Below are positions 1 to 64,000 of a stretch of DNA of 64,000 bases, piece after piece. The notes below the pieces were generated by a model, which worked only from the letters and a program-made list of their open reading frames with translations, did not search any database and was not told the DNA's origin. Each line of letters begins with the position of its first letter. Positions within the stretch are counted from its first letter, which is position 1. Made by a program: the position numbers and the translations under genes. The stretch spans positions 1-64,000 of the forward strand of contig NZ_CP084474.1 in NCBI RefSeq assembly GCF_020405225.1. The letters run 5' to 3'. The DNA comes from Natrinema sp. DC36 (GTDB taxonomy: Archaea; Halobacteriota; Halobacteria; Halobacteriales; Natrialbaceae).

Positions 1-30
1 AGGAACACCAGACCCGCATCACGAAATTAT

Positions 31-217
31 TGAATCAATGAATCAGTGAAATCCTGACGTTGTGAATCAATGAGTCTGTGAGTCAATGATTCAAAGACAG
101 TTCTCGAAAAGGAGAGAATCATAACCTTCATCCCATCAAACGCCGATATACGACGGAATCGTATTGAGAGAGATACAACTGAGTGTCTGACATGGATTTA
201 TGAGTCATTGATTCAAT
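31..217. repeat. TGAATCAATGA-type repeats upstream of parA
   Basis: At least four copies of TGAATCAATGA or variants (TGAGTCAATGA, TGATTCA) lie at about 31-50, 62-75, 79-95 and 200-217 before the ParA start, and a further copy follows the partner gene. Placement on both sides of a parA operon is what is expected of an autoregulatory operator and/or centromere-like site. The repeats are seen directly; the role is inferred. Confidence 0.6.
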
Positions 218-226
218 GATCGAACT

Positions 227-1138
227 ATGACCGAATCACCACGTGGATGGGGCGTCACACCATCGACTGGCATCCCTACGATCGCCTTCGGCAACCAGAA
301 AGGCGGGACGGGAAAGACAACCGCGACGATCAACAGTGCCGCGGCACTGGCCACTCGCAACCACGATATTCTTGCAATTGATATGGACCCACAAGCCGAC
401 ATGACGAAAGGGCTTGGACTGGGTCCGGGCGACGACAACGATCCGTCAAGCCCGAAGAACGACCTCCCCAACACACTAGTCACCGATGACGAGAACCTGC
501 TCGACGTACTCGTCGACAATCCGCGCACGCACGATACTAGTCTTTCAGAGATCGTGATCGAAGCCGACGAGTACGACCACCTGAACTTCGACCTGATTCC
601 CAGTCACAAGGACATGGGCCTTGCTCGAGATTGGATGGACGATGCGAATGCTCGTCTCACGCTGAAACTCGCTCTCGAAGAGATGGTTGACGACGGATAC
701 AACTACGATTTTATCGTAGTCGATTGCCCTCCCGACCTCTCAGTCCTGACGGATGCGGCGTTCATCGCGGCTCAGAACGTCTTCCTGGCTGCACAAACCC
801 AAGCAACGTCACGGGATGCGCTGGATGACCTGTGGGACCAACTGGAGTCCATCGAGGACAACCAGCAGCTCGAGATTGCTATCGTCGGGCTCCTAGCAAA
901 TATGTATCGTGACGACGGTCAGTCGCAAAAGTTCCTCAGCGCATTCGACGAGTCCTTCGCGTCGATGGCACCGATTTTCAAACTCCCAATGCGGGTGGCG
1001 ATCCAGCGTGCGTGGGACAACGGACGAGATATTTTCGAATGGGAGGACGCGAACGACCAGCAAGTAGAGCGCGATATCTTCCTCGAGGTTGCAGAAACCA
1101 TGGAACGGGCGTTCGACAAAACGCAGGTGGAGGTGTAA
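227..1138 (+). CDS. parA: ParA/Soj-family partition ATPase
   Basis: 303 aa. After a short N-terminal extension the deviant Walker A motif KGGTGKTT lies at about residues 25-32, followed by AIDMDPQADMT (switch I region) and FIVVDCPPDL (Walker B) near residues 165-175, the standard ParA/MinD order. Members bind ATP, dimerise, coat DNA non-specifically and move plasmids bound by a partner protein. The partner gene follows after 2 bases. Start chosen at the ATG just after the last upstream repeat, so the repeat could regulate the operon. Length is typical of haloarchaeal plasmid ParA. Function in segregation is a family inference; the ATPase assignment is firm. Confidence 0.93.
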   Translation: MTESPRGWGVTPSTGIPTIAFGNQKGGTGKTTATINSAAALATRNHDILAIDMDPQADMTKGLGLGPGDDNDPSSPKNDLPNTLVTDDENLLDVLVDNPRTHDTSLSEIVIEADEYDHLNFDLIPSHKDMGLARDWMDDANARLTLKLALEEMVDDGYNYDFIVVDCPPDLSVLTDAAFIAAQNVFLAAQTQATSRDALDDLWDQLESIEDNQQLEIAIVGLLANMYRDDGQSQKFLSAFDESFASMAPIFKLPMRVAIQRAWDNGRDIFEWEDANDQQVERDIFLEVAETMERAFDKTQVEV

Positions 1139-1140
1139 GT

Positions 1141-1593
1141 ATGCCTCGAGGAATGGATGAGCGATTCGAGGATCCTTCAGACGAAGGGGAAGAGGAGGAC
1201 GCGGTCACAGACGAGGAGACGATGGAGGCGACGTCGGAAGCAGAGAGACAAGATCGCGTATCTGCGGCCGTTACCGAAGATCAATCCGGTCAGCAGAGGG
1301 CTGCTGGCACAACGGGTACTGAACCCTCAACTGAGGAGACAGCGAAAACAAATGATGAACCGTTGAACATTCGGGAGGACTGGGACTCGGCCACGATATA
1401 CGTTGAACCGGAGCAAAGCGAGGATATCGAGGTCACATTCACGCGGCTGAAAAAGCAGTTGAAACGAGAGAACGTCACGCTCGAGAAGAACAAGCACTTC
1501 TACCGTGGGATCTTCGAAGTGGCGTTCAACGAGTACCAAGAAGAGACGAAAGAGAAAATTCGCGAACTGGCAAAGGAAGACATCGATCAATGA
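1141..1593 (+). CDS. Small acidic partner of ParA (ParB-like role)
   Basis: 150 aa starting at the ATG two bases after the parA stop; the open frame extends further upstream inside parA, but this ATG gives the natural start. The first ~75 residues are a low-complexity Glu/Asp/Thr-rich tail. The C-terminal ~70 residues (from about LNIREDWDSATIYVEPEQ) are predicted alpha/beta and basic, ending in a charged helix, and would be the DNA-binding part. No recognisable ParB or RHH signature is evident, so the assignment rests on position: second gene of a par operon bounded by repeats. Confidence 0.65.
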   Translation: MPRGMDERFEDPSDEGEEEDAVTDEETMEATSEAERQDRVSAAVTEDQSGQQRAAGTTGTEPSTEETAKTNDEPLNIREDWDSATIYVEPEQSEDIEVTFTRLKKQLKRENVTLEKNKHFYRGIFEVAFNEYQEETKEKIRELAKEDIDQ

Positions 1594-1606
1594 ATCATTG
1601 ATTCTT
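1585..1606. repeat. Palindromic TGAATCA repeat after the par operon
   Basis: TCAATGAATCATTGATTC overlaps the stop of the ParA partner gene and matches the upstream repeat cluster. With the upstream copies it brackets the par operon. A partition-complex loading site is possible. Confidence 0.5.
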
Positions 1607-1680
1607 GTATTTTAGAATGATCGACTCGGTAAAATAGCAGAATGGCTCTTGATCGATTCCGTTGGGTAGTTCTTGTCTGG

Positions 1681-2757
1681 TTAGAAATCGTCGAGTGAAG
1701 ATTGACCATCTCGATCAGTGTCCTCCCCGTACCTGCAGTACCGCTTTATGAGCTTCATCGCCAGTTCGGTGGCTCGCTGGTACTCTTCAGACTTGTCTCC
1801 AGACATGTCGATGTCACGAACCAACCCCGTATACATCACATGATACGAGTTGTCGTCACCCTCCGCATACCTCGTGGTGCATAAGAACTCCAGTGTCTGG
1901 GTAATCCACTCAACTCGTAGTTCCCCATCAACAATCCGTTCGGTGTTGAGCTTATCAGTTAACCTCTGACAGTCGACGGAGATCTGTTTCTGTTTATTGA
2001 TTTTCCCCTTCTTCCAATCAATGAAGTCATCTCTCGCCAATTCGGTGGGAAACTCCTTCATCCAGAGAAACGTCGCCAAGTACGACTCCGGCGGTGAGAC
2101 ATTGTAAATCGGCTTTTTCGTCTTCGGACGAAGGAATTCACGCGTCCCCAGCTTGTACGACTGATAATCACCGTCAGGGCCGATCGTTTCATTTAGTGAC
2201 TCTTCATCCGGGAGTTCGTCCTCCCGAAATTCGTCCTCAAGCGCGGTTTCCCGTTGAAAGATGTAGTGCGCACGCTCATCGTCCATCCCATATCGGAGTA
2301 GTACGACGTTGTTCTTGATGTCCAAGTCGTCGCTACTGAGCCGGGTATCCAGAATATTCCCGAACTGGGATGAATAGCTGTCCGGAACGAAGACCACGAC
2401 ATCCATATCGGTTGGAACTACATCCATCCCATCTGCCCGTGTGATGGCAAACCCTGAATCACATTCTGAGAGCATTTCGAGAAGAGACTCCGCAATCTCG
2501 GGCGGGTCCAGATGCAAGGTCTTCGGGAGTACCTTAGCAGTCACTCCATAGTCATCGTTAAAGTAAACCGTGAAGTCGGGGGTGTACTCTATCGAATCAG
2601 GTGTCGACGCCGGGAACCGGTCGAAGTAATACAGATCGAAGTAAGACTCGTACACTCCGAATACCGTCTCCCATCCGCTGATCACATCGACCGTATCGTT
2701 ATACGTTCTAAACGTGTGATGGCGGCGGTCGACACAGGTGGTTTCAGAGCTACTCAT
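1681..2757 (-). CDS. Hypothetical protein with PIP-box-like C-terminus
   Basis: 358 aa, not recognised. Last gene of a three-gene minus-strand cassette; its start lies 1 base after the stop of the 372-aa gene, so the two are surely co-translated. The N-terminal third contains EYTPDFTVYF followed about ten residues later by VTAKV, faintly like the PD...xxK core of restriction-like nucleases, but the acidic residue before the Lys is absent. The protein ends exactly in QSSLDDF, which fits the QxxLxxF pattern of archaeal PCNA-binding (PIP) peptides. Base composition is AT-richer than the flanking par and orc regions, suggesting recent transfer. The PIP reading is an inference from a short motif. 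Confidence 0.75.
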   Translation of the reverse strand: MSSSETTCVDRRHHTFRTYNDTVDVISGWETVFGVYESYFDLYYFDRFPASTPDSIEYTPDFTVYFNDDYGVTAKVLPKTLHLDPPEIAESLLEMLSECDSGFAITRADGMDVVPTDMDVVVFVPDSYSSQFGNILDTRLSSDDLDIKNNVVLLRYGMDDERAHYIFQRETALEDEFREDELPDEESLNETIGPDGDYQSYKLGTREFLRPKTKKPIYNVSPPESYLATFLWMKEFPTELARDDFIDWKKGKINKQKQISVDCQRLTDKLNTERIVDGELRVEWITQTLEFLCTTRYAEGDDNSYHVMYTGLVRDIDMSGDKSEEYQRATELAMKLIKRYCRYGEDTDRDGQSSLDDF

Positions 2758-2758
2758 A

Positions 2759-3877
2759 TTAAGCTACGAAATCCGTCAGGCTATACTCCGGTGCATCACG
2801 CAGCGTGAGTGCGCCTTCTTGAAAGTCCTTAGACAGCTGGTTTGCGATTCGCATTAGAGAGTTTACGGAGCCTTTGTACCCTGGAACAATTGACACCGAC
2901 TTGGATCCCGTGACGTAGATGTCACAGTTCGACCCATCGACGAAGTCTACCACAGAGACATGGGCATAGGGGTTATCATGGTAAACGGTCATCGTGCTTT
3001 TGGTGAGATTACTCAGAGCCTCAATCAACTCCTGATTATCCGTAGGTGACGCTAAGACATCAGATTCGAACTCAAGCTCAATCTCATTGATTTCGTTTGT
3101 CTCATCACGGTCCCGTTGGGACAGCACCTCAATTTTATCAGCGACAGTTTCGACGAACGCCCCCAGCAGATACCGGCGGAATAGTTCTGGATCCCCACTT
3201 TCGATTTTGGTCACCCCTTCACGACTGATGAACCCACTGAAGAATTCATTATCCTGACGCCGTACGTTGAAATTCAACTTATCAACATACCCGTCTTCAA
3301 GTTGCCCATCAGTGAACACCTCCTTGTAAGGCCGTGTTCGGAAGGATATGGTTCCTTCCTCACTCCGTGAGTACACAACGGCTTTGCTAACCAGTATTTC
3401 AGTGGACAACTCTTGTTCAATCTGACGGAGGATCTGTCTGAGTTCACTTGAATCGGCAAAAAAGTCAGAGATATCGGGTTCGGCCTGGTTGAAGACCCAG
3501 CAAAGACCGCGATCGAAGAAATCCGGGGAATACCCCGTTACGGCAGTCCATATTGGGGACTCTCCATGTTGGAATAGTGCGAATGAGCCTTCGATGTCGC
3601 GATCACTCCGTTTAATCGTGCGATTCACCTCTACACTGTAGAAATCCTTCTCTTCGGAGACGGTGACTTCTGCTTTGGGGATATAGTCAACTGCGTCCTT
3701 AATGACCTCAATGGGGTGCTCCGGCGAGAGAATCGTTTTATACCGCGCTTTGTCCCGTGGGTTTTCATTGATATGGCGGGAGATGAGTTCTTCAAAATCG
3801 GCCCAACTCGTGCTCCCGTAATCGAACGCCGATCCGTCTACAAATCCATGCATGCGTCGTGGTCGTCCTGTCACCAC
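2759..3877 (-). CDS. Hypothetical protein, middle gene of three-gene cassette
   Basis: 372 aa, not recognised; no membrane segment, signal peptide or obvious nucleotide-binding motif. Acidic soluble protein with alternating beta/alpha character (for example AEVTVSEEKDFYSVEVNRTI and YAHVSVVDFVDGSNCDIYV). It lies 52 bases downstream of the membrane-protein gene and directly abuts the 358-aa gene, so the three are presumably an operon. It could be a sensor or adaptor in a defence-type system, but nothing in the sequence proves this. Confidence 0.72.
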   Translation of the reverse strand: MVTGRPRRMHGFVDGSAFDYGSTSWADFEELISRHINENPRDKARYKTILSPEHPIEVIKDAVDYIPKAEVTVSEEKDFYSVEVNRTIKRSDRDIEGSFALFQHGESPIWTAVTGYSPDFFDRGLCWVFNQAEPDISDFFADSSELRQILRQIEQELSTEILVSKAVVYSRSEEGTISFRTRPYKEVFTDGQLEDGYVDKLNFNVRRQDNEFFSGFISREGVTKIESGDPELFRRYLLGAFVETVADKIEVLSQRDRDETNEINEIELEFESDVLASPTDNQELIEALSNLTKSTMTVYHDNPYAHVSVVDFVDGSNCDIYVTGSKSVSIVPGYKGSVNSLMRIANQLSKDFQEGALTLRDAPEYSLTDFVA

Positions 3878-3929
3878 ATGGATTGGGACTCTTCAAAAGT
3901 ATTACGAATAAAGAAATAATGGTGATTCG

Positions 3930-5315
3930 CTATATACAGCGCCGCAACCAGCCGTGAGTATATCCCAAGATGAATCCCACCGTGATCGCTATTACTCCAA
4001 ATAGAGCGGTCGCACTCTGGGCTGCGAACTCAACCACCAGCTGAAGGAATCGAATCAGTGTCTGCCAGAATCCATCTGGGAGAAACCGAAGGCCGAACTC
4101 AACGATTGCAATTATCGCTAAGAGGATAGTCAGGTTCTTGACTTTGCTTTGCAATTGAAGATTCGATTTGGTTGCGTTTGACTGGATTCGATCTTGAACA
4201 ACAGAAATAAACATCTCCAACTTCGTCTCCACTCGGTTTAGTGTCTCTGATAGAGTCTGGAGTTCAGTTTTCAACTGTCCTACGTAGGTATAGCAATATG
4301 AGCGGGTAGTCTCTTGTCCGGCGGGGAAATCAAATATAGTGGCATTGTCCTCGCGCTGATAGTGTCCAACGAGTTGTTCAATTTCGTGGAATTCATCAGC
4401 GGTTGCTGACTGCGATTCAACCCAATCCCGCCGTAGTTGTTCTAAGTCTTGCTCCTCGTCACGCAGTGTATGTTCCGAGTCCCCCGAATTTGAATTGGGT
4501 AGGTTATACTCGTATAGTTCGTCATCAATATCTGATATTTCTTGCCGCCGCCATTCCAACCAGTGTGATACCAGCAATAATGATGTGATAGCCTTGATGC
4601 GAGTATAAGAAAATCCAATCCACCTCATCCAATACTCGATCGAGTTCTCTGCATCTGGTTGGCTCTGATCACGAGTTACGAGAACTGCAAGTGGGAAGTC
4701 AACCACTTGGTGTTCCTCAAACGTCAATAGATATGATGGTTCGATGGCGCTAATTTGTCCAGTGGGTTTGAATCCATACGCCTCCAAAGTGCCTCCATTC
4801 CCGTTAAATATCCCCGATACCGCAAGAGGATTTTCCGGATTGAATGACTCCCATAAGTCCCCTGTAAGTGATTCCTGTGTTGGTTCAACCAAAATCGAAA
4901 CAGGAGCAGGACCATCCGGTTGAATTCGACTAGAGCAGAACTCAGAAGCAATCGATTCAAGATCATCAACCCAGTTTTCACGTCGAGTCCGATTCCCCAT
5001 CGGGTCCCCAACATCCATTTCTGTTTGCTCTGTGGAAGTAAGCGTTCCTATCGTAAGCGTGTGACAGAAATACTCCGGCAGGGGATCGGTGATTAAGAAT
5101 GTCCGGATTGATTCGAACGAGTCATGTTGAATCTGATCACTCGCATTAGTATAGAGTACTGACTCAGTCTCGATTTCCGTCCCACCGAAGTCCAGCATTT
5201 GTGTGTCAACTTCTGTCCGGGTTTCAAAGTTCTCTTGCAGAGATGAATCTACCTGGTCATATTGTCCGTCACGGTAGAAATCATATCGTATTACCCTAAC
5301 AGAGCTGATCTCCAT
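3930..5315 (-). CDS. Hypothetical protein with C-terminal membrane helices
   Basis: 461 aa. Residues 1 to ~270 form an acidic soluble domain; about 270-380 is charged and helical, probably coiled coil (LETLSETLNRVETKLEM region); the C-terminus has two or three hydrophobic helices (NLTILLAIIAIVEFGLRFL, a following amphipathic stretch, and TALFGVIAITVGFILGY). So a large cytoplasmic head is tethered by C-terminal membrane spans. First gene of the minus-strand cassette. The architecture resembles membrane effectors of antiviral systems, where damage is triggered by an intracellular sensor, but there is no family match I can name. Confidence 0.72.
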   Translation of the reverse strand: MEISSVRVIRYDFYRDGQYDQVDSSLQENFETRTEVDTQMLDFGGTEIETESVLYTNASDQIQHDSFESIRTFLITDPLPEYFCHTLTIGTLTSTEQTEMDVGDPMGNRTRRENWVDDLESIASEFCSSRIQPDGPAPVSILVEPTQESLTGDLWESFNPENPLAVSGIFNGNGGTLEAYGFKPTGQISAIEPSYLLTFEEHQVVDFPLAVLVTRDQSQPDAENSIEYWMRWIGFSYTRIKAITSLLLVSHWLEWRRQEISDIDDELYEYNLPNSNSGDSEHTLRDEEQDLEQLRRDWVESQSATADEFHEIEQLVGHYQREDNATIFDFPAGQETTRSYCYTYVGQLKTELQTLSETLNRVETKLEMFISVVQDRIQSNATKSNLQLQSKVKNLTILLAIIAIVEFGLRFLPDGFWQTLIRFLQLVVEFAAQSATALFGVIAITVGFILGYTHGWLRRCI

Positions 5316-5386
5316 CTACTAAGAGTTCTATAGAATCATTGTAATGATTCTGTCGCTTTAGCGTCCAATAGAGCCTGTTCTGGAAA

Positions 5387-5488
5387 TTTCCGGAAACGAC
5401 CAGTTTTTCACAGGCAGAACCACCCGACCACGCACGGTCGCCAACGAAACCCAGAAACGCTGACAGCTTCTTTCCGGAAATGACCAGT
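5387..5488. repeat. Two TTTCCGGAAA direct repeats upstream of orc pseudogene
   Basis: TTTCCGGAAA followed by CGACCAGT (5387-5404) or TGACCAGT (5471-5488). They lie in the divergent region between the membrane-protein cassette and the broken orc1/cdc6. They could be remnants of origin boxes for that Orc or a shared operator. Confidence 0.4.
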
Positions 5489-5529
5489 CGCGTTTTTAAT
5501 ACCTGATGAAAACAGTCTGTCAGTAACGC

Positions 5530-6572
5530 ATGATTCGCGGTGCTCGCGTCCTCCGCTCCGGGTTCGTCCCTCGGGAAGTTGAGCATCGCGACGCCAAGGT
5601 AAACCACCTCTCCAGCGTCCTCGATCCCATCACGAACAGCGAACCCGCCGATACCGCCATCGTCACCGGCCCCAGCGGCGCCGGCAAGACCTGCATCTCG
5701 AAGTTCGTCACCGAGCGGCTCCGAGAGGAGGTCCTCGACATCGAGACCACTTACGTCAACTGCTGGCGCAACTACACCCGATTCTGAACGCTCTATCAGA
5801 TCCTCGACGACCTCGGCGCGACCATCGACATCCATCGCCAATCGACACCTCACGACGAACTCATCGACCGCCTCCAGCAGCACGACGGCCCTCGAACCGT
5901 GGTCATTCTGGGCGAGGTCGACCAGCTAGAGGACCAGAGTGTCATCTACAATCTCCATAGCCTGCCACAATTCGCGGTCATATGCATCGCGAACAAGAAA
6001 GAGGAGCTGTTCAACCGCGTCGACGACCGCCTCGTGAGCCGCCTGCGCTCCAGCGAACACGTCCAGATGGACAAGTACCACAACGAGCAACTCTACGACA
6101 TTCTGACTGCTCGTGCGAAGTGGAGGCTTGACGAGGACGTCACCACCGACGACCATGTCTATAAGATAGCTGATAAATACGCCGGCGGCGCCCGTCTCGC
6201 AATCGGTATTCTCCGAACGGCAGCCGGCAAGGCCGACCGCGAAAATCGCGAGCGAATCACCGACGACATCCTCCTGGACGCCGCCGAGGATGCCTGGGCC
6301 CAAATCAAGCAGAAGAGCCTCGATTCACTCACCCCGTACCAGCGGGTCGTCTACAACATCGTTCGTGACCACGGCCCAGTCGGGCCTAGCGAGATACACG
6401 AGCGCTATACCAAGGAGGTTGACGACCTGAGGTTGACGATCCACGGACGAAACGGACGGTCCGAACCTACCTCTCCAAGATGACCCAGTATAACCTCCTC
6501 GAGGCGGAGGGAACGAGTCGAGATCGAGAATACTCGCTCGTCGATTCGGCGGCCGCATCGCCGATGCAGTGA
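5530..6572 (+). pseudogene. Broken orc1/cdc6 replication initiator
   Basis: Orc1/Cdc6 AAA+ protein fragments: Walker A GPSGAGKT near residue 50, a Walker B-like VVILGEVDQLED, sensor/lid text and a C-terminal winged helix. An in-frame TGA at 5785-5787 interrupts the AAA+ domain after NCWRNYTRF; the same frame then continues to about 6440. A frameshift at about 6435-6460 moves the winged-helix end (RTVRTYLSKMTQYNLLEAE) into another frame, closing at 6572. Two lesions make it inactive unless the sequence is wrong. The N-terminus (RGARVLRSGFVPREVEHRDA) matches the normal Orc start, so a full-length gene was once present. It sits just upstream of origin 1 and may be the decayed initiator of another replicon. 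Confidence 0.85.
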
Positions 6573-6838
6573 CGAGGGACTCCGTCACCTATCCGGAGGT
6601 GAACTCACCGAGCCCCGATTGCTCGTGGTCCAGCGGCTCGATGACCTGGTGCTCGTAGGACCGCGTCGTCCTCGCCTACGAAGAGATCGACACCTACGAC
6701 GCATTGTACTACGAAACGCAGCTGGTCCGAGCTGTCGAGAGCATACTGTCTCCTTTTGACTGGAATTAGAACGACATCCGACGCGAGTTCAATGGAACAC
6801 GTGTAGTTGATATCACGGACTGGGCCTAACGAACCCCC
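6573..6838 (+). other. Decayed coding remnant between orc pseudogene and ORBs
   Basis: No open gene. One frame reads LAYEEIDTYDALYYETQL and later DITDWA, looking like real protein text broken by stops and shifts. I do not recognise the family. Confidence 0.35.
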
Positions 6839-7698
6839 TCCCCCCTTTTTCGAGTTGTAAACTCATGACGACGGGGAGGGGGGTGAACAGGAAGAGGGGC
6901 TGCAAAACAGCTGATTGTGGCAGATACACGCGATAGAAGACCTGAACATCCATTCCTCTAACTTGCAACTAGAAAAGCGAAAGTTTATGCCATGCGTCAT
7001 CTAACCATACCCGTAATGGGGACAAAAGAAATAAATCTTCTAGCCCAGCTAGAAGATTGAGATCTCTGGGTATAGAGAATCTCCTAATCCCGTATATGGT
7101 TCCGATCCCGGAGATCACCACGTTTCATCGCCTCTACGTCCTATTTTGTGAATTCCATTCTCACTCCATAGCGTCTGGAGTGGTTTGCACCCGGCGACTT
7201 ACAACTCGAAAAAGGGGGGAGGGGGTAGAATGTTCGAGAACACCACACGAACTTCACCACCCATCATGTTTGTAAACCGGTATTACTCTCATTCGTGAAC
7301 TGCTCCTACGAGCGTTGCCCTTTGGCGACAATTCTGGTTCTTACTACTCGAAAACGGGGGGTGTGGGATACACCGTTTCACCCTAAGCATCATTCCAAAA
7401 TTCAGACGATACAGATTTGCTTCTATATTCAGTGCGACTCACTGTTACTTACAACTCGAAAATGGGGCGGGTGGGAGAATCAGACCAGGTGTGATAACGC
7501 TCCTTGAAGTCTTACAACTCGAAAACGGGGGGTTCTGGGTCATCGAGGGAGTTCGACGATAGAGATTCCTGGCGACCCCTTACAACTCGACAACGGTGGG
7601 TAATAGATGCCGAAGACGGTATCTGGCTCACTTCGAGAATACGCGGCTGTAGTTGTTAGATAGCCTGTTTTCATCCGGTTACAACTCCACAAGGGTCC
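6839..7698. repeat. Origin 1, left ORB cluster
   Basis: Seven origin recognition boxes built on TTACAACTCGAAAA followed by a CGGGGGG tract: one reversed at 6839-6860, then forward copies at 7199-7219, 7341-7362, 7449-7472, 7512-7533, 7580-7601 and a degenerate 7679-7698. The G-tract of forward copies points to the adjacent orc gene. Haloarchaeal origins typically have a G-rich ORB cluster next to orc1/cdc6, so this is the left half of a replication origin. About 900 bases hold no supportable gene. Confidence 0.85.
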
Positions 7699-7700
7699 AC

Positions 7701-7709
7701 ATTTTTATA
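7701..7709 (+). promoter_or_regulatory. TATA box of orc1/cdc6 (origin 1)
   Basis: ATTTTTATA centred about 27 bases before the ATG at 7733. Spacing fits a leaderless haloarchaeal transcript. It follows the last, degenerate ORB directly, so initiator binding could repress the promoter. Confidence 0.55.
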
Positions 7710-7732
7710 CCCAGAGTCCGAGGGGATTCATA

Positions 7733-9277
7733 ATGGGACGAAAGGGACGTAGAGCGGGTTCGAATCATCCAGAAGGTGAAAAGGATCGCAAATCCTCCTC
7801 TGCTGCTCCTGATAATCCCGAGTCGATGGGTGAGGAGATAGATTCTCCCGATACGTCACAGTCGACGTTCGAGGATGGCTCGGAACTCGCCGATTCTTCT
7901 CAAGAGGCAACAAACGGTGACGGTGGTGGCATCTCAATCCGGGATCGACTACAAACTGAGTCGTCTGGGGGGGTCTTCGCGAACAAAGACCTCGTTCGGT
8001 CAGATACCATCATCGACGAGGATCGTATCGTCGGTCGTGATGACCAACTGGGCCGTGTCGTCGACAATCTGAAACCCATGCTCCAGAACGAAGGCATCCC
8101 AGATATGCTTCTGAGTGGTCCCTCTGGAACTGGGAAGTCGCTCATCATTCATGCAGTCTGCAAACAGATCGTCGAACTGTGTGAATCCCAAGGCAAGACC
8201 TTCGGGGTCATTTCAATCAACTGCGAGGGGCCGAAGACTGCAGATCGGGCTGTCTATCGGTTAGTTAAAGCTGCTGGCGACGACCTCGGCGTTGATCCTG
8301 GTGTTCCCCAAACCGGAGTCTCAACGGATCAGAAGCTGGAGCGACTGTACGAACTGATGCGCGAGTACTATGACGGTGTCATCTTCATTCTCGATGAAAT
8401 CGATATGCTCGAGGGACCGTATCAGGAAGCAGAGTACAATTCTCTCATCTACCAGCTTTCACGGGCTCGAAAACTCGCCGATTTTGATGGGCCGATCTCA
8501 CTCACGACTATCACGAATTACGCCGATTTTGATGGGCCGATCTCACTCACGACTATCACGAATTACGCCGATTTCATGAAGGACCTCAACAGCCGCGCAC
8601 AGAGTTCTTACAATCCTGATGACATCTTCTTCGATGATTACGATGCGAACCAACTCCGTAGTATTCTCCACAACCGACGAGACGCCTTCAAGCCAGAATC
8701 ACTCGCAGATGACGTCGTTCCGCTTGTTGCCGCGTTCGGATCCCAAACCCATGGTGATGCACGGAAAGCAATTGATCTCCTCAGATGGGCTGGCGAATTA
8801 GCCGAGCGGCGTGGAGCTGACACTGTTATCGAGACTGATGTCCGTGAAGCCCAGGAGAAATACACCGAAAATCGCAAACTACGCCATATTAGCGGGATAT
8901 CCACTCAAAAGAAACTCTCCATCTACGCTGTGGCGGCCACTGCCCACTACGCAAGAGAACATCCTGAGTGGATACCTGCTGGACCTGCGTTCAAGACGTA
9001 CCAATTCATTGCTGATACGATGGATTCGGATCAGTACAGTCGCGAGACGTTCGTAAATCACGTCACAGAGCAGAGTACGTACGGGGTACTGGACTTCGAG
9101 CGTCGAGGCAAGGGGCGAGGCAGAGGGGTGCATATGTATTTCTCCCTCTCCGAGGATCCGGAAACGATCATGGAGACGATTCGTGAGGATTCCCGGTTCG
9201 AAGATCTAGCTCACGAAGAGGCGACTATCAGCGCGGTTGTCCGCGAACGGCTGAAGCAGTTCCAGAGCAAGAACTAA
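7733..9277 (+). CDS. orc1: Orc1/Cdc6 replication initiator of origin 1
   Basis: 514 aa. A Ser/Asp/Glu-rich N-terminal tail of ~65 residues precedes IVGRDDQLGRVV, Walker A GPSGTGKS near residue 128, Walker B VIFILDEIDML near 215, then arginine-rich sensor text, the HGDARKAIDLLRWAGELA lid helix and a C-terminal winged helix. It loads the replicative helicase at its cognate ORBs, which flank the gene on both sides. A perfect 45-bp tandem duplication adds 15 residues (ADFDGPISLTTITNY twice) at the sensor 1 strand just after Walker B. It keeps the frame but doubles a core beta strand, so activity is uncertain. The paralogue of origin 2 lacks the duplication. Confidence 0.93.
   Translation: MGRKGRRAGSNHPEGEKDRKSSSAAPDNPESMGEEIDSPDTSQSTFEDGSELADSSQEATNGDGGGISIRDRLQTESSGGVFANKDLVRSDTIIDEDRIVGRDDQLGRVVDNLKPMLQNEGIPDMLLSGPSGTGKSLIIHAVCKQIVELCESQGKTFGVISINCEGPKTADRAVYRLVKAAGDDLGVDPGVPQTGVSTDQKLERLYELMREYYDGVIFILDEIDMLEGPYQEAEYNSLIYQLSRARKLADFDGPISLTTITNYADFDGPISLTTITNYADFMKDLNSRAQSSYNPDDIFFDDYDANQLRSILHNRRDAFKPESLADDVVPLVAAFGSQTHGDARKAIDLLRWAGELAERRGADTVIETDVREAQEKYTENRKLRHISGISTQKKLSIYAVAATAHYAREHPEWIPAGPAFKTYQFIADTMDSDQYSRETFVNHVTEQSTYGVLDFERRGKGRGRGVHMYFSLSEDPETIMETIREDSRFEDLAHEEATISAVVRERLKQFQSKN
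8476..8565 (+). repeat. 45-bp perfect tandem duplication inside orc1
   Basis: Positions 8476-8520 are repeated exactly at 8521-8565, adding 15 codons in frame. Perfect identity implies a recent event or an assembly artefact. Confidence 0.95.
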
Positions 9278-9300
9278 TCTCGCTCAAATTCCCCCCGCAC

Positions 9301-9492
9301 TTACTACTCGAAAACGGGGGGTGTTCGCGGCCCGGGTGATGCTTACAGCTCGAAAACGGGGGGTGTCATTTGTCGGGGTGTCTCGTTACTACTCGAAAAC
9401 GGGGGGTGGGTAACCTTAGAGATACGACGTTCTATAGCATATGATGTGCTGTCTCCTCGCCCTCTCCGATTTACAGCTCGAAAACGGGGGGT
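9301..9492. repeat. Origin 1, right ORB cluster
   Basis: Four near-identical boxes at 9301-9322, 9343-9364, 9386-9407 and 9471-9492: TTAC(TA/AG)CTCGAAAA plus CGGGGGGT. All share one orientation, the same as the main left cluster. They match each other better than the left copies do. The segment 9278-9725 has no gene beyond short remnants. Confidence 0.85.
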
Positions 9493-9613
9493 GGATCCCA
9501 CGATTTTTTAATCGTCGTCGGTGTCCTCGATGAGGACGTCGTGGAGAAACCTCCTACCGTGCGGGGGCTTCTGCTGTTAAGAGCTTCTCAATCACGGCAC
9601 CCCTGGTGGTAGA

Positions 9614-9669
9614 CCATTCACACTGAGGGGTGTCGGTAAACCGATCCCATTCACACTCTGAGGGGTGTT
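9614..9669. repeat. Short direct repeat beyond origin 1
   Basis: CCATTCACACTGAGGGGTGT (9614-9633) recurs at 9648-9669 with two extra bases (CACTCTGAGGGGTGT). Role unknown; it lies between the right ORBs and the DUF6788-like gene. Confidence 0.5.
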
Positions 9670-9725
9670 GTCTGCTACGAGTCCAATGGTGCTAAAACAA
9701 ACCTTCGGCTCTGGTTCAATCTCGT

Positions 9726-10049
9726 CTACTCGTCGGGACTGACGGGGCCTTTATATTGAGATCGGATTTTTTCTCCGTCTCGCCACTGCCAGTAGTAGTA
9801 GCGATTGTCGTTGATTTCTTTGATCGTAATCGTCGCCTTTGCAGGGACGTCGTCTGGAAGGTCTTCGGGGCGATCATCGACGTCGTCCTTGTCCGATTCC
9901 TCCTCAAGTCGGGTCTTCCGTTCTATGTGTTCGGCTTGCTCCTCAGCGTAGCGGGCTACCTCCCGGAGCTGTTCCGGCGTAGACTCGTTGAGAGTCTCGA
10001 CTAATTCGGTTGGGAGGCCTGCGGGCGGGGTCGGTGGCTCGTAGGACAT
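9726..10049 (-). CDS. DUF6788-like small protein, copy 1
   Basis: 107 aa from the ATG at 10049; a longer frame reaching 10133 would run through the inverted repeat and is unlikely. The N-terminal part is helical and acidic; the C-terminal ~35 residues (KATITIKEINDNRYYYWQWR, then DGEKIRSQYKGPVSPDE) form a beta-rich aromatic module like DUF6788. A paralogue of identical length lies at 45840-46163. Both have the TTAACCAACA inverted repeat just upstream, suggesting autoregulation or co-mobility. DUF6788-type modules resemble the arm-binding beta domains of integrases, so DNA binding is a reasonable guess. Function is unproven. Confidence 0.75.
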   Translation of the reverse strand: MSYEPPTPPAGLPTELVETLNESTPEQLREVARYAEEQAEHIERKTRLEEESDKDDVDDRPEDLPDDVPAKATITIKEINDNRYYYWQWRDGEKIRSQYKGPVSPDE

Positions 10050-10065
10050 CGGCAGTTTCCTCGTA

Positions 10066-10106
10066 TTAACCAACAAGAACCAGCGGCCCATAGTTTTGTT
10101 GGTTAA
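10066..10106. repeat. Inverted repeat TTAACCAACAA/TTGTTGGTTAA (element A)
   Basis: 11-bp perfect arms at 10066-10076 and 10096-10106, spacer 19. It lies 16 bases upstream of the DUF6788-like ATG. One of six such elements in the window. Confidence 0.85.
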
Positions 10107-10157
10107 GACACTCGAGATTAACCACTTCCGCATTTTGTAACACTACTCGAAACATCC

Positions 10158-10164
10158 TTATATA
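10158..10164 (+). promoter_or_regulatory. TATA box for the HTH regulator gene
   Basis: TTATATA about 25 bases before the GTG at 10188, consistent with a leaderless start and supporting that GTG as the true initiation codon. Confidence 0.5.
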
Positions 10165-10187
10165 CAAGTTTCGTACTATGTTACATC

Positions 10188-11107
10188 GTGCTTCGGCGTA
10201 TCGAACTTGAGGTCCTCGCCACCGTTGAACGGGGCGACACGATCTCTGACCTCGCGACAAAACTCGACCACAGCGAGAGTTATCTCTCCCGTGCCGTTAT
10301 GGACCTTAGGGAGAACGGGCTGGTGTACACGGAACGCGACGGGCGTCGAAAGCGGGTTGTTCCCTCTGACAGCCGAGCCGTCGAAGTTTACCAAGATCTC
10401 GTCCGCCAGCACTCTCACATTGATTCCCCAAGCTGTTGACCGGTAAGGCCCTCGAGGTGCTGAACTATCTCGACCAGCCGCGAACCGTTGCCGAAATCGC
10501 CGACCTGAGCGGCAACTACCGCAATACGGTCAACCAAGTTCTCAAGCGGTTCCGCGACCGCGGTCTCGTCGGCACGGATGACGGCCGCTACGACTTCAAC
10601 GGCAACTTCGACCGACTACATGAGTTCGCACGCGAACTGGTTCACCATCTCCATCGACAACGCCTCGAAGCAGTCGCGCCGAACGGGACGATTCTCTGGG
10701 AGGACCACGACGAATTTCTCGCTCAGACCGAGTCGGAGATCGACGTTGAGAACTTCCACGAAACTGGGCTCGCCCTGTTCGCGGCCTTCGATCTCCTGTT
10801 CCTACTGACTCGCCACCGCTATTACCTTTACTCTGAGGATATGGAGGACCTTTCGCCGGCGGAGCTCTGCTGTCACACCTTGCTGATCGATAACGGCGTT
10901 CGCCACCGATCGTACTGTCTTCTCTTGCTCAGCCGCATCGACGTCGACGAGAAAACGCTGCGGGACCGAGCGGCGAAGTACGGACTTGAAGACGAAATTG
11001 AAGTCCTGCTCGAGTATCTCGAGACCCACGGTGATGTCGACGATGATCGCTTCCCCGAGTGGGACGAGTTCCAAGAGCTTGCGGCTGAGTATGAAATCGA
11101 CCAGTGA
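10188..11107 (+). pseudogene. Two-HTH MarR-like regulator with a frameshift
   Basis: The first part (10188-10439) has an N-terminal winged helix (TISDLATKLDHSESYLSRAV). The second (to 11107) starts LTGKALEVLNYLDQPRTVAE and has another HTH followed by a helical domain of ~150 residues. At about 10425-10436 the text HSHID is followed by SPSC-stop, whereas a one-base insertion would give FPKLLTGKALEV in the second frame; this looks like a single-base loss in a gene of about 305 aa. A TTG at 10436 overlapping the stop could allow separate translation, so two coupled ORFs cannot be excluded. Confidence 0.7.
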
Positions 11108-11214
11108 TCGAGTGCTGATAACGAGCCGATTTCGAGGAGTTACGCGTCGTCCGAGCGAGGCACGTTCTTCCGTCCGAATCACCCAACATCAGCCAGGATT
11201 GACGGAATCGTTTG

Positions 11215-12044
11215 TTAAGAAAGAACGTCCAGCTCAGCAGGGAGCCGGCCGTCTGGTCTTGGAACTCGTCCCTGTTTGATCTCGTAGTCGACCCGGCGCA
11301 TATGCTTGCAACCGCCCTCGGGAGTCCGTTGTTGCCAGTCTGGACAGGTACACGACTTGCCGATGATATCGACGTGTAGCGGTTCCCGGACACGGACGCT
11401 ACCTCGTACCGGCCGCCTTTCGCGAGCAGCGAGACGTTCATCGGTTCGTCGACAGCGCGTCTGGTTCGTGGCTCGAGAGCATCCTGCTGTGTCGCCTGCT
11501 CAGAAACGACCATACGGTCGCGGATATCGCCAGCCTGTCCACCGTCTGGCGCGACAGCGCCGTCAGGGTGCTGAAGATGCTCCTGCAGAAGCTCTTCGAC
11601 TGGATGACCCTCCGGCCAGAGATAGTGGACTTCACGACGCTGACGATGGTCGTAGGAACCACAGGCGGCAGCATCCCCCTCCCAGATGCTCCACGCACCA
11701 AGGGCGGCCATCACGTTGACGATGGCTCGGGGAACCATTGAGTGCTCGTCGGGGTAGAACAGCCAAAACCGCGTGCACTCCTTCCGTGGTGTCACCGTCT
11801 CCCACCACTCGACGTCGGAACCCCAGCTGTCGAACATAGATTTGTCCTGCCCATACCCGACCGTCACGTCGTCGGCCTGCGGGAGTCGCTTGGGTATCAC
11901 CTCTGAATTGCCTTCGAGTATCCGGAGAACAGCATACTGGAGATACTCGTGTGCAGGGGAGTCTGTGGATCGAGCGACCTGGTCGTGATGTTCAGCGACA
12001 CGCTCCGCCTCTGCCAAAACAGCCTTTAGATACCGATCTATCAT
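11215..12044 (-). pseudogene. SWIM zinc-finger protein with a frameshift
   Basis: From ATG 12044 the frame reads MIDRYLKAVLAEAERVAEHH and continues to GGRYEVASVSGNRYT near 11370. A one-base shift then restores VDIIGKSCTCPDWQQ and GGCKHMRRVDYEIKQG, a SWIM-type CxCx(n)CxH zinc finger, ending at 11215. Reading on in the original frame gives nonsense to 10929, overlapping the HTH gene. SWIM fingers bind DNA or protein. The central segment (about 11430-11700) is low in recognisable text and may itself be rearranged. Confidence 0.65.
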
Positions 12045-12096
12045 GGTTTAGTGGAGGGTGGAATGCGCCTCCGCCCATTCACGGGAGCTAAAAAAC

Positions 12097-12138
12097 TTAA
12101 CCAACGAGTAGCGGGATCGCCTATCGAGCGTTGGTTAA
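12097..12138. repeat. Inverted repeat TTAACCAACG/CGTTGGTTAA (element B)
   Basis: 10-bp perfect arms with spacer 22. It lies 52 bases upstream of the SWIM gene and 12 bases beyond the stop of a short minus-strand gene remnant. Confidence 0.8.
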
Positions 12139-12150
12139 ACAACCGAGAAC

Positions 12151-12336
12151 TCAGTCTTCGAGGACTTCGATGATCTCTTGTGCCGTTCGACTGATTCGTC
12201 CGAGACGCTCGCGAACGATCTCCGAGGAATTCTGATTTAAAAGTAGGCGGTGACACCTATTAGAATCCGCAGTACGGGCCGACATCGGAGACAACGACTA
12301 ATGCTCTCCGAATTAGGAAGCTATAGGAAACATCGT
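12151..12336 (-). other. Gene-end remnant and spacer
   Basis: The minus strand at 12151-12241 encodes LLNQNSSEIVRERLGRISRT then AQEIIEVLED-stop without a start codon, looking like the 3' end of a lost gene adjoining element B. The rest of the spacer holds nothing I can support. Confidence 0.35.
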
Positions 12337-14190
12337 CTATCCAGAATCCTGTGCCCACGGATCTTCACGCTTGTCGAGAAATTCTTCGAGCTGAGGATCT
12401 TGTGTCTGCTCCTCCCACCACGACAGATTGGGCTCCCAATCGTCCGGCCGTGGACAGTGATGCTCACAGCCTTCGCAATATTGGTCTATAAACCCATCAA
12501 ACGCCAGTTCTAGATTCACACTCTCTATCGCTCCACCGTGCTTACACCACACCATTTTCATCCCTAGCGTGTGGAGGCTGAGCCACTGGCCGAGCGGGCT
12601 CGTCGATAGCTGGCGGATCCGCAGGTGCTCGCAGTGCCGGAAGTACTCCGTCTGGTCGATATCCTTGACCCCTAGCCGGACCGCATCTACAGTGCGATCC
12701 TCGCTATCCGCGTCAAGGTCAATCCCCTGTATCTTCAGCATATCCTTTGCCATCTCTTGGTATTCCGACAGGCTCATCTCCTCCACCTCTTCCTTACTCA
12801 CCTCTTCCCGTTCGTATGGATCCGGCTGGTCCTCGACATCGTCTAGCAGCTCTTGCAAGAACTCAACGGTATGCTCGTCACCGAGTTCCTCCGCCCCCTT
12901 GATCCCGGTTGTGAAGTGTTTTTTCGCTTTCCCCGGTTCCAGCGTAAAATAGTAGTACCGCCCGAGACTCTTTCCGAGCAGCATCTGGATCTCTGGATCA
13001 TCAACGATATTCAGGATCTGCTCGCACTGCTCAACGAGCGGGTGATCGTGCTTATCCTCGCCCAGCGCAGCCTTGTCCACGATCTGCAGCTGCGTGAGAC
13101 GCATGATCTGATTAGACATGTAGTCAAGCACGATGGGCAGGCTCACGATGAACTCGTAGAGGTGGTCGCCGTCAACCAGCTGATTCAGCGCATTGTTGAT
13201 CTTGCCGAAGATATGGATTTTCTCTTCAAGCAACTTGATCAGGGTCTCATTAAAATAATACGCGAAGAACGAATCCGTATCCTCACCCTGGAACTTCAAT
13301 GACACCAGTATCTCCTCGGTCTTCTCCAGAAGGATGAACAGCTCTGACTGGTGCCTGTGGATCTTGGTATAGTATCCGAGGCCGTCCATGTCCAGATCCT
13401 GGGCGAGGTTAATGGCCTTCTCAGAGAGTTCGATGATGGTCACGGCCTCCTCAGGCTCCAGTGAATTGTACGTGTGGGCGAGGCCGACAAGGGCTTTCAG
13501 CTTCCCCTCGTCCTTCTTCGGCGCGTTGTAGACCTCGACCAGCGTCTCTCGCGCTTCTTCCGTGTTCCCCTGTTGCATGAGCTCCTGCGACTTGATCAGG
13601 GAATGGCCCTTGAAGCTCAGCAGGCTGCTGCTGATCTCCCGATTGAGTTCACCGAGATCTGCGGACGAAAAGTGGATTCCCTCCCCCAGTCCCAGCCCCA
13701 TATTTTGACGGCGGATGATCCGCTTCTGGCTGGCGACAACGGCGTCCTTGAGGGCGTCCGTATCCTCGAACGTGTTCTGCTTGCTGACGTGGAGACGGTT
13801 ATACTTCTGTTCCCGCCATCTGGGCGTCTCGTTATCCAATGTATCCCAGATGTAGTCCTGCATCACCTTCCAGTAGAACTGGTCTGCTGCGTCGTCGTAC
13901 AGCGCCAGTACAACCGGCTGTGATGTTTCCACATACAATTCAAGATCGTCAGTCGCAAGATCGAATGTCGCCCGCTCACCAGTGAACTCTTCGGATGCCT
14001 TCAATTGTATGTAGAAATTAATCGACTGCACTTCCTGGTGGGTATCCTCACCCTGTTCTGTCAACGTAATCTGGAAATCGAGCCCAAAATCGTTATCTAA
14101 CGAATTGACGACAAACTCATTTAACCGGGAGAGCAGTTCTCCTCGAGAAGCTTGTTCGAGTTGCTGGTTACTGCTTCTCTTCTTCGCCAC
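12337..14190 (-). CDS. DUF4365-like domain fused to TPR-like repeats
   Basis: 617 aa. Residues ~1-165 contain LSRLNEFVVNSLDNDFGLDF, then NFYIQLKASEEF and later PVVLALYDDAADQFYWKVM, matching the layout of DUF4365, a restriction-nuclease-like fold with D...QxK. The middle (about 200-470) is a series of helical pairs typical of tetratricopeptide repeats. The C-terminal 140 residues include CKHGGAIESVNLELAFDGF and a cluster CEGCEHHC that may bind metal. DUF4365 proteins often occur in defence neighbourhoods; here it stands alone between decayed genes. Whether it cleaves nucleic acid is unknown. Confidence 0.7.
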   Translation of the reverse strand: MAKKRSSNQQLEQASRGELLSRLNEFVVNSLDNDFGLDFQITLTEQGEDTHQEVQSINFYIQLKASEEFTGERATFDLATDDLELYVETSQPVVLALYDDAADQFYWKVMQDYIWDTLDNETPRWREQKYNRLHVSKQNTFEDTDALKDAVVASQKRIIRRQNMGLGLGEGIHFSSADLGELNREISSSLLSFKGHSLIKSQELMQQGNTEEARETLVEVYNAPKKDEGKLKALVGLAHTYNSLEPEEAVTIIELSEKAINLAQDLDMDGLGYYTKIHRHQSELFILLEKTEEILVSLKFQGEDTDSFFAYYFNETLIKLLEEKIHIFGKINNALNQLVDGDHLYEFIVSLPIVLDYMSNQIMRLTQLQIVDKAALGEDKHDHPLVEQCEQILNIVDDPEIQMLLGKSLGRYYYFTLEPGKAKKHFTTGIKGAEELGDEHTVEFLQELLDDVEDQPDPYEREEVSKEEVEEMSLSEYQEMAKDMLKIQGIDLDADSEDRTVDAVRLGVKDIDQTEYFRHCEHLRIRQLSTSPLGQWLSLHTLGMKMVWCKHGGAIESVNLELAFDGFIDQYCEGCEHHCPRPDDWEPNLSWWEEQTQDPQLEEFLDKREDPWAQDSG

Positions 14191-14257
14191 TGGTAGATCA
14201 GTTGTTGCCGATTCCTTAAAAACCTCTGTGCAACTGGAACTCTAGTATCGAAGACAC

Positions 14258-14385
14258 TCACCGGACTCCATCGGTTCCCAAGTCGAGGGCGTCGGGGCCC
14301 CATAGCTCAAATCTACGTGCGACCAACTGTTCCTCATCTGTATGTTCGAGGATCTCGACAAGGAAACGTTCGAGTAGACACTCGC
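14258..14385 (-). other. 3' fragment of an unidentified gene
   Basis: The minus strand ends ILEHTDEEQLVARRFELWGP followed by DALDLGTDGVR-stop. The text looks authentic but has no start or recognisable family; upstream the frame runs into the PIN-like remnant. Confidence 0.3.
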
Positions 14386-14409
14386 CGCTCCCGTGCCCAG
14401 GCTCGACAG

Positions 14410-15469
14410 AGACGATACTACCATCACTACCTCGACCATAAGATATGGGGCCAGCTCCACGCCGGTCGTCACGATCCCGACTCCCAGCACACCGACGCAT
14501 ACGAGACCGTCCGGCAAGCCGTCGATGACGGCGACGCCATCTGCCCCTACTCCATCGCCCGCTTCATGGAAACCGACGCACACCACGACGATACGTTCAA
14601 TCGGGGAGCTCTACGAGTTGATGATCGACCTCTCCAACAACTTCTGTATGCGGAACTACTTCGACGCCATCGGTACCGAAATCATGGCGTATATCTTCAG
14701 GCACGTTGACCTGCTCCCCAAGATCGACCCTGCCGATCAGATCTTCAGCCGTGGCCTCGTTGAACCTCATGGCCACCCTCGGATCACCAGCGATGGCAGC
14801 CCCATCGAGGGCGAGTGGAAGGTCCACAAAGTCCTCCGATCGGAGCAGGTAACCCGGCATATGATTCAGTCCGACGACTTCTTCGACAACATCTCGGAGC
14901 TCCGTGACGAAGCGGAACGCGCAGAGTACGTCGAGACGCTGGAATCCATTCGACAGGGGCCGAGGACATCGCCGACACCGACAAGGAACGCCGCGTACAG
15001 CTGATCATCGAAAGCTTCCGAAACGACGTACTTCCCGGCCTCATCCACACTGTAGAACGGTTCCCCATCGACATCGACATAATTTCCATCATCGCCCGCG
15101 ACACCGCCTTCAGTGGGTTCGACGGCTTCTTCAACCAGTTCCCCACCTACTACACCCACCTCGACCTCATCCTCGGCCGAGACTTCCACCGACACCGTGA
15201 TATTGAGGCCAACGACCTCGAGGATATTATGGCCCTTGCGGTTGCCATCCCCTACACCGATGTCGTTGTCACTGAGGAGTTCTTCGCCGGCGTCGCCTAC
15301 CAGCAGGATCTTCCCAAACGGTTACTCACGGAAAATCACCATCTCGGTGAACTCGATTTAGAGCCCTCGCCTCTCCGGGAGCGCGAAAAACCACTCGTAG
15401 CGGAACAGCGGCAGATGTAAGCTGCTGCCCTGCAGGCCATGCTTGATACGTTCGAGGGGTGGTACTGAT
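14410..15469 (+). pseudogene. PIN-like ribonuclease remnant with several lesions
   Basis: Reading across frames gives YLDHKIWGQLHAGRHDPDSQ at the start, NNFCMRNYFDAIGTEIMAY in the middle and DIMALAVAIPYTDVVVTEEF near the end. An opening Asp in a LDxxxW context and a closing ALPYxDVVVTE motif are typical of PIN-like nuclease folds. Frameshifts occur at about 14590 and 14955, and an in-frame TAA at 15418-15420 splits off AAALQAMLDTFEGWY-stop (15469). No initiation codon is visible. Clearly non-functional as written; the PIN assignment is motif-based. Confidence 0.6.
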
Positions 15470-15617
15470 GCAATTACTGAGCATGTGATTGTAGGAGGAT
15501 CAAGTGGGGGGAACTTCGAACTTAAATGAAGTGTTGGACATTTTACCCAAATCGATAGACTGCGGCCGATTTTGGAAAATAGGGAACCCTATGGGGTATG
15601 CGGGAGTATTTTGTCAT

Positions 15618-16746
15618 ATGGCTGGCGACCGGACGCACTCGACACCACCCACCGAGATTGCTCGCCACCAGTTAGCGCTGTTCGAGTCAATATCGGAAGA
15701 TGACAGAGAGCGAATCATCCATCTGTTCGATGCCCTCGAAATCGATATCGTTCGAGAGCTTTGCGTCCCGTCAGGACTCGAGACCGATTCGCTAGACGAG
15801 CTCGCAACCTCGATCAGTATTTCGGCCGCGATTCAAGGGAAATACGGTGTGTTTGCCTCGTACCGACAGCTGTTCGAGTCTCGCGAGGAAAAGCGTCGCA
15901 CCGCACTCACACCGACTGTTGATGCAGATGACCAGCTGGGGACGCTCATCGGCTCTGTCGTCGTTCGCAGTGAGGACGTCCACCGACTTTCACCGATATC
16001 TTGAGGACACACTCGAGAGGCCAGCAGCGGTCGCTGATGACACTCCCGAATTCGCTGTCTACGTCTCCCTCTTGACGGTCGATCGAACGGCCTACGCGAT
16101 GGCTGCAACGCGGATCCTGCAGGCCAAGAACCTCCGACCGACTCGAGACAACATTTCGCTACTACAGGCGGTAGCCAGCTCTCCGTACGCTGCTGCTCGA
16201 GCACTCCAGCAACTCGCCGGCGAAGACGAGAGCCGAGAGCTCCGGCCGGACGAACTCCGCTACGCGTTGGGAACACTCGAACCCAAGCAGTTGCTCGCCG
16301 ATCTTCCACCGACAGTTGGCCGAATCGCTCAGACGCTTCTCATAGCCGAAAGCCGCCTGTCACAGCGTAACCTTGCCGACCGAGCGGGCGTCTCAGCACG
16401 GACCATCCAGAACTATCGCAACCGGCTCGAGGCGTTCGATTTCATCCGTATTGACGAGACTGGATATCGTCTGGCATTATCGTCCCAGACTACTTCCGAA
16501 CGCCGCGATTCAGTTGTTCCAACTGTCCTTGAGGAGAACCAGACGCTCCTTGACGCCGCCGACGCCCTTCTCGAGACAATCCTTCCGCCAGAGCGATACA
16601 GTGATCCCGACGACCCACTAGGCAGCGTACTGTTCTGGCCGCCGGATCCCCAGCGATTACTCAATCATCTGTCGGTCGGGCCGTGGCTGCGATTAGCAGC
16701 CGCGCTCACAGCAACAGGATCTACCGGGAACAACCAGGCCGTGTAG
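15618..16746 (+). pseudogene. HTH regulator interrupted by a frameshift
   Basis: Start chosen at the ATG of MAGDRTHSTPP. The first frame ends at 16004 with EDVHRLSPIS-stop; the neighbouring frame continues FHRYLEDTLERPAAVADDTP to 16746 with no usable start of its own. The joined product would be about 375 aa. Near its C-terminal third, LSQRNLADRAGVSARTIQNY is a clear helix-turn-helix. A similar regulatory architecture is common on haloarchaeal plasmids. The frameshift lies at about 15985-15995. Confidence 0.65.
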
Positions 16747-16824
16747 ATGGGCCCACCGCTCGAGCAGCAAGCGCTTTTGCATACAACTCCATAGGATTTA
16801 GTGAATCGAGCTCGCGTTGCCAGT

Positions 16825-17127
16825 CTAGCTGTTCTTCCGGCTGGGGACGCCGTAATCGATGTGGACTTCTGGTGTGCTCGGTGATTCGGATGCAATGGTT
16901 CCGTTCCAATCGAGAACATGCACGTTCGCCAGTTCTCCAGAAAACCGGAACCGTTGGACTCCGGTTTCGATCGTCCCCTCGACAGCATGTTCCGAGACCA
17001 CTGTGGATTTCTCGAACGGGTCAGCCTCAACTGGTTCGATACCACCATCGACGCTAATTTCGTAGTTGGATGGCACTCCACGACCGATTATTGTAACGAT
17101 ATTTGTCATCGTTCTCTCACTTGGCAT
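16825..17127 (-). CDS. Small beta-rich haloarchaeal protein
   Basis: 100 aa (or 94 aa from the internal Met at 17109). Text such as VTIIGRGVPSNYEISVDGGI and RFRFSGELANVHVLDWNGTI is typical of a widespread small haloarchaeal protein of unknown role predicted to be all-beta. No signal peptide or metal site. Stand-alone gene between a broken regulator and a padR gene. Confidence 0.7.
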   Translation of the reverse strand: MPSERTMTNIVTIIGRGVPSNYEISVDGGIEPVEADPFEKSTVVSEHAVEGTIETGVQRFRFSGELANVHVLDWNGTIASESPSTPEVHIDYGVPSRKNS

Positions 17128-17219
17128 ACAGTGGTAGACTTAATTTTGCCAGTATAAGCCTTCTCATTGGCAAAACGGTCGGAATTTCCAACGCTCTCGA
17201 ACGAACGGATATGGATGCA

Positions 17220-17495
17220 CTACAACTCGACGTACTGATCTTCCCACTCTCGTCTATCTTGGATCGCTTGCTCTCCTGTGTCGCTGATCGCATAATAGTT
17301 CGTCCGTCGGTCGAGTTCGCCCTTCTCGACCAACTCCTTGTTGACAAGCGTGTCGAGGTTTGGGTACAGCCGGCCGTGATTGATTTCACTCTCATAGTAC
17401 TCCTCTATCTCCTCCTTGACATCTTGGCCGGATGGGCGGTCGGCGCCTGCTATCACGTACAGGAGGTCTCGTTGGAAGCCGGTGAGGTCATCCAT
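17220..17495 (-). CDS. PadR-family transcriptional regulator
   Basis: 91 aa from the ATG of MDDLTGFQRDLLYVIAGADR; a longer frame to 17606 is less likely. Winged helix with GQDVKEEIEEYYESEINHGR followed by LYPNLDTLVNKELVEKGELD and a wing NYYAISDTG, the usual short haloarchaeal PadR layout. It would bind DNA as a dimer; target not evident. Confidence 0.85.
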   Translation of the reverse strand: MDDLTGFQRDLLYVIAGADRPSGQDVKEEIEEYYESEINHGRLYPNLDTLVNKELVEKGELDRRTNYYAISDTGEQAIQDRREWEDQYVEL

Positions 17496-17772
17496 ATTAC
17501 GAGAGTATTCAACGATGCAGCATTTGACTTCTTTCCACGGAGAATTGTATGTCTTCGCACTGTGAAAGTAGAATATCGCGATCTGTTTGATAGGTTTTTC
17601 ACTCAATCAAATGCCGAAAAATGCAGCAGAGGCCGGTTCGAGAGTGTCATCGAACGATCCGCATAGCGTTCTTTTCACCGAATCTGGAGGGAACTATCCG
17701 TTCACTACATGTGCGTATTTCGCAGTCAATACTATCCTTCTAAACAAAAAATCTATAACTCCCAAACAAACA

Positions 17773-17922
17773 ATGGACACTATGGAATGGATTGAATCTA
17801 TTTATCAGCGGGTCCGTAACTGTTCTTTAGTCTTCAATCCTGAGTTCAAGTGTCCCAATTGTGAGGCAGAGGTAGACCACCGATATGAGAACTGTCAGAA
17901 CTGTGGTCGGCAATTGCTATGA
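17773..17922 (+). CDS. Tiny zinc-ribbon protein
   Basis: 49 aa. Start taken at ATG 17773 because a TATA-like ATCTATAA lies about 25 bases upstream, fitting a leaderless mRNA; the frame itself extends to 17587. The C-terminus has CPNCEAEVDHRYENCQNCG, a four-Cys zinc ribbon. Role unknown; such mini zinc-fingers are common in haloarchaea. Confidence 0.6.
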   Translation: MDTMEWIESIYQRVRNCSLVFNPEFKCPNCEAEVDHRYENCQNCGRQLL

Positions 17923-18223
17923 AGTAATCCTCCAGCACTGAGCAATCGCTGGTGGAGTAGGATGCAAAGCAGAGATGCGAACAGAGTGTTTCCGAAGAAA
18001 GGTCCGGGTTCGAGAATCGAACTGCGCGTCTCAACCTGCACTGGCTGAATGACGGCCACTACCCCAACCCGGATATATGGATACTGCATCTCGGGCTGTT
18101 AGATGACTTAGTTATAAGTCTGGGAACTTTTCGTAATCTGCAAATTGGCGCTATGGTTTGTGTCTGCTCTATTCTTCACCTGTACTAAGCGAGTGGATCG
18201 GGCGTGCTAGGCGTGATTCTGAG
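17923..18223. other. Spacer without a supported gene
   Basis: About 300 bases. A hairpin GTTCGATTCTCGAAC (minus strand, ~18007-18022) superficially resembles a T-loop but the full tRNA fold cannot be made. Nothing else seen. Confidence 0.4.
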
Positions 18224-18621
18224 ATGGAAGAAGCCTACGCCTACCTGATTTACAGTCGCGAAGACGCTGCTGATGTCTTCCAGTTCGATACTCCGGTTGA
18301 GGAAAAGTCACTCAAGTCGATCGGCTCGCATTTCGGCCATCCGAAAGGCTTGGACTCGGACGTTGACTATACGACGAATCTCGAGAGTGCAAAGACGAAC
18401 CTCGAATGGCTTCTGAATCGTCCATTACCTGTGAGTCCAAACGACGACTCTTACGGTGAAGGTAGTGGCAAACTGCGAGAAACCATCTTTCGATATGGTC
18501 CCGAGAAGGATACGAGAAGACAGGCGAATGGGAAGGACACGACGTGGTGGAATGGACTGGTGAAGAGGAATTGTATGAGTATTGGGAGTGGGACGACTGC
18601 TATTGTTCTCCTGACCAATAG
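18224..18621 (+). pseudogene. Frameshifted hypothetical protein
   Basis: MEEAYAYLIYSREDAADVFQ runs in frame to about 18505, then a shift moves the reading to YEKTGEWEGHDVVEWTGEEE and a stop TAG at 18619-18621. The joined product would be about 130 aa, acidic, not recognised. Its end overlaps the operator of the toxin pair. Confidence 0.5.
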
Positions 18622-18637
18622 TCTTATTGTATTGGTC
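18613..18637. promoter_or_regulatory. Operator-like palindrome before tumE
   Basis: GACCAATA (18613-18620) and TATTGGTC (18630-18637) are perfect 8-bp arms with a 9-base spacer, about 20 bases before the TumE start; ACCAAT recurs just after. Toxin-antitoxin operons are usually autorepressed at such palindromes. Confidence 0.65.
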
Positions 18638-18656
18638 GGTGTACCAATGGACGAGG

Positions 18657-18995
18657 ATGGCCTCACTGACCGACGACGACCTCGATGGCGTGAGCGAAGG
18701 GAGGAAGTACTCCAACGGGACCGTCGTCCGTGTGTTTTGCATGCGGACAGACCGCGACGCGTACCCGTCTGGGTGGGCCTACAAGCTCCACTACGGCGCG
18801 ACGGAGCCGGATCCACCCCGCACGCTTGACGATGGGACGATTCGTCGGTACGACAATTCGCACGAGGACACGAAAGGGCACGAACTGCACGTCGCACCGG
18901 ACCCCGACCCAGATATAATCACGTTCCCCGGGATGGTCGAACTCTGGGAACGATTCTGGAGCGAGATCCCGAAATCCGAGTTCGAGGTCAAGTGA
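18657..18995 (+). CDS. TumE-family (DUF6516) toxin
   Basis: 112 aa from ATG 18657 (10 codons inside a longer frame). Contains AYKLHYGATEPDPPRTLDDG, RYDNSHEDTKGHELHV and ITFPGMVELWERFWSEI, which match the conserved core of TumE-family toxins: a basic strand, the DNxHxxxGxHxH motif and the C-terminal helix. The family is paired with an HTH antitoxin, here the gene starting 24 bases after the stop. Likely a type II toxin acting on RNA, though the exact activity in haloarchaea is not established. Confidence 0.8.
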   Translation: MASLTDDDLDGVSEGRKYSNGTVVRVFCMRTDRDAYPSGWAYKLHYGATEPDPPRTLDDGTIRRYDNSHEDTKGHELHVAPDPDPDIITFPGMVELWERFWSEIPKSEFEVK

Positions 18996-19019
18996 GGCCA
19001 TCACACCACGGTGATTCCC

Positions 19020-19469
19020 ATGAACGATACTACGCCGCCGCTGCATCCGATGGAGCGCGAACAGCTTCGGGCCGAATCAACCCTCGTCGTGACCGTAAAG
19101 TCGTCCAGTGAGTTCCACAATGATGTTACCGACGGTATCGAGGCGCTCGAGCGGGGCAATTCGGTGGATTCCACGCCGATGCTCTCGTTTACCAGCTACG
19201 ACGACCTCATGGAGACACTGACGCCGCGCGTCCTCGATCTCATCGAGGCCATCCGCCGGGAAGAGCCAGCCAGCATCAACGAGACTGCACGGGTCGTTGA
19301 TCGGGACGTGAAGAATGTCCACGAGGAACTCAGTCGGCTCGCCCAGCTGGGCATCATCTTCTTCGAGGAAGACGGCCAGAGTAAGCGCCCGGTCGTCTGG
19401 TTCGACGAACTCGTCATCAACCTCCCCTTCGATCCAGAGACTGGCGACACGGCGGCTGCCGCACCGTAG
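19020..19469 (+). CDS. HTH antitoxin paired with TumE (HVO_A0114-like)
   Basis: 149 aa from ATG 19020. Winged-helix region PASINETARVVDRDVKNVHE, then LSRLAQLGIIFFEEDGQSKR and a C-terminal strand PVVWFDELVINLPF. This is the DNA-binding partner found next to TumE-like toxins in haloarchaea. It would neutralise the toxin and repress the operon through the upstream palindrome. Confidence 0.8.
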   Translation: MNDTTPPLHPMEREQLRAESTLVVTVKSSSEFHNDVTDGIEALERGNSVDSTPMLSFTSYDDLMETLTPRVLDLIEAIRREEPASINETARVVDRDVKNVHEELSRLAQLGIIFFEEDGQSKRPVVWFDELVINLPFDPETGDTAAAAP

Positions 19470-19628
19470 TTCGCCGTGCCAGCGGTGGCGCGCGATGAAT
19501 GCGCGCTTCAGCGCGCAGAACGTGCGAGGGACGAGCGATGCGACCACAGGGAGCAAAGCGAGGAGGCTGGGGAGGGCGCGAGCGAAGCGAGCGTGTGGTT
19601 GGGCACACAAAAAAGAGAGCTGTTTCGC

Positions 19629-20510
19629 CTATTCCTGGGTCCACCACCGCCCGCGTTCGGGGAACTCGAGGCGACTCCAGCCGGTCACAGCCAGGCTGCA
19701 TCGCTCGTTGTGCCAGTTCTTCGCCGCGTTCCTGATTCGCACCGTCTCTCCCTCGCTCACTGTTGTCTGATAGGAGTTCTCCCAGATCGTGAACTTCATC
19801 TTCTCGGTCGCATCCGCGATCAGTCCAACCTGGCTGATCGACGGCTGCGAGGGCTCCCATAGTTTAATGATCTCGCCTTCCACGTCCACTTCGCCTGCCT
19901 CTACCTCCGGCACATCTGCGATGTCGACGATCGTTCCCGACTCGGCCTTCACTTCGTCCATCTCCTCGAGTGTTGCGTCGATCATCGACGTCCCGTCCGT
20001 CACCTTCTCCGCCAGTCCACGGCTCACTGCCGCCCGGCTTGGACCTCCACGCACCGTCTCCGTGATTCGCACCGATTGTTTGTTGACCTCCGCCAATTGC
20101 TCTTGCTCCAGCTCCGAGCGGGGGTCCACCCGTTCGACCCGCCGCTCTCGGCGCTGCTCGACCACGATCTCTCGCGTCCGCTTCTCTCGCCCCTCCTGCG
20201 TTCCGAACGTCGCCTTTGCGCTGATCAACTCGAGCTCCTCCTCTCGAGCCCGAATCCGCTCTTCCTGTGCCAGTGGCAGGTATCCGAACTCGTTCTCCTC
20301 GCGTCCAACCATCGTCTCCGGGTGGTTCGTCTCGACTTTCGTGTTGATCTCCTGCTCGACCGACGCCTGGAACTCCGGCGTCTCATCCACGATGTCTTCC
20401 GCGAACTCGTCTTCCACCGCCACGCCTGCGTCCGTCTTCTCCGCAGCCGCCTCTTGGTTGACACTCGATCCATCCGAAGTTTTATCATCTCGGAAGTTCG
20501 TAGAACTCAT
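19629..20510 (-). CDS. OB-fold (RPA-like) DNA-binding protein
   Basis: 293 aa. The N-terminal half is acidic and Glu-rich; residues ~205-290 form an OB fold (VDVEGEIIKLWEPSQPSISQ, VGLIADATEKMKFTIW, VRIRNAAKNWHNER), the pattern of archaeal single-strand DNA-binding RPA domains. No zinc finger. Similar stand-alone OB proteins are frequent on haloarchaeal plasmids and may assist replication or repair. Surrounded by GC-rich low-complexity spacers on both sides. Confidence 0.75.
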   Translation of the reverse strand: MSSTNFRDDKTSDGSSVNQEAAAEKTDAGVAVEDEFAEDIVDETPEFQASVEQEINTKVETNHPETMVGREENEFGYLPLAQEERIRAREEELELISAKATFGTQEGREKRTREIVVEQRRERRVERVDPRSELEQEQLAEVNKQSVRITETVRGGPSRAAVSRGLAEKVTDGTSMIDATLEEMDEVKAESGTIVDIADVPEVEAGEVDVEGEIIKLWEPSQPSISQVGLIADATEKMKFTIWENSYQTTVSEGETVRIRNAAKNWHNERCSLAVTGWSRLEFPERGRWWTQE

Positions 20511-21273
20511 TGCTTAACACCGAAGGCGCTTTCCAACGCGTCTTCACCTTCAACTCCTCTGAGTCCCAACTGTGTTCGTCTCCTGTAACCGCTCTCGCTC
20601 GCGCCTTCAGGTTCCCTGAGGCGCGAGTAGAGCGGGACACTCACCCCCACCAGCCAGCACCGCGCGCCGAGACTACCGGCGCGAGCGTCCAGCGGAGTAA
20701 CCGTGGGGGGTGAGCAGCGACGCCGCGCAACCCCTCGCGGTTACCTGCTGGCGTCGAAACCAAAGCCCGGCAGCACAGCGACCACCGGGAGCGAGCAGCC
20801 CGGAATGGTCGGTCGCGAGCGATGCAGAGGGAGGGAAGGCGAGCGGGGCGTGCCGTCTCGTTTACAGCGGTCGAGGGACAGCTACAGCATCCCCACCTTT
20901 AGCACAGCCTGGCGGGCTTCGAAAGGGCGAGGACGTCTCGGCCGTCCCCCGCCGACGTAAGCACCGCAACGACCGAGCACAGCGAGGGAGTGAGGCGCGC
21001 AGCGAGGCGCGGGATGCCGAGCGGCCGAGGGCTTTCGGTAGAAGTGTACTCCTTTCTCCCTCTCTTCTCGAGTGTCCCGTTCACCACCAATATTGAACCC
21101 ATCGATCGTCCACGTCGCATCCCCGCCAGGCCGATCTCAGTTGTCCAACACTCGGACTGCTGTCTCGATCGTCACCCAGAGGTACTGGCTGTTTCAACTG
21201 CACAATACTCGGTCTGCCCTCGAGAAGCAAGATCACCAGACCAAACGCGTTAGGTATAGAGCAAACATTTATT
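20511..21273. other. GC-rich repetitive spacer
   Basis: About 760 bases of GCGAGCGAG-type low-complexity sequence without a credible gene. Contains a 44-base segment (20763-20806, beginning AAAGCCCGGCAGCACAGCGA) that recurs at 22523-22572, ending GCGAGCAGCCCGGAA in both copies. CCCGG/CCGGG elements could pair as a hairpin. Confidence 0.5.
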
Positions 21274-21293
21274 TGTGAGACGCACGTCTCACA
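21274..21293. promoter_or_regulatory. Palindromic operator before RHH antitoxin
   Basis: TGTGAGACG-CA-CGTCTCACA is a perfect 9-bp palindrome ending 5 bases before the ATG; an AT-rich TATA-like stretch ends just upstream. Placement fits autorepression by the RHH protein. Confidence 0.7.
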
Positions 21294-21298
21294 GGGTA

Positions 21299-21586
21299 AT
21301 GAGTACTGACACTAACGATGCCGGTGAAGGGAACGGCAACGGCACCAACAAAATCGACGTCCGGGTTCCAAACCGGCTCCTCGAGGAGATCGACGAGGAG
21401 TACGAGCGTCGCGGGTATACCTCACGGTCGGAAGCGATCCGCGACGCACTCCGCGACTGGATCGATCCACCGACGAGGCTCTCTGACGAGACGCTTGAAG
21501 AACTTGAAAAGAGCCGCGAGCAGCGAGAGCAGGGCGAAACGCAATCAGCCGACGACGTTCGCGAGCGCCTCGGCTTGAATGACTGA
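21299..21586 (+). CDS. Ribbon-helix-helix antitoxin
   Basis: 95 aa from ATG 21299. KIDVRVPNRLLEEIDEEYER followed by GYTSRSEAIRDALRDWI is a CopG/NikR-type RHH domain; the acidic C-terminal tail would wrap the toxin. The last 8 bases overlap the RelE/ParE gene. Typical type II antitoxin and autoregulator. Confidence 0.88.
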   Translation: MSTDTNDAGEGNGNGTNKIDVRVPNRLLEEIDEEYERRGYTSRSEAIRDALRDWIDPPTRLSDETLEELEKSREQREQGETQSADDVRERLGLND

Positions 21587-21842
21587 CGTCAAGTACACTG
21601 AGCAAGCGATCGGCCACCTTGAGAACCTTGACCCGCAAGTCGCCGATCGTGTGATGAATAAAGTCGATGAGGCGACTGACTGGACCGAACACCGACTCGA
21701 GCGTCTTTCCGGCTACCCATATTACAAACTTCGCGCCGGCGACTACCGAGCGATCATCACATGGGATCGCGACGACAACGTTCTCATCGTCGAGGCGATT
21801 GGTCACCGACGAAACGTGTATGACCGGCACCTTCCCCCATGA
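21579..21842 (+). CDS. RelE/ParE-family toxin
   Basis: 87 aa. VKYTEQAIGHLENLDPQVAD, YKLRAGDYRAIITWDRDDN and VLIVEAIGHRRNVYDRHLPP give the RelE fold order with the conserved R-x-G-D-Y-R and GHR-x-x-VY motifs. Translationally coupled to the RHH antitoxin. Family members cleave ribosome-bound mRNA or poison gyrase; sequence alone does not separate the two. Confidence 0.88.
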   Translation: MTDVKYTEQAIGHLENLDPQVADRVMNKVDEATDWTEHRLERLSGYPYYKLRAGDYRAIITWDRDDNVLIVEAIGHRRNVYDRHLPP

Positions 21843-21851
21843 CGCCTCTTA

Positions 21852-22079
21852 ATGCGAAAGTATCGGGGTGCGAAAATTACTTCCTTTACGGAGGGCGACA
21901 GACAGTTGTTGAGGAGAGGTACCGTTCAGTGCGCACTCTTGCATAATGAGCTGATGCTTCAGTTCGAATCACTTCAAGAAGACTCCGTGTTATGTACAGG
22001 CAATAGATGTACCGCTAATTGTCTGAGAGAAATTCACTCAGAATATTACACTCCATATGTTGAGGGGGAAATTTGGTAG
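21852..22079 (+). CDS. Doubtful small ORF
   Basis: 75 aa, starting 9 bases after the toxin gene. Not recognised; contains three cysteines (CTGNRCTANC). Could be non-coding sequence open by chance. Confidence 0.25.
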   Translation: MRKYRGAKITSFTEGDRQLLRRGTVQCALLHNELMLQFESLQEDSVLCTGNRCTANCLREIHSEYYTPYVEGEIW

Positions 22080-22105
22080 AGGGATATAATTAGTCATAAC
22101 ATCGT

Positions 22106-22414
22106 ATGGAATCCTATAACCAACATCAGATAGCCGCGGACGGCGGGTCAGGAGTTGTTGTAGAAGAACAACCGTGGGAATCCATAGTACAGACTGTAAT
22201 ACGAGGAATTGCTGCTGTAAAAGGTACTCCTGAGTGTGACCTTGATCCGCTCTACAACAGCATCAACCCAGAGGCGCTGAACGAGCTGATGCGACATTCA
22301 CAGCGTATCTCATCAGATGTGTCCGTGGAATTCACCCACGAGGGATGTACTGTTCTGGTGCGAAACGAAGATCCGATGAAAATCACAGACTCTCCACCTG
22401 ATGAAATTATGTAG
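22106..22414 (+). CDS. HalOD1 output-domain protein
   Basis: 102 aa. ESIVQTVIRGIAAVKGTPEC, DLDPLYNSINPEALNELM and SVEFTHEGCTVLVRN follow the HalOD1 pattern, a small haloarchaeal output domain often fused to or near response regulators. GATATAATTAG about 25 bases upstream fits a leaderless promoter. Cognate partner not present in the window. Confidence 0.75.
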   Translation: MESYNQHQIAADGGSGVVVEEQPWESIVQTVIRGIAAVKGTPECDLDPLYNSINPEALNELMRHSQRISSDVSVEFTHEGCTVLVRNEDPMKITDSPPDEIM

Positions 22415-22522
22415 AACCACATACTATTGCCGATAAGTTCGCCCACCTACATACCAGCTGATTCACTGGTGTGTTGGGAGAAATCAACTTTGAGAAGAAC
22501 CTATGACACTCTGCACTGGGGG

Positions 22523-22572
22523 AAAGCCCGGCAGCACAGCGAGCTCGAAGAAAGCGAGCGAGCAGCCCGGAA
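22523..22572. repeat. Second copy of the CCCGGCAGCACAGCGA element
   Basis: Matches 20763-20806 at both ends with a divergent middle. Lies in the spacer between HalOD1 and the zinc-ribbon gene. Confidence 0.6.
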
Positions 22573-22703
22573 CCTGGAGGTGGGCGGGTGATCGTGGGAG
22601 GGCGGTGCTATGCGGGGCGGTCCGCCCGTCGTCCCGCTCGCCATACTCACCTACCTCATCTCACCACTCCCGTCCTCCCACTCACTCAAACCGCACCGAC
22701 TCC

Positions 22704-23225
22704 CTACCTTCTGTACGACTTCCGGATCCAGGATCTCATCAAACTGCTCCATGCTCGCAGCTGTACTTGAATCGCTCGTCGCAGATCCTGCCCCAGCACC
22801 GCCACTTCCGAGTAGTACGATCGCGCACCCCTCGGCAATTCGTGGAACCGTTCCTGACACTCCAGACACGTGTACTCGAACTCAGCTCGGACTCTGTTCT
22901 GGTGCCCCTCGAGCTCGCCCTCCTCGCTGTAGTGGAACTCCTCGTACACGAGCTTTTTCGAAACGAACTCGCGACCGTCACACCGCGGACACTGGTCCAT
23001 CATCAGTGGCTTGTCTGACCCCTGCCTCGAGACAGTACCTGAACTCGTCGATGCAACCCTGTCCTGCTCACCCTCACTATCCTCGGCTGTACTGCCGGCT
23101 TCGTCCACTGTGGTATCAGCTTGGTCTACCTCCGATTCGTCTTCCTCGCCTGGCGCTGTTCCTTCTCGAACCCAGTCGTCGAATTCCTCACTCAGGATCT
23201 GATCATCATCCGCTGCCTCCTCCAC
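22704..23225 (-). CDS. Acidic zinc-ribbon protein
   Basis: 173 aa from a GTG at 23225. The first ~75 residues are Asp/Glu/Ser/Thr-rich; then CPRCDGREFVSKKLVYEEFH and, 35 residues on, CLECQERFHELPRG form a two-CxxC zinc ribbon with a beta core. The C-terminal 20 residues (from RRAIQVQLRAW) look unlike the rest, so the natural end may be displaced by a frameshift. Similar single zinc-ribbon proteins occur on haloarchaeal plasmids; role unknown. Confidence 0.6.
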   Translation of the reverse strand: MEEAADDDQILSEEFDDWVREGTAPGEEDESEVDQADTTVDEAGSTAEDSEGEQDRVASTSSGTVSRQGSDKPLMMDQCPRCDGREFVSKKLVYEEFHYSEEGELEGHQNRVRAEFEYTCLECQERFHELPRGARSYYSEVAVLGQDLRRAIQVQLRAWSSLMRSWIRKSYRR

Positions 23226-23289
23226 CTAGTGTTGGTCAGTCCAGCTCATATCCCGACTCACTCCTCTCAGGTGGGCAAATAACACCGCC

Positions 23290-24060
23290 TCGCGGTCGCC
23301 TAGCCTAATGTCTTCCCTGACACGCTACGTCCACCACCATCGCAATCATCCAATCTCACGTCTCCTCTGCTGCTCTTCACTCACCACTGCCTCGAGCCCA
23401 ATCTCACCGTCGACATCCTCCCCATGGCCTCTATCCTCCCCTCGAGGAGAGCAACCCCCGCTCCACCACCTCTCCCTCCAAGTCCTCTCTCTCCTCGAGC
23501 TTTTCCCCAAACTTCCCGTCACGGCCTGGCTACTAGCTTGTACGTTCCTCCCACTCTCACCTCTCCTCAGCTTCATCTCCAGTTCCCTGCTCCAGTCCTC
23601 TGCCCCACTCCCCTCTCCTCAGATCACCACACTCTACCCTGTTCTCCGCCCTTCACTCGTTCTCCAGACCTCACTCTCTTTTCTCGAGCACCATCCTCTC
23701 TCTACTTCTCCCACCCCTCTTCTTTCTCTATTGGCCCCTCACATTCTGCTCTCTTCTCAACTTTCTTGTATATCTATCACCTTGCTTCACACCTCTCCCT
23801 CACCCACCTCTCTACCGCTCTCCAGTCCCCCACTGATCGTATTCTGAAAATGCTTCTCACTCCTCTCTCATTCTCCTTCCGTCCGCCCCCTTGTTACTGC
23901 CCCTACCTTCCACCTTTCTACACCCAACTCAATCCCACCATTCTCGAGTCATAACACACCTCCTATCTAATTCACTATATCCTGACGTATTTACCTACCC
24001 TGCTCTCTGACTCTCCACGTTTCATTCCCCGTCGCGCACACCTCTATTTCTGCATACCTC
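23290..24060. other. Long polypyrimidine tract, non-coding
   Basis: About 770 bases in which the plus strand is overwhelmingly C and T (runs such as CTCTCCTCAGCTTCATCTCC) and the minus strand is purine-rich. Open frames here are Ser/Pro/Leu low-complexity artefacts. No gene is supported. The strand bias is far beyond that of neighbouring coding sequence. Confidence 0.7.
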
Positions 24061-24120
24061 CCCATTCCTTTGGACGATTTTTCGTCATTCACGACCAGTT
24101 TTGCGGACTCAAATCATTTT

Positions 24121-24355
24121 AAATCCCCGTTGCACATATCTAAGGCCGTAACAACACGCGCAACGAGTGAAAATTTCAAGCACGAAAGTCAAAAAACGCG
24201 CAACGGGGAGTTTCAGCCACCCAACTCAGTCGATTCTGAGTTTCAATGTTCAAATTGAAGAACGGCAGAAGGGACAGTTCGATATCACATTCTTAGAAGA
24301 ATATCCCTTATCTGCTGATTTCTCCATCACGAAGGCTCAGATAATACGCAACGTG
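24121..24355. repeat. GCAACG repeats next to primase genes
   Basis: Forward copies ACGCGCAACGAG (24156-24167), ACGCGCAACGGGGAG (24196-24210) and TACGCAACGTGA (24345-24356), plus an inverted CCCCGTTGC at 24125-24133. CCCCGTTGC and GCAACGGGG can pair across about 65 bases. The segment is AT-rich and lies between the polypyrimidine tract and the 3' end of the primase operon. Iteron-like; function inferred only from context. Confidence 0.5.
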
Positions 24356-24508
24356 ATTTTATCTCCTGTTTAGTATATGTAATTAATGTATTCCAGATAT
24401 TATATTGATTTAGTAGAATAGCGCCAAATCCGGTTTTAAGATCCTCTGTATAGTTGTGAAATGAATGGGCTAAAGAGAGGGTTGGATCCGAGGGAGTTCA
24501 TCGCTATA

Positions 24509-26044
24509 CTAAACGGGGTCGGTTTCCTCGAGTTGGTCGTACATATCGTCGGGGAATGGAAGGCTACCATAAATTGAGTAGGGGCACTGCTCTTTGCCAA
24601 TACAGTACCGTTGCATATCGTCATTATTACAATTCATTGGCAGGGGTGTGTTCCCGTCGGGGCCAATTCCACGATCGCCCCGTCGGGCTTCGTACTTGAT
24701 CTGGTAGGCAGAGATCTCTGGATCAAACCATGGCCACCGGCTGAACAGGTCTTTGAGTTCATCGGTGATCGCGTCGACGGATTTCTCGCGGTACTGCGGG
24801 AGCCACATTACCATCCGAACGAGGTTGAAGAGGTCTTTTCGGACCGGTTTCTCCTCTTGGAGTCGCTCATCCATCGCAGCAAGACAAGGCAGTTCAAACA
24901 GGTCTTCGAGTTCCGTAATCTCGAGTGGCCGCGATCCACCGCCCGAGTGGCCGATCCGATACGTATTGACGCGGTCACCCCGATCGACTGTCACCGATCG
25001 ATGCGATAAGTGATCTGCAAGCGAGTTCCCTACACTTCGGGGGGTCGACAATTGTGTGAGCTGGGCTCGTTCACTCTCGTTTTCTGGCTCATATACTTCA
25101 AGAGCATCGGACAACTCCTGAGCAGTATGAAACTCACCGATCTGAGTGTGTGGTGATGCTTGCACAGCATTTCGGAGTAGTCGGACGATCTGCTCGCCTT
25201 GATCCCAGTTTTTCCACACCTTCTCGTAGTGGCCGATCTCGAGGGCGTAGTCAGTCCGCTCGGTGATGGCAGTTTCGTGCTCTCGAAGCCACTTGCGTTG
25301 TGGCTCGCCGAGTTCATCCTCTTGGACTGCCTGTAGCCGGCCAAAACACCGCTTGCCGTACGATCGATAAGTGTCATGGAGGTGGTCGAGTGGGACGTAG
25401 AGATGATTGTCCTTGACCTGCGTTCGAATCTCGCCCGTTTCGTCGGCACTCGTCGCTTCGGTGGATGCTCGAGCGAGACACTTTCGAGAGGCAGCCGCCA
25501 TTGGGATCTCGACGTAGAGATCGTACTCGGTATCGGCAGTCACCTCCTCGTCGAATTCGGGCATCGGTTTGACGTCCGTACAAACGCGACCCGGGTGGGG
25601 ACCGTCCTGACTGGGGCCTTTCGCGTAGAGGACCTCAGCCATCTCTTGGTAGAGCGTTGGATCGTCGTACTCATGCACAAGTGCGAGGAGGTTAGTCGCG
25701 AACAGTTCGCGGATGTTGTGAAGGACTTGGTTCTGCCGAGGCGGCGTGTCCTCGAAGCGAGGTTGTTCGCTCACGCAGATTGAACTGAGAGTAGCCAGCA
25801 AAACGAGCGTTGCGGGCTCGTCGACGAATGGGTACTCGAGCGGACGGTTACGCTTGGAACTCTTGAACGCAGCAGTCCCGAACTGTTCGATATCCGAAAG
25901 CAGCGTCTCTCGGTCTGGCGTATTATCGACGACGTAGCGGTCGTACCCGCGGGTGAACAATTGAACGATCTCTCTGTCAGTGTAGTTGATAGGGATCGCT
26001 GCAGCGAGGTAGGCGTCTCGCTCGGTCTCTCGTGGATCAATCAT
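24509..26044 (-). CDS. Primase large-subunit-like (PriL-type) protein
   Basis: 511 aa from ATG 26044, which overlaps the stop of the small-subunit gene by 8 bases; a frame extending to 26131 is rejected because it would overlap far more. The C-terminal third has CLAAMDERLQ, then CNNDDMQRYCIGKEQCPYSI, a spaced Cys set like the 4Fe-4S ligands of PriL, with the CPYSIYG context. The rest is helical. It probably works with the PriS-like protein to prime plasmid or transferred DNA. It is much longer than chromosomal PriL, so a plasmid-type variant. Confidence 0.7.
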   Translation of the reverse strand: MIDPRETERDAYLAAAIPINYTDREIVQLFTRGYDRYVVDNTPDRETLLSDIEQFGTAAFKSSKRNRPLEYPFVDEPATLVLLATLSSICVSEQPRFEDTPPRQNQVLHNIRELFATNLLALVHEYDDPTLYQEMAEVLYAKGPSQDGPHPGRVCTDVKPMPEFDEEVTADTEYDLYVEIPMAAASRKCLARASTEATSADETGEIRTQVKDNHLYVPLDHLHDTYRSYGKRCFGRLQAVQEDELGEPQRKWLREHETAITERTDYALEIGHYEKVWKNWDQGEQIVRLLRNAVQASPHTQIGEFHTAQELSDALEVYEPENESERAQLTQLSTPRSVGNSLADHLSHRSVTVDRGDRVNTYRIGHSGGGSRPLEITELEDLFELPCLAAMDERLQEEKPVRKDLFNLVRMVMWLPQYREKSVDAITDELKDLFSRWPWFDPEISAYQIKYEARRGDRGIGPDGNTPLPMNCNNDDMQRYCIGKEQCPYSIYGSLPFPDDMYDQLEETDPV

Positions 26045-26963
26045 GGGTAAGTTCACGCTCGGTTTCAAGGAACTGTGGTCGGGCTTCCGTTCGGGGATCG
26101 AACGCTGGGCTCTCGATCGGCTGGACGACACGGCAGACCTCTGCGTGCAACGAGTAGGGCACGCGAAGGAGACGGCTTCGGTCGGCAGTCACAACGGGAT
26201 CGATCGGGATCTCATAACGCTCGAGCAAGAGATCGTTGAGCACTTCTCGGCTTTTCTCGTCATACCCGTACTCAAGCTCGTTGTCGAGCAGATAGACGTG
26301 GACGCCTTGACCGGAATAGACGACCATCGTCTTCTCGGCAGCAAATACATCCATGAAGAGGTCTCGTGTTTCGAAGCCGTACTCGATCGCACGGTCGATG
26401 TCCTCGAACGAGTAGGGATACCCCCTCGGATCGGCGTCACAAATCTCGAATTCGGCGAGCAACGCGTCGTCACGACTCACATCTGTTGATTGGATCTCGA
26501 GGTCATTCTCGTCAAGTTCGCGTTCAGCGCGTGCTGTGGCGATGCCTTTCGCATCGATATCGACCGCGAGAACCCACGATCGGTCCCAGTTGTCCAACCC
26601 GTAGTAGACGCCATCCGAAATCGGATCACTCTTCTCGAGCAGATCGGGATCAGCCAAGGCGTATTCACTCCCCTGGAACGGGTCGTACCGTGCGGGAGAT
26701 TGGATGAACGAGACGAGTTCTTCGACGTTGCTGAAGTTCTGTGCAATCGGCTCGCCATCTGAGTCAGTGCGCCACGTCGGCCGTCGAATGAAGTCGCGAT
26801 CGGGGCGCTCCGCTTTGCGGATGGGATGGCGCTCGCGGAAGCTGATCCCGAACTCTTTCGGTGCCGTTGGTGTGATGAACGGCGGCAACTGGTCTACATA
26901 CTCGGGGAACTCCTCGGTATAGTACGCATAGACCTCGCCACGGGTTGCCTGTCGCCAAGTCAT
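26037..26963 (-). CDS. Primase small-subunit-like (PriS-type) protein
   Basis: 308 aa. WVLAVDIDAKG supplies the paired Asp of the archaeo-eukaryotic primase fold; VVYSGQGVHVYLLD matches the SGxGxH motif; VTADRSRLLRVPYSLHAEVC matches the D...RLxRxPxSLH motif of PriS and PrimPol. Catalyses RNA or DNA primer synthesis. Coupled to the PriL-like gene and 57 bases downstream of the coupling ATPase gene, so primer synthesis is probably co-expressed with DNA transfer. Confidence 0.82.
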   Translation of the reverse strand: MTWRQATRGEVYAYYTEEFPEYVDQLPPFITPTAPKEFGISFRERHPIRKAERPDRDFIRRPTWRTDSDGEPIAQNFSNVEELVSFIQSPARYDPFQGSEYALADPDLLEKSDPISDGVYYGLDNWDRSWVLAVDIDAKGIATARAERELDENDLEIQSTDVSRDDALLAEFEICDADPRGYPYSFEDIDRAIEYGFETRDLFMDVFAAEKTMVVYSGQGVHVYLLDNELEYGYDEKSREVLNDLLLERYEIPIDPVVTADRSRLLRVPYSLHAEVCRVVQPIESPAFDPRTEARPQFLETERELTHD

Positions 26964-27020
26964 AAGGGTCTACCACCGGTGAATGCGAATGTCATATCAA
27001 CCTTCATTATTTCACCTTGT

Positions 27021-30000
27021 TTAGGTCAGCTTCCTGAAGGTGTGGATAGTCGCCATTCCATCGGCTTCGAATCCTTCGACTGCCTCCTGGAGACGTGAAA
27101 ATGAGTTAGCTGTTCGACCACTCACATTCTCAGGAAGACGTTCTGCATCGGCGAGCACATTCACGATCTCGCCAGCGTCGTCACGTGACGGGAACGCCCA
27201 CACGGCATCCGCGTCGACCGCAGCCATCTTCTCGTAATCACTCACAACTGCCTCCACGTTATTTGAGGTCATCTCCACTTCTCCAACCCACACAAGTTCA
27301 TCATCAACGTCGAACGCGGCAGCGTCGAAAATCGTCTCCGAGGACTGCTGATAGTATCGCTCCACTCGATCGACCTCCTCGAGAGTCTCAAGCCAGCGCA
27401 CCAGGAGTTCGACCCCAACTTTGTGTGGCGTCTTCTCTCCAAGATCTCCAATCCCCGGTTGGGCGGTGATTGTCTCGCCGAGAAGCTCTCGTCCATCCGG
27501 AAGCACCGTATAATACGGTCGTCGGTCCACCTTCCCTTTCTCGAGCAGCCCGAGTTCGATCAACACGTCGACGTCAACCCCATCAAGATCCTCTTGTAAT
27601 TCGCCCATCCCTTCCAACAGCGTGTACTCCGGGAGGTCACGGTTCATCGCGTCAAGAACACGTTTGAGGAAGATCGCGTCGTCTCGAGAGAGCCCCCGCC
27701 GCCGAAGTTCATCGTCCGAGACTGGGCATTCCTCTTCGCCCGTGGACGAATCGAAGAAGGCGGCTCCGTTTGCAACGTCAACTGGATCGTCGTCGGTAGT
27801 CTCTGCTTTACTGCTATCGTCTCGATCATCGTACTGATCGTCGCCCCCATCGTCAAGGCTGGTCTTCTCGAGCGCCTGCTGGGCTTCTATGACCTCACTC
27901 TCTTCGTTGGACTCCACTATCTCTGCACTCTCATCTTCGTCCAGCGCCGGCGGCGCACCAGCCCGCCGATCTGTATCGCTCCAATTTGACCACTCCATCG
28001 CGTCCTCGTGGGTCGGTACGTATAACCCGTACTCGTCCTCAGTCCGCTCGAGCACCTCCGGCAGAAGCTCTTCGTCGAATTGCTGCTGTTCGACCGCCGT
28101 CAACGGCTCGTCGCTTTCTGGATGCCCGCTTATGATCGGGGGCGAGTGCAGAGTCAACGGCGCTGGTCGCTCCTCACCGAACCCAGGGGAGACGAGTTTC
28201 GTGAACCACTCGCCCGCTGCCATCCGGTTGTTCCGGTTCCTGACATCCTCCACAGATAACTCGTCGTGCGTGAACGTCTTCGCGAACCGGTTCTTCATCG
28301 AGATGTCACCAATCAGTTTCGTATGCACCTCTGTCAGCAGTTCCTCGTACGCACCGTTCCCATTGTGGAACTTCTTGACCTGCTCGGGATACTGCATGAT
28401 GAAGCCGAGGCTCAGTCCCGACGATCGGCCCTGGGGGAGCAGTTGATCGGCGACCAGTTCGGTCGCGACGAACGGTGCAGCCTCTTCCATGATGACGTTG
28501 ACCACGTTCTCGGGGTTCGTCCGCCGCCGTCGCTGGATCGAGTGCCACAGATTACTCAATAAGACTGTGGTGAACCCGCGCTGGGCGGGTAACGACAGGT
28601 CACCCAGGTCGAACAGGATCGTGACATCTTCCTCGAGGAACTCACTGAAGTCGAAATGGGTCTCCTGCTGGTGGAAGCCGTAGAGATCGTCTCCGGTGGA
28701 TTCGACTTCGCGACCGGGTTTGTGTCGAAGCATCCAGTGAAGGTGGCGATCCTCTTTCAGTTTGTTCAGCCGGTTCATCACCGCCCCCATCGTCGTGTCG
28801 AACTGGTTCTCGTCCTTGGCGAACTGGGCGGCGAGTGAGTCGTGGATGTCGGCATTGATCTCCGAAACCTCCGGCAGCTCCTGATGACGATGCATTCTCG
28901 TCGCGGCCCCGACGAGATCATCCAACCCGAAGACGTCGTCACCGTGTTTCGGATCGAACAACGCTTGGATCAGGAACGTCAGAATTTCGTTCGCCACGAA
29001 CGCCTGTTCGTACTTCTCCGCTCCCATGATCATCCGCATCAGCTCGTGGAAGTGGTCGGCTTTCTCCTTGACTGCCGTCTCGCGATCGTTCCCCTCGAGC
29101 GCTGGCCGAATATCGAAGAACGAGATGGCAGGAAGCGTCTCCGGTACGCGAAAGTGGTACACGTCGTCGAGGTGCCCGAATTTCTTGTAGTGGGCCATCA
29201 GGTAGTTTTGACACATGTTGTCGCCTTTCGGGTCGAAGAGGACGTTCGGCCCTGGTGTCGTCTCGGCGAGCGAGCGCAACATGTGGTACGTAACTTGGCT
29301 CTTCCCGCTCCCAGTCGCGCCACAGAGCAACCAGTGGCGTGTTTGCCGGCTCGGCGGTAACCGAAGCGGCCCCTCGACGGCACTGTTGGCGTCCTGACCG
29401 AGGACCATTCCCGTGGTGTACTGGCGGCGTTGGGCGGTATCCAACCCGGGAAGAGCCGTGCGGCTTTCGGGATTCGCATGCGTCTCTTTGACTGCTTCAT
29501 CAGTCAAATGCTCGGTACTGGGAACGATCACCAGATTGCAGAGCTCGCCGGGATCGAGATGCAGGTCGGGTTTGGATCGACTCACCCGCCCACCAGCGAC
29601 GACCTCACCATCGAGAAACCGATCAAAACAGCGTCGTGACCGCTTGCGCCGACTGCGCTCAAGAACTCCTTTCTCGTAGAGGGTTTCGCTCTCGAGTTTG
29701 TAGTAGTCACCGGCAAGCGGATCGAACACGGTACTCAGATTCCGTAGGCCGTGTTCGATTTCGGACGTGTCGCTCAGAGACGAGTTCGTGGGGACAGTCA
29801 CTACCCGCAGGTTGGTCGTGAACGTATGGCCCCAGTCTTCGTTTTTGATCTCGGTAATGCGCTCAGATCGGGATTCACTGAGTGACTCTGACCGCGACGA
29901 GGACGACTCGTTATTCTTTGGACCGCGTAGAAGCTCTTCAAGGGCTATGGTGGCTTCACCCCACAGCGTCTCGCGACCCTGTTCGATTTCGTCAATGTGG

Positions 30001-31565
30001 TATTCACCCTCTTTCGTTAGATCGGGCTCGCCTTCGAACGCAGCCTGGAAGACGATTGGATGATTCGTGCTTGCAAAATGATCGATTAGCACGGTCAACG
30101 GCGCGTGTGAGCTCGCCTTCGACCGATCAGTTTCTCCCATTTTCTGATCGAATTTCTTGATTGCCGCCAACGGGTCTCCGCTGCCGGTCCACCGCAGTCC
30201 GTACGGTTCAACTTCATCTGGATGTGGCCGGGCAAGTACCCCCTCACCAGTGTCAACTGGCGTCTCGAGGGCGAACGTGAGCGACCCTGGATCGCGGTTT
30301 TCTGCCTTCTCTTTCGCACGGAGTGCATCGAGGTCGATGCTCGGGAGTTGCGTGCCGAGTAGGAGACTGGAATCGGAGCTGGGAGGAGAATAAGACTCAG
30401 AATCGGAAGCCTCGGAATCAGACGCCTCCGTACTGGTGTTCTCTTCGGTAGTCTTGTCTCGATCGACCTGCTCACCGATGGTCGTAGCTCCTCCGTCAGC
30501 AAGCGTCGGTTTGGAGCCCCGGACACGAACGAGTGCCTCGACTTCAGCCGGTGTACACTGGAGAGTGCCGTTCTCGAGGGCGGTTTCGAACTCGTCGTAC
30601 GAGTACTGCTGTGGAGTGATGAGCTTCTCCGCAAAGTCAACAGTCACACGCTCGATTTCCACGGAGTCGGGATAGGCCGAGTTGAGTCGATCGTAGAGCG
30701 TGGACAGGTGTTGCTCGCAGGTGTAGTAAAATTCGATCGGAGAGTCCGTCCCGTCGCTGTAGATTACAAACTCGAACGTAAGCGGGTCGGGATCCGAAAG
30801 CGGGTTGAGTGTCTGCCACCACGGCACCCCACCTCGTCGGACGTCGTGCAAGGGACGGATCTGGTTGATAACTTCCCGTGGCGGTCGCTCGCCCGTCGAC
30901 GGCACAACTCGGATGTACTCTTGTTTACGCTCAAGTGGCGAGGCAGCGGAGGCTTCGAGTTCGAGAACAGTCTCATGAAGCTCTGTTGGGTCCTCAATCG
31001 CCCAACACTGGATTTCGGGCGACGTATGGTCGAACGTACTGAACGTGACGGTTCCATACGACAACAGCCGGCCGATGGAGGACTGATGAAAAGTGGTGTC
31101 GACGACACGGTCGAGCGGGAGTTTCGTGAACCCATCGCCACGAATTCCCCGCGTGCGGACATAGAGTTTCTCCGAGGTGAGGACGTAGGTGGTACGAAGC
31201 GCCCGAACAATCGGACGCACACTGATCGCGATGCCTATCAGGCCAACCAGGAACGGAATAGCACTCAGCCACCACAGTGGGATTTCGATACTAGTTCCCT
31301 CCACCGCGAGCGTGTAGGACTCGAGCCCGACGAGCGACGGTCCTGTTGTGACCCCGGCGATGCTCTCCGTCGCAAGAGCAAGCGCGACCGCTATGAAGAC
31401 GAGTGCGACCAGAAATGTCCGAGATCCGCCTCGAAACAGTGGCATACCAGTCCACTGCACGTCCAGGTCGGAGATCTGCTCCACTTGCTCGTCCTCTGTC
31501 ACGATCCATTCAAGGGATTCAGCGTCGACGTTGGGGTTACTCTCGGTTATCTCAGTCGTCTGCAT
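27021..31565 (-). CDS. VirD4/TraG-type coupling ATPase with PH-like N-terminus
   Basis: 1514 aa. Residues ~48-125 hold two membrane helices (TFLVALVFIAVALALA; AIPFLVGLIGIAISV) followed by a bacterial PH-like segment (YVLTSEKLYVRTRGIRGDGF, KLPLDRVVDTTFHQSSIG). Walker A GATGSGKSQ lies near residue 748, then PNVLFDPKGDN and the hexameric ATPase core with FLIQALFDP and VNVIMEEAAPFV. The C-terminal ~200 residues add a winged-helix-like part and a segment FDAAAFDVDDELVWVGEVEM resembling a PD-(D/E)xK core, though the usual final Lys is Glu. Coupling proteins hand DNA to the secretion channel. Overlaps the VirB4 gene by 14 bases. Confidence 0.82.
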   Translation of the reverse strand: MQTTEITESNPNVDAESLEWIVTEDEQVEQISDLDVQWTGMPLFRGGSRTFLVALVFIAVALALATESIAGVTTGPSLVGLESYTLAVEGTSIEIPLWWLSAIPFLVGLIGIAISVRPIVRALRTTYVLTSEKLYVRTRGIRGDGFTKLPLDRVVDTTFHQSSIGRLLSYGTVTFSTFDHTSPEIQCWAIEDPTELHETVLELEASAASPLERKQEYIRVVPSTGERPPREVINQIRPLHDVRRGGVPWWQTLNPLSDPDPLTFEFVIYSDGTDSPIEFYYTCEQHLSTLYDRLNSAYPDSVEIERVTVDFAEKLITPQQYSYDEFETALENGTLQCTPAEVEALVRVRGSKPTLADGGATTIGEQVDRDKTTEENTSTEASDSEASDSESYSPPSSDSSLLLGTQLPSIDLDALRAKEKAENRDPGSLTFALETPVDTGEGVLARPHPDEVEPYGLRWTGSGDPLAAIKKFDQKMGETDRSKASSHAPLTVLIDHFASTNHPIVFQAAFEGEPDLTKEGEYHIDEIEQGRETLWGEATIALEELLRGPKNNESSSSRSESLSESRSERITEIKNEDWGHTFTTNLRVVTVPTNSSLSDTSEIEHGLRNLSTVFDPLAGDYYKLESETLYEKGVLERSRRKRSRRCFDRFLDGEVVAGGRVSRSKPDLHLDPGELCNLVIVPSTEHLTDEAVKETHANPESRTALPGLDTAQRRQYTTGMVLGQDANSAVEGPLRLPPSRQTRHWLLCGATGSGKSQVTYHMLRSLAETTPGPNVLFDPKGDNMCQNYLMAHYKKFGHLDDVYHFRVPETLPAISFFDIRPALEGNDRETAVKEKADHFHELMRMIMGAEKYEQAFVANEILTFLIQALFDPKHGDDVFGLDDLVGAATRMHRHQELPEVSEINADIHDSLAAQFAKDENQFDTTMGAVMNRLNKLKEDRHLHWMLRHKPGREVESTGDDLYGFHQQETHFDFSEFLEEDVTILFDLGDLSLPAQRGFTTVLLSNLWHSIQRRRRTNPENVVNVIMEEAAPFVATELVADQLLPQGRSSGLSLGFIMQYPEQVKKFHNGNGAYEELLTEVHTKLIGDISMKNRFAKTFTHDELSVEDVRNRNNRMAAGEWFTKLVSPGFGEERPAPLTLHSPPIISGHPESDEPLTAVEQQQFDEELLPEVLERTEDEYGLYVPTHEDAMEWSNWSDTDRRAGAPPALDEDESAEIVESNEESEVIEAQQALEKTSLDDGGDDQYDDRDDSSKAETTDDDPVDVANGAAFFDSSTGEEECPVSDDELRRRGLSRDDAIFLKRVLDAMNRDLPEYTLLEGMGELQEDLDGVDVDVLIELGLLEKGKVDRRPYYTVLPDGRELLGETITAQPGIGDLGEKTPHKVGVELLVRWLETLEEVDRVERYYQQSSETIFDAAAFDVDDELVWVGEVEMTSNNVEAVVSDYEKMAAVDADAVWAFPSRDDAGEIVNVLADAERLPENVSGRTANSFSRLQEAVEGFEADGMATIHTFRKLT

Positions 31566-34209
31566 CGGTTGTCACCTCCGTAGTCGGGGAGGATTCCCCA
31601 CTCGCGGTCTCCGGTTCACAGATCGAGCTAGCAGCATCGACCCACTCGTCAAGCAACGTGTGCGGGATCGACATCTTCTCTGAAAGTGACTCGGTATCTG
31701 CCACAGCGAGCTCGCCAACCGTCTCGACACCCGCTTCGGCGAGATACCCTGCGTACGTCTCGCCGATTCCAGTGATCGTGGTGAGATCGTCTTCTTGATC
31801 CGCTGTGGCTTCAGCACGAGAATCCTCCGCTCTCTTCTCATGCGGTTCCCCTGGTCCCTCATCTACAGCTGCTGTCGCTCCTTGGCCGGCCTCAGCAATC
31901 TCACTAATGTCTCTTTCGTAATATTCGGTCTTCACATCGGCTCGCTCTTGATCGGCGTGCTCGACGACCGCCTCGTCGGTCTCAGACTCCTTATCAATCT
32001 CATCCAGATCCGCCTCCTCAAGCAACGACTCCGGAATTTTATAGTCCTCGAGTCGGTCCTCTACGGCAAGGAATCTGGCGTCATCGGCGTCGATATACCG
32101 GTTCTCAGCGAGATACTCCCACGGATCGAGATCATCATCGAGGACGCTGACTTCGTAGTCGTTCACGTGGAGTGCGAGTGGTTTCGACCACTCATTGACA
32201 CCCAACAAAAACTCCGAGTAGCCCCCGTCTTCGCCAGTCTGGGCCGTCGTAAGGAACGTTTGCTCGGAAGGGGTGAGGTCGTGGAAGTCGACCATCTCGT
32301 CGCTGACCGACTCGTGGTGAAAAATTTGCTTGATATCACAGAGATTGTATACGTTGCGCGCTTTCTCGGCGGCCTCCTTGGACTGGCCGTCCGACTGGGC
32401 GACGAACTCATCGACAGTCTGGGAGATAAGCGTGATTGCCGTGTTGAAATGACGACTGTGCCGGATGAACAGATCGATCATATCTGTCGTCGCCTCCCGC
32501 CGCAACAGGTAGTGAGCCTCGTCGATCGTCACCTGCGTCCGGCGGTCGTGATCGCTGGCCGCTCGCTGGTAGATCCAGTCGAACATCACGTGCATAAACA
32601 GTGGTGCCTGCCCCGTGTCAGCAAACATCGACATGTCGATGACGACTAAACGGTTGTCGAGTTCGACGTTCGTCCGGCCGGTCAGATTGTCGTTCTCGCC
32701 GCCCTTCTGGAACGCCTCGAGACCAAGCAATAATTGGTAAGCGTACTGCTCGTCGCCATCCCGAAATCGTGTCTCGAGCTGGTCAATCTCGGGCCACACT
32801 CGCTCGTCGTTCGCATCCTCGTGGAGTTCCAGGAATTCCGATGGCAGGCCACCGTCGGCGATTTCCGCGAGGATGTCAAGGAGGTCCTTGATCGTCGGGC
32901 TCGTGTTCTCGTGGGTCACTGTCTCTTCCGTGATACCGTATTGGAGGTAGGCAAGTCGGACCGCTCGCCGCAGAATTCCCTCTTGTTCCTTGCTTAACGA
33001 CTGCTCGGTCACCGCCGAGAAATGGATGCGAAACAGCTCCATCACCGAGCGCAATTTCTTCTTAAATGGATCGTCCACAGCGTCGTCGATGCCCCGCTGG
33101 ATCTCAAGCGGATTGACTGTGTTATCGCCGCCGAAGCGGATCACTTGCCCACCAAGATCATTCGCGAAGTCGACGAAGTCTCCAAGCGGATCGAGAACCA
33201 GCATCTCGATCTCGGGGTCCATCATCAACCGATGGTACATCTCGTGTTTCTCGGCGAACGTTTTTCCGGAACCCATTGTACCGGCGATTGCTTTCGAGTA
33301 CGAGGAGAGCTCGTATCTGTCGAGGATTACGGGTGTGTCCGTCGTATCAAACCCATAGAAGATTCCCTCGGGATCGGTAATCACCGGCTCAATGAACGGA
33401 AACATCGTGCCGATGGCGGTCTCCTGCATCAACTGGGTCGACTTGATCGGATCGTCACCAAGGGGGCCAAGCGCATCCTGTGATTCGACTTGCCGTTTCT
33501 CGAGGGGGACTGCTTCCGCGTTCGCGGTACTGAGTGAATCAACGACGCGTTCGGTTGCCTCGTTGAGCTCCTGTTCGGTGTCGGCAACCACTTCGATGTA
33601 AATCGCGAAGTCGAACAGCTTCGTTTCCCCGAGGATGATATCCCAGATGAGATCCTGGACCATGTCGCGGTCGGCCTCCTCCTCGTGGGTGTCGGTCTGG
33701 CTCTTCTTGTGTTTCTTGTGGAGGCGAGCCCGTAACTGGGTGAGGCGTTTCTGCAACTTACGGAGGACGGAGCCGGTATCGCGTGGCTGGATGTGTTGAG
33801 TGACCCGAACGTGATCGTTCGTCGTATACAGTTCATCGAGCCAGCCCAAGGGGACGCGTTCGGGGTAGCCGTGAATCGTCAACGTACGGACGAACTTGTC
33901 GTTACGGATCATGTACCCCGATTCGAAGAAGTTGGAGACCTCTTTCAGCTTTCGTGGGGCGATGATATCTCGGTCGGCGAGCGACTGCTCGGTGTCGTCT
34001 TGGATGACACCCAATCGGAACTCCCCTTCGTCGACCTCCTCGAGTTCGAGGAGATGCTCGGCTTGCTCGCGGATGTTTTCCTTGGTAAGGTCGTCGCCGT
34101 TAGCCTCGAGGATCGCTGCTGCCCGGTCGAACGTCTCGTCATCGATCTCCTTGAGCGTGTGCTTATTGCCCGAAGTAAGACGAGAACGAAGTCCTGAAAG
34201 GAAGCCCAT
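31552..34209 (-). CDS. VirB4/TraC-type secretion ATPase
   Basis: 885 aa. Walker A GTMGSGKTFAEKHEMYH near residue 311, LVLDPLGDFVDFAND, VNPLEI, then VTIDEAHYLLRREATTDMID (Walker B) near 563 and SQTVDEFV, as in VirB4. The C-terminal tail has TITGIGETYAGYLAEAGVET, a helix-hairpin-helix DNA-binding motif unusual for VirB4. It energises assembly of the conjugation channel. Its start overlaps the stop of the preceding gene by one base (TGATG). Confidence 0.88.
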   Translation of the reverse strand: MGFLSGLRSRLTSGNKHTLKEIDDETFDRAAAILEANGDDLTKENIREQAEHLLELEEVDEGEFRLGVIQDDTEQSLADRDIIAPRKLKEVSNFFESGYMIRNDKFVRTLTIHGYPERVPLGWLDELYTTNDHVRVTQHIQPRDTGSVLRKLQKRLTQLRARLHKKHKKSQTDTHEEEADRDMVQDLIWDIILGETKLFDFAIYIEVVADTEQELNEATERVVDSLSTANAEAVPLEKRQVESQDALGPLGDDPIKSTQLMQETAIGTMFPFIEPVITDPEGIFYGFDTTDTPVILDRYELSSYSKAIAGTMGSGKTFAEKHEMYHRLMMDPEIEMLVLDPLGDFVDFANDLGGQVIRFGGDNTVNPLEIQRGIDDAVDDPFKKKLRSVMELFRIHFSAVTEQSLSKEQEGILRRAVRLAYLQYGITEETVTHENTSPTIKDLLDILAEIADGGLPSEFLELHEDANDERVWPEIDQLETRFRDGDEQYAYQLLLGLEAFQKGGENDNLTGRTNVELDNRLVVIDMSMFADTGQAPLFMHVMFDWIYQRAASDHDRRTQVTIDEAHYLLRREATTDMIDLFIRHSRHFNTAITLISQTVDEFVAQSDGQSKEAAEKARNVYNLCDIKQIFHHESVSDEMVDFHDLTPSEQTFLTTAQTGEDGGYSEFLLGVNEWSKPLALHVNDYEVSVLDDDLDPWEYLAENRYIDADDARFLAVEDRLEDYKIPESLLEEADLDEIDKESETDEAVVEHADQERADVKTEYYERDISEIAEAGQGATAAVDEGPGEPHEKRAEDSRAEATADQEDDLTTITGIGETYAGYLAEAGVETVGELAVADTESLSEKMSIPHTLLDEWVDAASSICEPETASGESSPTTEVTTDADD

Positions 34210-35162
34210 CAGTACTCACCCTCCGTTTTGGTCGCTTGGTTGAACTTCTCGAACTGCGGGTCGACGTGGTTGTAGTAGTGATATAGGATTTCCATGGTTT
34301 CCTGACGGTCAGTTACTTGGTCGATCGAGACCTCCGTCCGGCCGAGCTTGTTTATAATCCGGCGCTGTCGCTGTCTCACTTCGCGAATGCAGAGCTCAGT
34401 TCGTGCATCCTCGTGCGAATTGCCGAATGGCGTATGAGCGAGCACTCGTGAGCAGGCGGCGCCGATAAGCGGGAGATCGCCAAGCTGGCTCAGAACGCTT
34501 CCCGTGTCGAGATTCTTGTGGACTTGGTCGGCGTCGACACGGGTGACGATGTAGAAATCGCGTTGTTTGAGGTCGGCGTCTCTGATCTGGTTGCTCGCCC
34601 ACTGGATGTAGAACTTCCGTCCGTACTGGAGGATCGGCGTCTCTTCTCGAGTAGTCGTCCTCGATGATGCCGTGTAGAAGCGCTCGAGGTGCCCCGTAAG
34701 GTCGAACGTTTTCGGGTAGCAGGGGACGGCCACGCTGAACTCAAGCGACATCAGAAAGGACATGTACGCGCTCATCGTGTCGTGTCTAGCCTGTTCACTG
34801 AGCGAGAGCCAGTTCTGCGGATGGACTTTCAAGAGGCCGATGTAACTGTCACCATCGACGGCGATGCCATCCTCTCGGACGTAGTCGAAGCTGAGTGTCT
34901 CCTGGGTCGTTGTCGATCCACCAAGGCGATCCTTGAGGTCGAAGTGATCACGCGCTCGGGAGCGCTCTCGAGCGGTTGGGAGATCCGTGTCGATATCGTC
35001 AAGGAATTTGTCGAGTGCTCGCAGGACCTCGAGGTCGGACTCGGGTGTGGGCGGCGTGTGGTCACTGCTGGCAGTCGGCTGGACAACGGGCTCCTCGTCC
35101 TCGTCGTGTGATTCTGCGGCTGTTTCGGTGGCTGTCTCGTCGGTGGGTGCAGTCCCCATCAT
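34209..35162 (-). CDS. VirB4-companion protein (TraC N-terminal-like)
   Basis: 317 aa. Acidic N-terminal tail, then ETLSFDYVREDGIAVDGDSY, IGLLKVHPQNWLSLSEQARH and RKFYIQWASNQIRDADLKQR, resembling the non-ATPase N-terminal domain of VirB4/TraC. No Walker motif. It seems to be a separately encoded VirB4 N-domain homologue that pairs with the next gene. One-base overlap with virB4. Confidence 0.7.
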   Translation of the reverse strand: MMGTAPTDETATETAAESHDEDEEPVVQPTASSDHTPPTPESDLEVLRALDKFLDDIDTDLPTARERSRARDHFDLKDRLGGSTTTQETLSFDYVREDGIAVDGDSYIGLLKVHPQNWLSLSEQARHDTMSAYMSFLMSLEFSVAVPCYPKTFDLTGHLERFYTASSRTTTREETPILQYGRKFYIQWASNQIRDADLKQRDFYIVTRVDADQVHKNLDTGSVLSQLGDLPLIGAACSRVLAHTPFGNSHEDARTELCIREVRQRQRRIINKLGRTEVSIDQVTDRQETMEILYHYYNHVDPQFEKFNQATKTEGEY

Positions 35163-35165
35163 CGA

Positions 35166-35558
35166 TCACCGTCCGTCAACTTCCGCTTCCTGCTCGGCTT
35201 CGATTGTCTCGATATCGAGGCCAGCCTGCCGAACGTAGACAACGTCCTGAGTGACGGGCGTCTCTGGTTCAGGTCGCGTTCTCCGGTTGTGGTACTCATT
35301 CGACCCGAGATAGTACTCGGCGGCGGCACGGGCGTAGCTGATGGGTCGTTGGCCGGCAGGGGAAACCAGCAGAGTGAGGATGCCGATGGCGAGTCCGATC
35401 CCGCCGGCACCCAGGAACAGTGTCCCAGTGAAGCCGAGGCTTTGGGCAATACCCATGGCCAGAAACGGAACAACGAGAACCTCACCAGCTTCTCGGGCGG
35501 TCAACCCGAAAACCAACTTCGTATTAACGACACGCCCTGCGATAGGGAATGTTTCCAT
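35166..35558 (-). CDS. PrgI/VirB3-like membrane protein
   Basis: 130 aa from the Met at 35558 (METFPIAGRVV). Two membrane helices, VLVVPFLAMGIAQSLGFTG and FLGAGGIGLAIGILTLLVSP, follow a short N-terminal segment; the soluble tail is acidic. Size, topology and position just before VirB4-type genes fit PrgI/VirB3. Three bases separate it from the next gene. A TATA-like ATATATAG lies about 20-25 bases upstream, so transcription can begin here. Confidence 0.72.
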   Translation of the reverse strand: METFPIAGRVVNTKLVFGLTAREAGEVLVVPFLAMGIAQSLGFTGTLFLGAGGIGLAIGILTLLVSPAGQRPISYARAAAEYYLGSNEYHNRRTRPEPETPVTQDVVYVRQAGLDIETIEAEQEAEVDGR

Positions 35559-35677
35559 AGGCAATCTGTACGTCTTAGGGATATATAGTTAAAAGTTACT
35601 CCCAATTTTGATGTTCCAATGAAGCGCACATTTTGAACGATCTTGCGGCCCTAACCTACCTCTTGCTGGGCACGGTC

Positions 35678-37051
35678 TCAAGACCGTTGGTCTGGTTGGT
35701 CTGGGAGCGACATGTGGAGATCCTCGAGCGTAAGTTCGTCAGCGTCGCGTTCGGCGGCGCGCATTGCGGCATCGTCGACAATCCCAGCGATATCTGCGCT
35801 ACTGACCCCTTCTGTCTGCTCGGCCATCTTCCTATATGCGGTATTGTCAAGGTCCGTCGGTAGCTCGTCGAGCCGGACGCGGAAAATGGCCTCTCGAGCG
35901 TCGCGATCTGGAAGGCCGAGTTCGTACTGCTGGTCAAAGCGACCCCGACGAGTGGCCGCCTCATCAAGGAGTTCAGCGCGGTTCGTAGCTGCGATAACGA
36001 GGTAATTCGGATCGTCGGCGTCCAGGTGAGCGAGGAACTCGTTGACGACCTGGGTGTGCTCGCGATTGACATCGCTTTCACGGGAGGCAAGCAGCGCGTC
36101 GATCTCGTCGATGAAGATCACACACCGATCGAACTGTGCGGCCTCCGCGAACAGTCGGTTGACCTGCTCGGTAGACTCATTGACCCAGCGCGATTTGATA
36201 TCGCCCGCCGAGAGCTCGAGATACGGGTGGCCGAGTTCGCCAGCAATGGCTCGAGCGAACAGCGTCTTGCCTGTCCCTGGAGGACCGTAGAAGAGGATGC
36301 CGTTCGGTGGAGAGATGTTGAAGCGTTCGTAGGCGGCATCGAGTCGGGTCAGCGGCCGGATCGCCGAGCGCTCGATCTCCGTTTTGAGCGGCTCGATCCC
36401 ACCAACGTCCGCAAATCTTGTATCAGGCGCAGACTGCCAGCCGTATTGGAGTTGAGAGGGAATAGGTTGCTCTTGAGTCGCTCCATCGCTGGAGTGGGAC
36501 GTCTTGGGTTTGGTCTCGGCTTTCTCTCTCTGAGCAGTCGCGTCCACTGTATCTGTCTGCTCTCCTTCTCCCGTCGAGTTTTTCTCGTCGAGAAGTTCTA
36601 CGGTGGTTCCAATACTCACAGATAGCATCAGTGGAACACACACGAGCCAACTGGCTCCCATGTACCAAAAGTTATCAAACATAGAGGGTATTCGGAGCGG
36701 AGCAAGGATGCTTGCGGAAGCAGGCCAGTTATTCTCCCAGGCAGGAAGAAACCACACTGCTGTCAATATCGCTGTTCCAATGAAAGTTCCAACCAGCCAG
36801 ATCCGATCCGCTTGTTCGGGCTTGTCACCATGAAGTGGGTAGAGACCACCAGTCAGCAGAAGTGCAGTAAATGGGGTCGCCATCCAAATCACAGGGATTG
36901 CAATTAGCGCTATAATCGGATCGGAAAAATACGATACAATCCAAATGATCCCGAGTGGAACAATAACATAATTCGCAGTAAAGAGGCTGAGAGAAATGCT
37001 GCCGACAACGACTTTCTTCAGGACACTCTTAGGTTGGGATGTTTCTTCCAT
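35678..37051 (-). CDS. Membrane-anchored AAA+ ATPase
   Basis: 457 aa. About four membrane helices in residues 1-155 (for example YVIVPLGIIWIVSYF, IALIAIPVIWMATPFTALLL, WLVGTFIGTAILTAVWFLP, WLVCVPLMLSVSIGTTV), a charged linker, then a classic AAA domain: Walker A GPPGTGKT near 259, Walker B CVIFIDEIDALLA near 315, and ATNRAELLDEAATRRGRFDQ (second region of homology with Arg finger). The AAA domain resembles Cdc48/FtsH-type unfoldases, but no HExxH protease follows. It lies within the secretion operon, an uncommon component; possible role in channel assembly or protein removal. Confidence 0.8.
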   Translation of the reverse strand: MEETSQPKSVLKKVVVGSISLSLFTANYVIVPLGIIWIVSYFSDPIIALIAIPVIWMATPFTALLLTGGLYPLHGDKPEQADRIWLVGTFIGTAILTAVWFLPAWENNWPASASILAPLRIPSMFDNFWYMGASWLVCVPLMLSVSIGTTVELLDEKNSTGEGEQTDTVDATAQREKAETKPKTSHSSDGATQEQPIPSQLQYGWQSAPDTRFADVGGIEPLKTEIERSAIRPLTRLDAAYERFNISPPNGILFYGPPGTGKTLFARAIAGELGHPYLELSAGDIKSRWVNESTEQVNRLFAEAAQFDRCVIFIDEIDALLASRESDVNREHTQVVNEFLAHLDADDPNYLVIAATNRAELLDEAATRRGRFDQQYELGLPDRDAREAIFRVRLDELPTDLDNTAYRKMAEQTEGVSSADIAGIVDDAAMRAAERDADELTLEDLHMSLPDQPDQRS

Positions 37052-37057
37052 CTTCCG

Positions 37058-38557
37058 TTAGTTGTTGTCGTATTCGTCCAGTGTCTGTTGACTTGATTCC
37101 GGGTCTGGCGATGTGTCTGCAGCATTGGTGCTAGCTTCAACTGCCCCACCACTGGTCGATTGTTGAGACGACGTGTCGATAACGGGCTTTTCCCGATAGC
37201 GTTCCAACCCGGCCGCCGCCCACTCAGTCGGGGATTCATGAAGATTTCGAGGTCCGTAGGAGACTCCAGCTTTCACGTCCGAAGCTGCGCGTTTTCCACC
37301 TTTCTTCGCACCTGATCCTATTTTCTTACCTCCGCTCACATATCGATCCGGGATTTTCGACGAAGCTGCACTCCCAACTGCTGCTTTCGTTTGGCCGACG
37401 CGTGATCCCACTCTGCTCGCAGCACTGCTCGCCCTTCCACCCGTCAGACTGTCGCCCCATCTGGCCCCTCTCGCTCCTCCGTACCTCGCCTGCTCCATCA
37501 ATGCAGTGCGTCGCGACTTCCCACCCGACTTGCCTGTTGAAGAGGGTTGCTTTTGAGAACTCGAACTGCTCTTTGCACTCCGACGGCCGAGACCCCTCGG
37601 TGACATCCCTGCCATCGCGGCAGCTTTGAGGCCGACGAGGGCAGGGGCGAGCAGTCCGATCAGCCAGAAGAGCATTGCTTCGATGAGTTCGCCAAACTCT
37701 GCCTCAGTCATTTCCTCGCCCTGGACGGCGACATCCGAATACGCGCCAACGGCTGCCGCACCTGTTTGGAGTAGCCCCGCCATCACGATCCCTGCAAGCA
37801 GCATGTACGCTGTTGCCCGCAAGAGTGTTTTCGCGATCGCCGAGCTGTGGCGGAGTGGACCGAAATCCAGGTACAACATGGCCCCAAGAACAGGGAGTAA
37901 GATGAATGTCGCGTGGAAGAGGAACTCCCGGAACACAAAGACTCCGAGCGCGAGCAGAATGCCTGCGACGGAGATCAAGTTGATTATGATCCCACCGATG
38001 ATGGCCCCCGCGCCCAGCGAAGCTGCCCCTTCAAATCCAGCCTCGAGCACTTCGGGGCCAAACGCATCACCGTAGTCGTCGGTGTAAATGTGCAGGATTA
38101 TCGCGTTTGTCAGAAGGAGACCAAAGTGCATAATCTGACGGCCGACGGCGACGAAGATGATTACCTTCAACGTTTTCCAGACCAGCATGAAGTTCGTCAC
38201 TTCCCGCTGATCGGAGAACGGAGCAGAGGCGATCCCAGCCATGAAGACGATCACCAGCAGTTGCGGGAAAATTGCCAGATTGTGCTCGAAGGCACCCTGC
38301 ATTGCCGGATCATTGTAGGGACTATCGAAGATGATGAACGACTGCATCCCGCCCGCAACGAGGGTAGTGATGAACCCCAGGATCCCAGTCAAAATGTAGA
38401 TGAAGAAGTCGGCGATCCAATCACTGACGAACGCGACGATGATGGCGGGATCACCACCTAGAAGGATGGGGAAGCTCTTCTGGGCCGACCCCAGTATCGT
38501 AGGGTCGACGCTTTCTGTGATGCCTTTGATCGGAACGGACAGTCTGGGAATGGTCAT
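37058..38557 (-). CDS. VirB6/TrbL-like polytopic protein
   Basis: 499 aa from Met 38557 (MTIPRLSVPIKG); the frame continues 34 codons upstream but that would overlap the next gene. Six to eight membrane helices in residues ~25-330 (for example WIADFFIYILTGILGFITTL, ILLALGVFVFREFLFHATFI, MLLAGIVMAGLLQTGAAAV, ALVGLKAAAMAGMSP), then a hydrophilic Ser/Gly/Lys-rich tail of about 160 residues ending ESSQQTLDEYDNN. Matches the inner-membrane channel protein of type IV secretion. The final QQTLDEY also loosely resembles a PCNA-binding peptide, probably by chance. Confidence 0.78.
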   Translation of the reverse strand: MTIPRLSVPIKGITESVDPTILGSAQKSFPILLGGDPAIIVAFVSDWIADFFIYILTGILGFITTLVAGGMQSFIIFDSPYNDPAMQGAFEHNLAIFPQLLVIVFMAGIASAPFSDQREVTNFMLVWKTLKVIIFVAVGRQIMHFGLLLTNAIILHIYTDDYGDAFGPEVLEAGFEGAASLGAGAIIGGIIINLISVAGILLALGVFVFREFLFHATFILLPVLGAMLYLDFGPLRHSSAIAKTLLRATAYMLLAGIVMAGLLQTGAAAVGAYSDVAVQGEEMTEAEFGELIEAMLFWLIGLLAPALVGLKAAAMAGMSPRGLGRRSAKSSSSSQKQPSSTGKSGGKSRRTALMEQARYGGARGARWGDSLTGGRASSAASRVGSRVGQTKAAVGSAASSKIPDRYVSGGKKIGSGAKKGGKRAASDVKAGVSYGPRNLHESPTEWAAAGLERYREKPVIDTSSQQSTSGGAVEASTNAADTSPDPESSQQTLDEYDNN

Positions 38558-38645
38558 TGATTTAGCAGGGTCTCTGTTGTGGCCGTCAGCGCGGAAGCTG
38601 TGGAGTGGGTGTGCACCCACACAGTACTGGATCGAGTTCGAACGG

Positions 38646-40517
38646 TCATTTGTTTGCACCCCTCATATACGCGAACGGAATGTACAAAATCACGAAGGCA
38701 ATGATCGAGACGAATGCTCCAGTGAAGCTCATCAGTAGCTGGTAAATGTTGAACGCCTCTGGCTGGAATGTGGCCTGCGTCTCAACTGGACTGTAGTACA
38801 CCTCTTCCGCAGGATCGGTCTCGCCCGTGAACGAAGCCCTCACGTAGAGGTCACTCCGTTTGACGACTACGGTTCCGTCCGAGCCGGTCGTAACCTGTCC
38901 CTGGGCAGCACCGTGGAGCCAGAGAGTCTTGTTGCCAAGCGCTTCGCCGGTATCTTCCTCGAAAAGGTGGAACTCTGCATGCGTGTCGTTGAGGATCTCC
39001 GTCTCGAGTTGAGCGGCGCGCTCTTGGACAGTCTGTGTCGATACCGGTATTGGATCGCCGTGGATGTCGCGAACCTCTGCGATCGGCTGCTCTGCGTTTG
39101 TAATGGTGAGCGTCGTCTGTCCACGCGGTTCGACCGAGGAGAGATTGACGTCCTCATCGAGTGGTGCTGGCTCGGATGCGAAGCTGAAGCTATTCGAACT
39201 AGCTAGTTCTGGTGGGTTTACGAGGTTGGTTGGTTCTCCCTCAAGCGTGGGGTCATCTCGCTGTGCGACGAGTTGCTTCTCGAGGATGTTCGGGAACGGA
39301 ACGGTCTCCTGTTGGGTCGCTGGCGCTGGAAGTTGTCGCTCGAGCGTCTCATTCCCTGTCGACACTCCCGACGATGCGTCGTTGAGCACCGGTACCGTCG
39401 TATTGGACTCGGTTTGATCCGGCGAGATCAGTAGCTCATCACTTGGCCGATGACCCCGCGTGGCGGTATCATACTGGCGCTGTGAGTAGACGCCCCAGAT
39501 ATTCTCGATCCTGCCAGCGCCTTCTTCGAACGTCACAGTACTCCAGAGCCGACGGTCATGGAGCGTCTCCGGGCCATCGAACTCGAGGATGAGCCGGTCG
39601 ATGCCGTCGTCTGATTCGATTATCGTCTGCTCGATCGACAGCTCCTGGTTCGTCGTGACGACAACGGGAGCCTCGTCTTGGACCGTGTGGGAGAGCTCGA
39701 GTGTCTCATTGTCGGTTGTATTCGATAGCACCCAGTCAGTCCCCTCACGGACGTAGGTGGTCTCCTGGACTGCAAGCCTCGAGGTGATCGTCGCTTCCAC
39801 CTCCAGTGTTGTCGCCCCGCTCGCGTTCGCGTCCGCGTAGTCGAGTTGATGAGGTGTCTCTGGATCGCCACTCCATGACTGAGACCCGATCTCGAGTGTC
39901 CGGTCGGTTTCTTGATCGAGGAGTGTGACGTTGAGGCAGGTCCGGGTCTGGTTGGTCGTGACGCAGGTCCCCTCCGGGATGCGAGTCGAATAATCAAGGT
40001 GGGTGAGGACCGTCCCGTCACGCGGTACCAGCAATAACTCACTCTCATTCCCGTACTGGTCTCCTGCGTCCGACTCGAGACGGGTTTGTGTCCCCTCTGC
40101 CGTCCCAAGGATCGTTACGTGAGCATCCGTTACGAGTGTACCATTCGATCGGTGTGAGTCGGGGAGCCAGAGACTCGTCGACTCGTTGCGCCTGATCGAC
40201 TCGAGTTGGTCGAGGCGGTACTCACGCAGCGTCTGCTGATCCGGGCCAACCTGATACGGGGGTTGGGTCGTCGAATAGTGGAAATCGCGGGTCTGACTTA
40301 GCTCTGCTACCGAGATATTCTCTTCTTCATCGACGTCCTCGAGGTCTGGGAGTACGAACGGTGGGACTGAGCCAGCCTCGGGATCCGGTTTATCGGAGAT
40401 GAAGACGTCTGTGTCGTTGGCCGTCATCTCCGCGGTGGACATCGTCGCCGTACCACTAATTGAAAGTGACAAGGTGACAATGAGCAGCAGTACAAGCGAC
40501 AATCGTTGGCCATCCAT
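38646..40517 (-). CDS. Large exported, C-terminally anchored surface protein
   Basis: 623 aa. Signal peptide LSLVLLLIVTLSLSISGTAT, a long acidic Thr/Ser/Gln-rich ectodomain with only beta character, a late carboxypeptidase-regulatory-like repeat (GSDGTVVVKRSDLYVRASFT) and one C-terminal helix (FTGAFVSIIAFVILYIPFAY) with a short basic end. A cell-surface component of the conjugation apparatus, perhaps for mating contact. No homology I can name. Lies between the pilin-like and VirB6-like genes. Confidence 0.75.
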   Translation of the reverse strand: MDGQRLSLVLLLIVTLSLSISGTATMSTAEMTANDTDVFISDKPDPEAGSVPPFVLPDLEDVDEEENISVAELSQTRDFHYSTTQPPYQVGPDQQTLREYRLDQLESIRRNESTSLWLPDSHRSNGTLVTDAHVTILGTAEGTQTRLESDAGDQYGNESELLLVPRDGTVLTHLDYSTRIPEGTCVTTNQTRTCLNVTLLDQETDRTLEIGSQSWSGDPETPHQLDYADANASGATTLEVEATITSRLAVQETTYVREGTDWVLSNTTDNETLELSHTVQDEAPVVVTTNQELSIEQTIIESDDGIDRLILEFDGPETLHDRRLWSTVTFEEGAGRIENIWGVYSQRQYDTATRGHRPSDELLISPDQTESNTTVPVLNDASSGVSTGNETLERQLPAPATQQETVPFPNILEKQLVAQRDDPTLEGEPTNLVNPPELASSNSFSFASEPAPLDEDVNLSSVEPRGQTTLTITNAEQPIAEVRDIHGDPIPVSTQTVQERAAQLETEILNDTHAEFHLFEEDTGEALGNKTLWLHGAAQGQVTTGSDGTVVVKRSDLYVRASFTGETDPAEEVYYSPVETQATFQPEAFNIYQLLMSFTGAFVSIIAFVILYIPFAYMRGANK

Positions 40518-40577
40518 TCGTGGTGGGGTGAAAGGGGATCGATTGGGGGTAAGTCGTGATTCTATTGGCTGTGCTAC

Positions 40578-40916
40578 TTAGAAGGCGATCCAGGGCATGA
40601 CCATCCCCGGGGCGAGGTTTTCGAAGAGCGTCACGAACACGTTATAGCTAACTGAGAGGACGATCATCCCAGCGCCGCCCCACATACCTCGCCAACCCCA
40701 CTGGGCACGGTCGGCATGCTTGCGGGAGACGAACCAGGCAGCGGCACCAACGAGAAAGACGATGACACCGATCTGGCCGAGTGTTGTTGCGACGAATGAC
40801 TCAATCTCCGACAAAGAATTGTTGATCTCGCTCTGCTGGGCAGCAGCTATCCCAGTAGTTGCAATGAATGCGAACAGGACGGTCAGGACTCGGGCACCTT
40901 TCGTTTTGCGTGCCAT
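40578..40916 (-). CDS. VirB2/TrbC-like pilin precursor
   Basis: 112 aa. A long signal peptide (VLTVLFAFIATTGIAAAQQ) is followed by a short linker, helix IGVIVFLVGAAAWFV, a polar loop SRKHADRAQW and a second helix GAGMIVLSVSYNVFVTLF. This two-helix plan after a cleavable signal is that of VirB2 pilins. First gene of the minus-strand secretion operon. Confidence 0.72.
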   Translation of the reverse strand: MARKTKGARVLTVLFAFIATTGIAAAQQSEINNSLSEIESFVATTLGQIGVIVFLVGAAAWFVSRKHADRAQWGWRGMWGGAGMIVLSVSYNVFVTLFENLAPGMVMPWIAF

Positions 40917-41042
40917 ACTCGCTCTCTTAGGTGCTCGTATTTAGATTTGATCCTTAATTTATCCATAGATACAATTATATCGGACATCGTATATAGTCAC
41001 AGGCAATTGCCTATGCTCCGAGAATGACTGGCAGCCACACGA

Positions 41043-41240
41043 TCAACCTAATGAGCCCATTCTGTGGAGAGGGTGATTCTCCGAACAACGAGGACGACCC
41101 ACAGAGCGATTGCTAGCGCCGCAAACATTCGACAGCCGGTTCGATCCACCGTCTGACAACGGAATGATATGGTTGGCGTGGAACCGAACCCCTTCATCAC
41201 CAGCGTATGGACCGTTTGTCGACCGCACGCCCTTTACGAG
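41043..41240 (-). pseudogene. HNH endonuclease fragment
   Basis: VRFHANHIIPLSDGGSNRLS carries the central H-x-N-H...N of HNH nucleases. Upstream text is broken and downstream the frame changes to LAIALWVVLVVRRITLSTEW, so only a shard is left. No start codon fits. Confidence 0.55.
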
Positions 41241-41570
41241 CCACTCGAACGCCAGCTACCCGAGCGCCTCGACCAAGTGAGTACATATGCTGACCAACTT
41301 GTCCGCTGGAAACGCGCTAAACGCGAGCGTGAAGTCACTGAAACTCGAGAACGCAGCCTCGATCACTGGTGATGAACAGACTGCCCTCGAAGAACGCGGG
41401 ATTTCGACCGATCCTACTGACGATGAGGGTACTGCCAGTGGCGCAAGGGGAATTCCTGGAAGAACAAGTACATCGCACCCGTCGATCCAAAAGACTCCAC
41501 CGAGTAACTATTGAGACTTAGGGTTGCAATTGACCTCCTCCCGCACCTAAAGTCGCGGGGTTAACAGCTA
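41241..41570. other. Decayed plus-strand ORF and IS-end-like hairpin
   Basis: The plus strand (41169-41516) encodes fragments RWKRAKREREVTETRERSLD and DEQTALEERGISTDPTDDEG in different frames, evidently one broken gene. At 41534-41560, CCTCCTCCCGC-ACCTAAAGTC-GCGGGG is a small hairpin like the ends of haloarchaeal IS200/IS605 (TnpB-type) elements. No transposase is next to it. Confidence 0.4.
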
Positions 41571-41788
41571 AGCCAATGTTAGCCTACACTCATGAAAAAG
41601 AGATACAATATTGCAATTGAAAAGCAGACAAGGATTATCATCGAGTAGTGAGAGATGATACAGCGAACTTATCTGGAAGGTCCTTGATCGTAGCGACGCT
41701 AAGCGCCATCGGACAGTAAGAAGAGTGCAGCCGATGTCGGCTCGCCAGTGAGGGTATCCTGCGAGTAAGACTCGACCTCCCCACACTC

Positions 41789-42333
41789 CCCCCCCGTCAT
41801 CGATGTGTAAAACTCTGCGAGAGGAGTGGGGGCAGAACGTGAGAAGAGTGAAAAACGACGAAAAAAGGAGATATACACAGTAGAGGCGGTCTCAAACAGT
41901 AGATTCACGTTCTAATTCATGGTTGTCTCTAGTCTGGCAAGGTTTTATATAGGAAGCGTAATAACCATATCCGCACTAGACCTGATAGCAAGGTGAGGAG
42001 GAAATCAACTCCGACGAACTGAGCGTAGTTTCTCTTCTCATCGAGACCGTCACAATGGTTGTTTGTTGCGATATCTCCGTTCTTGTGTCCTCTGATACCG
42101 ATACAACCTCTCATCCCGATCTTCGACCTTCACCTCTTTCTGCCGTTTACACTTCGATGACGGGGGGAGGGTGTTCACGAGAACATTGGGATGCAGTCTT
42201 CTGTCGCAGTTCTTGAGGAAGCTTGATAATGCCCCTGACTTTTCACTCATTGATTGTGTCAGTAACACTTTGCTGACCTTGAGATGTGTCCTTATCGGAT
42301 CGGATCCAAGTTTACACATCGAAGACGGGGGGT
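41789..42333. repeat. Origin 2, ORBs downstream of second orc1
   Basis: Boxes at 42146-42167 and 42311-42333 read TTTACAC(T/A)TCGA(T/A)GACGGGGGG; one at 41789-41810 is the reverse complement. They share the G-tract and TTACA start with origin 1 boxes but differ in the middle (CWTCGATGA against AACTCGAAAA). The 41571-42372 spacer has no supported gene. Confidence 0.82.
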
Positions 42334-42372
42334 GAGGGATCGAGGAGTTCCTTTGCGTGGCCCACCGCTAAC

Positions 42373-43833
42373 TCACTGATTATGGAACTTCTTTAACTGT
42401 GAGTTGATGACAGTTCGGAGGAGATCTTCTTGATCGGAAACTGCTTCCATTCGAGTATCATCGACAATTCGGTTCATCATTGCTGCGGGATCTCCTGTGA
42501 AGGTGAACTCCATGTACATTCCGCCACCACGTCCTCGACTCTTCCGGGAGGACGAGATCAGACCATAGGTGGAGAGTTCTTTGACATACTTGACGTATGT
42601 CTCGCGGGTCATCTGGTCAGCATCTATCTCTTCGGTAATCCATTGATAGACCTTGAATCCAACTGGACTTGGAACGGAACTCCCTGACCAATTCGAGAAA
42701 TGCGCAACAGAGGCTGTCGCGTAAAGTGAGATCTTTTTTTGGGTCGTCAGTCCCTCCACAAGTTTTAATGACCGATCCTTGTCAATTTCCTCCTGGGATT
42801 CGCGGACATGGTCTTCGCGAACCTTCTCGTCACCACGTTCATCCGCGAGATCACCGGCACCGCGAAACAAATCAATTGCTTTTCGTGCGTCCCCATGACT
42901 CTGTGCTGCAAATGCCGATACGAGGGGTAATACGTCGTCAGTTAATGCATCAGACCGAAAGGCATCACGACGATTTTCGAGTATCTGGCGTAATTGATTT
43001 GCGTCATAATCTGGGAAATAGACATCTCGCGGATTAAATGAACTCTCGGCACGACCGTCGATGTCCTCCATAAACTTCGGGTCATTCGTCAGTGCAGCAA
43101 CTGATACCTGCCCTTCGATTTCGTTTGTATTACTCGCTCGTGACAGCTGGTAGAGTAGTTTTGAATAGGCAGGTTCGTCCTTTGCTCGCCGGCCGACCAA
43201 GAGGTCAATCTCGTCGAGGATAAAAATGACCGAGTCATAGTGTTCGTTGATAAGTTTATACAGTCGTCGATATTTATGCTTCGTCGATACGCCCGTTTCA
43301 GGTACGCCGATCTTCGTGTCGACATCCTTCGCAACGGTCTGGACGAGTTCGAAGACTGCTTGGTCGAGGGTGTTGATCGGCTGGCAGTTGATATCAACTA
43401 CACCGAAGCGTTTGCCCTTCGATTGACAGAGCTCGATAATTTGTTGTGTGACTGCCCCGATGATGAGTGATTTCCCTGTCCCAGCAGGACCGTATAACAG
43501 CATATTCGGGGGGCGATTTCCTTGGAGTGTCGGTTTCAGAAATGAGACAACAGATTCAAGTTGATCGTCACGACCGACGATTCGCTCCTCATCGATGATT
43601 GTGTCTGGCTCGACAAGGTCTCGATTGACGAAGACTGATGTCTCCCCCTCATCGTCGAGCATGTCCCGGATCGATCGCTGAGTACTGTCTTCAGTAGTTA
43701 CTTTATCTTGGTCCGGCACCGTGTCTCCGACAACTTCTTCATGAGCAGTTTCTATTTGTTCTTCGTCAACTCTAGAATGCGTTCCTTCACCAAGAAGAGA
43801 TTGATCCGTCCCGTCTTGATCACTACCGGTCAT
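42373..43833 (-). CDS. orc1: Orc1/Cdc6 replication initiator of origin 2
   Basis: 486 aa from ATG 43833; an AT-rich TATA-like stretch (TTTTTAACG) lies about 25 bases upstream, favouring this start over one 36 bases earlier. Walker A GPAGTGKSL, Walker B VIFILDEIDLLVG, the HGDARKAIDLFRGAGDLADE lid and a C-terminal winged helix (YGLISSSRKSRGRGGGMYME). It is a close paralogue of the origin 1 protein; the sensor 1 region reads ASNTNEIEGQVSVAALTNDP with no duplication. Boxes of a distinct ORB family flank it on both sides, so it probably initiates at its own origin. Confidence 0.93.
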   Translation of the reverse strand: MTGSDQDGTDQSLLGEGTHSRVDEEQIETAHEEVVGDTVPDQDKVTTEDSTQRSIRDMLDDEGETSVFVNRDLVEPDTIIDEERIVGRDDQLESVVSFLKPTLQGNRPPNMLLYGPAGTGKSLIIGAVTQQIIELCQSKGKRFGVVDINCQPINTLDQAVFELVQTVAKDVDTKIGVPETGVSTKHKYRRLYKLINEHYDSVIFILDEIDLLVGRRAKDEPAYSKLLYQLSRASNTNEIEGQVSVAALTNDPKFMEDIDGRAESSFNPRDVYFPDYDANQLRQILENRRDAFRSDALTDDVLPLVSAFAAQSHGDARKAIDLFRGAGDLADERGDEKVREDHVRESQEEIDKDRSLKLVEGLTTQKKISLYATASVAHFSNWSGSSVPSPVGFKVYQWITEEIDADQMTRETYVKYVKELSTYGLISSSRKSRGRGGGMYMEFTFTGDPAAMMNRIVDDTRMEAVSDQEDLLRTVINSQLKKFHNQ

Positions 43834-43867
43834 ACGCTTAGTGTACGCCGGAGCGTTAAAAAGATTC

Positions 43868-44109
43868 ACCCCCGTCGATGTTTATTCGGGCAATATAACT
43901 AACCTATCCCCGTAATATCCGGTTTCACGCTCTCTGTGATAGAACCGTCTCCGAAGTACATTTGATAAGAGGCCCCCCGCCATCGATGTGTAATGAGGTT
44001 CGCCTCAACTTCGTGCGAATCTGAGTGTCTGTTCTTCGACACGGTCTCCGTCTCCCCCGTCATCGAAGTGTAAGCTATACGTCTGACACCCCGGCATCGA
44101 AGTGTAAAC
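43868..44109. repeat. Origin 2, ORBs upstream of second orc1
   Basis: Reverse-oriented boxes at 43868-43884 (degenerate), 43973-43993, 44054-44073 and 44087-44109: CCCCC(G/C)(T/C)CATCGA(T/A)GTGTAA. All point their C-tracts the same way. The nearest one overlaps the promoter region of orc1. Confidence 0.82.
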
Positions 44110-44258
44110 TCTGACTCATTCGTCGCCGGTTCGAACTGAAAACAGATCTCGAAGCTACCCTTGACATCCTCGGTGAGGATAGCCGAATTGACGATGTCGT
44201 TGTGGATTTGATTGATATCGTAACTGCGAAGAAACTGGTATAGTGTAGCCGTATCCAC
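43899..44258 (-). CDS. Doubtful ORF overlapping origin 2 boxes
   Basis: 119 aa. The N-terminal half (LYQFLRSYDINQIHNDIVNS, GSFEICFQFEPA) looks plausible, but the C-terminal half is encoded by ORB repeats. Either a small gene that has grown into the origin or a chance open frame. Confidence 0.3.
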   Translation of the reverse strand: MDTATLYQFLRSYDINQIHNDIVNSAILTEDVKGSFEICFQFEPATNESEFTLRCRGVRRIAYTSMTGETETVSKNRHSDSHEVEANLITHRWRGASYQMYFGDGSITESVKPDITGIG

Positions 44259-44290
44259 TAATCTAAGAGCTGTATTCGATCATGTGAGTT

Positions 44291-44335
44291 AGTTAACCAA
44301 CAATGGATTGGATATCAATTCTCTGTTGGTTAACT
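44291..44335. repeat. Inverted repeat AGTTAACCAACA/TGTTGGTTAACT (element C)
   Basis: 12-bp perfect arms, spacer 21. It begins 6 bases beyond the stop of the 104-aa gene. Confidence 0.87.
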
Positions 44336-44341
44336 TGATGA

Positions 44342-44656
44342 TCACATCTCGCGATCGATTTCGAGCTTTCGCATTGCTCGTTCAAACACGTCGGGATGTC
44401 GATGCGCGAGATTTTCGAGATGATTCCGAATGGACTGGGCAGGGTCGACGTCGACGTCGTCTGTATCCTGGAGTTCACGCCAGAACTGATGCATCTCTTC
44501 GCTCACGGAGACGCCTATCGTGTGGTCCTTTACGCCAGTGTTGAGCGCGTCATAGTAGGGTTCAGTATCGAAGTCTGATGTAGGTTGCTGGTCTTCTCGG
44601 TCTTTTTCCTCCGATGCCTCATCCATTGCTTCGCCAAATGGATTGTCGTTGCTCAT
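44342..44656 (-). CDS. Small DNA-binding-like partner of AAA+ ATPase
   Basis: 104 aa. Acidic N-terminal third, then TIGVSVSEEMHQFWRELQDT and a helical end (AQSIRNHLENLAHRHPDVFE), faintly like a ribbon-helix-helix protein. It follows the AAA+ gene in the same direction; the 24-base gap between them carries an AT-rich palindromic site. Could be a site-binding adaptor for the ATPase, in the manner of a partition pair. Not recognised by family. Confidence 0.65.
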   Translation of the reverse strand: MSNDNPFGEAMDEASEEKDREDQQPTSDFDTEPYYDALNTGVKDHTIGVSVSEEMHQFWRELQDTDDVDVDPAQSIRNHLENLAHRHPDVFERAMRKLEIDREM

Positions 44657-44662
44657 ACGCCC

Positions 44663-44688
44663 TTATTCTTAACCTTAATATTAAAGAT
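44663..44688. repeat. AT-rich palindromic site 1
   Basis: TTATTCTTAACCTTAATATT plus AAAGAT, a variant of TTAATCTTAA with its complement, between the AAA+ and partner genes. Confidence 0.55.
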
Positions 44689-45610
44689 ATGCGTCTAACG
44701 TCTCGTTCGTGATTTCGACGTCTCGTTCGGCAGCGAACTGCTGTGCGCCAGCTCGGAAGGCATGATAGCACTTCTGTCGAGTATCACGCGGGGTCCCATC
44801 ACTGACCTCGACGATAGTCTCGATGGCATTCGCTGTATAGGGGTCAGACGGATATCCAGAATCGTACTCTTCTTCACGGGCCCAGGCAAGCCACCTGGCG
44901 ATGAGTTCCTCGGTTTCTGCGAATCCGAACCGTTCCAATGTTCGATCCTTTGCGACGAGTCGCGAACTGAGCGTCTCACGCAGTTCGTCAATTCGATCAC
45001 CAGCACGTTCAGTTCCGAACAGGAAGAGAATGAATACAGGTTCACTTTCTCCGAGGTCACCGACGCTCTGCAAAGCGGCTAGTAGCTGCTCGAAAGTTCG
45101 TGTATTCCGAGCTGCATCCTCGAGTTGGTCAACCTGGATGATACACGCGATATTGAGAGATTCGAGTTGTTCGGCAACCTCTTCGACAAGCTGACGAACT
45201 TCGTCTGTGGCATGAGGGTACGACTCTGGAATCTCAAGGTCATTGTACTCACTGAGTTCGTCAAGAAGACGCGTATAGAAGCGACGGGTTGTGATGGACT
45301 CGACTTCGCGTATTCGAGCGACTCGGAACTCCTCGCTCCGAGGCCCCTCTGAAAGAGCATCGTACACGAGATCACGGAAGTGAGATTTCCCAGCTCCCCG
45401 TTCATCGACGATCGAGATGTGGCCTGCTCGATTCAGGATGTGGCTCGCAACTTCATTGAGCAGATCTTGATTCGTGCGTACCGCAATACCCGCGTCAGGA
45501 AGTGTTTCAGCCGTAAACGGAATCTTCTCTGGTTTGATCCCGAGTTGATTCGCATAGGTTTCCTGTGCCTCCTCTGTTTGATCGAGGGCTTCGGTGAATT
45601 GGTCGCTCAT
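44681..45610 (-). CDS. Orc/Cdc6-like AAA+ ATPase, segregation-type module
   Basis: 309 aa. Walker A DERGAGKSHFRDLVYDAL near residue 70, Walker B ACIIQVDQLEDA near 155, sensor text FILFLFGTERAGDRIDELRE and the C-terminal DGTPRDTRQKCYHAFRAGAQ lid helix. It has the Cdc6/Orc-like AAA core but no clear winged helix, so it is not a standard initiator. It begins a two-gene minus operon flanked by AT-rich palindromes. Possible plasmid maintenance or regulation role. Confidence 0.72.
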   Translation of the reverse strand: MSDQFTEALDQTEEAQETYANQLGIKPEKIPFTAETLPDAGIAVRTNQDLLNEVASHILNRAGHISIVDERGAGKSHFRDLVYDALSEGPRSEEFRVARIREVESITTRRFYTRLLDELSEYNDLEIPESYPHATDEVRQLVEEVAEQLESLNIACIIQVDQLEDAARNTRTFEQLLAALQSVGDLGESEPVFILFLFGTERAGDRIDELRETLSSRLVAKDRTLERFGFAETEELIARWLAWAREEEYDSGYPSDPYTANAIETIVEVSDGTPRDTRQKCYHAFRAGAQQFAAERDVEITNETLDAYL

Positions 45611-45632
45611 AGTGGATGCACATACTCAATCG

Positions 45633-45671
45633 ACTTAAATCTAATTTGAACATTAACATTAAGATTAACCT
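45633..45671. repeat. AT-rich palindromic site 2
   Basis: CTTAAATCTAATTTG followed by AACATTAACATTAAGATTAA, immediately upstream of the AAA+ gene; likely overlaps its promoter. Confidence 0.55.
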
Positions 45672-45794
45672 CGGCTACTTCGGCCACGCTCTGAATTGAG
45701 TATCTATTGAGATCTGATTCTCCCGAATACGGGGAAGATATCCACCGTACAGCAAGATATTGATATCGGTACCTGCAACAACAAGTCCACAGAA

Positions 45795-45836
45795 TTAACC
45801 AACATGTGCGCTAGCAATCAGCCAGATGTTGGTTAA
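45795..45836. repeat. Inverted repeat TTAACCAACAT/ATGTTGGTTAA (element D)
   Basis: 11-bp perfect arms, spacer 20. It ends 3 bases from the stop of DUF6788-like copy 2, which has another such element at its start. Confidence 0.87.
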
Positions 45837-45839
45837 CCC

Positions 45840-46163
45840 TCACTCGCTTGGATTCACTGGGGCTTTGTACTGGGATTTGATTTTATCACCTTCTCTCCAC
45901 TGCCAGTAGTAATATCGATTCCCGTTGATTTCCTTCTCTGTCAGCGTCGCTTTGGTGGGGACATCTTCGGGCATATCCTCAGGGTGTTCTCGAGCAGTCT
46001 CTTCATCTTCACCCTCGTTGATCCGCTCTTCTCGCTCTTGATACTCTGCGAGTGCACCTACATACTTGGCAATAGATCGGAGTGTTTCCGCATTACACTC
46101 ATCGAGTAAGGCCGCTAACTCTCCGGGAACCTCGGGTGGGATCGTTGGTTCTGAGTACGACAT
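45840..46163 (-). CDS. DUF6788-like small protein, copy 2
   Basis: 107 aa from ATG 46163, exactly the length of copy 1. C-terminal module KATLTEKEINGNRYYYWQWR, EGDKIKSQYKAPVNPSE nearly identical to copy 1; N-terminal half is more diverged. Elements D and E flank the gene within a few bases on both sides, like a gene cassette. Likely DNA-related (see copy 1); function unknown. Confidence 0.78.
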   Translation of the reverse strand: MSYSEPTIPPEVPGELAALLDECNAETLRSIAKYVGALAEYQEREERINEGEDEETAREHPEDMPEDVPTKATLTEKEINGNRYYYWQWREGDKIKSQYKAPVNPSE

Positions 46164-46171
46164 GTGACGAC

Positions 46172-46215
46172 TTAACCAACAATTGGGGGCAGAAGGCATT
46201 AGTCCTGTTGGTTAA
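46172..46215. repeat. Inverted repeat TTAACCAACA/TGTTGGTTAA (element E)
   Basis: 10-bp perfect arms, spacer 24, ending 8 bases before the DUF6788-like ATG. Confidence 0.85.
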
Positions 46216-46247
46216 ATTGGAGAGCTATTCTCGATGACAACATCTAG

Positions 46248-46499
46248 TTACCGATCTACCTGCTCGCATGCCAACAGCTCTTCGACGAACTAATCGATGA
46301 AGCCGGCTATGTCTATGTCGGTTCAGTTGGCCCCGACATGAGTACTCGTTCGTTTTCGAGAGACGAGTTAGATCAGTGTCGGGAAGACCTCCTCACACGG
46401 TTACAAGAGGCTGAAGGCTCGACCTATGATGACTACACTGCAGGCGATCACTGCAAATGGTGTCCCCATCGCAGCCTGTCCTGCAGCCAAATTCACTAA
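46248..46499 (+). pseudogene. C-terminal shard of a RecB/Cas4-like nuclease or UvrD-type protein
   Basis: YLLACQQLFDELIDEAGYVY, RDELDQCREDLLTRLQEAEG and GDHCKWCPHRSLSCSQIH-stop. The closing CxxC...C set and spacing match the Fe-S C-terminus of PD-(D/E)xK exonucleases fused to helicases or Cas4. No start; upstream is element E. Confidence 0.5.
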
Positions 46500-46564
46500 A
46501 CTCTCGCAGACTCTTCTACCCTCTCCTGCCTATCGATTGCTGTTGTTGCCGATGTCCAACCGAA

Positions 46565-46599
46565 CTAATCTTAATACTAGAATTAAGATTAGGATTAAT
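46565..46599. repeat. AT-rich palindromic site 3
   Basis: CTAATCTTAATACTAGAATT continuing AAGATTAGGATTAA: inverted copies of TAATCTTAAT. Confidence 0.6.
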
Positions 46600-46709
46600 G
46601 CGTCTCCTATAGCTTGGAGTATTTGATAGCGATTTGTTTATTGTATCTGGAAAGTAACATCTCTGGATGTCCGCTCAGAGTGGTGTCGTCCTCAATTGGT
46701 CGACCCGAC

Positions 46710-47090
46710 ATGGAGAGAAATCTGTATTCGAGGTTCTTACTGAAGCAATTACTCGCTGGAAAGCATCGATCGAGCACTGTTAGCGACTATCGGGTAATCT
46801 GGGAGACGGTAGACTGGAACTACGACTCGACTTCATACACTATCACTGGCTTTGGAACGAGCATTGGCGAAACAACCCTGAGAATTAGGGGTGAGCGTGG
46901 TGGTGAGTACGAGATTTACCCCAAACCGAGCTTTGCCCCTTGGATCGTCTACACTCACCCTCAGGCTGGATGGGAAGAGGAACTCACAAAACTCGCTATC
47001 CTTTCCCCGGACTTCGAGTACGTTGAGAAGAATGGCTGGCGAGGCTTCCTTTCGAATGCATTCGAGATATTGGAGGAAGTACGCCCATAG
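46710..47090 (+). CDS. Hypothetical protein, possibly frameshifted at its start
   Basis: About 126 aa from ATG 46710 (the frame is open from 46614). SDYRVIWETVDWNYDSTSYT and EYEIYPKPSFAPWIVYTHPQ are convincing; the first ~30 residues are not. In another frame, ATG 46669 gives SGVVLNWSTRHGEKSVFEVL and EAITRWKASIEHC-stop at about 46783, which would join naturally with a one-base shift. So the native gene probably began at 46669 and is damaged. Function unknown. Confidence 0.5.
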   Translation: MERNLYSRFLLKQLLAGKHRSSTVSDYRVIWETVDWNYDSTSYTITGFGTSIGETTLRIRGERGGEYEIYPKPSFAPWIVYTHPQAGWEEELTKLAILSPDFEYVEKNGWRGFLSNAFEILEEVRP

Positions 47091-47095
47091 GAGAA

Positions 47096-47123
47096 ATTTA
47101 ATCTTAAGGATAAGGTTATTCTT
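47096..47123. repeat. AT-rich palindromic site 4
   Basis: AATTTAATCTTAAGGATAAG then GTTATTC; lies between convergent genes, so it is not simply a promoter. Confidence 0.5.
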
Positions 47124-47933
47124 CTACTGTTGTTCCCAGCCCGGTCTAGGAGACCCTGGAAGCTCGTCCGTTGCTCTGAGTAGTTCATCCACAGTTGTCC
47201 AGGGATAACACCGCCTGTGGAGTTCAAAGAGGCGAAAGTCGTTCAAGTGAACCCAGCTGTACGAGGGAACGTCGATCTGCTGATCCTCGAGCTTGCTAGT
47301 CATGTCGTCGACCGTGATGTCGATACCAGCGTGTTCTGCCCGGTCGACGAGTGCCTCGAGTTCTGCAGCTTTCGTCTCCTCGTCGATGTCCGTAGCAGCC
47401 ATAATCTGTGCCCCAGCAGCGAGAACATCGCGTTCAGTTGCGAGATTTTCTTCCATTTCCCAGTGGTACGTGCGGGGGAAGGCGAACGCCTTCTCGAAGT
47501 ACTCGGTTTCACCAAGTTTGCCGAGTTCGTTGACTTCACCACCTGCATCCTGTTCGAAGACGGCAGCAACGTAGTCACTGAGTGTTGCTGTGATGTGGAA
47601 TTTCACGCGAAACTCAGGGAGACGTGGGATATCGATGTCGGTGAGGTCGCCGATGAGAAATGCGTATGTTCCATAGCGGCGGTTCAATCGATCGCTGACC
47701 GCCCGTACGCGTCGGAGATACGGATCACGATAGCTTCCAAGGACGAGATAGGCAGTCTGGTCGCGGTCGTAGATTGCCGGCGTCTCACTGTTTGCCCACG
47801 ACAGAATCTGGGTCGCTTCGGTGGACCCGACGTCAAGGCCGCGTAACGCCCGCTGCACGGCTGCCATGATTTTGCCTGCGTTCGGCGGAACGGACGGACC
47901 ACTCATACCGTTGGACACAATTGGCTGGGTCAT
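47124..47933 (-). CDS. Hypothetical haloarchaeal protein, divergent from an HTH gene
   Basis: 269 aa, soluble and acidic. TAYLVLGSYRDPYLRRVRAV and RYGTYAFLIGDLTDIDIPRL suggest a Rossmann-like or TIR-like N-terminal fold with strands ending in Asp and Gly; the C-terminal half is helical. Not recognised further. Shares an upstream region with the divergent winged-helix gene, with a repeated operator-like sequence between. Confidence 0.7.
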   Translation of the reverse strand: MTQPIVSNGMSGPSVPPNAGKIMAAVQRALRGLDVGSTEATQILSWANSETPAIYDRDQTAYLVLGSYRDPYLRRVRAVSDRLNRRYGTYAFLIGDLTDIDIPRLPEFRVKFHITATLSDYVAAVFEQDAGGEVNELGKLGETEYFEKAFAFPRTYHWEMEENLATERDVLAAGAQIMAATDIDEETKAAELEALVDRAEHAGIDITVDDMTSKLEDQQIDVPSYSWVHLNDFRLFELHRRCYPWTTVDELLRATDELPGSPRPGWEQQ

Positions 47934-47945
47934 AGGCGTTTCTGA

Positions 47946-47983
47946 TTGACTCAGTTAAACAACGACTTCATTGACCTAGTTAA
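47946..47983. promoter_or_regulatory. Direct-repeat operator between divergent genes
   Basis: TTGACTCAGTTAA (47946-47958) and TTGACCTAGTTAA (47971-47983) repeat with a 25-base period. They lie between the 269-aa gene and the HTH gene, which may control both. Confidence 0.55.
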
Positions 47984-48021
47984 CCCAAACCATTATGCAG
48001 TCGAGAAGGCTAGGTTGAGAT

Positions 48022-48498
48022 ATGAGCGATACGGCTCCGGAGGGATTCGAGGATCCGTTTGCAGAGCAGCGACGAATACGTGAGCTGCTCTCGCAGGAGA
48101 CTCGGCACCTCATCATCCAGTTAATCCTCGGCCATCCAGCTCACCTCGTGTCGCTGGCCGAACTTGACTACATGATCCCGAAGAACGAGGCCGCTATCCT
48201 CGACCAACTTGAGCGGCTTCGAGAGACAGGTATCCTTGACGTCTACGTTCATGAACCGAATGCGTCAACGCGGAATCTCCCCTCGAAATTCTGGGGACCG
48301 ACTGAACGCGGTGTCGAGATCCTCTATGAACACAACTTCCTCCGGGGCGTCCCGATAGCACGCGCAGTCTATGAGGAGACGAACAAGTCTGAGCGGGTGA
48401 TGCGTCACGAAGACGCTCCGCGACCAGATCTCCCTGAGGCCGTCACTGACGCCCTCGAGTTTGATGAACCCGAGTCCGAGACACCTAACGCTCTATAA
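48022..48498 (+). CDS. Winged-helix transcriptional regulator
   Basis: 158 aa. SQETRHLIIQLILGHPAHLV, SLAELDYMIPKNEAAILDQL and ERLRETGILDVYV form an ArsR-like winged helix, with a C-terminal region SKFWGPTERGVEILYEHNFL. Divergently arranged with the 269-aa gene across the direct-repeat operator. Confidence 0.82.
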   Translation: MSDTAPEGFEDPFAEQRRIRELLSQETRHLIIQLILGHPAHLVSLAELDYMIPKNEAAILDQLERLRETGILDVYVHEPNASTRNLPSKFWGPTERGVEILYEHNFLRGVPIARAVYEETNKSERVMRHEDAPRPDLPEAVTDALEFDEPESETPNAL

Positions 48499-48640
48499 CG
48501 GGTGTCCGGGATAGGAAAGGTCAACCCGATCGACTCTTAGTCGGACTGCCGGCACCCTATCCAACGAATTTTCGGAAAGCATTTTTTCTCCGACTGAACT
48601 TCTCCTATTCATCTTGGCGCTGAACCTCGGCTGATATGGT

Positions 48641-48670
48641 ATAATCTTATTCTTAAGATTAAAAATTAGG
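48641..48670. repeat. AT-rich palindromic site 5
   Basis: ATAATCTTATTCTTAAGATT followed by AAAAATTAGG; inverted AATCTT arms. In the ~240-base spacer 48499-48736. Confidence 0.6.
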
Positions 48671-48743
48671 GTTGATGTCTGAATTGACTCGATGAAAAAG
48701 CGAGTGTAACACTCCTTCACTCGTGTAAATCATTTTATGGTAA

Positions 48744-48758
48744 CAAATCTTAATCCTA
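48744..48758. repeat. AT-rich half site 6
   Basis: CAAATCTTAATCCTA, a half site overlapping the first codons of the longer reading of the MuF-like gene; favours the later ATG 48761. Confidence 0.4.
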
Positions 48759-48760
48759 CT

Positions 48761-49317
48761 ATGGGACTCATTGACCAGGTATTTGGGAACACCTGTACCG
48801 AGGAAGAACCGTCAGAGACGATTCCACAGTACAATTGGAACGACGTTAACGCTCGTTCTGAGGCGATACACCAGTATTATGAAGGAATACCGAAGTCTCA
48901 GGCCCAGCAAATCGCAGAGATTCTATGCAGGAAACTGACTGAGGGCAATTGCAGTATACGAGGAATCACCGACGAGGTAACTGAACGCACGGAATTAGAT
49001 GAAGATCGAGCATTCACGATTATAGGAACGGAAAGTACCGCGATGTCGAACCTAAGACGGGTACAAAACTATTCGTCCCGAGCTAATTCCAAGAGTACGT
49101 CTACCAGTGGATGGGGCCCGATGACTATCGAACGACAGAAATCTGTGGCATCAAACGAGATATAGAGTCTCGAGATGGAGCTGTTCTGCTCACAATGCTT
49201 CAGTCACTTATCAAGGAACATGCGAGTCAACACGAGAATGGAACGGCAGAACGTGCCTCTGAGTTCCTTCCCCACCGTGAGTGTCGGCACGTGATCTCTC
49301 GACACGTCGATTTCTGA
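48761..49317 (+). pseudogene. Phage MuF-like head morphogenesis protein, frameshifted
   Basis: MGLIDQVFGNTCTEEEPSET, then RAFTIIGTESTAMSNLRRVQ in the first frame; after a shift at about 49085-49100, FQEYVYQWMGPDDYRTTEIC and HRECRHVISRHVDF in another frame to 49317. The TEST...N helix followed by W-x-G-P-x-D-x-R-T-x-x-x-C and a final CRH is the MuF-type minor head protein signature. The gene implies a former provirus. It is broken as written. Confidence 0.6.
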
Positions 49318-49321
49318 GCAA

Positions 49322-49347
49322 ATTTAATCTTAATATTACGATTAAGT
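49322..49347. repeat. AT-rich palindromic site 7
   Basis: AATTTAATCTTAATATTACG followed by ATTAAG; the best full copy, directly after the MuF remnant. Confidence 0.6.
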
Positions 49348-49370
49348 GGTCTTCCGCTAGTGCTGGTTCT

Positions 49371-49409
49371 TAACCAACAAACTACTACAGAAACTTCCTG
49401 TTGGTTAAA
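49371..49409. repeat. Inverted repeat TTAACCAACA/TGTTGGTTAA (element F)
   Basis: 10-bp perfect arms, spacer 19. It ends 1 base from the stop of an integrase remnant. Confidence 0.87.
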
Positions 49410-49410
49410 T

Positions 49411-49720
49411 CATTCGCTCAGTAGATCATCGACCTGCTGCGCAGTCTCTGTAGCTTGGATATCGGAGTAGGATTCGTAGGTCGTCTCGATACTGGCGTGA
49501 CGGAGCGCTGACTGCGCTAATTCAGCATGACCGTTAGCGTAGAGTTCGTGCCTAGTCCTCGACGAGCGCCGTGGGGTTTCAGATAGTCACTGTCGAAGGC
49601 GAGGTCGGCATCCTTACGGAGCCGCTTCATCAAGTTGCGAGCTCCGTTCGTCGAAATTGCTGGGAGGACGACATCGTATTCTCGGAGTACCGTATCGATG
49701 TTGTCGCTCTCGAGGATTCA
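49411..49720 (-). pseudogene. Tyrosine recombinase (integrase) C-terminal remnant
   Basis: Reading toward lower coordinates: NGARNLMKRLRKDADLAFDS, YLKPHGARRGLG, a one-base shift, then ELYANGHAELAQSALRHASI and ETTYESYSDIQATETAQQVD to the stop at 49411. The HxxR, LRH and final Tyr of the catalytic set are all visible. The N-terminal half is missing. It ends one base from element F, hinting that the repeat is an integrase-associated site. Confidence 0.72.
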
Positions 49721-50271
49721 ATGAAAACCCAGCCCTGCGCAAAATTAACCTTATTCTTAAGATTAAGGACTACTGTGGGGTTGCAAGACATGGCGTTCAC
49801 GGCGGATCTCTCCCTTCTCGACAGTAATGGTTTCGACGCTTGGCTCAAGGTCGCTAGTCAGTCGTTCTGTCGCCCCACCACAAAACGCGGAGCAGCCATT
49901 CAATTTCTTCTCAGCGTTCGTATGAAGATGGCCGAGAGCAAGTCCGTCTATCGAAATCGTGCTCTCTTCGAGAATCTCCTGCAGGTGACAATCTGGGTTC
50001 GGATTCCCGGTGAGCGGTGCGACCGATTGATGCATACAGAGGAGAGTCGCGACCCCGCTTGGTGGACGTTCAAAGCCTAGCTGACCGTGGTCCCACGATT
50101 TCTGATGGTCGACCCCATAGAGTGCGACGGCATCACCGATTACGACGGGGCGGGAGCGAAGATAGGTAGCCAATCCTGCATCACAGAACTGTTCGAGACA
50201 GACCAGTTCCTTCTTCTGTGCATGGTTGACGTAGATGAATTAAAATGGAATCTCGGCGTTCGCCAGTTCAG
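49721..50271 (-). other. Decayed region with unidentified minus-strand text
   Basis: Contains YVNHAQKKELVCLEQFCDAG, then ATYLRSRPVVIGDAVALYGV and ALGHLHTNAEKKLNG in one frame, possibly an old gene remnant. AT-rich site 8 sits at 49743-49768. No family recognised. Confidence 0.35.
49743..49768. repeat. AT-rich palindromic site 8
   Basis: AATTAACCTTATTCTTAAGA then TTAAGG; same family as sites 1-7. Confidence 0.5.
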
Positions 50272-50764
50272 TGCCTCGAAGCAGGTCTTCGGTTTGAGCG
50301 CTCCGGAACAGTTGGCACGCCTGATCACGGACCGAGTCTGAAAGCTCGAGGACGCTCGAAATTCTTCGAACTTCACCCAGCCCGTGTGCGAGGTTTCGCT
50401 CGGCTTTCGACTGGAACCGGCCACGAGTCTGTTCACGCCACATTCGGGATAGCCGCTGGCGCTTTCGTCCGGAGAGTTTGTTTCCGTTCGCATCTTTCCA
50501 GCGACCGATCTCGGTCGAAAGTCCACGGTCATGACGTACTGCTGTAAGTGGAGCACCCGTCCGCTTTCGCTGGTCCTGATCGTGAGTTCTCCATTCAGGG
50601 CTGTGGTCGATTCGTTGCTCGTCAATAACGAGTCCACAGTCCACACAGATGGTTTCGACCGAGTTGGTAGTGACCAGGCCATCGCGCTCCGGACATTGGT
50701 TCGTGCTGGAGTTTGTCTAGATGTCCTCGTCGAAGCTCGTTTCATAGATATCTCTCGTTGCCAT
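50272..50764 (-). pseudogene. Truncated transcription factor B (TFB) gene, copy 1
   Basis: ATG 50764 gives ATRDIYETSFDEDI then a TAG at codon 16; continuing in frame, NQCPERDGLVTTNSVETICV, DCGLVIDEQRIDHSPEWR is the TFB zinc ribbon with the second Cys of the first CxxC changed to Arg. RHDRGLSTEIGRWKDANGNK (B-finger/linker) and the first cyclin repeat follow, ending at ...QTEDLLRG, after which similarity is lost. Stop, lost Cys and truncation all mark a dead copy. Confidence 0.82.
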
Positions 50765-50918
50765 GTTTTCTCACCAGTTATTGGAGATTCGCCAGCACGG
50801 CGAATCCCTCACCCATTGAGGGGACGAAAGACTCTGTACAGGACTGGCACACTTACTGAGAGATTTGGCGTGATTGAATTACGGCGTTGTAGTCCTTAAC
50901 AACGTAACGAAGGGCTCT

Positions 50919-51326
50919 ATGAGTGATGAACACCCGCTCCGAGAGAAGGATCTAGCGGTCCTCAAGAAGATTCGGGAAGGCTATGATGATGTCCAGAAGA
51001 TCACTTCCGAAACCACGTTGGAGAACCACGAGGTCAACTACTGTTTCACAAAGCTCGAAAATCTCGGACTGATCACTATCCACAAACCGGAAGGTTACAC
51101 TGAGCAAGTTGTCGACGGTCAGAAACGGATCTTCAAAGCACCGGAAAGGGTAAACCTTACTGAAGATGCAGAGCTAGTATTCCGAGACAGCGATCGAAAA
51201 ACGGAGAAATGTCAGGTGATGGAGTACGAGGAGTTAGTTGACCGTGTCCTTGAGCTTGAAACGCAGATGGCTCGGCTCCAACAGTCGTTTAGAGATTTGC
51301 AGGAACAGATCCGTGAAAATCGATAG
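50919..51326 (+). CDS. Winged-helix protein with C-terminal coiled coil
   Basis: 135 aa from ATG 50919. EKDLAVLKKIREGYDDVQKI, VNYCFTKLENLGLITIHKPE is a winged helix; the last 35 residues (ELVDRVLELETQMARLQQSF) form a coiled coil. Convergent with the QueC-like operon, so it may be its regulator or an unrelated neighbour. Confidence 0.7.
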   Translation: MSDEHPLREKDLAVLKKIREGYDDVQKITSETTLENHEVNYCFTKLENLGLITIHKPEGYTEQVVDGQKRIFKAPERVNLTEDAELVFRDSDRKTEKCQVMEYEELVDRVLELETQMARLQQSFRDLQEQIRENR

Positions 51327-51337
51327 ATCCTACAGGG

Positions 51338-52777
51338 CTACTGGGGTAGTTTGTGCTGTTGACCGGTTATTAGGGTCTGGATGGTAGAGTTCTGCTCGGA
51401 AATTAGTTCTAAGGCTTCTGTGAAGTTTTCAGCGAATTGACGGTGTTGTTCGTATATCGGCTTGTTCAATAGCTCCGGATGCTCAGTTGCGAGATCGCGA
51501 GGGTCATCCTCTAAGATACGGCGACAGAAGTATGCAATCTCCGTTATTCCTTTGAAGAATATACTTGGAGTGTTTGCAGAATTGTTCAGATTTTCGTTGC
51601 CATCTACCTCGAAGGATTGGTCTTCGAAGTCCGCTGAAAGCAGTGGATCGTATCTGGATAGAACTTCTAATGGGATTTCATGGTCGCTTCTGATGATACC
51701 GATATTCCGTATGAGACAGGGCATACAGAGCCCGCAGTTGTTATGTCCGAACCAGGATTTGTGAGGACAGGAAAGGGTTTTCTGGACTAACTCTGTGCTG
51801 GGAATTTTGTTTATGATCTCTGTTTTGGTGAGGTTGACGAACGGGTTCTTGACTTCGATGGGTTGTGGAAGAGCGTTGTCCAGTATCTTGTTGAAGTAGG
51901 TCAAGAACAACGGTGAAACTGTTCTGGTGGTCATCCAGCCCTCTGATAGTATGAGGAACTGGGCCATAATCCCGTTTTCGAAACACCGTATTTCCTCGGT
52001 TCCATGGGCTGACGCCGCTACAGCTGCAAAGCTAAGATGAAGCAGTCCTCGAGAGAACTGTGTCGATTCACCCTTGTCGTTGTACTGTGTTCTGAAGATC
52101 CGTGAACTAACATCTGCTTGGTCCGCTATCTCTTTGGCCTTCGATCCGGCTCCGCTTCCATAGTTGACTGTAACGTGCTCCGAGTCTGTTTCTTGCCTCA
52201 GGTTATGGTAGATCCCGGCTGTGCTGTCCAATCCGTCTGAAAGAAGACAAACCGCATCAAACTCACTCTGATTAGTAGATACCTCTACGGATTCTTGCTT
52301 ATCGACGAGCTGGAAGTCGTACTCGATGATATCTCGAGTCATATGAGACACCATCTCCGAGTAGAGCTGTTCCATCTCTTCGGTCGCCATCTTTGGTGAG
52401 AGGACCGGGATCTGTAGTTTGATGTTCCGGGTGTTAAGCCGGCTCTCATCAAGATCCTCGTTGTCAATCTGGATTCCGCGGTCTGCCGCCTTATCAGCAG
52501 CAAACGTGATCACTGAAATCTCAACAAGATCTAAAACAATATCTGGTACCCGTTCTCCGAATAGGTGATGTGTGATAGAGTGATCGTATTTGATAGACTC
52601 ATCTGCCTCCGCAGGTACCCTTCTGTTATAATCCTCCTCATGAGGAAACTTGTCCTCCTTGTATGGAACAACCGCTATAACCTCTTCGTAGTCCGTCTCA
52701 TCCTTTTCCCGGATCTTCGAGTCAGCCCGTTTCCGAAACTCAGGATGCCGCAGAGCGAAGTATTTCTCCGTCGTCAT
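51338..52777 (-). CDS. QueC-like (QatC-type) nucleotide-activating enzyme
   Basis: 479 aa from ATG 52777, whose ATGA overlaps the upstream stop. PP-loop motif CLLSDGLDSTAG at ~177-188 is the SGGxDS site of QueC ATP pyrophosphatases. Zinc ligands C337, C348, C351 and C354 (SCPHKSWFGHNNCGLCMPCL) match the QueC spacing. It is twice the size of housekeeping QueC, with ~170 extra N-terminal residues, as in QatC and the QueC-like enzymes of type IV CBASS. Those enzymes are reported to attach a deazaguanine to the N-terminal Gly of a partner protein; a Met-Gly-Ser protein is encoded two genes upstream. Operon and AT-rich composition suggest a mobile defence cassette. Confidence 0.85.
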   Translation of the reverse strand: MTTEKYFALRHPEFRKRADSKIREKDETDYEEVIAVVPYKEDKFPHEEDYNRRVPAEADESIKYDHSITHHLFGERVPDIVLDLVEISVITFAADKAADRGIQIDNEDLDESRLNTRNIKLQIPVLSPKMATEEMEQLYSEMVSHMTRDIIEYDFQLVDKQESVEVSTNQSEFDAVCLLSDGLDSTAGIYHNLRQETDSEHVTVNYGSGAGSKAKEIADQADVSSRIFRTQYNDKGESTQFSRGLLHLSFAAVAASAHGTEEIRCFENGIMAQFLILSEGWMTTRTVSPLFLTYFNKILDNALPQPIEVKNPFVNLTKTEIINKIPSTELVQKTLSCPHKSWFGHNNCGLCMPCLIRNIGIIRSDHEIPLEVLSRYDPLLSADFEDQSFEVDGNENLNNSANTPSIFFKGITEIAYFCRRILEDDPRDLATEHPELLNKPIYEQHRQFAENFTEALELISEQNSTIQTLITGQQHKLPQ

Positions 52778-53199
52778 TCTAGGTCCTCCAGAAATGTTTC
52801 GAGAAGAGTTTCCCATTCGCCGAACTTCTCGTGTATCGATTGATGAACGCGCTCTTCAATGTCGTCGTCTTCAAGCCGAGAGATGTCTCCGGATTCAATG
52901 ACCTCGGATACGACGTCATCTTCTTTCAGATGGTCGACGAGGTCTTGAGCCCAGTGCTCACACCGTTCCAACATCTGTTCGCGTTGATCTTTGAGAAACT
53001 GATCGCCGTCTGCACTGAGATGAAGCTGTGTTCCAATATCGTTGATTTCGTCGTCGCTAGACTTCAGTTCCTGCATTATGAAGCTAAAGATGAACTGGCG
53101 GAAGTAGACCACAAACAGGCCTTCGTTCCCATGTTCTTCGATGAACTCCTGGATGTTCTGTTCCGCCTCCTCATCGTCTACGAACGGATTTTCACTCAT
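52774..53199 (-). CDS. Small helical protein of the QueC-like operon
   Basis: 141 aa, strongly acidic and almost all helical (EEAEQNIQEFIEEHGNEGLF, YFRQFIFSFIMQELKSSDDE, WETLLETFLEDLE). No metal site or known domain. Its start overlaps the preceding stop by 8 bases and its own stop overlaps the QueC-like start by 4, so all three proteins are translationally coupled. Possibly an adaptor or immunity-type regulator. Not recognised. Confidence 0.75.
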   Translation of the reverse strand: MSENPFVDDEEAEQNIQEFIEEHGNEGLFVVYFRQFIFSFIMQELKSSDDEINDIGTQLHLSADGDQFLKDQREQMLERCEHWAQDLVDHLKEDDVVSEVIESGDISRLEDDDIEERVHQSIHEKFGEWETLLETFLEDLE

Positions 53200-53671
53200 C
53201 GTCGTTCGAACCTTTTGTCTTCATCGCATCAGCACCGTTTGAGATAACGCTTCCAAGAGTAGCTTTCGCGGCTTCCTCTGAAGGCGTGCCAAAGTTGTTG
53301 TTTACTTCATCAACCCCTCTTCCTACTGTCTCGTTTTCAGAAGCCGCTGAAACCGCTTGCTGTGAGCTGTGAACTACTCCTCCAGAGATCTGGTTTACGA
53401 TCTCTCCTTGGATAGCGCTTTTTCCGGTGGCCTCGATACCTGCTTGGATACCGTCCTGGTTCGTTGTCTGGATAAAGGTGTTTGTGTGTTTGAGGTAGGA
53501 GTAGGTCGTGACTTTTGCCGGACCGTTGGGCTGTACTGCTAAAGCTCCTGTCACAGCGATATCAACTGCGATCTGAGTTCTGTCTGATTCTAAGGCTTTG
53601 TTCATCCCCTTTTTCGCATCCTCATAGCCTATATTAGATGCAGCTGAGGAACTAGCAGATGCACTTCCCAT
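53192..53671 (-). CDS. Met-Gly-Ser-starting small protein, possible QueC-like substrate
   Basis: 159 aa. MGSASASSSAASNIGYEDAK: Gly at position 2 followed by a flexible Ser/Ala tail, then a helical, mostly apolar body (TQIAVDIAVTGALAVQP, QAGIEATGKSAIQGEIV) and a polar acidic end. QatB proteins begin with Met-Gly-Thr/Ser and a similar flexible tail, and are the proposed substrate of QatC. First gene of the operon; TATA-like CTATTTATCG lies 26-35 bases upstream. The alanine-rich body could associate with membranes but has no clear spanning helix. Confidence 0.72.
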   Translation of the reverse strand: MGSASASSSAASNIGYEDAKKGMNKALESDRTQIAVDIAVTGALAVQPNGPAKVTTYSYLKHTNTFIQTTNQDGIQAGIEATGKSAIQGEIVNQISGGVVHSSQQAVSAASENETVGRGVDEVNNNFGTPSEEAAKATLGSVISNGADAMKTKGSNDDE

Positions 53672-53696
53672 TTATATAGAAAGTTTGAAACACTAA

Positions 53697-53706
53697 CGAT
53701 AAATAG
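53697..53706 (-). promoter_or_regulatory. Promoter of QueC-like operon
   Basis: Minus-strand CTATTTATCG about 30 bases before ATG 53671, consistent with a leaderless start. Confidence 0.5.
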
Positions 53707-53765
53707 TTATTGGCCAGTGACACCAGCGCCTTGGGTTCTTCGTGTTAGTACTAAAGATTCGGTAA

Positions 53766-54030
53766 CTACTCCGGCTTTTTGAGATCGCACCTTCTAAAAT
53801 GGAGGTCCGGTAACTCTCTGCCATCCAGTTCAATCTTGTATACAAAGTTGTCTTTAGGATTCCCAGTTACCGAGCCGGCATCATCGAATTCTATACCGGT
53901 GAGATGACCTTCTTGCCGTGCTACTAGTTGTCTGGACTTAGTTCTTTGTCAAGAACAAGCTGGACCCGGTCACCGATCTTGTAATCTTCTCCGATTTGTC
54001 TTCCGTCTCTACTCCTATTGTTGCCATCAT
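53766..54030 (-). pseudogene. Frameshifted SH3-like small protein
   Basis: GEDYKIGDRVQLVLDKELS in one frame continues as RQLVARQEGHLTGIEFDDAG, FVYKIELDGRELPDLHF in the next, ending at 53766. The text resembles a KOW/SH3-like beta barrel. No intact start found. Immediately upstream of the QueC-like operon, same strand. Confidence 0.45.
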
Positions 54031-54153
54031 GTTCCTATACAGACTATGGGGATGGAAACAAATCCATTCGGAGATCCCGGATGTATATTAGTTCCTGTCA
54101 CTATATCCTGTGTAAATGATCTCGGATAAGCTGGAACAGGCTACGCTCAATCC

Positions 54154-54308
54154 GGAGAAGGAACGACCAACTCGAGGACGTCTTCGAGGCCATGGCTGCG
54201 CTGAACGAGGAGGTCGCCGCTACGCGGAACGATACCGGTCGGAGTGAGGCCGATATTCGGGCGATTACTCGAGACGAGCTCGAGAAGGCCGGCGTGCTCG
54301 AGGACTGA
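54154..54308 (+). pseudogene. 3' fragment of an unknown haloarchaeal gene
   Basis: NDQLEDVFEAMAALNEEVAA, TRNDTGRSEADIRAITRDEL, EKAGVLED-stop. Text is coherent but lacks a beginning; the preceding ATG 54118 is in another frame. Confidence 0.45.
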
Positions 54309-54506
54309 CGTAATTAGCGCCTCAAGGACGGTCACATTTGAGTCACTGTCTTACTCTTCATTTCTCATTTTGGGAGAGGAGTTTCTGAGACGAGAAGGTA
54401 TATTTTCAAAATCTGGAGAAAACCGGTACTCGAGTCCACGCTCGCGCGTAAAGGGTGCCTTTTTATGCCGACCGGACCTTGTCTGGCCTGTAGTCTGAAC
54501 GAAGTT

Positions 54507-54784
54507 GGGTTCCGACGCCACACCATCTTGGATCCCTTCTGGAGGACTACGTTAGGAGTTACGACGATGAGTGAACTACCGGATAGCGGTGGCCATGAAC
54601 AACTGGAGTCTGGGTCTGATCGAGGTCGCGATAGTCCCGGTCAAACGGGTCTGAACTTGCGACTCGAGGTCACAGCGAGTCCTCGAACGATCACACTACT
54701 CTCGACAGTGGCCACTGTCGTTGTTAGCATTGTTCTCTAAGAAGCCGGTCACCCGAGTTTCCACTCGGGTTCCGACGCCTCACC
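54507..54784. repeat. Direct repeats flanking a small membrane-protein gene
   Basis: GGGTTCCGACGCC(A/T)CACC at 54507-54524 and 54767-54784, 260 bases apart, enclosing the 57-aa gene. Could mark insertion or duplication boundaries. Confidence 0.55.
54567..54740 (+). CDS. Small single-span membrane protein
   Basis: 57 aa from ATG 54567. Polar N-terminal 35 residues, then SPRTITLLSTVATVVVSIVL, one C-terminal helix reaching the end. Typical of tail-anchored haloarchaeal microproteins; no family known. Enclosed by 18-bp direct repeats. Confidence 0.5.
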   Translation: MSELPDSGGHEQLESGSDRGRDSPGQTGLNLRLEVTASPRTITLLSTVATVVVSIVL

Positions 54785-54939
54785 AATTGGTAGTGGTGGT
54801 TGTGTCGGCTTAAAGACTTTGGAGATCAATTTTTGGAAGATCAGTAGCGAGAGAACGATACGTATCGGTTGGCCCCCAGTACGGTTTTAATCGCCGAGAG
54901 GGTGTGTCTGAGCATGGTACGACCGGTGTTTCACTAGTC

Positions 54940-55334
54940 ATGAGTACACCAACAGACCCGGTACTGACACGGCCTACGTCGGTCGCTTCGGGACGCTCTG
55001 CCGATACATCCCGCTGTTCGATGCCAGCGCTCCGGACGGCTGGACGATCACGCACCGTGCCTACGACCGTACGGTCTGGCTGCACCTCGAGACCGATATC
55101 TCGATCGAGTGCCGGAAGACGGCCGACGGGTGGGAAGTGCTGCTCACCGATCGAGAGATTGACGAGGAGTATCCCGCATTTCCGACGAACACGACTCGGT
55201 GGAACGCCTACGGCGCAGTCCGATCGTTCTTCGAGGGCAAACCACTGTTGCCCGCGTCTCCGAACTCCGATTCAGAGTGGGAGACGCGGCGAGAAGGGGT
55301 TCTGACGCTCGAGCGGATCCAGAACGAACGGTAG
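54940..55334 (+). pseudogene. Hypothetical haloarchaeal protein with a frameshift
   Basis: MSTPTDPVLT begins in one frame; from about 54966 TAYVGRFGTLCRYIPLFDAS, TVWLHLETDISIECRKTADG and EGVLTLERIQNER-stop continue in another. One missing base explains it. About 130 aa when joined. Not recognised. Confidence 0.6.
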
Positions 55335-55386
55335 GAGTGACCCGTCGGCCGAATCACTTTTACCGGCAGTCGTTGGCCCCGATTGT

Positions 55387-55578
55387 ATGTCTGCATCCCT
55401 GACGATCAACGATCCCCTCCTAACTGAGGCGTTAGTCGCCTATCACAACGATCTCCGGGAGCGTGATCCTGACCATGCCCGGCGAGTATGGAAACGGGCA
55501 CGGGATCTAGCCGCCGAGCGTGGCGAGACGATCGACGACGTTGTCTCGAGCGGGTCCTTCCGCGACCAGTACCGCTGA
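55387..55578 (+). CDS. Small helical hypothetical protein
   Basis: 63 aa. LTINDPLLTEALVAYHNDLR and HARRVWKRARDLAAERGETI; all-helical, conserved-looking type in haloarchaea. No function known. Confidence 0.65.
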   Translation: MSASLTINDPLLTEALVAYHNDLRERDPDHARRVWKRARDLAAERGETIDDVVSSGSFRDQYR

Positions 55579-56170
55579 CGGACGCGTAGCTATAGCGAAA
55601 GCGTCTGGCAGCAACTGCCGCCGGACGGCTTGATCGAACTGTCGCGTATACCTCGAACTTGACAGTCGTGACTATCCGGCCGAGGGGTATCAGTCATGTG
55701 GCCAGCAGATTTCACTCAAAATCCGGTGTATCTCGAAAACCGCCCGCCTATATGTTTGAGCGGAGTTGGCGGGCATGTCGCGTACTGGGGATGTGACGCG
55801 ACAATTGGGTCTACTATGTCAGTTATTACCAATCTATGCATATCTCTGAAAGAGCCGCGGCGGCGCGAGGCAGGAAAACGCCCGCTCGCGGCGTCTGGGG
55901 GAGTCGCGTTCGTGCAAACGCGACAGCCAAACCAAGGGCCGCAATCGTGTTGAGTCCGATGCCAATAGGGATTGGTCCGTGGAGATTGCCAGCACAACGG
56001 CTTTCATCCGCTAGTCGAAAGACAGCGCTGGCCGTCGCATCTGCTGGTCGCTTGGAGGTTGCTTTATTTCCACCCTGGTGAGGCCGATCATCACGGTGAT
56101 GGCTGTTTGTCAGAGGTTGTGGATACAGTACAATCTCAAGGAGTCATACTCCGGACATGAATTCATTTTC
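55579..56170. other. Spacer without supported gene
   Basis: About 590 bases. Frames here are short or low in coding character; a minus-strand stretch around 55850-55980 reads PIPIGIGLNTIAALGLAVAF, possibly a lost membrane-protein piece. Nothing else supported. Confidence 0.3.
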
Positions 56171-56254
56171 ATGGACGAAGAAACGTTGATTCCGAAGGGC
56201 GTTGTCCTCCCAATCTTCGCCGTCTTTAGCGTCGTCTGGCTGCTCGATCCGTAG
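56171..56254 (+). CDS. 27-residue membrane microprotein
   Basis: MDEETLIPKGVVLPIFAVFS then VVWLLDP: a charged start followed by a single hydrophobic helix. Too short to be sure, but the composition is that of a real membrane microprotein. Confidence 0.4.
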   Translation: MDEETLIPKGVVLPIFAVFSVVWLLDP

Positions 56255-56314
56255 CCCTCTCACCCACTGATTCATGTCCAAAGCGGTATCACATATGCCG
56301 TTGCGCTCTCACAC

Positions 56315-56420
56315 GGCCGGCTGACGATCCGGCCGACCCATAGAGTCGGACGGGATACACTCCATGGTCCCTCCGTCTCGCATACCATTTCCGCTCCCGA
56401 TGGACCCATAGCCCTCGAGA
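56315..56420. promoter_or_regulatory. Leader copy 1 (hairpin plus promoter)
   Basis: GGCCGGCTGACGATCCGGCC (56315-56334) and, later, GATGGACCCATAGCCCTCGAG ending 14 bases before ATG 56435. A matching arrangement precedes the next gene, so promoter and hairpin look duplicated. Confidence 0.55.
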
Positions 56421-56434
56421 CCCAATTCTGTTTG

Positions 56435-56629
56435 ATGCCCGATATCCCCGACACCGACGACCTCGAGTTGCTGGATACCACCGAGGGAATTGAGTTCTAC
56501 AAAGACGGCGAGAACGTCGTCGTTTCGAGTGAGTCCATCCGCGCGGGGGAAGACGGCGTCACAATCACCTACAATTCACTCGTGAACGCCGTCGTGGAAC
56601 TTCGAGACGAGTATCGAGAGGCAGAGTGA
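56435..56629 (+). CDS. Small acidic hypothetical protein
   Basis: 64 aa from ATG 56435. DLELLDTTEGIEFYKDGENV, GVTITYNSLVNAVVELRDEY: beta then helix. Similar upstream region to the following gene, but the proteins differ. Unknown role. Confidence 0.6.
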   Translation: MPDIPDTDDLELLDTTEGIEFYKDGENVVVSSESIRAGEDGVTITYNSLVNAVVELRDEYREAE

Positions 56630-56693
56630 GTCTGACCTTCACACTCTGAAACCCGCCCGAAGCGATATCCCACAGGGCATGGACACTCCGCAT

Positions 56694-56784
56694 GGCCGGC
56701 TGTGGCGACCGGCCGAAAAGGGACTCCAGGGAACCTCGTTACTCGCGTCCGTCCCCTTTCGCCGACGGACCCATATCCCTTGAG
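56694..56784. promoter_or_regulatory. Leader copy 2 (hairpin plus promoter)
   Basis: GGCCGGCTGTGGCGACCGGCC-type hairpin (56694-56714) and GACGGACCCATATCCCTTGAG ending 14 bases before ATG 56799, as in copy 1. CCCATAT probably serves as TATA box. Confidence 0.55.
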
Positions 56785-56798
56785 TGCCGACTTCGCGT

Positions 56799-57077
56799 AT
56801 GCCCGAGACGCAGTCCCGAAGCCAACAGTTCCGCGGCCGGTCGCCGCCCGATCGCGACGACGGCTGGCAGGTCTCGACCGTCTCCCGTCGAACGACCAAC
56901 ACGGCGAGAAGCGAGTACTCGCCGGTGACGGAAACCGATGTCCCGATCGACGAGTCGCATTTCTACGTGACGTTGCGTCGGGAGAGCGAGTATCGATTCG
57001 ACCCCGCGGAGTACGACGAGTTGATCGTCCCGGATGGGGCGCTCGGCGAGCTGGACGAGTGGCTCGAGGGCGAGTAG
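56799..57077 (+). CDS. Small hypothetical protein
   Basis: 92 aa from ATG 56799, set by the duplicated leader. Basic/Ser-rich N-terminus, then HFYVTLRRESEYRFDPAEYD and ELIVPDGALGELDEWLEGE. Not recognised. Confidence 0.6.
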   Translation: MPETQSRSQQFRGRSPPDRDDGWQVSTVSRRTTNTARSEYSPVTETDVPIDESHFYVTLRRESEYRFDPAEYDELIVPDGALGELDEWLEGE

Positions 57078-57242
57078 CGGTAGTTGGTACTACGATCTCT
57101 TTCTTTCGAACCGGGCGCGAAACGGACACACCGGATTTGGTAACTACAGGTGCGTCCTGAACAGTTTGAAACAATTGCATAGGTACGGAATGTCGTTAAT
57201 TGGCAGATAGGAATATGACCAGTATTCGTACGCCTTGTCGTT

Positions 57243-57545
57243 ATGTGGAACCGACGATCCGTGCTGGCGACTGGGGCAGCGCTGTCGATGGGGACCGGAC
57301 TCGCTTCGTAGGGGCCGGAGCCGCCGAGGCTGACGTCGACGGGCTTCCGGATCCGGATGTCAATCCGGGACCGAACGAGGACTGGCCGTCACATCGAGGC
57401 GATACCGGTCACGCCAGATACATCCCGGACGGCCACGAGTTCGACGGGGAAGAACTCGAGGCCGCGTGGTCCGTCGCGGGAGCGGGCGCGGGTACCGTCG
57501 CCGTCGCCGACGAGACGGTCTACACGCCGACCGATGACGACGTCG
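57243..57545 (+). pseudogene. Tat-signal PQQ-repeat protein, N-terminal fragment
   Basis: ATG 57243 reads MWNRRSVLATGAALSMGTGL, a twin-arginine signal, then stops. A shifted frame continues PGPNEDWPSHRGDTGHARYI and LEAAWSVAGAGAGTVAVADE, the W-x-x-x-R-G-D opening of a PQQ-type beta propeller. The rest of the propeller is missing; the text runs directly into a sensor fragment. Confidence 0.55.
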
Positions 57546-57559
57546 TCGACGGCAACTCC

Positions 57560-58745
57560 GAGCGTGCTGCTCGAACGATCACCGAAACTGCGACAGCCAT
57601 TCTCGAGGTTCCGTGGGTCAGTATCTGGCTGTTCGAGGACGATTGCCAGCGACTTCGTTGCGTCGATCAGTACGAGCAGTCGACCCAGACACACAGTGCC
57701 GATACTGAATTCGAGGCTACCGAATTCCCCACCTACGTCGACGCGCTTCGGTCCCACCGCTCCTTCGCGGTGGACGAGGCGCGGGACGATCCGCGTACTG
57801 AGGAACTCACCGACCCGTATCTCGTCCCTAACGACATCTACAGCCTCTTGGACGCGACGCTCCACGACGAAGGCGAAGTCATCGGCGTCGTCTGTCACGA
57901 ACAAACCGACTCCACTCGGGAGTGGACCGATACCGAGCGGCAGTTGGCAACTGAAATCGCCGACATCGACCACCGAGCGGTACGCAATCACCGCAGCCGT
58001 CGCCAACGGAAGTAGTTGGAGTTCCGGCGTTCGCTACTGAAGGCTCAACAAGAGGCGATGCCGGACGGCGTCGCGGTCATCGATTCCGACAGCGAGTTCG
58101 TCTCATACAACGACCGCTTCTGTGAACTGTTCGATCTCTCTCCGACAGTTCTCGAGTCGGCCACCATCGATGCCGTCTTCGAATCCATCCGCACCCAGCT
58201 GGCGGACGAGACCAGTATTGAAGACGTGATCGACCAACTTGAGGTGGCGTCCGGAACGACGGAGACATCAGAGCTACGACTCCGCGACGGTCGGATCTTC
58301 GAATGGTATACGACGTCCGTCGACGGCGACGGCGGGCCGACGTTTGGCCGACTCTGGCTCGTTCGAGACATCACTGACCGTCGGGAGCGACAACGGGAGC
58401 TGGAACTACGACATCGGGCCCCCGAAGAAGCTCCCATCGGAATCACCATCAGCGATCCGTCTCGGGAGGACAATCCGCTGATAGCTGTCAACGAATAGTT
58501 CGAGCGGCTCACCGGCTACGACGAGGCAGAGATCGTCGGCCGGAACTGTCGATTCCGTCAGGGCGAGGCCACCGATTCGGAGCCGGTCGAGGCAATGCGA
58601 ACGGCGATCGATGAAGCGCAACCGGTCACCGTCGAATTGCGGAACTACCGACGGGACGGCAGCCAGTTCTGGAACCGCGTCTCTATCGCGCCGGTCCAAG
58701 ACGAGACGGGCGCTGTCACGAACTATGTCGGGTTCCAACAGGTTG
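57560..58745 (+). pseudogene. GAF-PAS-PAS(LOV-like) sensor remnant
   Basis: ERAARTITETATAILEVPWV starts a GAF domain (to ~58000). After an in-frame TAG (58013-58015), PAS text EAMPDGVAVIDSDSEFVSYN follows; after another TAG (58496-58498) a second PAS with GRNCRFRQGEATDSE, close to the LOV photoreceptor motif GxNCRFLQ including the flavin-binding Cys. It is cut off at 58745 by the aEF1A gene end. A likely bacterio-opsin activator-like or kinase sensor, now dead through two stops and both ends missing. Confidence 0.72.
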
Positions 58746-60017
58746 TCAGGTCCGCTCGTGGACTTCGAGGACCTTGCCGGCTGCGATGGTCTGACCCATG
58801 TCGCGGATGGCGAAGCTCCCGAGTTCGGGGATCTCGCTGGACGGCTCGATGCTGAGGGGCTTTTGCGGTCGGATGGTGACCACAGCAGCGTCGCCCGACT
58901 GGATGAAGTCGGGGTTCTCCTCGGCGACCTCGCCGCTCGAGGAGTCGATCTTCTGGTCGATCGACTCGATCGTACAGGCGACCTGTGCCGTGTGAGCGTG
59001 GAAGACTGGCGTGTAACCTGCGGTGATTACGCTAGGGTGTTGCATGACGACAATCTGAGCCTGGAACGTCTCAGCAACGCTTGGCGGATCGTCGGCGGGG
59101 CCACAGACGTCACCGCGTCGGATGTCGTCCTTGCCGATGCCGCGGACGTTGAATCCGACGTTGTCACCGGGTTCTGCCTTGGGCACCTCTTCGTGGTGCA
59201 TCTCAATTGTCTTGACCTCGCCGCCCACATCGCTGGGCTGGAAGGAGACGTTGTCGCCGGTGTTGAGGAGGCCGGTCTCGATACGTCCGACGGGGACGGT
59301 ACCAATACCCGAAATCGTGTAGACGTCCTGGATCGGAAGTCGCAGCGGTGCGTCCGTTGGCGGCTTCGGTTCGGGAAGATCGTTTAGCGCCTCAAGCAGG
59401 GTTTCACCGTCGTACCAGGGCGTGTTGTCGGAGTGCTCGGAAACGTTGTCTCCCTCGAAGGCCGAAACTGGAATGAACGATGCGTCGTCGGTATTGAACT
59501 GGACCTGCTTGAGTAACTGCTTGACTTCCTCGACAACTTCGTTGTAGGTCGACTCCTCGTAATCGGGGATATCCATCTTGTTGATGCCCACGATGAGTTC
59601 GTCGATCCCGAGGGTCCGAGCCAAGAAGACGTGCTCCTGGGTCTGGGGCGCGACGCCGTCGTCAGCGGCGACGACGAGGACGGCGTGATCGGCCTGCGAG
59701 GCCCCAGTGATCATGTTCTTGACGAAGTCGCGGTGTCCGGGCGTGTCGACGATGGTGAAGTCGTACGTATCCGTCGAGAACTCTTGGTGAGCGATGTCAA
59801 TGGTGACACCGCGTTCGCGTTCCTCGGTGAGGTTGTCCATGACGTAGGCGAACTCGAAGCCACCCTTGCCTTTCTCCTCTGCTTCCTCGCGGTGCTGTTC
59901 GATGACGTGCTCGGGTATGCTCCCCGTCTCGTAGAGGAGGCGTCCTACAAGCGTACTCTTCCCGTGATCGACGTGGCCGATAATGGCCAGATTCTGATGG
60001 GGTTTATTTGTGCTCAT
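58746..60017 (-). CDS. tuf: Translation elongation factor aEF1A
   Basis: 423 aa. G-domain motifs [17 protein letters not shown] and NKMD are all present, followed by domains 2 and 3 ([27 protein letters not shown]). It delivers aminoacyl-tRNA to the ribosome as a GTP complex. Full length for a haloarchaeal aEF1A, with no internal lesion. It stands alone: no ribosomal proteins or rps10 follow, unlike the chromosomal str-type cluster, so this is probably a second copy or a transferred one. It abuts the truncated sensor gene tail-to-tail. Confidence 0.95.
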
Positions 60018-60129
60018 GATGAATCGTCTCGGGATCCGTCATCTGAAATACGCGCTAGACATTGGTAAACCCCTACCAGGATGTACTGGAACGTTCGATT
60101 GAGAGGAACGACGGGCTCGGCTGTCTACC

Positions 60130-60627
60130 TCGAATGATCGTCCGCGACAGAGCTGTGCAGACTGTGCAGTTCGGAACAGCGAACACGCCTGATCTCGGAT
60201 ACTCTGTGCGAGGCCGAGACGTGCGACGATTCGCCGGATTTAACCGAGTCCATAGGCGAGGTTCCGTTCAGCTTTCGACTGCCACTGGGCACGGGACTGT
60301 TCGCGACGTAGCCGGTTCAATTGGCGGCGCTTCGTGCTCGAGAGAGCGCTTCCATGTCCGTCTTGCTTGTACCCGATCTCGGTGGAGAGGCCTCGATCGT
60401 GGCGTGTCGGTGTCAGTGGGGCACCGGTCCGTCTCTTGGATCCCTGCTCGTCATGTCGACCCCACTCTGGCCCTCTGGCTAGGTGGGTGTCCTCAAGGAT
60501 CAGTTCACAGTCCTCACAGATCGTCTCGCGGTCAGTCGTTCGAATGCTGCCGCCACAGTCTGGACAGGTAGTTGTAGTCGTCTGAACGCCTTCGTCGAAC
60601 GCAGTCGTGTAGATGTCTCTCGTTCAC
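60130..60627 (-). pseudogene. Truncated TFB gene, copy 2
   Basis: GTG 60627 gives NERDIYTTAFDEGVQTTTTT, CPDCGGSIRTTDRETICEDC (intact zinc ribbon), RHDRGLSTEIGYKQDGHGSA and KAERNLAYGLG, then TAA where other TFBs have Glu. Beyond it IRRIVARLGLAQSIRDQACS and FRTAQSAQLCRGRSFE continue before similarity stops near 60150. The second cyclin repeat is absent. Likely a dead copy, though the N-terminal domain could in theory be expressed. Confidence 0.8.
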
Positions 60628-60844
60628 GGTGTGTACGCTAGACCAGATCATGATAATGTTAGGAAGAATGTGCCTAGTCATTTAGCCATCCGTTGCAGGC
60701 TTGTATTGAACGTCTGGGTGACAGTCTGTGGGTAAACCTCGTTTGATACGTACCTCTACTAGTGGAGGTTCCAACTACATGACTGTGAGAAGAGTTATAA
60801 CCGTCAGGCACGGGGTTTAATTAACTGGAAGCTGGTGATGACCT
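60628..60844. other. Upstream region of ThDP gene
   Basis: No gene. AAGAGTTATAACCG lies about 45 bases before ATG 60845 and may hold a promoter. Confidence 0.4.
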
Positions 60845-62563
60845 ATGGCGGATAGAACGGTCGAAGACGAGGGAGAGTACACAGGCGCCGACCTCTTCGT
60901 CGACGCGCTCGAGTCCTACGACGTCGACTACGTGTTCGGGAACCCAGGTACGACAGAGCTCCCGGTACTGGAGGCGATCGGACAGACTGATCTCGAGTAC
61001 GTGCTAGGGGCCCACGAAGACGTCGCGGTTGGGATGGCATCGGGATACGCGCAAACGCGGCGATACCACGCGCATCACGACGACTCGGTCAACCCCGTCG
61101 GCGTCGTAAACCTGCACATCGCGCCCGGACTGGCGCACGGTCTGGGAAACATCTACGCCGCCAAGCGGGCGGGCGCACCCGTCGTCGTCACTGCCGGCAA
61201 CCAGAGCACCGATTTCCGTCACGAGGAACCGGCCCTAGCGGGGGAACTTGCTGATCTAGCCGACCAGTTCTGCAAGTGGTCCGACGAAGTGCTCGACGTC
61301 GAAGCGTTGCCGACGATGCTCCGGCGAGCGTTCCGGGTCGCGCTAACGCCGCCGACCGGCCCGGTCTTTCTCGGCCTGCCGCTGGACGTGATGATGGCGG
61401 AGACGGACGCCGACCCCGAGCGTCTGGGCGAGATTCCCAACGCGGGGAGCGGCGACCCAGCGCAACTTGAGCGCGCCGCCGACCTGCTCGTCGACGCCGA
61501 CAGCGACGACGTAGCGATCGTCGTCGGCGATCAGATCGCTCGCTCCGGTGAGGAAGCCGTCGCCGCTGCGGTCGAACTCGCGGAGTCAACAGGCGCCCAC
61601 GTCTACGGCGAAATCCACGCAAGTGAGATCGACTTTACGACCGATCACGAGCAGTGGATCTCGTACGTTCCGCCGGACGAAGAGTGTGCGGCGAAGCTGC
61701 TGGACGCCGACACGATCTTGTTCGCCGGGACATCGACGAACACGACACTGACGCGTCACGAACAACCGCTGGTCGATCCCGACACGACCTGCGTTCACGT
61801 CGGGGATGACGCCTGGGAAGTGGGCAAGAACCATCCCGCCGACGCGGCGGTCGTCGGCGACCTCGGGCTGGTCCTGCAGGAACTCATCGAACGCATCCGG
61901 CCGAACATCTCCGAGGAGACGGTCGCGGCGCGACTCGAAACGGTGCGCGATATCAAAGAGACGGCCGACGACAGGTTAGCCGGCGTCGGCGAGGGGGACG
62001 CCGAGGACGATCCCCGCCCGTCGAAAGCACAGCTCATCGACACGATGAAACGGGTCGTGGACGGCGCCTACGTCGTCGACGAGAGCGTCACGTCGATGTT
62101 TCCCATCAAAACGCGCTGGGACTTCGATCCGGAACAGTACGTCACCAACAAAGGTGGCGGCCTCGGCTACGGCCTCCCCGCGTCGATCGGCGGGGCGATC
62201 GCCGAACGCCAGCGAGACAATCCGCGCGAGGTGATCGGTTTCGTCGGCGACGGGTCCTACCTCTACTACCCGAACGCGATCTACAGCGCGGCGCGCTACG
62301 ACCTCGATCTCACCGTCGTCGTTGCCGACAACCGCAACTACCGGATCCTGAAGGACAACACGCTCGACCTACTAGGCGGTGACGAGGAGGACCACGAGTT
62401 CGTCGGCATGGACTTCGACCCACGGGTCGACATCGTACAGAACGCCGAGAGCCACGGGGGGCGCGCAGAACTCGTGGAGGATCCCGATGAGATCGAACGA
62501 GCGCTCGAGGACGCACTCGCCCATGACGGCGTCGACGTGCTCGACGTGCTGGTGCACGATTGA
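60845..62563 (+). CDS. Thiamine diphosphate-dependent decarboxylase/synthase
   Basis: 572 aa. YVFGNPGTTELPVLEAI carries the conserved start of benzoylformate-decarboxylase-like enzymes with Glu-containing PYR domain (LGAHEDVAVGMASGYAQ), a middle domain (VAIVVGDQIARSGEEAVAAA) and a PP domain with GFVGDGSYLYYPNAIYSAAR ... ADNRNYRI, the GDGS-x(~26)-NN ThDP/Mg motif. Likely decarboxylates a 2-oxoacid or forms an acetolactate-like product; substrate not predictable. Complete. Confidence 0.9.
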   Translation: MADRTVEDEGEYTGADLFVDALESYDVDYVFGNPGTTELPVLEAIGQTDLEYVLGAHEDVAVGMASGYAQTRRYHAHHDDSVNPVGVVNLHIAPGLAHGLGNIYAAKRAGAPVVVTAGNQSTDFRHEEPALAGELADLADQFCKWSDEVLDVEALPTMLRRAFRVALTPPTGPVFLGLPLDVMMAETDADPERLGEIPNAGSGDPAQLERAADLLVDADSDDVAIVVGDQIARSGEEAVAAAVELAESTGAHVYGEIHASEIDFTTDHEQWISYVPPDEECAAKLLDADTILFAGTSTNTTLTRHEQPLVDPDTTCVHVGDDAWEVGKNHPADAAVVGDLGLVLQELIERIRPNISEETVAARLETVRDIKETADDRLAGVGEGDAEDDPRPSKAQLIDTMKRVVDGAYVVDESVTSMFPIKTRWDFDPEQYVTNKGGGLGYGLPASIGGAIAERQRDNPREVIGFVGDGSYLYYPNAIYSAARYDLDLTVVVADNRNYRILKDNTLDLLGGDEEDHEFVGMDFDPRVDIVQNAESHGGRAELVEDPDEIERALEDALAHDGVDVLDVLVHD

Positions 62564-62742
62564 ACTGTACGAGTTCCGCTCGCGGCGACGGGGCCACACG
62601 TTCACTGGCCGCGCCGGCTGGCCAGTTCTCCGATTAGAGCTAATTCCGGAAAAGATACTTATAACTTAAATAATTAATAGTTTGGTACTTATCTCGATAT
62701 GAGAAAAATATTTAACTGTAGACCGGTGGCGAATACACCTGC

Positions 62743-63309
62743 ATGAGCACAACCGACCGGCAACCCCTCGACGGAGTGAGCGTCGGAATTCTCGTCGCGC
62801 AGGAAGGCACTGAAGAAGTCGAGTTCACCGAACCAAAAGAGACCGTTTCGGACGCCGGTGCCGACGTCGTCGTTCTCAGTAGCGACACCGGCGACGCCCA
62901 GACCGTCAACAACGATCTCGACGAAGCGGATGCGTACAGTGTCGACAAACGCTTCTCCGAGGTGTCCGCCGACGAGTACGATGCGCTGATCGTTCCCGGC
63001 GGGACCGTCGGTGCGGACAATCTTCGCGCCGACGAAGATGGGGTTGATTTAATAAAACAGCATCGAGCAGAGAACAAGCCGATCGGGTCGATCTGTCACG
63101 GTCCGTGGACGCTGGTCGAAGCCGGCGTCGTCGATAATCGCGAGCTGACTTCCTACGCCAGTCTACGGACGGACGTCGAGAACGCGGGAGGCGAATGGAC
63201 CGATCAGGAGGTCGTCGTCGACGACGGCGTCGTGACGAGCCGCAACCCCGACGATCTGGACGCGTTTACGGATGCGATCGTTGAGGAGTTTGCAGCGGCC
63301 TCCGAGTAA
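62743..63309 (+). CDS. DJ-1/PfpI-family protein
   Basis: 188 aa. VGILVAQEGTEEVEFTEPKE, ALIVPGGTVGADNLR and GSICHGPWTLVEAGVV: the nucleophile-elbow Cys followed by His (CHG) and the preceding Glu match PfpI-type proteins (proteases, deglycases or chaperones). Soluble, single domain, standard length. A TATA-like AAATATTTAAC lies upstream. Confidence 0.9.
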   Translation: MSTTDRQPLDGVSVGILVAQEGTEEVEFTEPKETVSDAGADVVVLSSDTGDAQTVNNDLDEADAYSVDKRFSEVSADEYDALIVPGGTVGADNLRADEDGVDLIKQHRAENKPIGSICHGPWTLVEAGVVDNRELTSYASLRTDVENAGGEWTDQEVVVDDGVVTSRNPDDLDAFTDAIVEEFAAASE

Positions 63310-63335
63310 CCGCGTGACGCCTGAACTTCACAGAC

Positions 63336-64000
63336 ATGACCGAAATCGGATTTACCCTTTCGAGCGAAGAGCACCACCCGAACGATCTGGTCGAGTACGC
63401 AACGCGGGCCGAAGCGATCGGCTTCGATTTCCTCTCGATCTCAGATCACTTCCACCCGTGGATCAGCGCGCAAGGCGACGCGCCGTTCGTCTGGTCGACG
63501 CTCGGCGGTGTCGCTGCAGCAACCGACGGGATCGATGTCGGCGTGGGCGTCTCGGCGCCGATCGTACGCATCCACCCGGCGATCTACGCGCAGGCAGTCG
63601 CGACGACGGCGGCGATGTTCGACGGTCGGCAGTTCTTCGCCGGCGTCGGGACGGGCGAACTGCTCAACGAGCATATCCTCGGCGATCACTGGCCAGAGCA
63701 CGAAGTCCGCTTGGAGATGCTTGAGGAGGCGGTTGAGGTGATCGACGAGCTCTGGACGGGCCAGCAGGTCAGTCACCGCGGCGAACATTACACTGTCGAG
63801 AACGCGAAACTGTTCACGCTCCCTGAGGAACGGCCGCCGATCTGCGTGTCGGCGTACGGCGAGCGCGCCGCGAAAGCGGCAGCCGATTTCGGCGACGGGT
63901 TCTGGTCGGTCGGCCCCCAAGACGTCGTCGAGACGTGGGAACAACACGGCGGGGAGGGTCCCCGTTTCTGCCAACTCCAAGCCTGCGTCGCCGACAGCAA
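63336..64000 (+). CDS. F420-dependent LLM-class oxidoreductase (partial)
   Basis: Start ATG 63336; 221 aa visible and the gene runs past the window end. TEIGFTLSSEEHHPNDLVEY, ISDHFHPWISAQG, GVGVSAPIVRIHPAIYAQAV and FFAGVGTGELLNEHILGDHW match the TIGR03557-type F420-dependent family related to glucose-6-phosphate dehydrogenase. A TIM-barrel enzyme using coenzyme F420; substrate unknown. Confidence 0.88.
   Translation, partial: MTEIGFTLSSEEHHPNDLVEYATRAEAIGFDFLSISDHFHPWISAQGDAPFVWSTLGGVAAATDGIDVGVGVSAPIVRIHPAIYAQAVATTAAMFDGRQFFAGVGTGELLNEHILGDHWPEHEVRLEMLEEAVEVIDELWTGQQVSHRGEHYTVENAKLFTLPEERPPICVSAYGERAAKAAADFGDGFWSVGPQDVVETWEQHGGEGPRFCQLQACVADS

Follow-up and report, generated by a model that had tools for sequence, protein, structure and literature searches.

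We describe a conserved element of approximately 125 nt that lies behind the transfer operon of a 334-kb haloarchaeal replicon (Natrinema sp. DC36) and at which a long, purine-rich, non-coding tract begins. The element's position, orientation, conservation, spread and retention on replicons without the operon can be read from the sequences compared, as can the strand skew of the tract and the reduced folding that accompanies it. From these we infer roles in transfer initiation and in holding a strand open: in archaeal conjugation that works without a relaxase, the element may be the oriT-like site where transfer starts, and the tract may form a single-strand zone free of folds along its leading edge. 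We put the chances of this reading at about even. Throughout, the window is the whole 64,000-nt stretch of DNA that was analysed (contig NZ_CP084474.1, positions 1 to 64,000).

A Purine-Rich Tract Unique on Its Replicon

On the plus strand, positions 23290-24060 contain 343 C, 229 T, 124 A and 75 G (74.2% pyrimidine). The densest segment, 23455-24071, is 617 nt long and 77% pyrimidine; the runner-up within the window has 41 nt. The initial annotation had called this strand nearly all C/T. It is indeed pyrimidine-rich, but at 74-77% the description is overstated: the longest unbroken pyrimidine run is 16 nt, longer runs are present elsewhere in the window, and the base class is interrupted every few bases. 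On the minus strand G and A are each enriched and C and T each depleted, and the tract has 13 runs of at least four G on that strand. The tract and the parts of the neighbouring element are as follows (group A is defined below).

23325..24080, minus strand: purine-rich strand of the non-coding tract (pyrimidine-rich on plus), delimited by skew and by breakpoints in relatives
24027..24149, minus strand: conserved element, candidate oriT-like site (match to model R1, 78.7 bits), overlapping the first approximately 55 nt of the tract
24066..24077, minus strand: core motif TCGTCCAAAGGA, in which CCAAAG is invariant across 32 aligned sequences
24073..24086, minus strand: small hairpin GACGA-AAAA-TCGTC, overlapping the core motif
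24118..24123, minus strand: TTTAAA, a candidate TATA box from which a leftward transcript may start; only group A sequences, and most of these, show it here
24128..24133, minus strand: inverted copy of the upstream repeats (GCAACG on minus), within the box GCnCnACGGG
24160..24165, minus strand: direct repeat CGTTGC (GCAACG on plus), counterpart of GTCGAGC repeats in other groups
24200..24205, minus strand: direct repeat CGTTGC (GCAACG on plus)
24348..24353, minus strand: direct repeat CGTTGC (GCAACG on plus)

The onset of the tract is abrupt and falls exactly at the conserved element, while its left edge is a module boundary near 23325, where DNA has been gained or lost among relatives. The skew computed along the replicon, a check proposed with the initial annotation, leaves the tract as the single outstanding segment. 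The top pyrimidine segment of the 334,334-bp contig (23057-24090) scores 151.6 and the second 34.7; the maximum segment score in 20 simulated Markov-1 sequences is 20.5. In a sample of the chromosome and second plasmid (400 kb of the 5.1-Mb genome), the top score is 93.5 and the next 48.9. The purine segment scoring 93.5 (G000:C2:52977-53442, locus L290) is coding sequence, with Glu/Gly-rich repeats of the type MVEEGGEETAEMVEESG.

Could the tract be translated? Most indels between relatives are of a single base and nearly all are not multiples of three, which marks the tract as non-coding and rules out a protein-coding reading; open reading frames can be drawn in it mechanically, but the earlier statement that it holds no gene stands. 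We also considered a long 5' leader of the neighbouring hypothetical gene. This is unlikely, since pHTUR03 and a Natrialba locus (L013) have extra DNA between gene and tract, and since the gene is present without the tract on other replicons. We conclude that the tract is real, that it does not code for protein, and that the 334-kb replicon has no other like it.

We propose that a strand made mostly of one base class would hardly fold on itself and would therefore stay open. Treated as single-stranded DNA, the 756-nt tract has a predicted folding energy of -30.1 kcal/mol (purine strand) or -17.2 kcal/mol (pyrimidine strand), compared with -117 +/- 10 kcal/mol for GC-matched control windows (60 strands), the least stable of which reaches -97 kcal/mol.

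A Conserved Element at the Onset of the Tract

The alignments give the element a common plan: upstream direct repeats, the inverted box GCnCnACGGG, a TTTGAGnCCGTTA-like box and the core. The GCAACG repeats that had been seen beside the tract are the copies at 24160, 24200 and 24348, with the inverted copy at 24128. As in an oriT, a short conserved site thus carries repeats and an inverted repeat near a core motif.

The small hairpin varies among relatives. At one locus (L004) there is an A-T to G-C change on both arms; at two others (L002 and L016) the AAAA/TTTT loop is inverted compared with close relatives, as if flipped by strand switching. A different hairpin, with the core motif in its loop, reaches significance in 15 of 40 sequences but fails to do so in the window (p = 0.94), and is not upheld as a universal feature.

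Genes around the Element

The minus-strand order is VirB4-like ATPase, coupling protein, PriS-like primase, primase-associated protein (PAP), approximately 0.4 kb with the GCAACG repeats, and the tract. Beyond the tract come, on the same strand, a hypothetical protein and, 3.5 kb on, an SSB-like OB-fold protein. The initial annotation was right to place primase genes here, as both the PriS-like primase and PAP genes adjoin.

31552..34209, minus strand: VirB4-like/HerA ATPase
27021..31565, minus strand: TrwB/TraD-like coupling ATPase with bacterial PH domain, 1514 aa
26037..26963, minus strand: PriS-like DNA primase
24509..26131, minus strand: PAP (NF038197); annotated relatives start near 26044
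22704..23225, minus strand: hypothetical protein adjoining the tract, which also occurs without a tract
19629..20510, minus strand: SSB-like OB-fold protein; groups A, B and D keep it on the downstream side of the element
42373..43869, minus strand: Orc1/Cdc6, likely the vegetative initiator of the replicon
7733..9277, plus strand: second Orc1/Cdc6

The genes keep their order and orientation in relatives whose proteins are as little as 42-63% identical (26% for VirB4), among them pJ7-1 and a Halobacterium salinarum plasmid. In pNRC100, PAP, the element and the SSB-like gene stand in the same order; at this locus (L120, 15863-21612) an arsenic-resistance gene block sits between PAP and the element. 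The element adjoins the transfer operon, as an oriT would, and neither a cognate relaxase nor any other nicking enzyme was found among the window proteins scanned. A DUF7845 initiator had no match in the subset of window ORFs scanned. The nearest orc1/cdc6 genes are approximately 15 and 18 kb from the element, which, judged on gene distance, is not placed like an Orc1/Cdc6 origin.

The window copy of the hypothetical gene on the tract side (22704-23256 region) carries a TAG codon in frame, close to its start. The pHTUR02 copy has one TAG, and other relatives are intact (185-186 aa). Other haloarchaeal genera commonly have a relative of approximately 190 aa, with no tract.

What kind of protein is PAP? 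Its C-terminus aligns with haloarchaeal PriL (hhalign, E 0.0015, all four Cys aligned) at a probability of only 17%, and a divergent PAP matches PF04104 (PriL family) at E 2.3e-4, below the cut-off. The AF2 model of PAP is poor (pLDDT 57), and this low-confidence model had no significant match in the PDB. The alignments are suggestive of a resemblance between the PAP C-terminus and the PriL Fe-S domain, and PAP and PriS look like a possible plasmid-borne PriL/PriS pair.

Distribution of the Element among Haloarchaea

We searched 382 genomes for the core pattern TCGTCCAAAGGA, with the reversed pattern as control. The pattern occurs in 13 genomes (14 sites listed, two of which look like chance, judged by context) and the reversed control at two sites. 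With at most two mismatches, the core is also found 377-400 nt behind PAP in part of the PAP loci that have no tract.

Model R1 is a sequence-only model built from 32 sequences, mostly PAP-linked sites. At E <= 0.01 it matches 102 of 391 haloarchaeal genomes, and the element is found in 45 of the 86 haloarchaeal genera sampled. The stricter threshold of E < 1e-5 leaves 139 sites, distributed over 98 genomes. Of these strong-element genomes, 87 are among the 99 genomes with PAP (both counts are assumed to be drawn from the same 391 genomes), leaving 11 genomes with the element and no PAP and 12 with PAP and no element; part of this association exists by construction, since R1 was built mostly from PAP-linked sites. 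A contig with PAP carries 108 of the 139 strong sites, 106 of the 108 on the same strand as PAP and 101 downstream of it. The distances from PAP to the element cluster at 300-326 nt.

The other 31 strong sites are on contigs without PAP. Among 23 such loci read, no neighbouring gene recurs, and several have Orc1/Cdc6 nearby. The PAP-less contigs include some of 13-14 kb, in genomes where PAP is found elsewhere, and a 52.9-kb plasmid that coexists with a PAP plasmid. PAP has also left remnants: 18 C-terminal fragments compared with five others, a count made after excluding two entries (G087, G381) that are the rest of a gene already listed. This C-terminal excess may come partly from easier detection of the C-terminus. 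Twelve of the 18 lie at most 10 kb upstream of an element (two such elements have E near 0.005). The PAP-less sites and the remnants fit a cis site that would work in trans and outlive its operon.

Several contigs carry more than one element. G321:C2 has six copies (54-71 bits) together with whole and partial PAP genes and looks like a plasmid mosaic. On a contig of 13,180 bp (G407:C15, L209) there are two copies without PAP or T4SS genes. Another, of 14,028 bp (G156:C2, L210), likewise without PAP or T4SS genes, has the element immediately after an ORF of 1058 aa that contains a P-loop ATPase motif and looks ATPase/replicase-like. In PLSDB, the commoner form of the element is on 47 plasmid records and the window form on five. 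A search of IMG/VR with PAP gave no relatives there; the motif pattern hit nine contigs, six of which had R1 matches, all partial.

The Tract across Lineages

A distant blastn search gave seven plasmid records, five of them with the tract, and a family-level search matched some part of the query in 14 of 125 genomes. In more distant relatives the tract cannot be aligned, yet its skew, strand and place are kept. Similar tracts scattered through the genome would have spoken against a role; instead, the tract is at the same place in relatives and has no second copy on the replicon.

We grouped loci by how closely their PAP matches that of the window, with identities of about 84-100% in A, 63-71% in B, 48-51% in C and 52-56% in D. 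Tract length is graded, from approximately 750 nt in close relatives through 400-600 nt in the next group and approximately 200 nt in the third to none in the large fourth. In successive 200-nt bins after the core, the purine fraction is 0.69-0.73, 0.76-0.81, 0.69-0.80 and 0.55-0.69 in group A (11 loci, including L165, a second copy without an intact element) and 0.75-0.78, 0.69-0.78, 0.61-0.71 and 0.57-0.64 in group B (five loci). Group C (eight loci) has 0.65-0.72 in the first 200 nt and 0.46-0.58 thereafter; group D (16 loci) has 0.49-0.58 after the core. Purine skew on the same strand is present at 16 of 16 loci of groups A and B, eight of eight of group C (first 200 nt) and none of 16 of group D. 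Folding is intermediate in B and C, and D folds like coding DNA. Per-site changes from pyrimidine to purine (0.33) exceed the reverse (0.13), with polarity assigned by majority and sites that are not independent.

In an unrooted tree of 50 PAP sequences, the group D sequences form a clade of their own (support 0.97), separate from the other three groups; a single gain or loss therefore explains the tract. The purine tract may be an addition in one plasmid branch. Since group D has the element, no tract and strong folding behind the motif, an open strand is not a general need.

Proposed Transfer Initiation and Its Alternatives

The initial annotation had suggested replication, transfer or termination; the neighbourhood was right, and of these transfer is the best supported. 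The element would be where transfer begins, as an oriT equivalent, and proteins encoded by the operon would recognise it, in trans as well. The purine strand, in the direction from the element to the SSB gene, would be the first to pass into the recipient, and the tract would keep its first several hundred bases single-stranded and open. Such an open strand would serve the coupling protein, the SSB and the plasmid's own PriS/PriL-like primase. Counted against transfer initiation are the relaxase not found, the absence of the tract from the largest group (D), the limited occurrence of the motif-in-loop hairpin (significant in 15 of 40 only), the element-only and PAP-only genomes, and the contigs with several elements.

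What else could account for this arrangement? A leftward transcript might start just before the tract, its purine RNA holding the pyrimidine template and priming synthesis or keeping the region open. The tract is oriented as this would require, with a non-template strand rich in G and A; a TTTAAA lies approximately 30-45 nt upstream of the tract onset, and conservation is among the highest in the first part of the tract. However, the TTTAAA is not seen at that place in the elements of groups C and D, which do retain the motif, and an Rfam search gave nothing above threshold, with one sub-threshold match (E 0.68); we consider an R-loop or long non-coding RNA unlikely. We also doubt that the element loads a primase for vegetative or lagging-strand replication, with the pyrimidine strand as template for purine-starting primers. 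The likeness of PAP/PriS to a PriL/PriS pair, the element's position directly behind both genes, and the small contig with the element behind the ATPase/replicase-like ORF would all suit such an origin, as would the plan of Rep-Arvir origins, an inverted repeat and stem-loop behind the initiator gene (available part of PMC13107129). But the replicon already has two Orc1/Cdc6 genes, which count in favour of transfer because ordinary replication is otherwise provided for; the primase pair belongs to the transfer operon across genera, and in most loci read the PAP-less elements have no primase neighbour.

The skew itself might be non-adaptive, if repeated single-strand exposure or transcription biased mutation toward purines on one strand; it does begin at the putative processing site, and in groups A and B it weakens farther from that site. 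If an exposed strand were deaminated, a gain of G and T would be expected, or a loss of C with a gain of T. The joint rise of G and A and fall of C and T differ from this expectation, and group D has the element without the skew, making such a bias improbable. An H-DNA/triplex or G-quadruplex switch is far-fetched. Triplex structure had been suggested initially, and the purine/pyrimidine asymmetry and the G runs would suit a switch of this kind, but no mirror repeats (arms >= 10, loops <= 8) and no canonical G4 motif were found in the frequently interrupted tract. The missing mirror repeats make triplex DNA unlikely, and we reject both structures on sequence.

Comparison with Known Systems

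In bacterial systems such as F and R388, oriT with its leading region is a cis site at the end of the transfer genes, with repeats and a hairpin. An SSB-like gene lies on the far side, and the site also occurs on replicons without transfer genes. Our element shares all of these features. Unlike those systems, the window has no relaxase that we found, has a primase pair and a purine tract, and is known here from sequence. Retroviral polypurine tracts and eukaryotic R-loop switch regions also have a purine-rich non-template strand; the window tract is much less pure and adjoins a plasmid transfer operon.

Among archaea, the rolling-circle origins of the Rep-Arvir type (betapleolipoviruses and archaeal plasmids) have a conserved inverted repeat and stem-loop behind the initiator (PMC13107129, in the part available). 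They share with our element a haloarchaeal inverted repeat and stem-loop downstream of a gene; unlike them, the window gave no DUF7845 match among the ORFs scanned, and the operon is different. Archaeal conjugative plasmids without recognisable relaxases are described in the available part of PMC9905601. The Ced/Ted import systems and the Sulfolobales conjugative plasmids resemble the window in VirB4-type transfer without a recognisable relaxase; they differ in plasmid type and class, and the available text names no oriT-like site for archaea (PMC9905601).

Implications

No relaxase homologue is recognised for archaeal DNA transfer (PMC9905601, available part), and in the portions of the open-access literature consulted we found no description of the element or the tract. 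We suggest, tentatively and at somewhat less than an even chance, that the element is the first origin of transfer to be recognised in archaeal conjugation: an oriT equivalent without a relaxase, served by a PriS/PriL-like primase pair of the plasmid, present in approximately half of the genera sampled, borrowed by small plasmids without the machinery, and equipped in one branch with a fold-free purine entry ramp. The presence of the approximately 125-nt element on named plasmids of cultured haloarchaea (pNRC100, pJ7-1) makes the way archaea start DNA transfer accessible to a simple mobilisation assay, and the graded purine tract provides a ready-made series for seeing if transfer is limited by strand folding.
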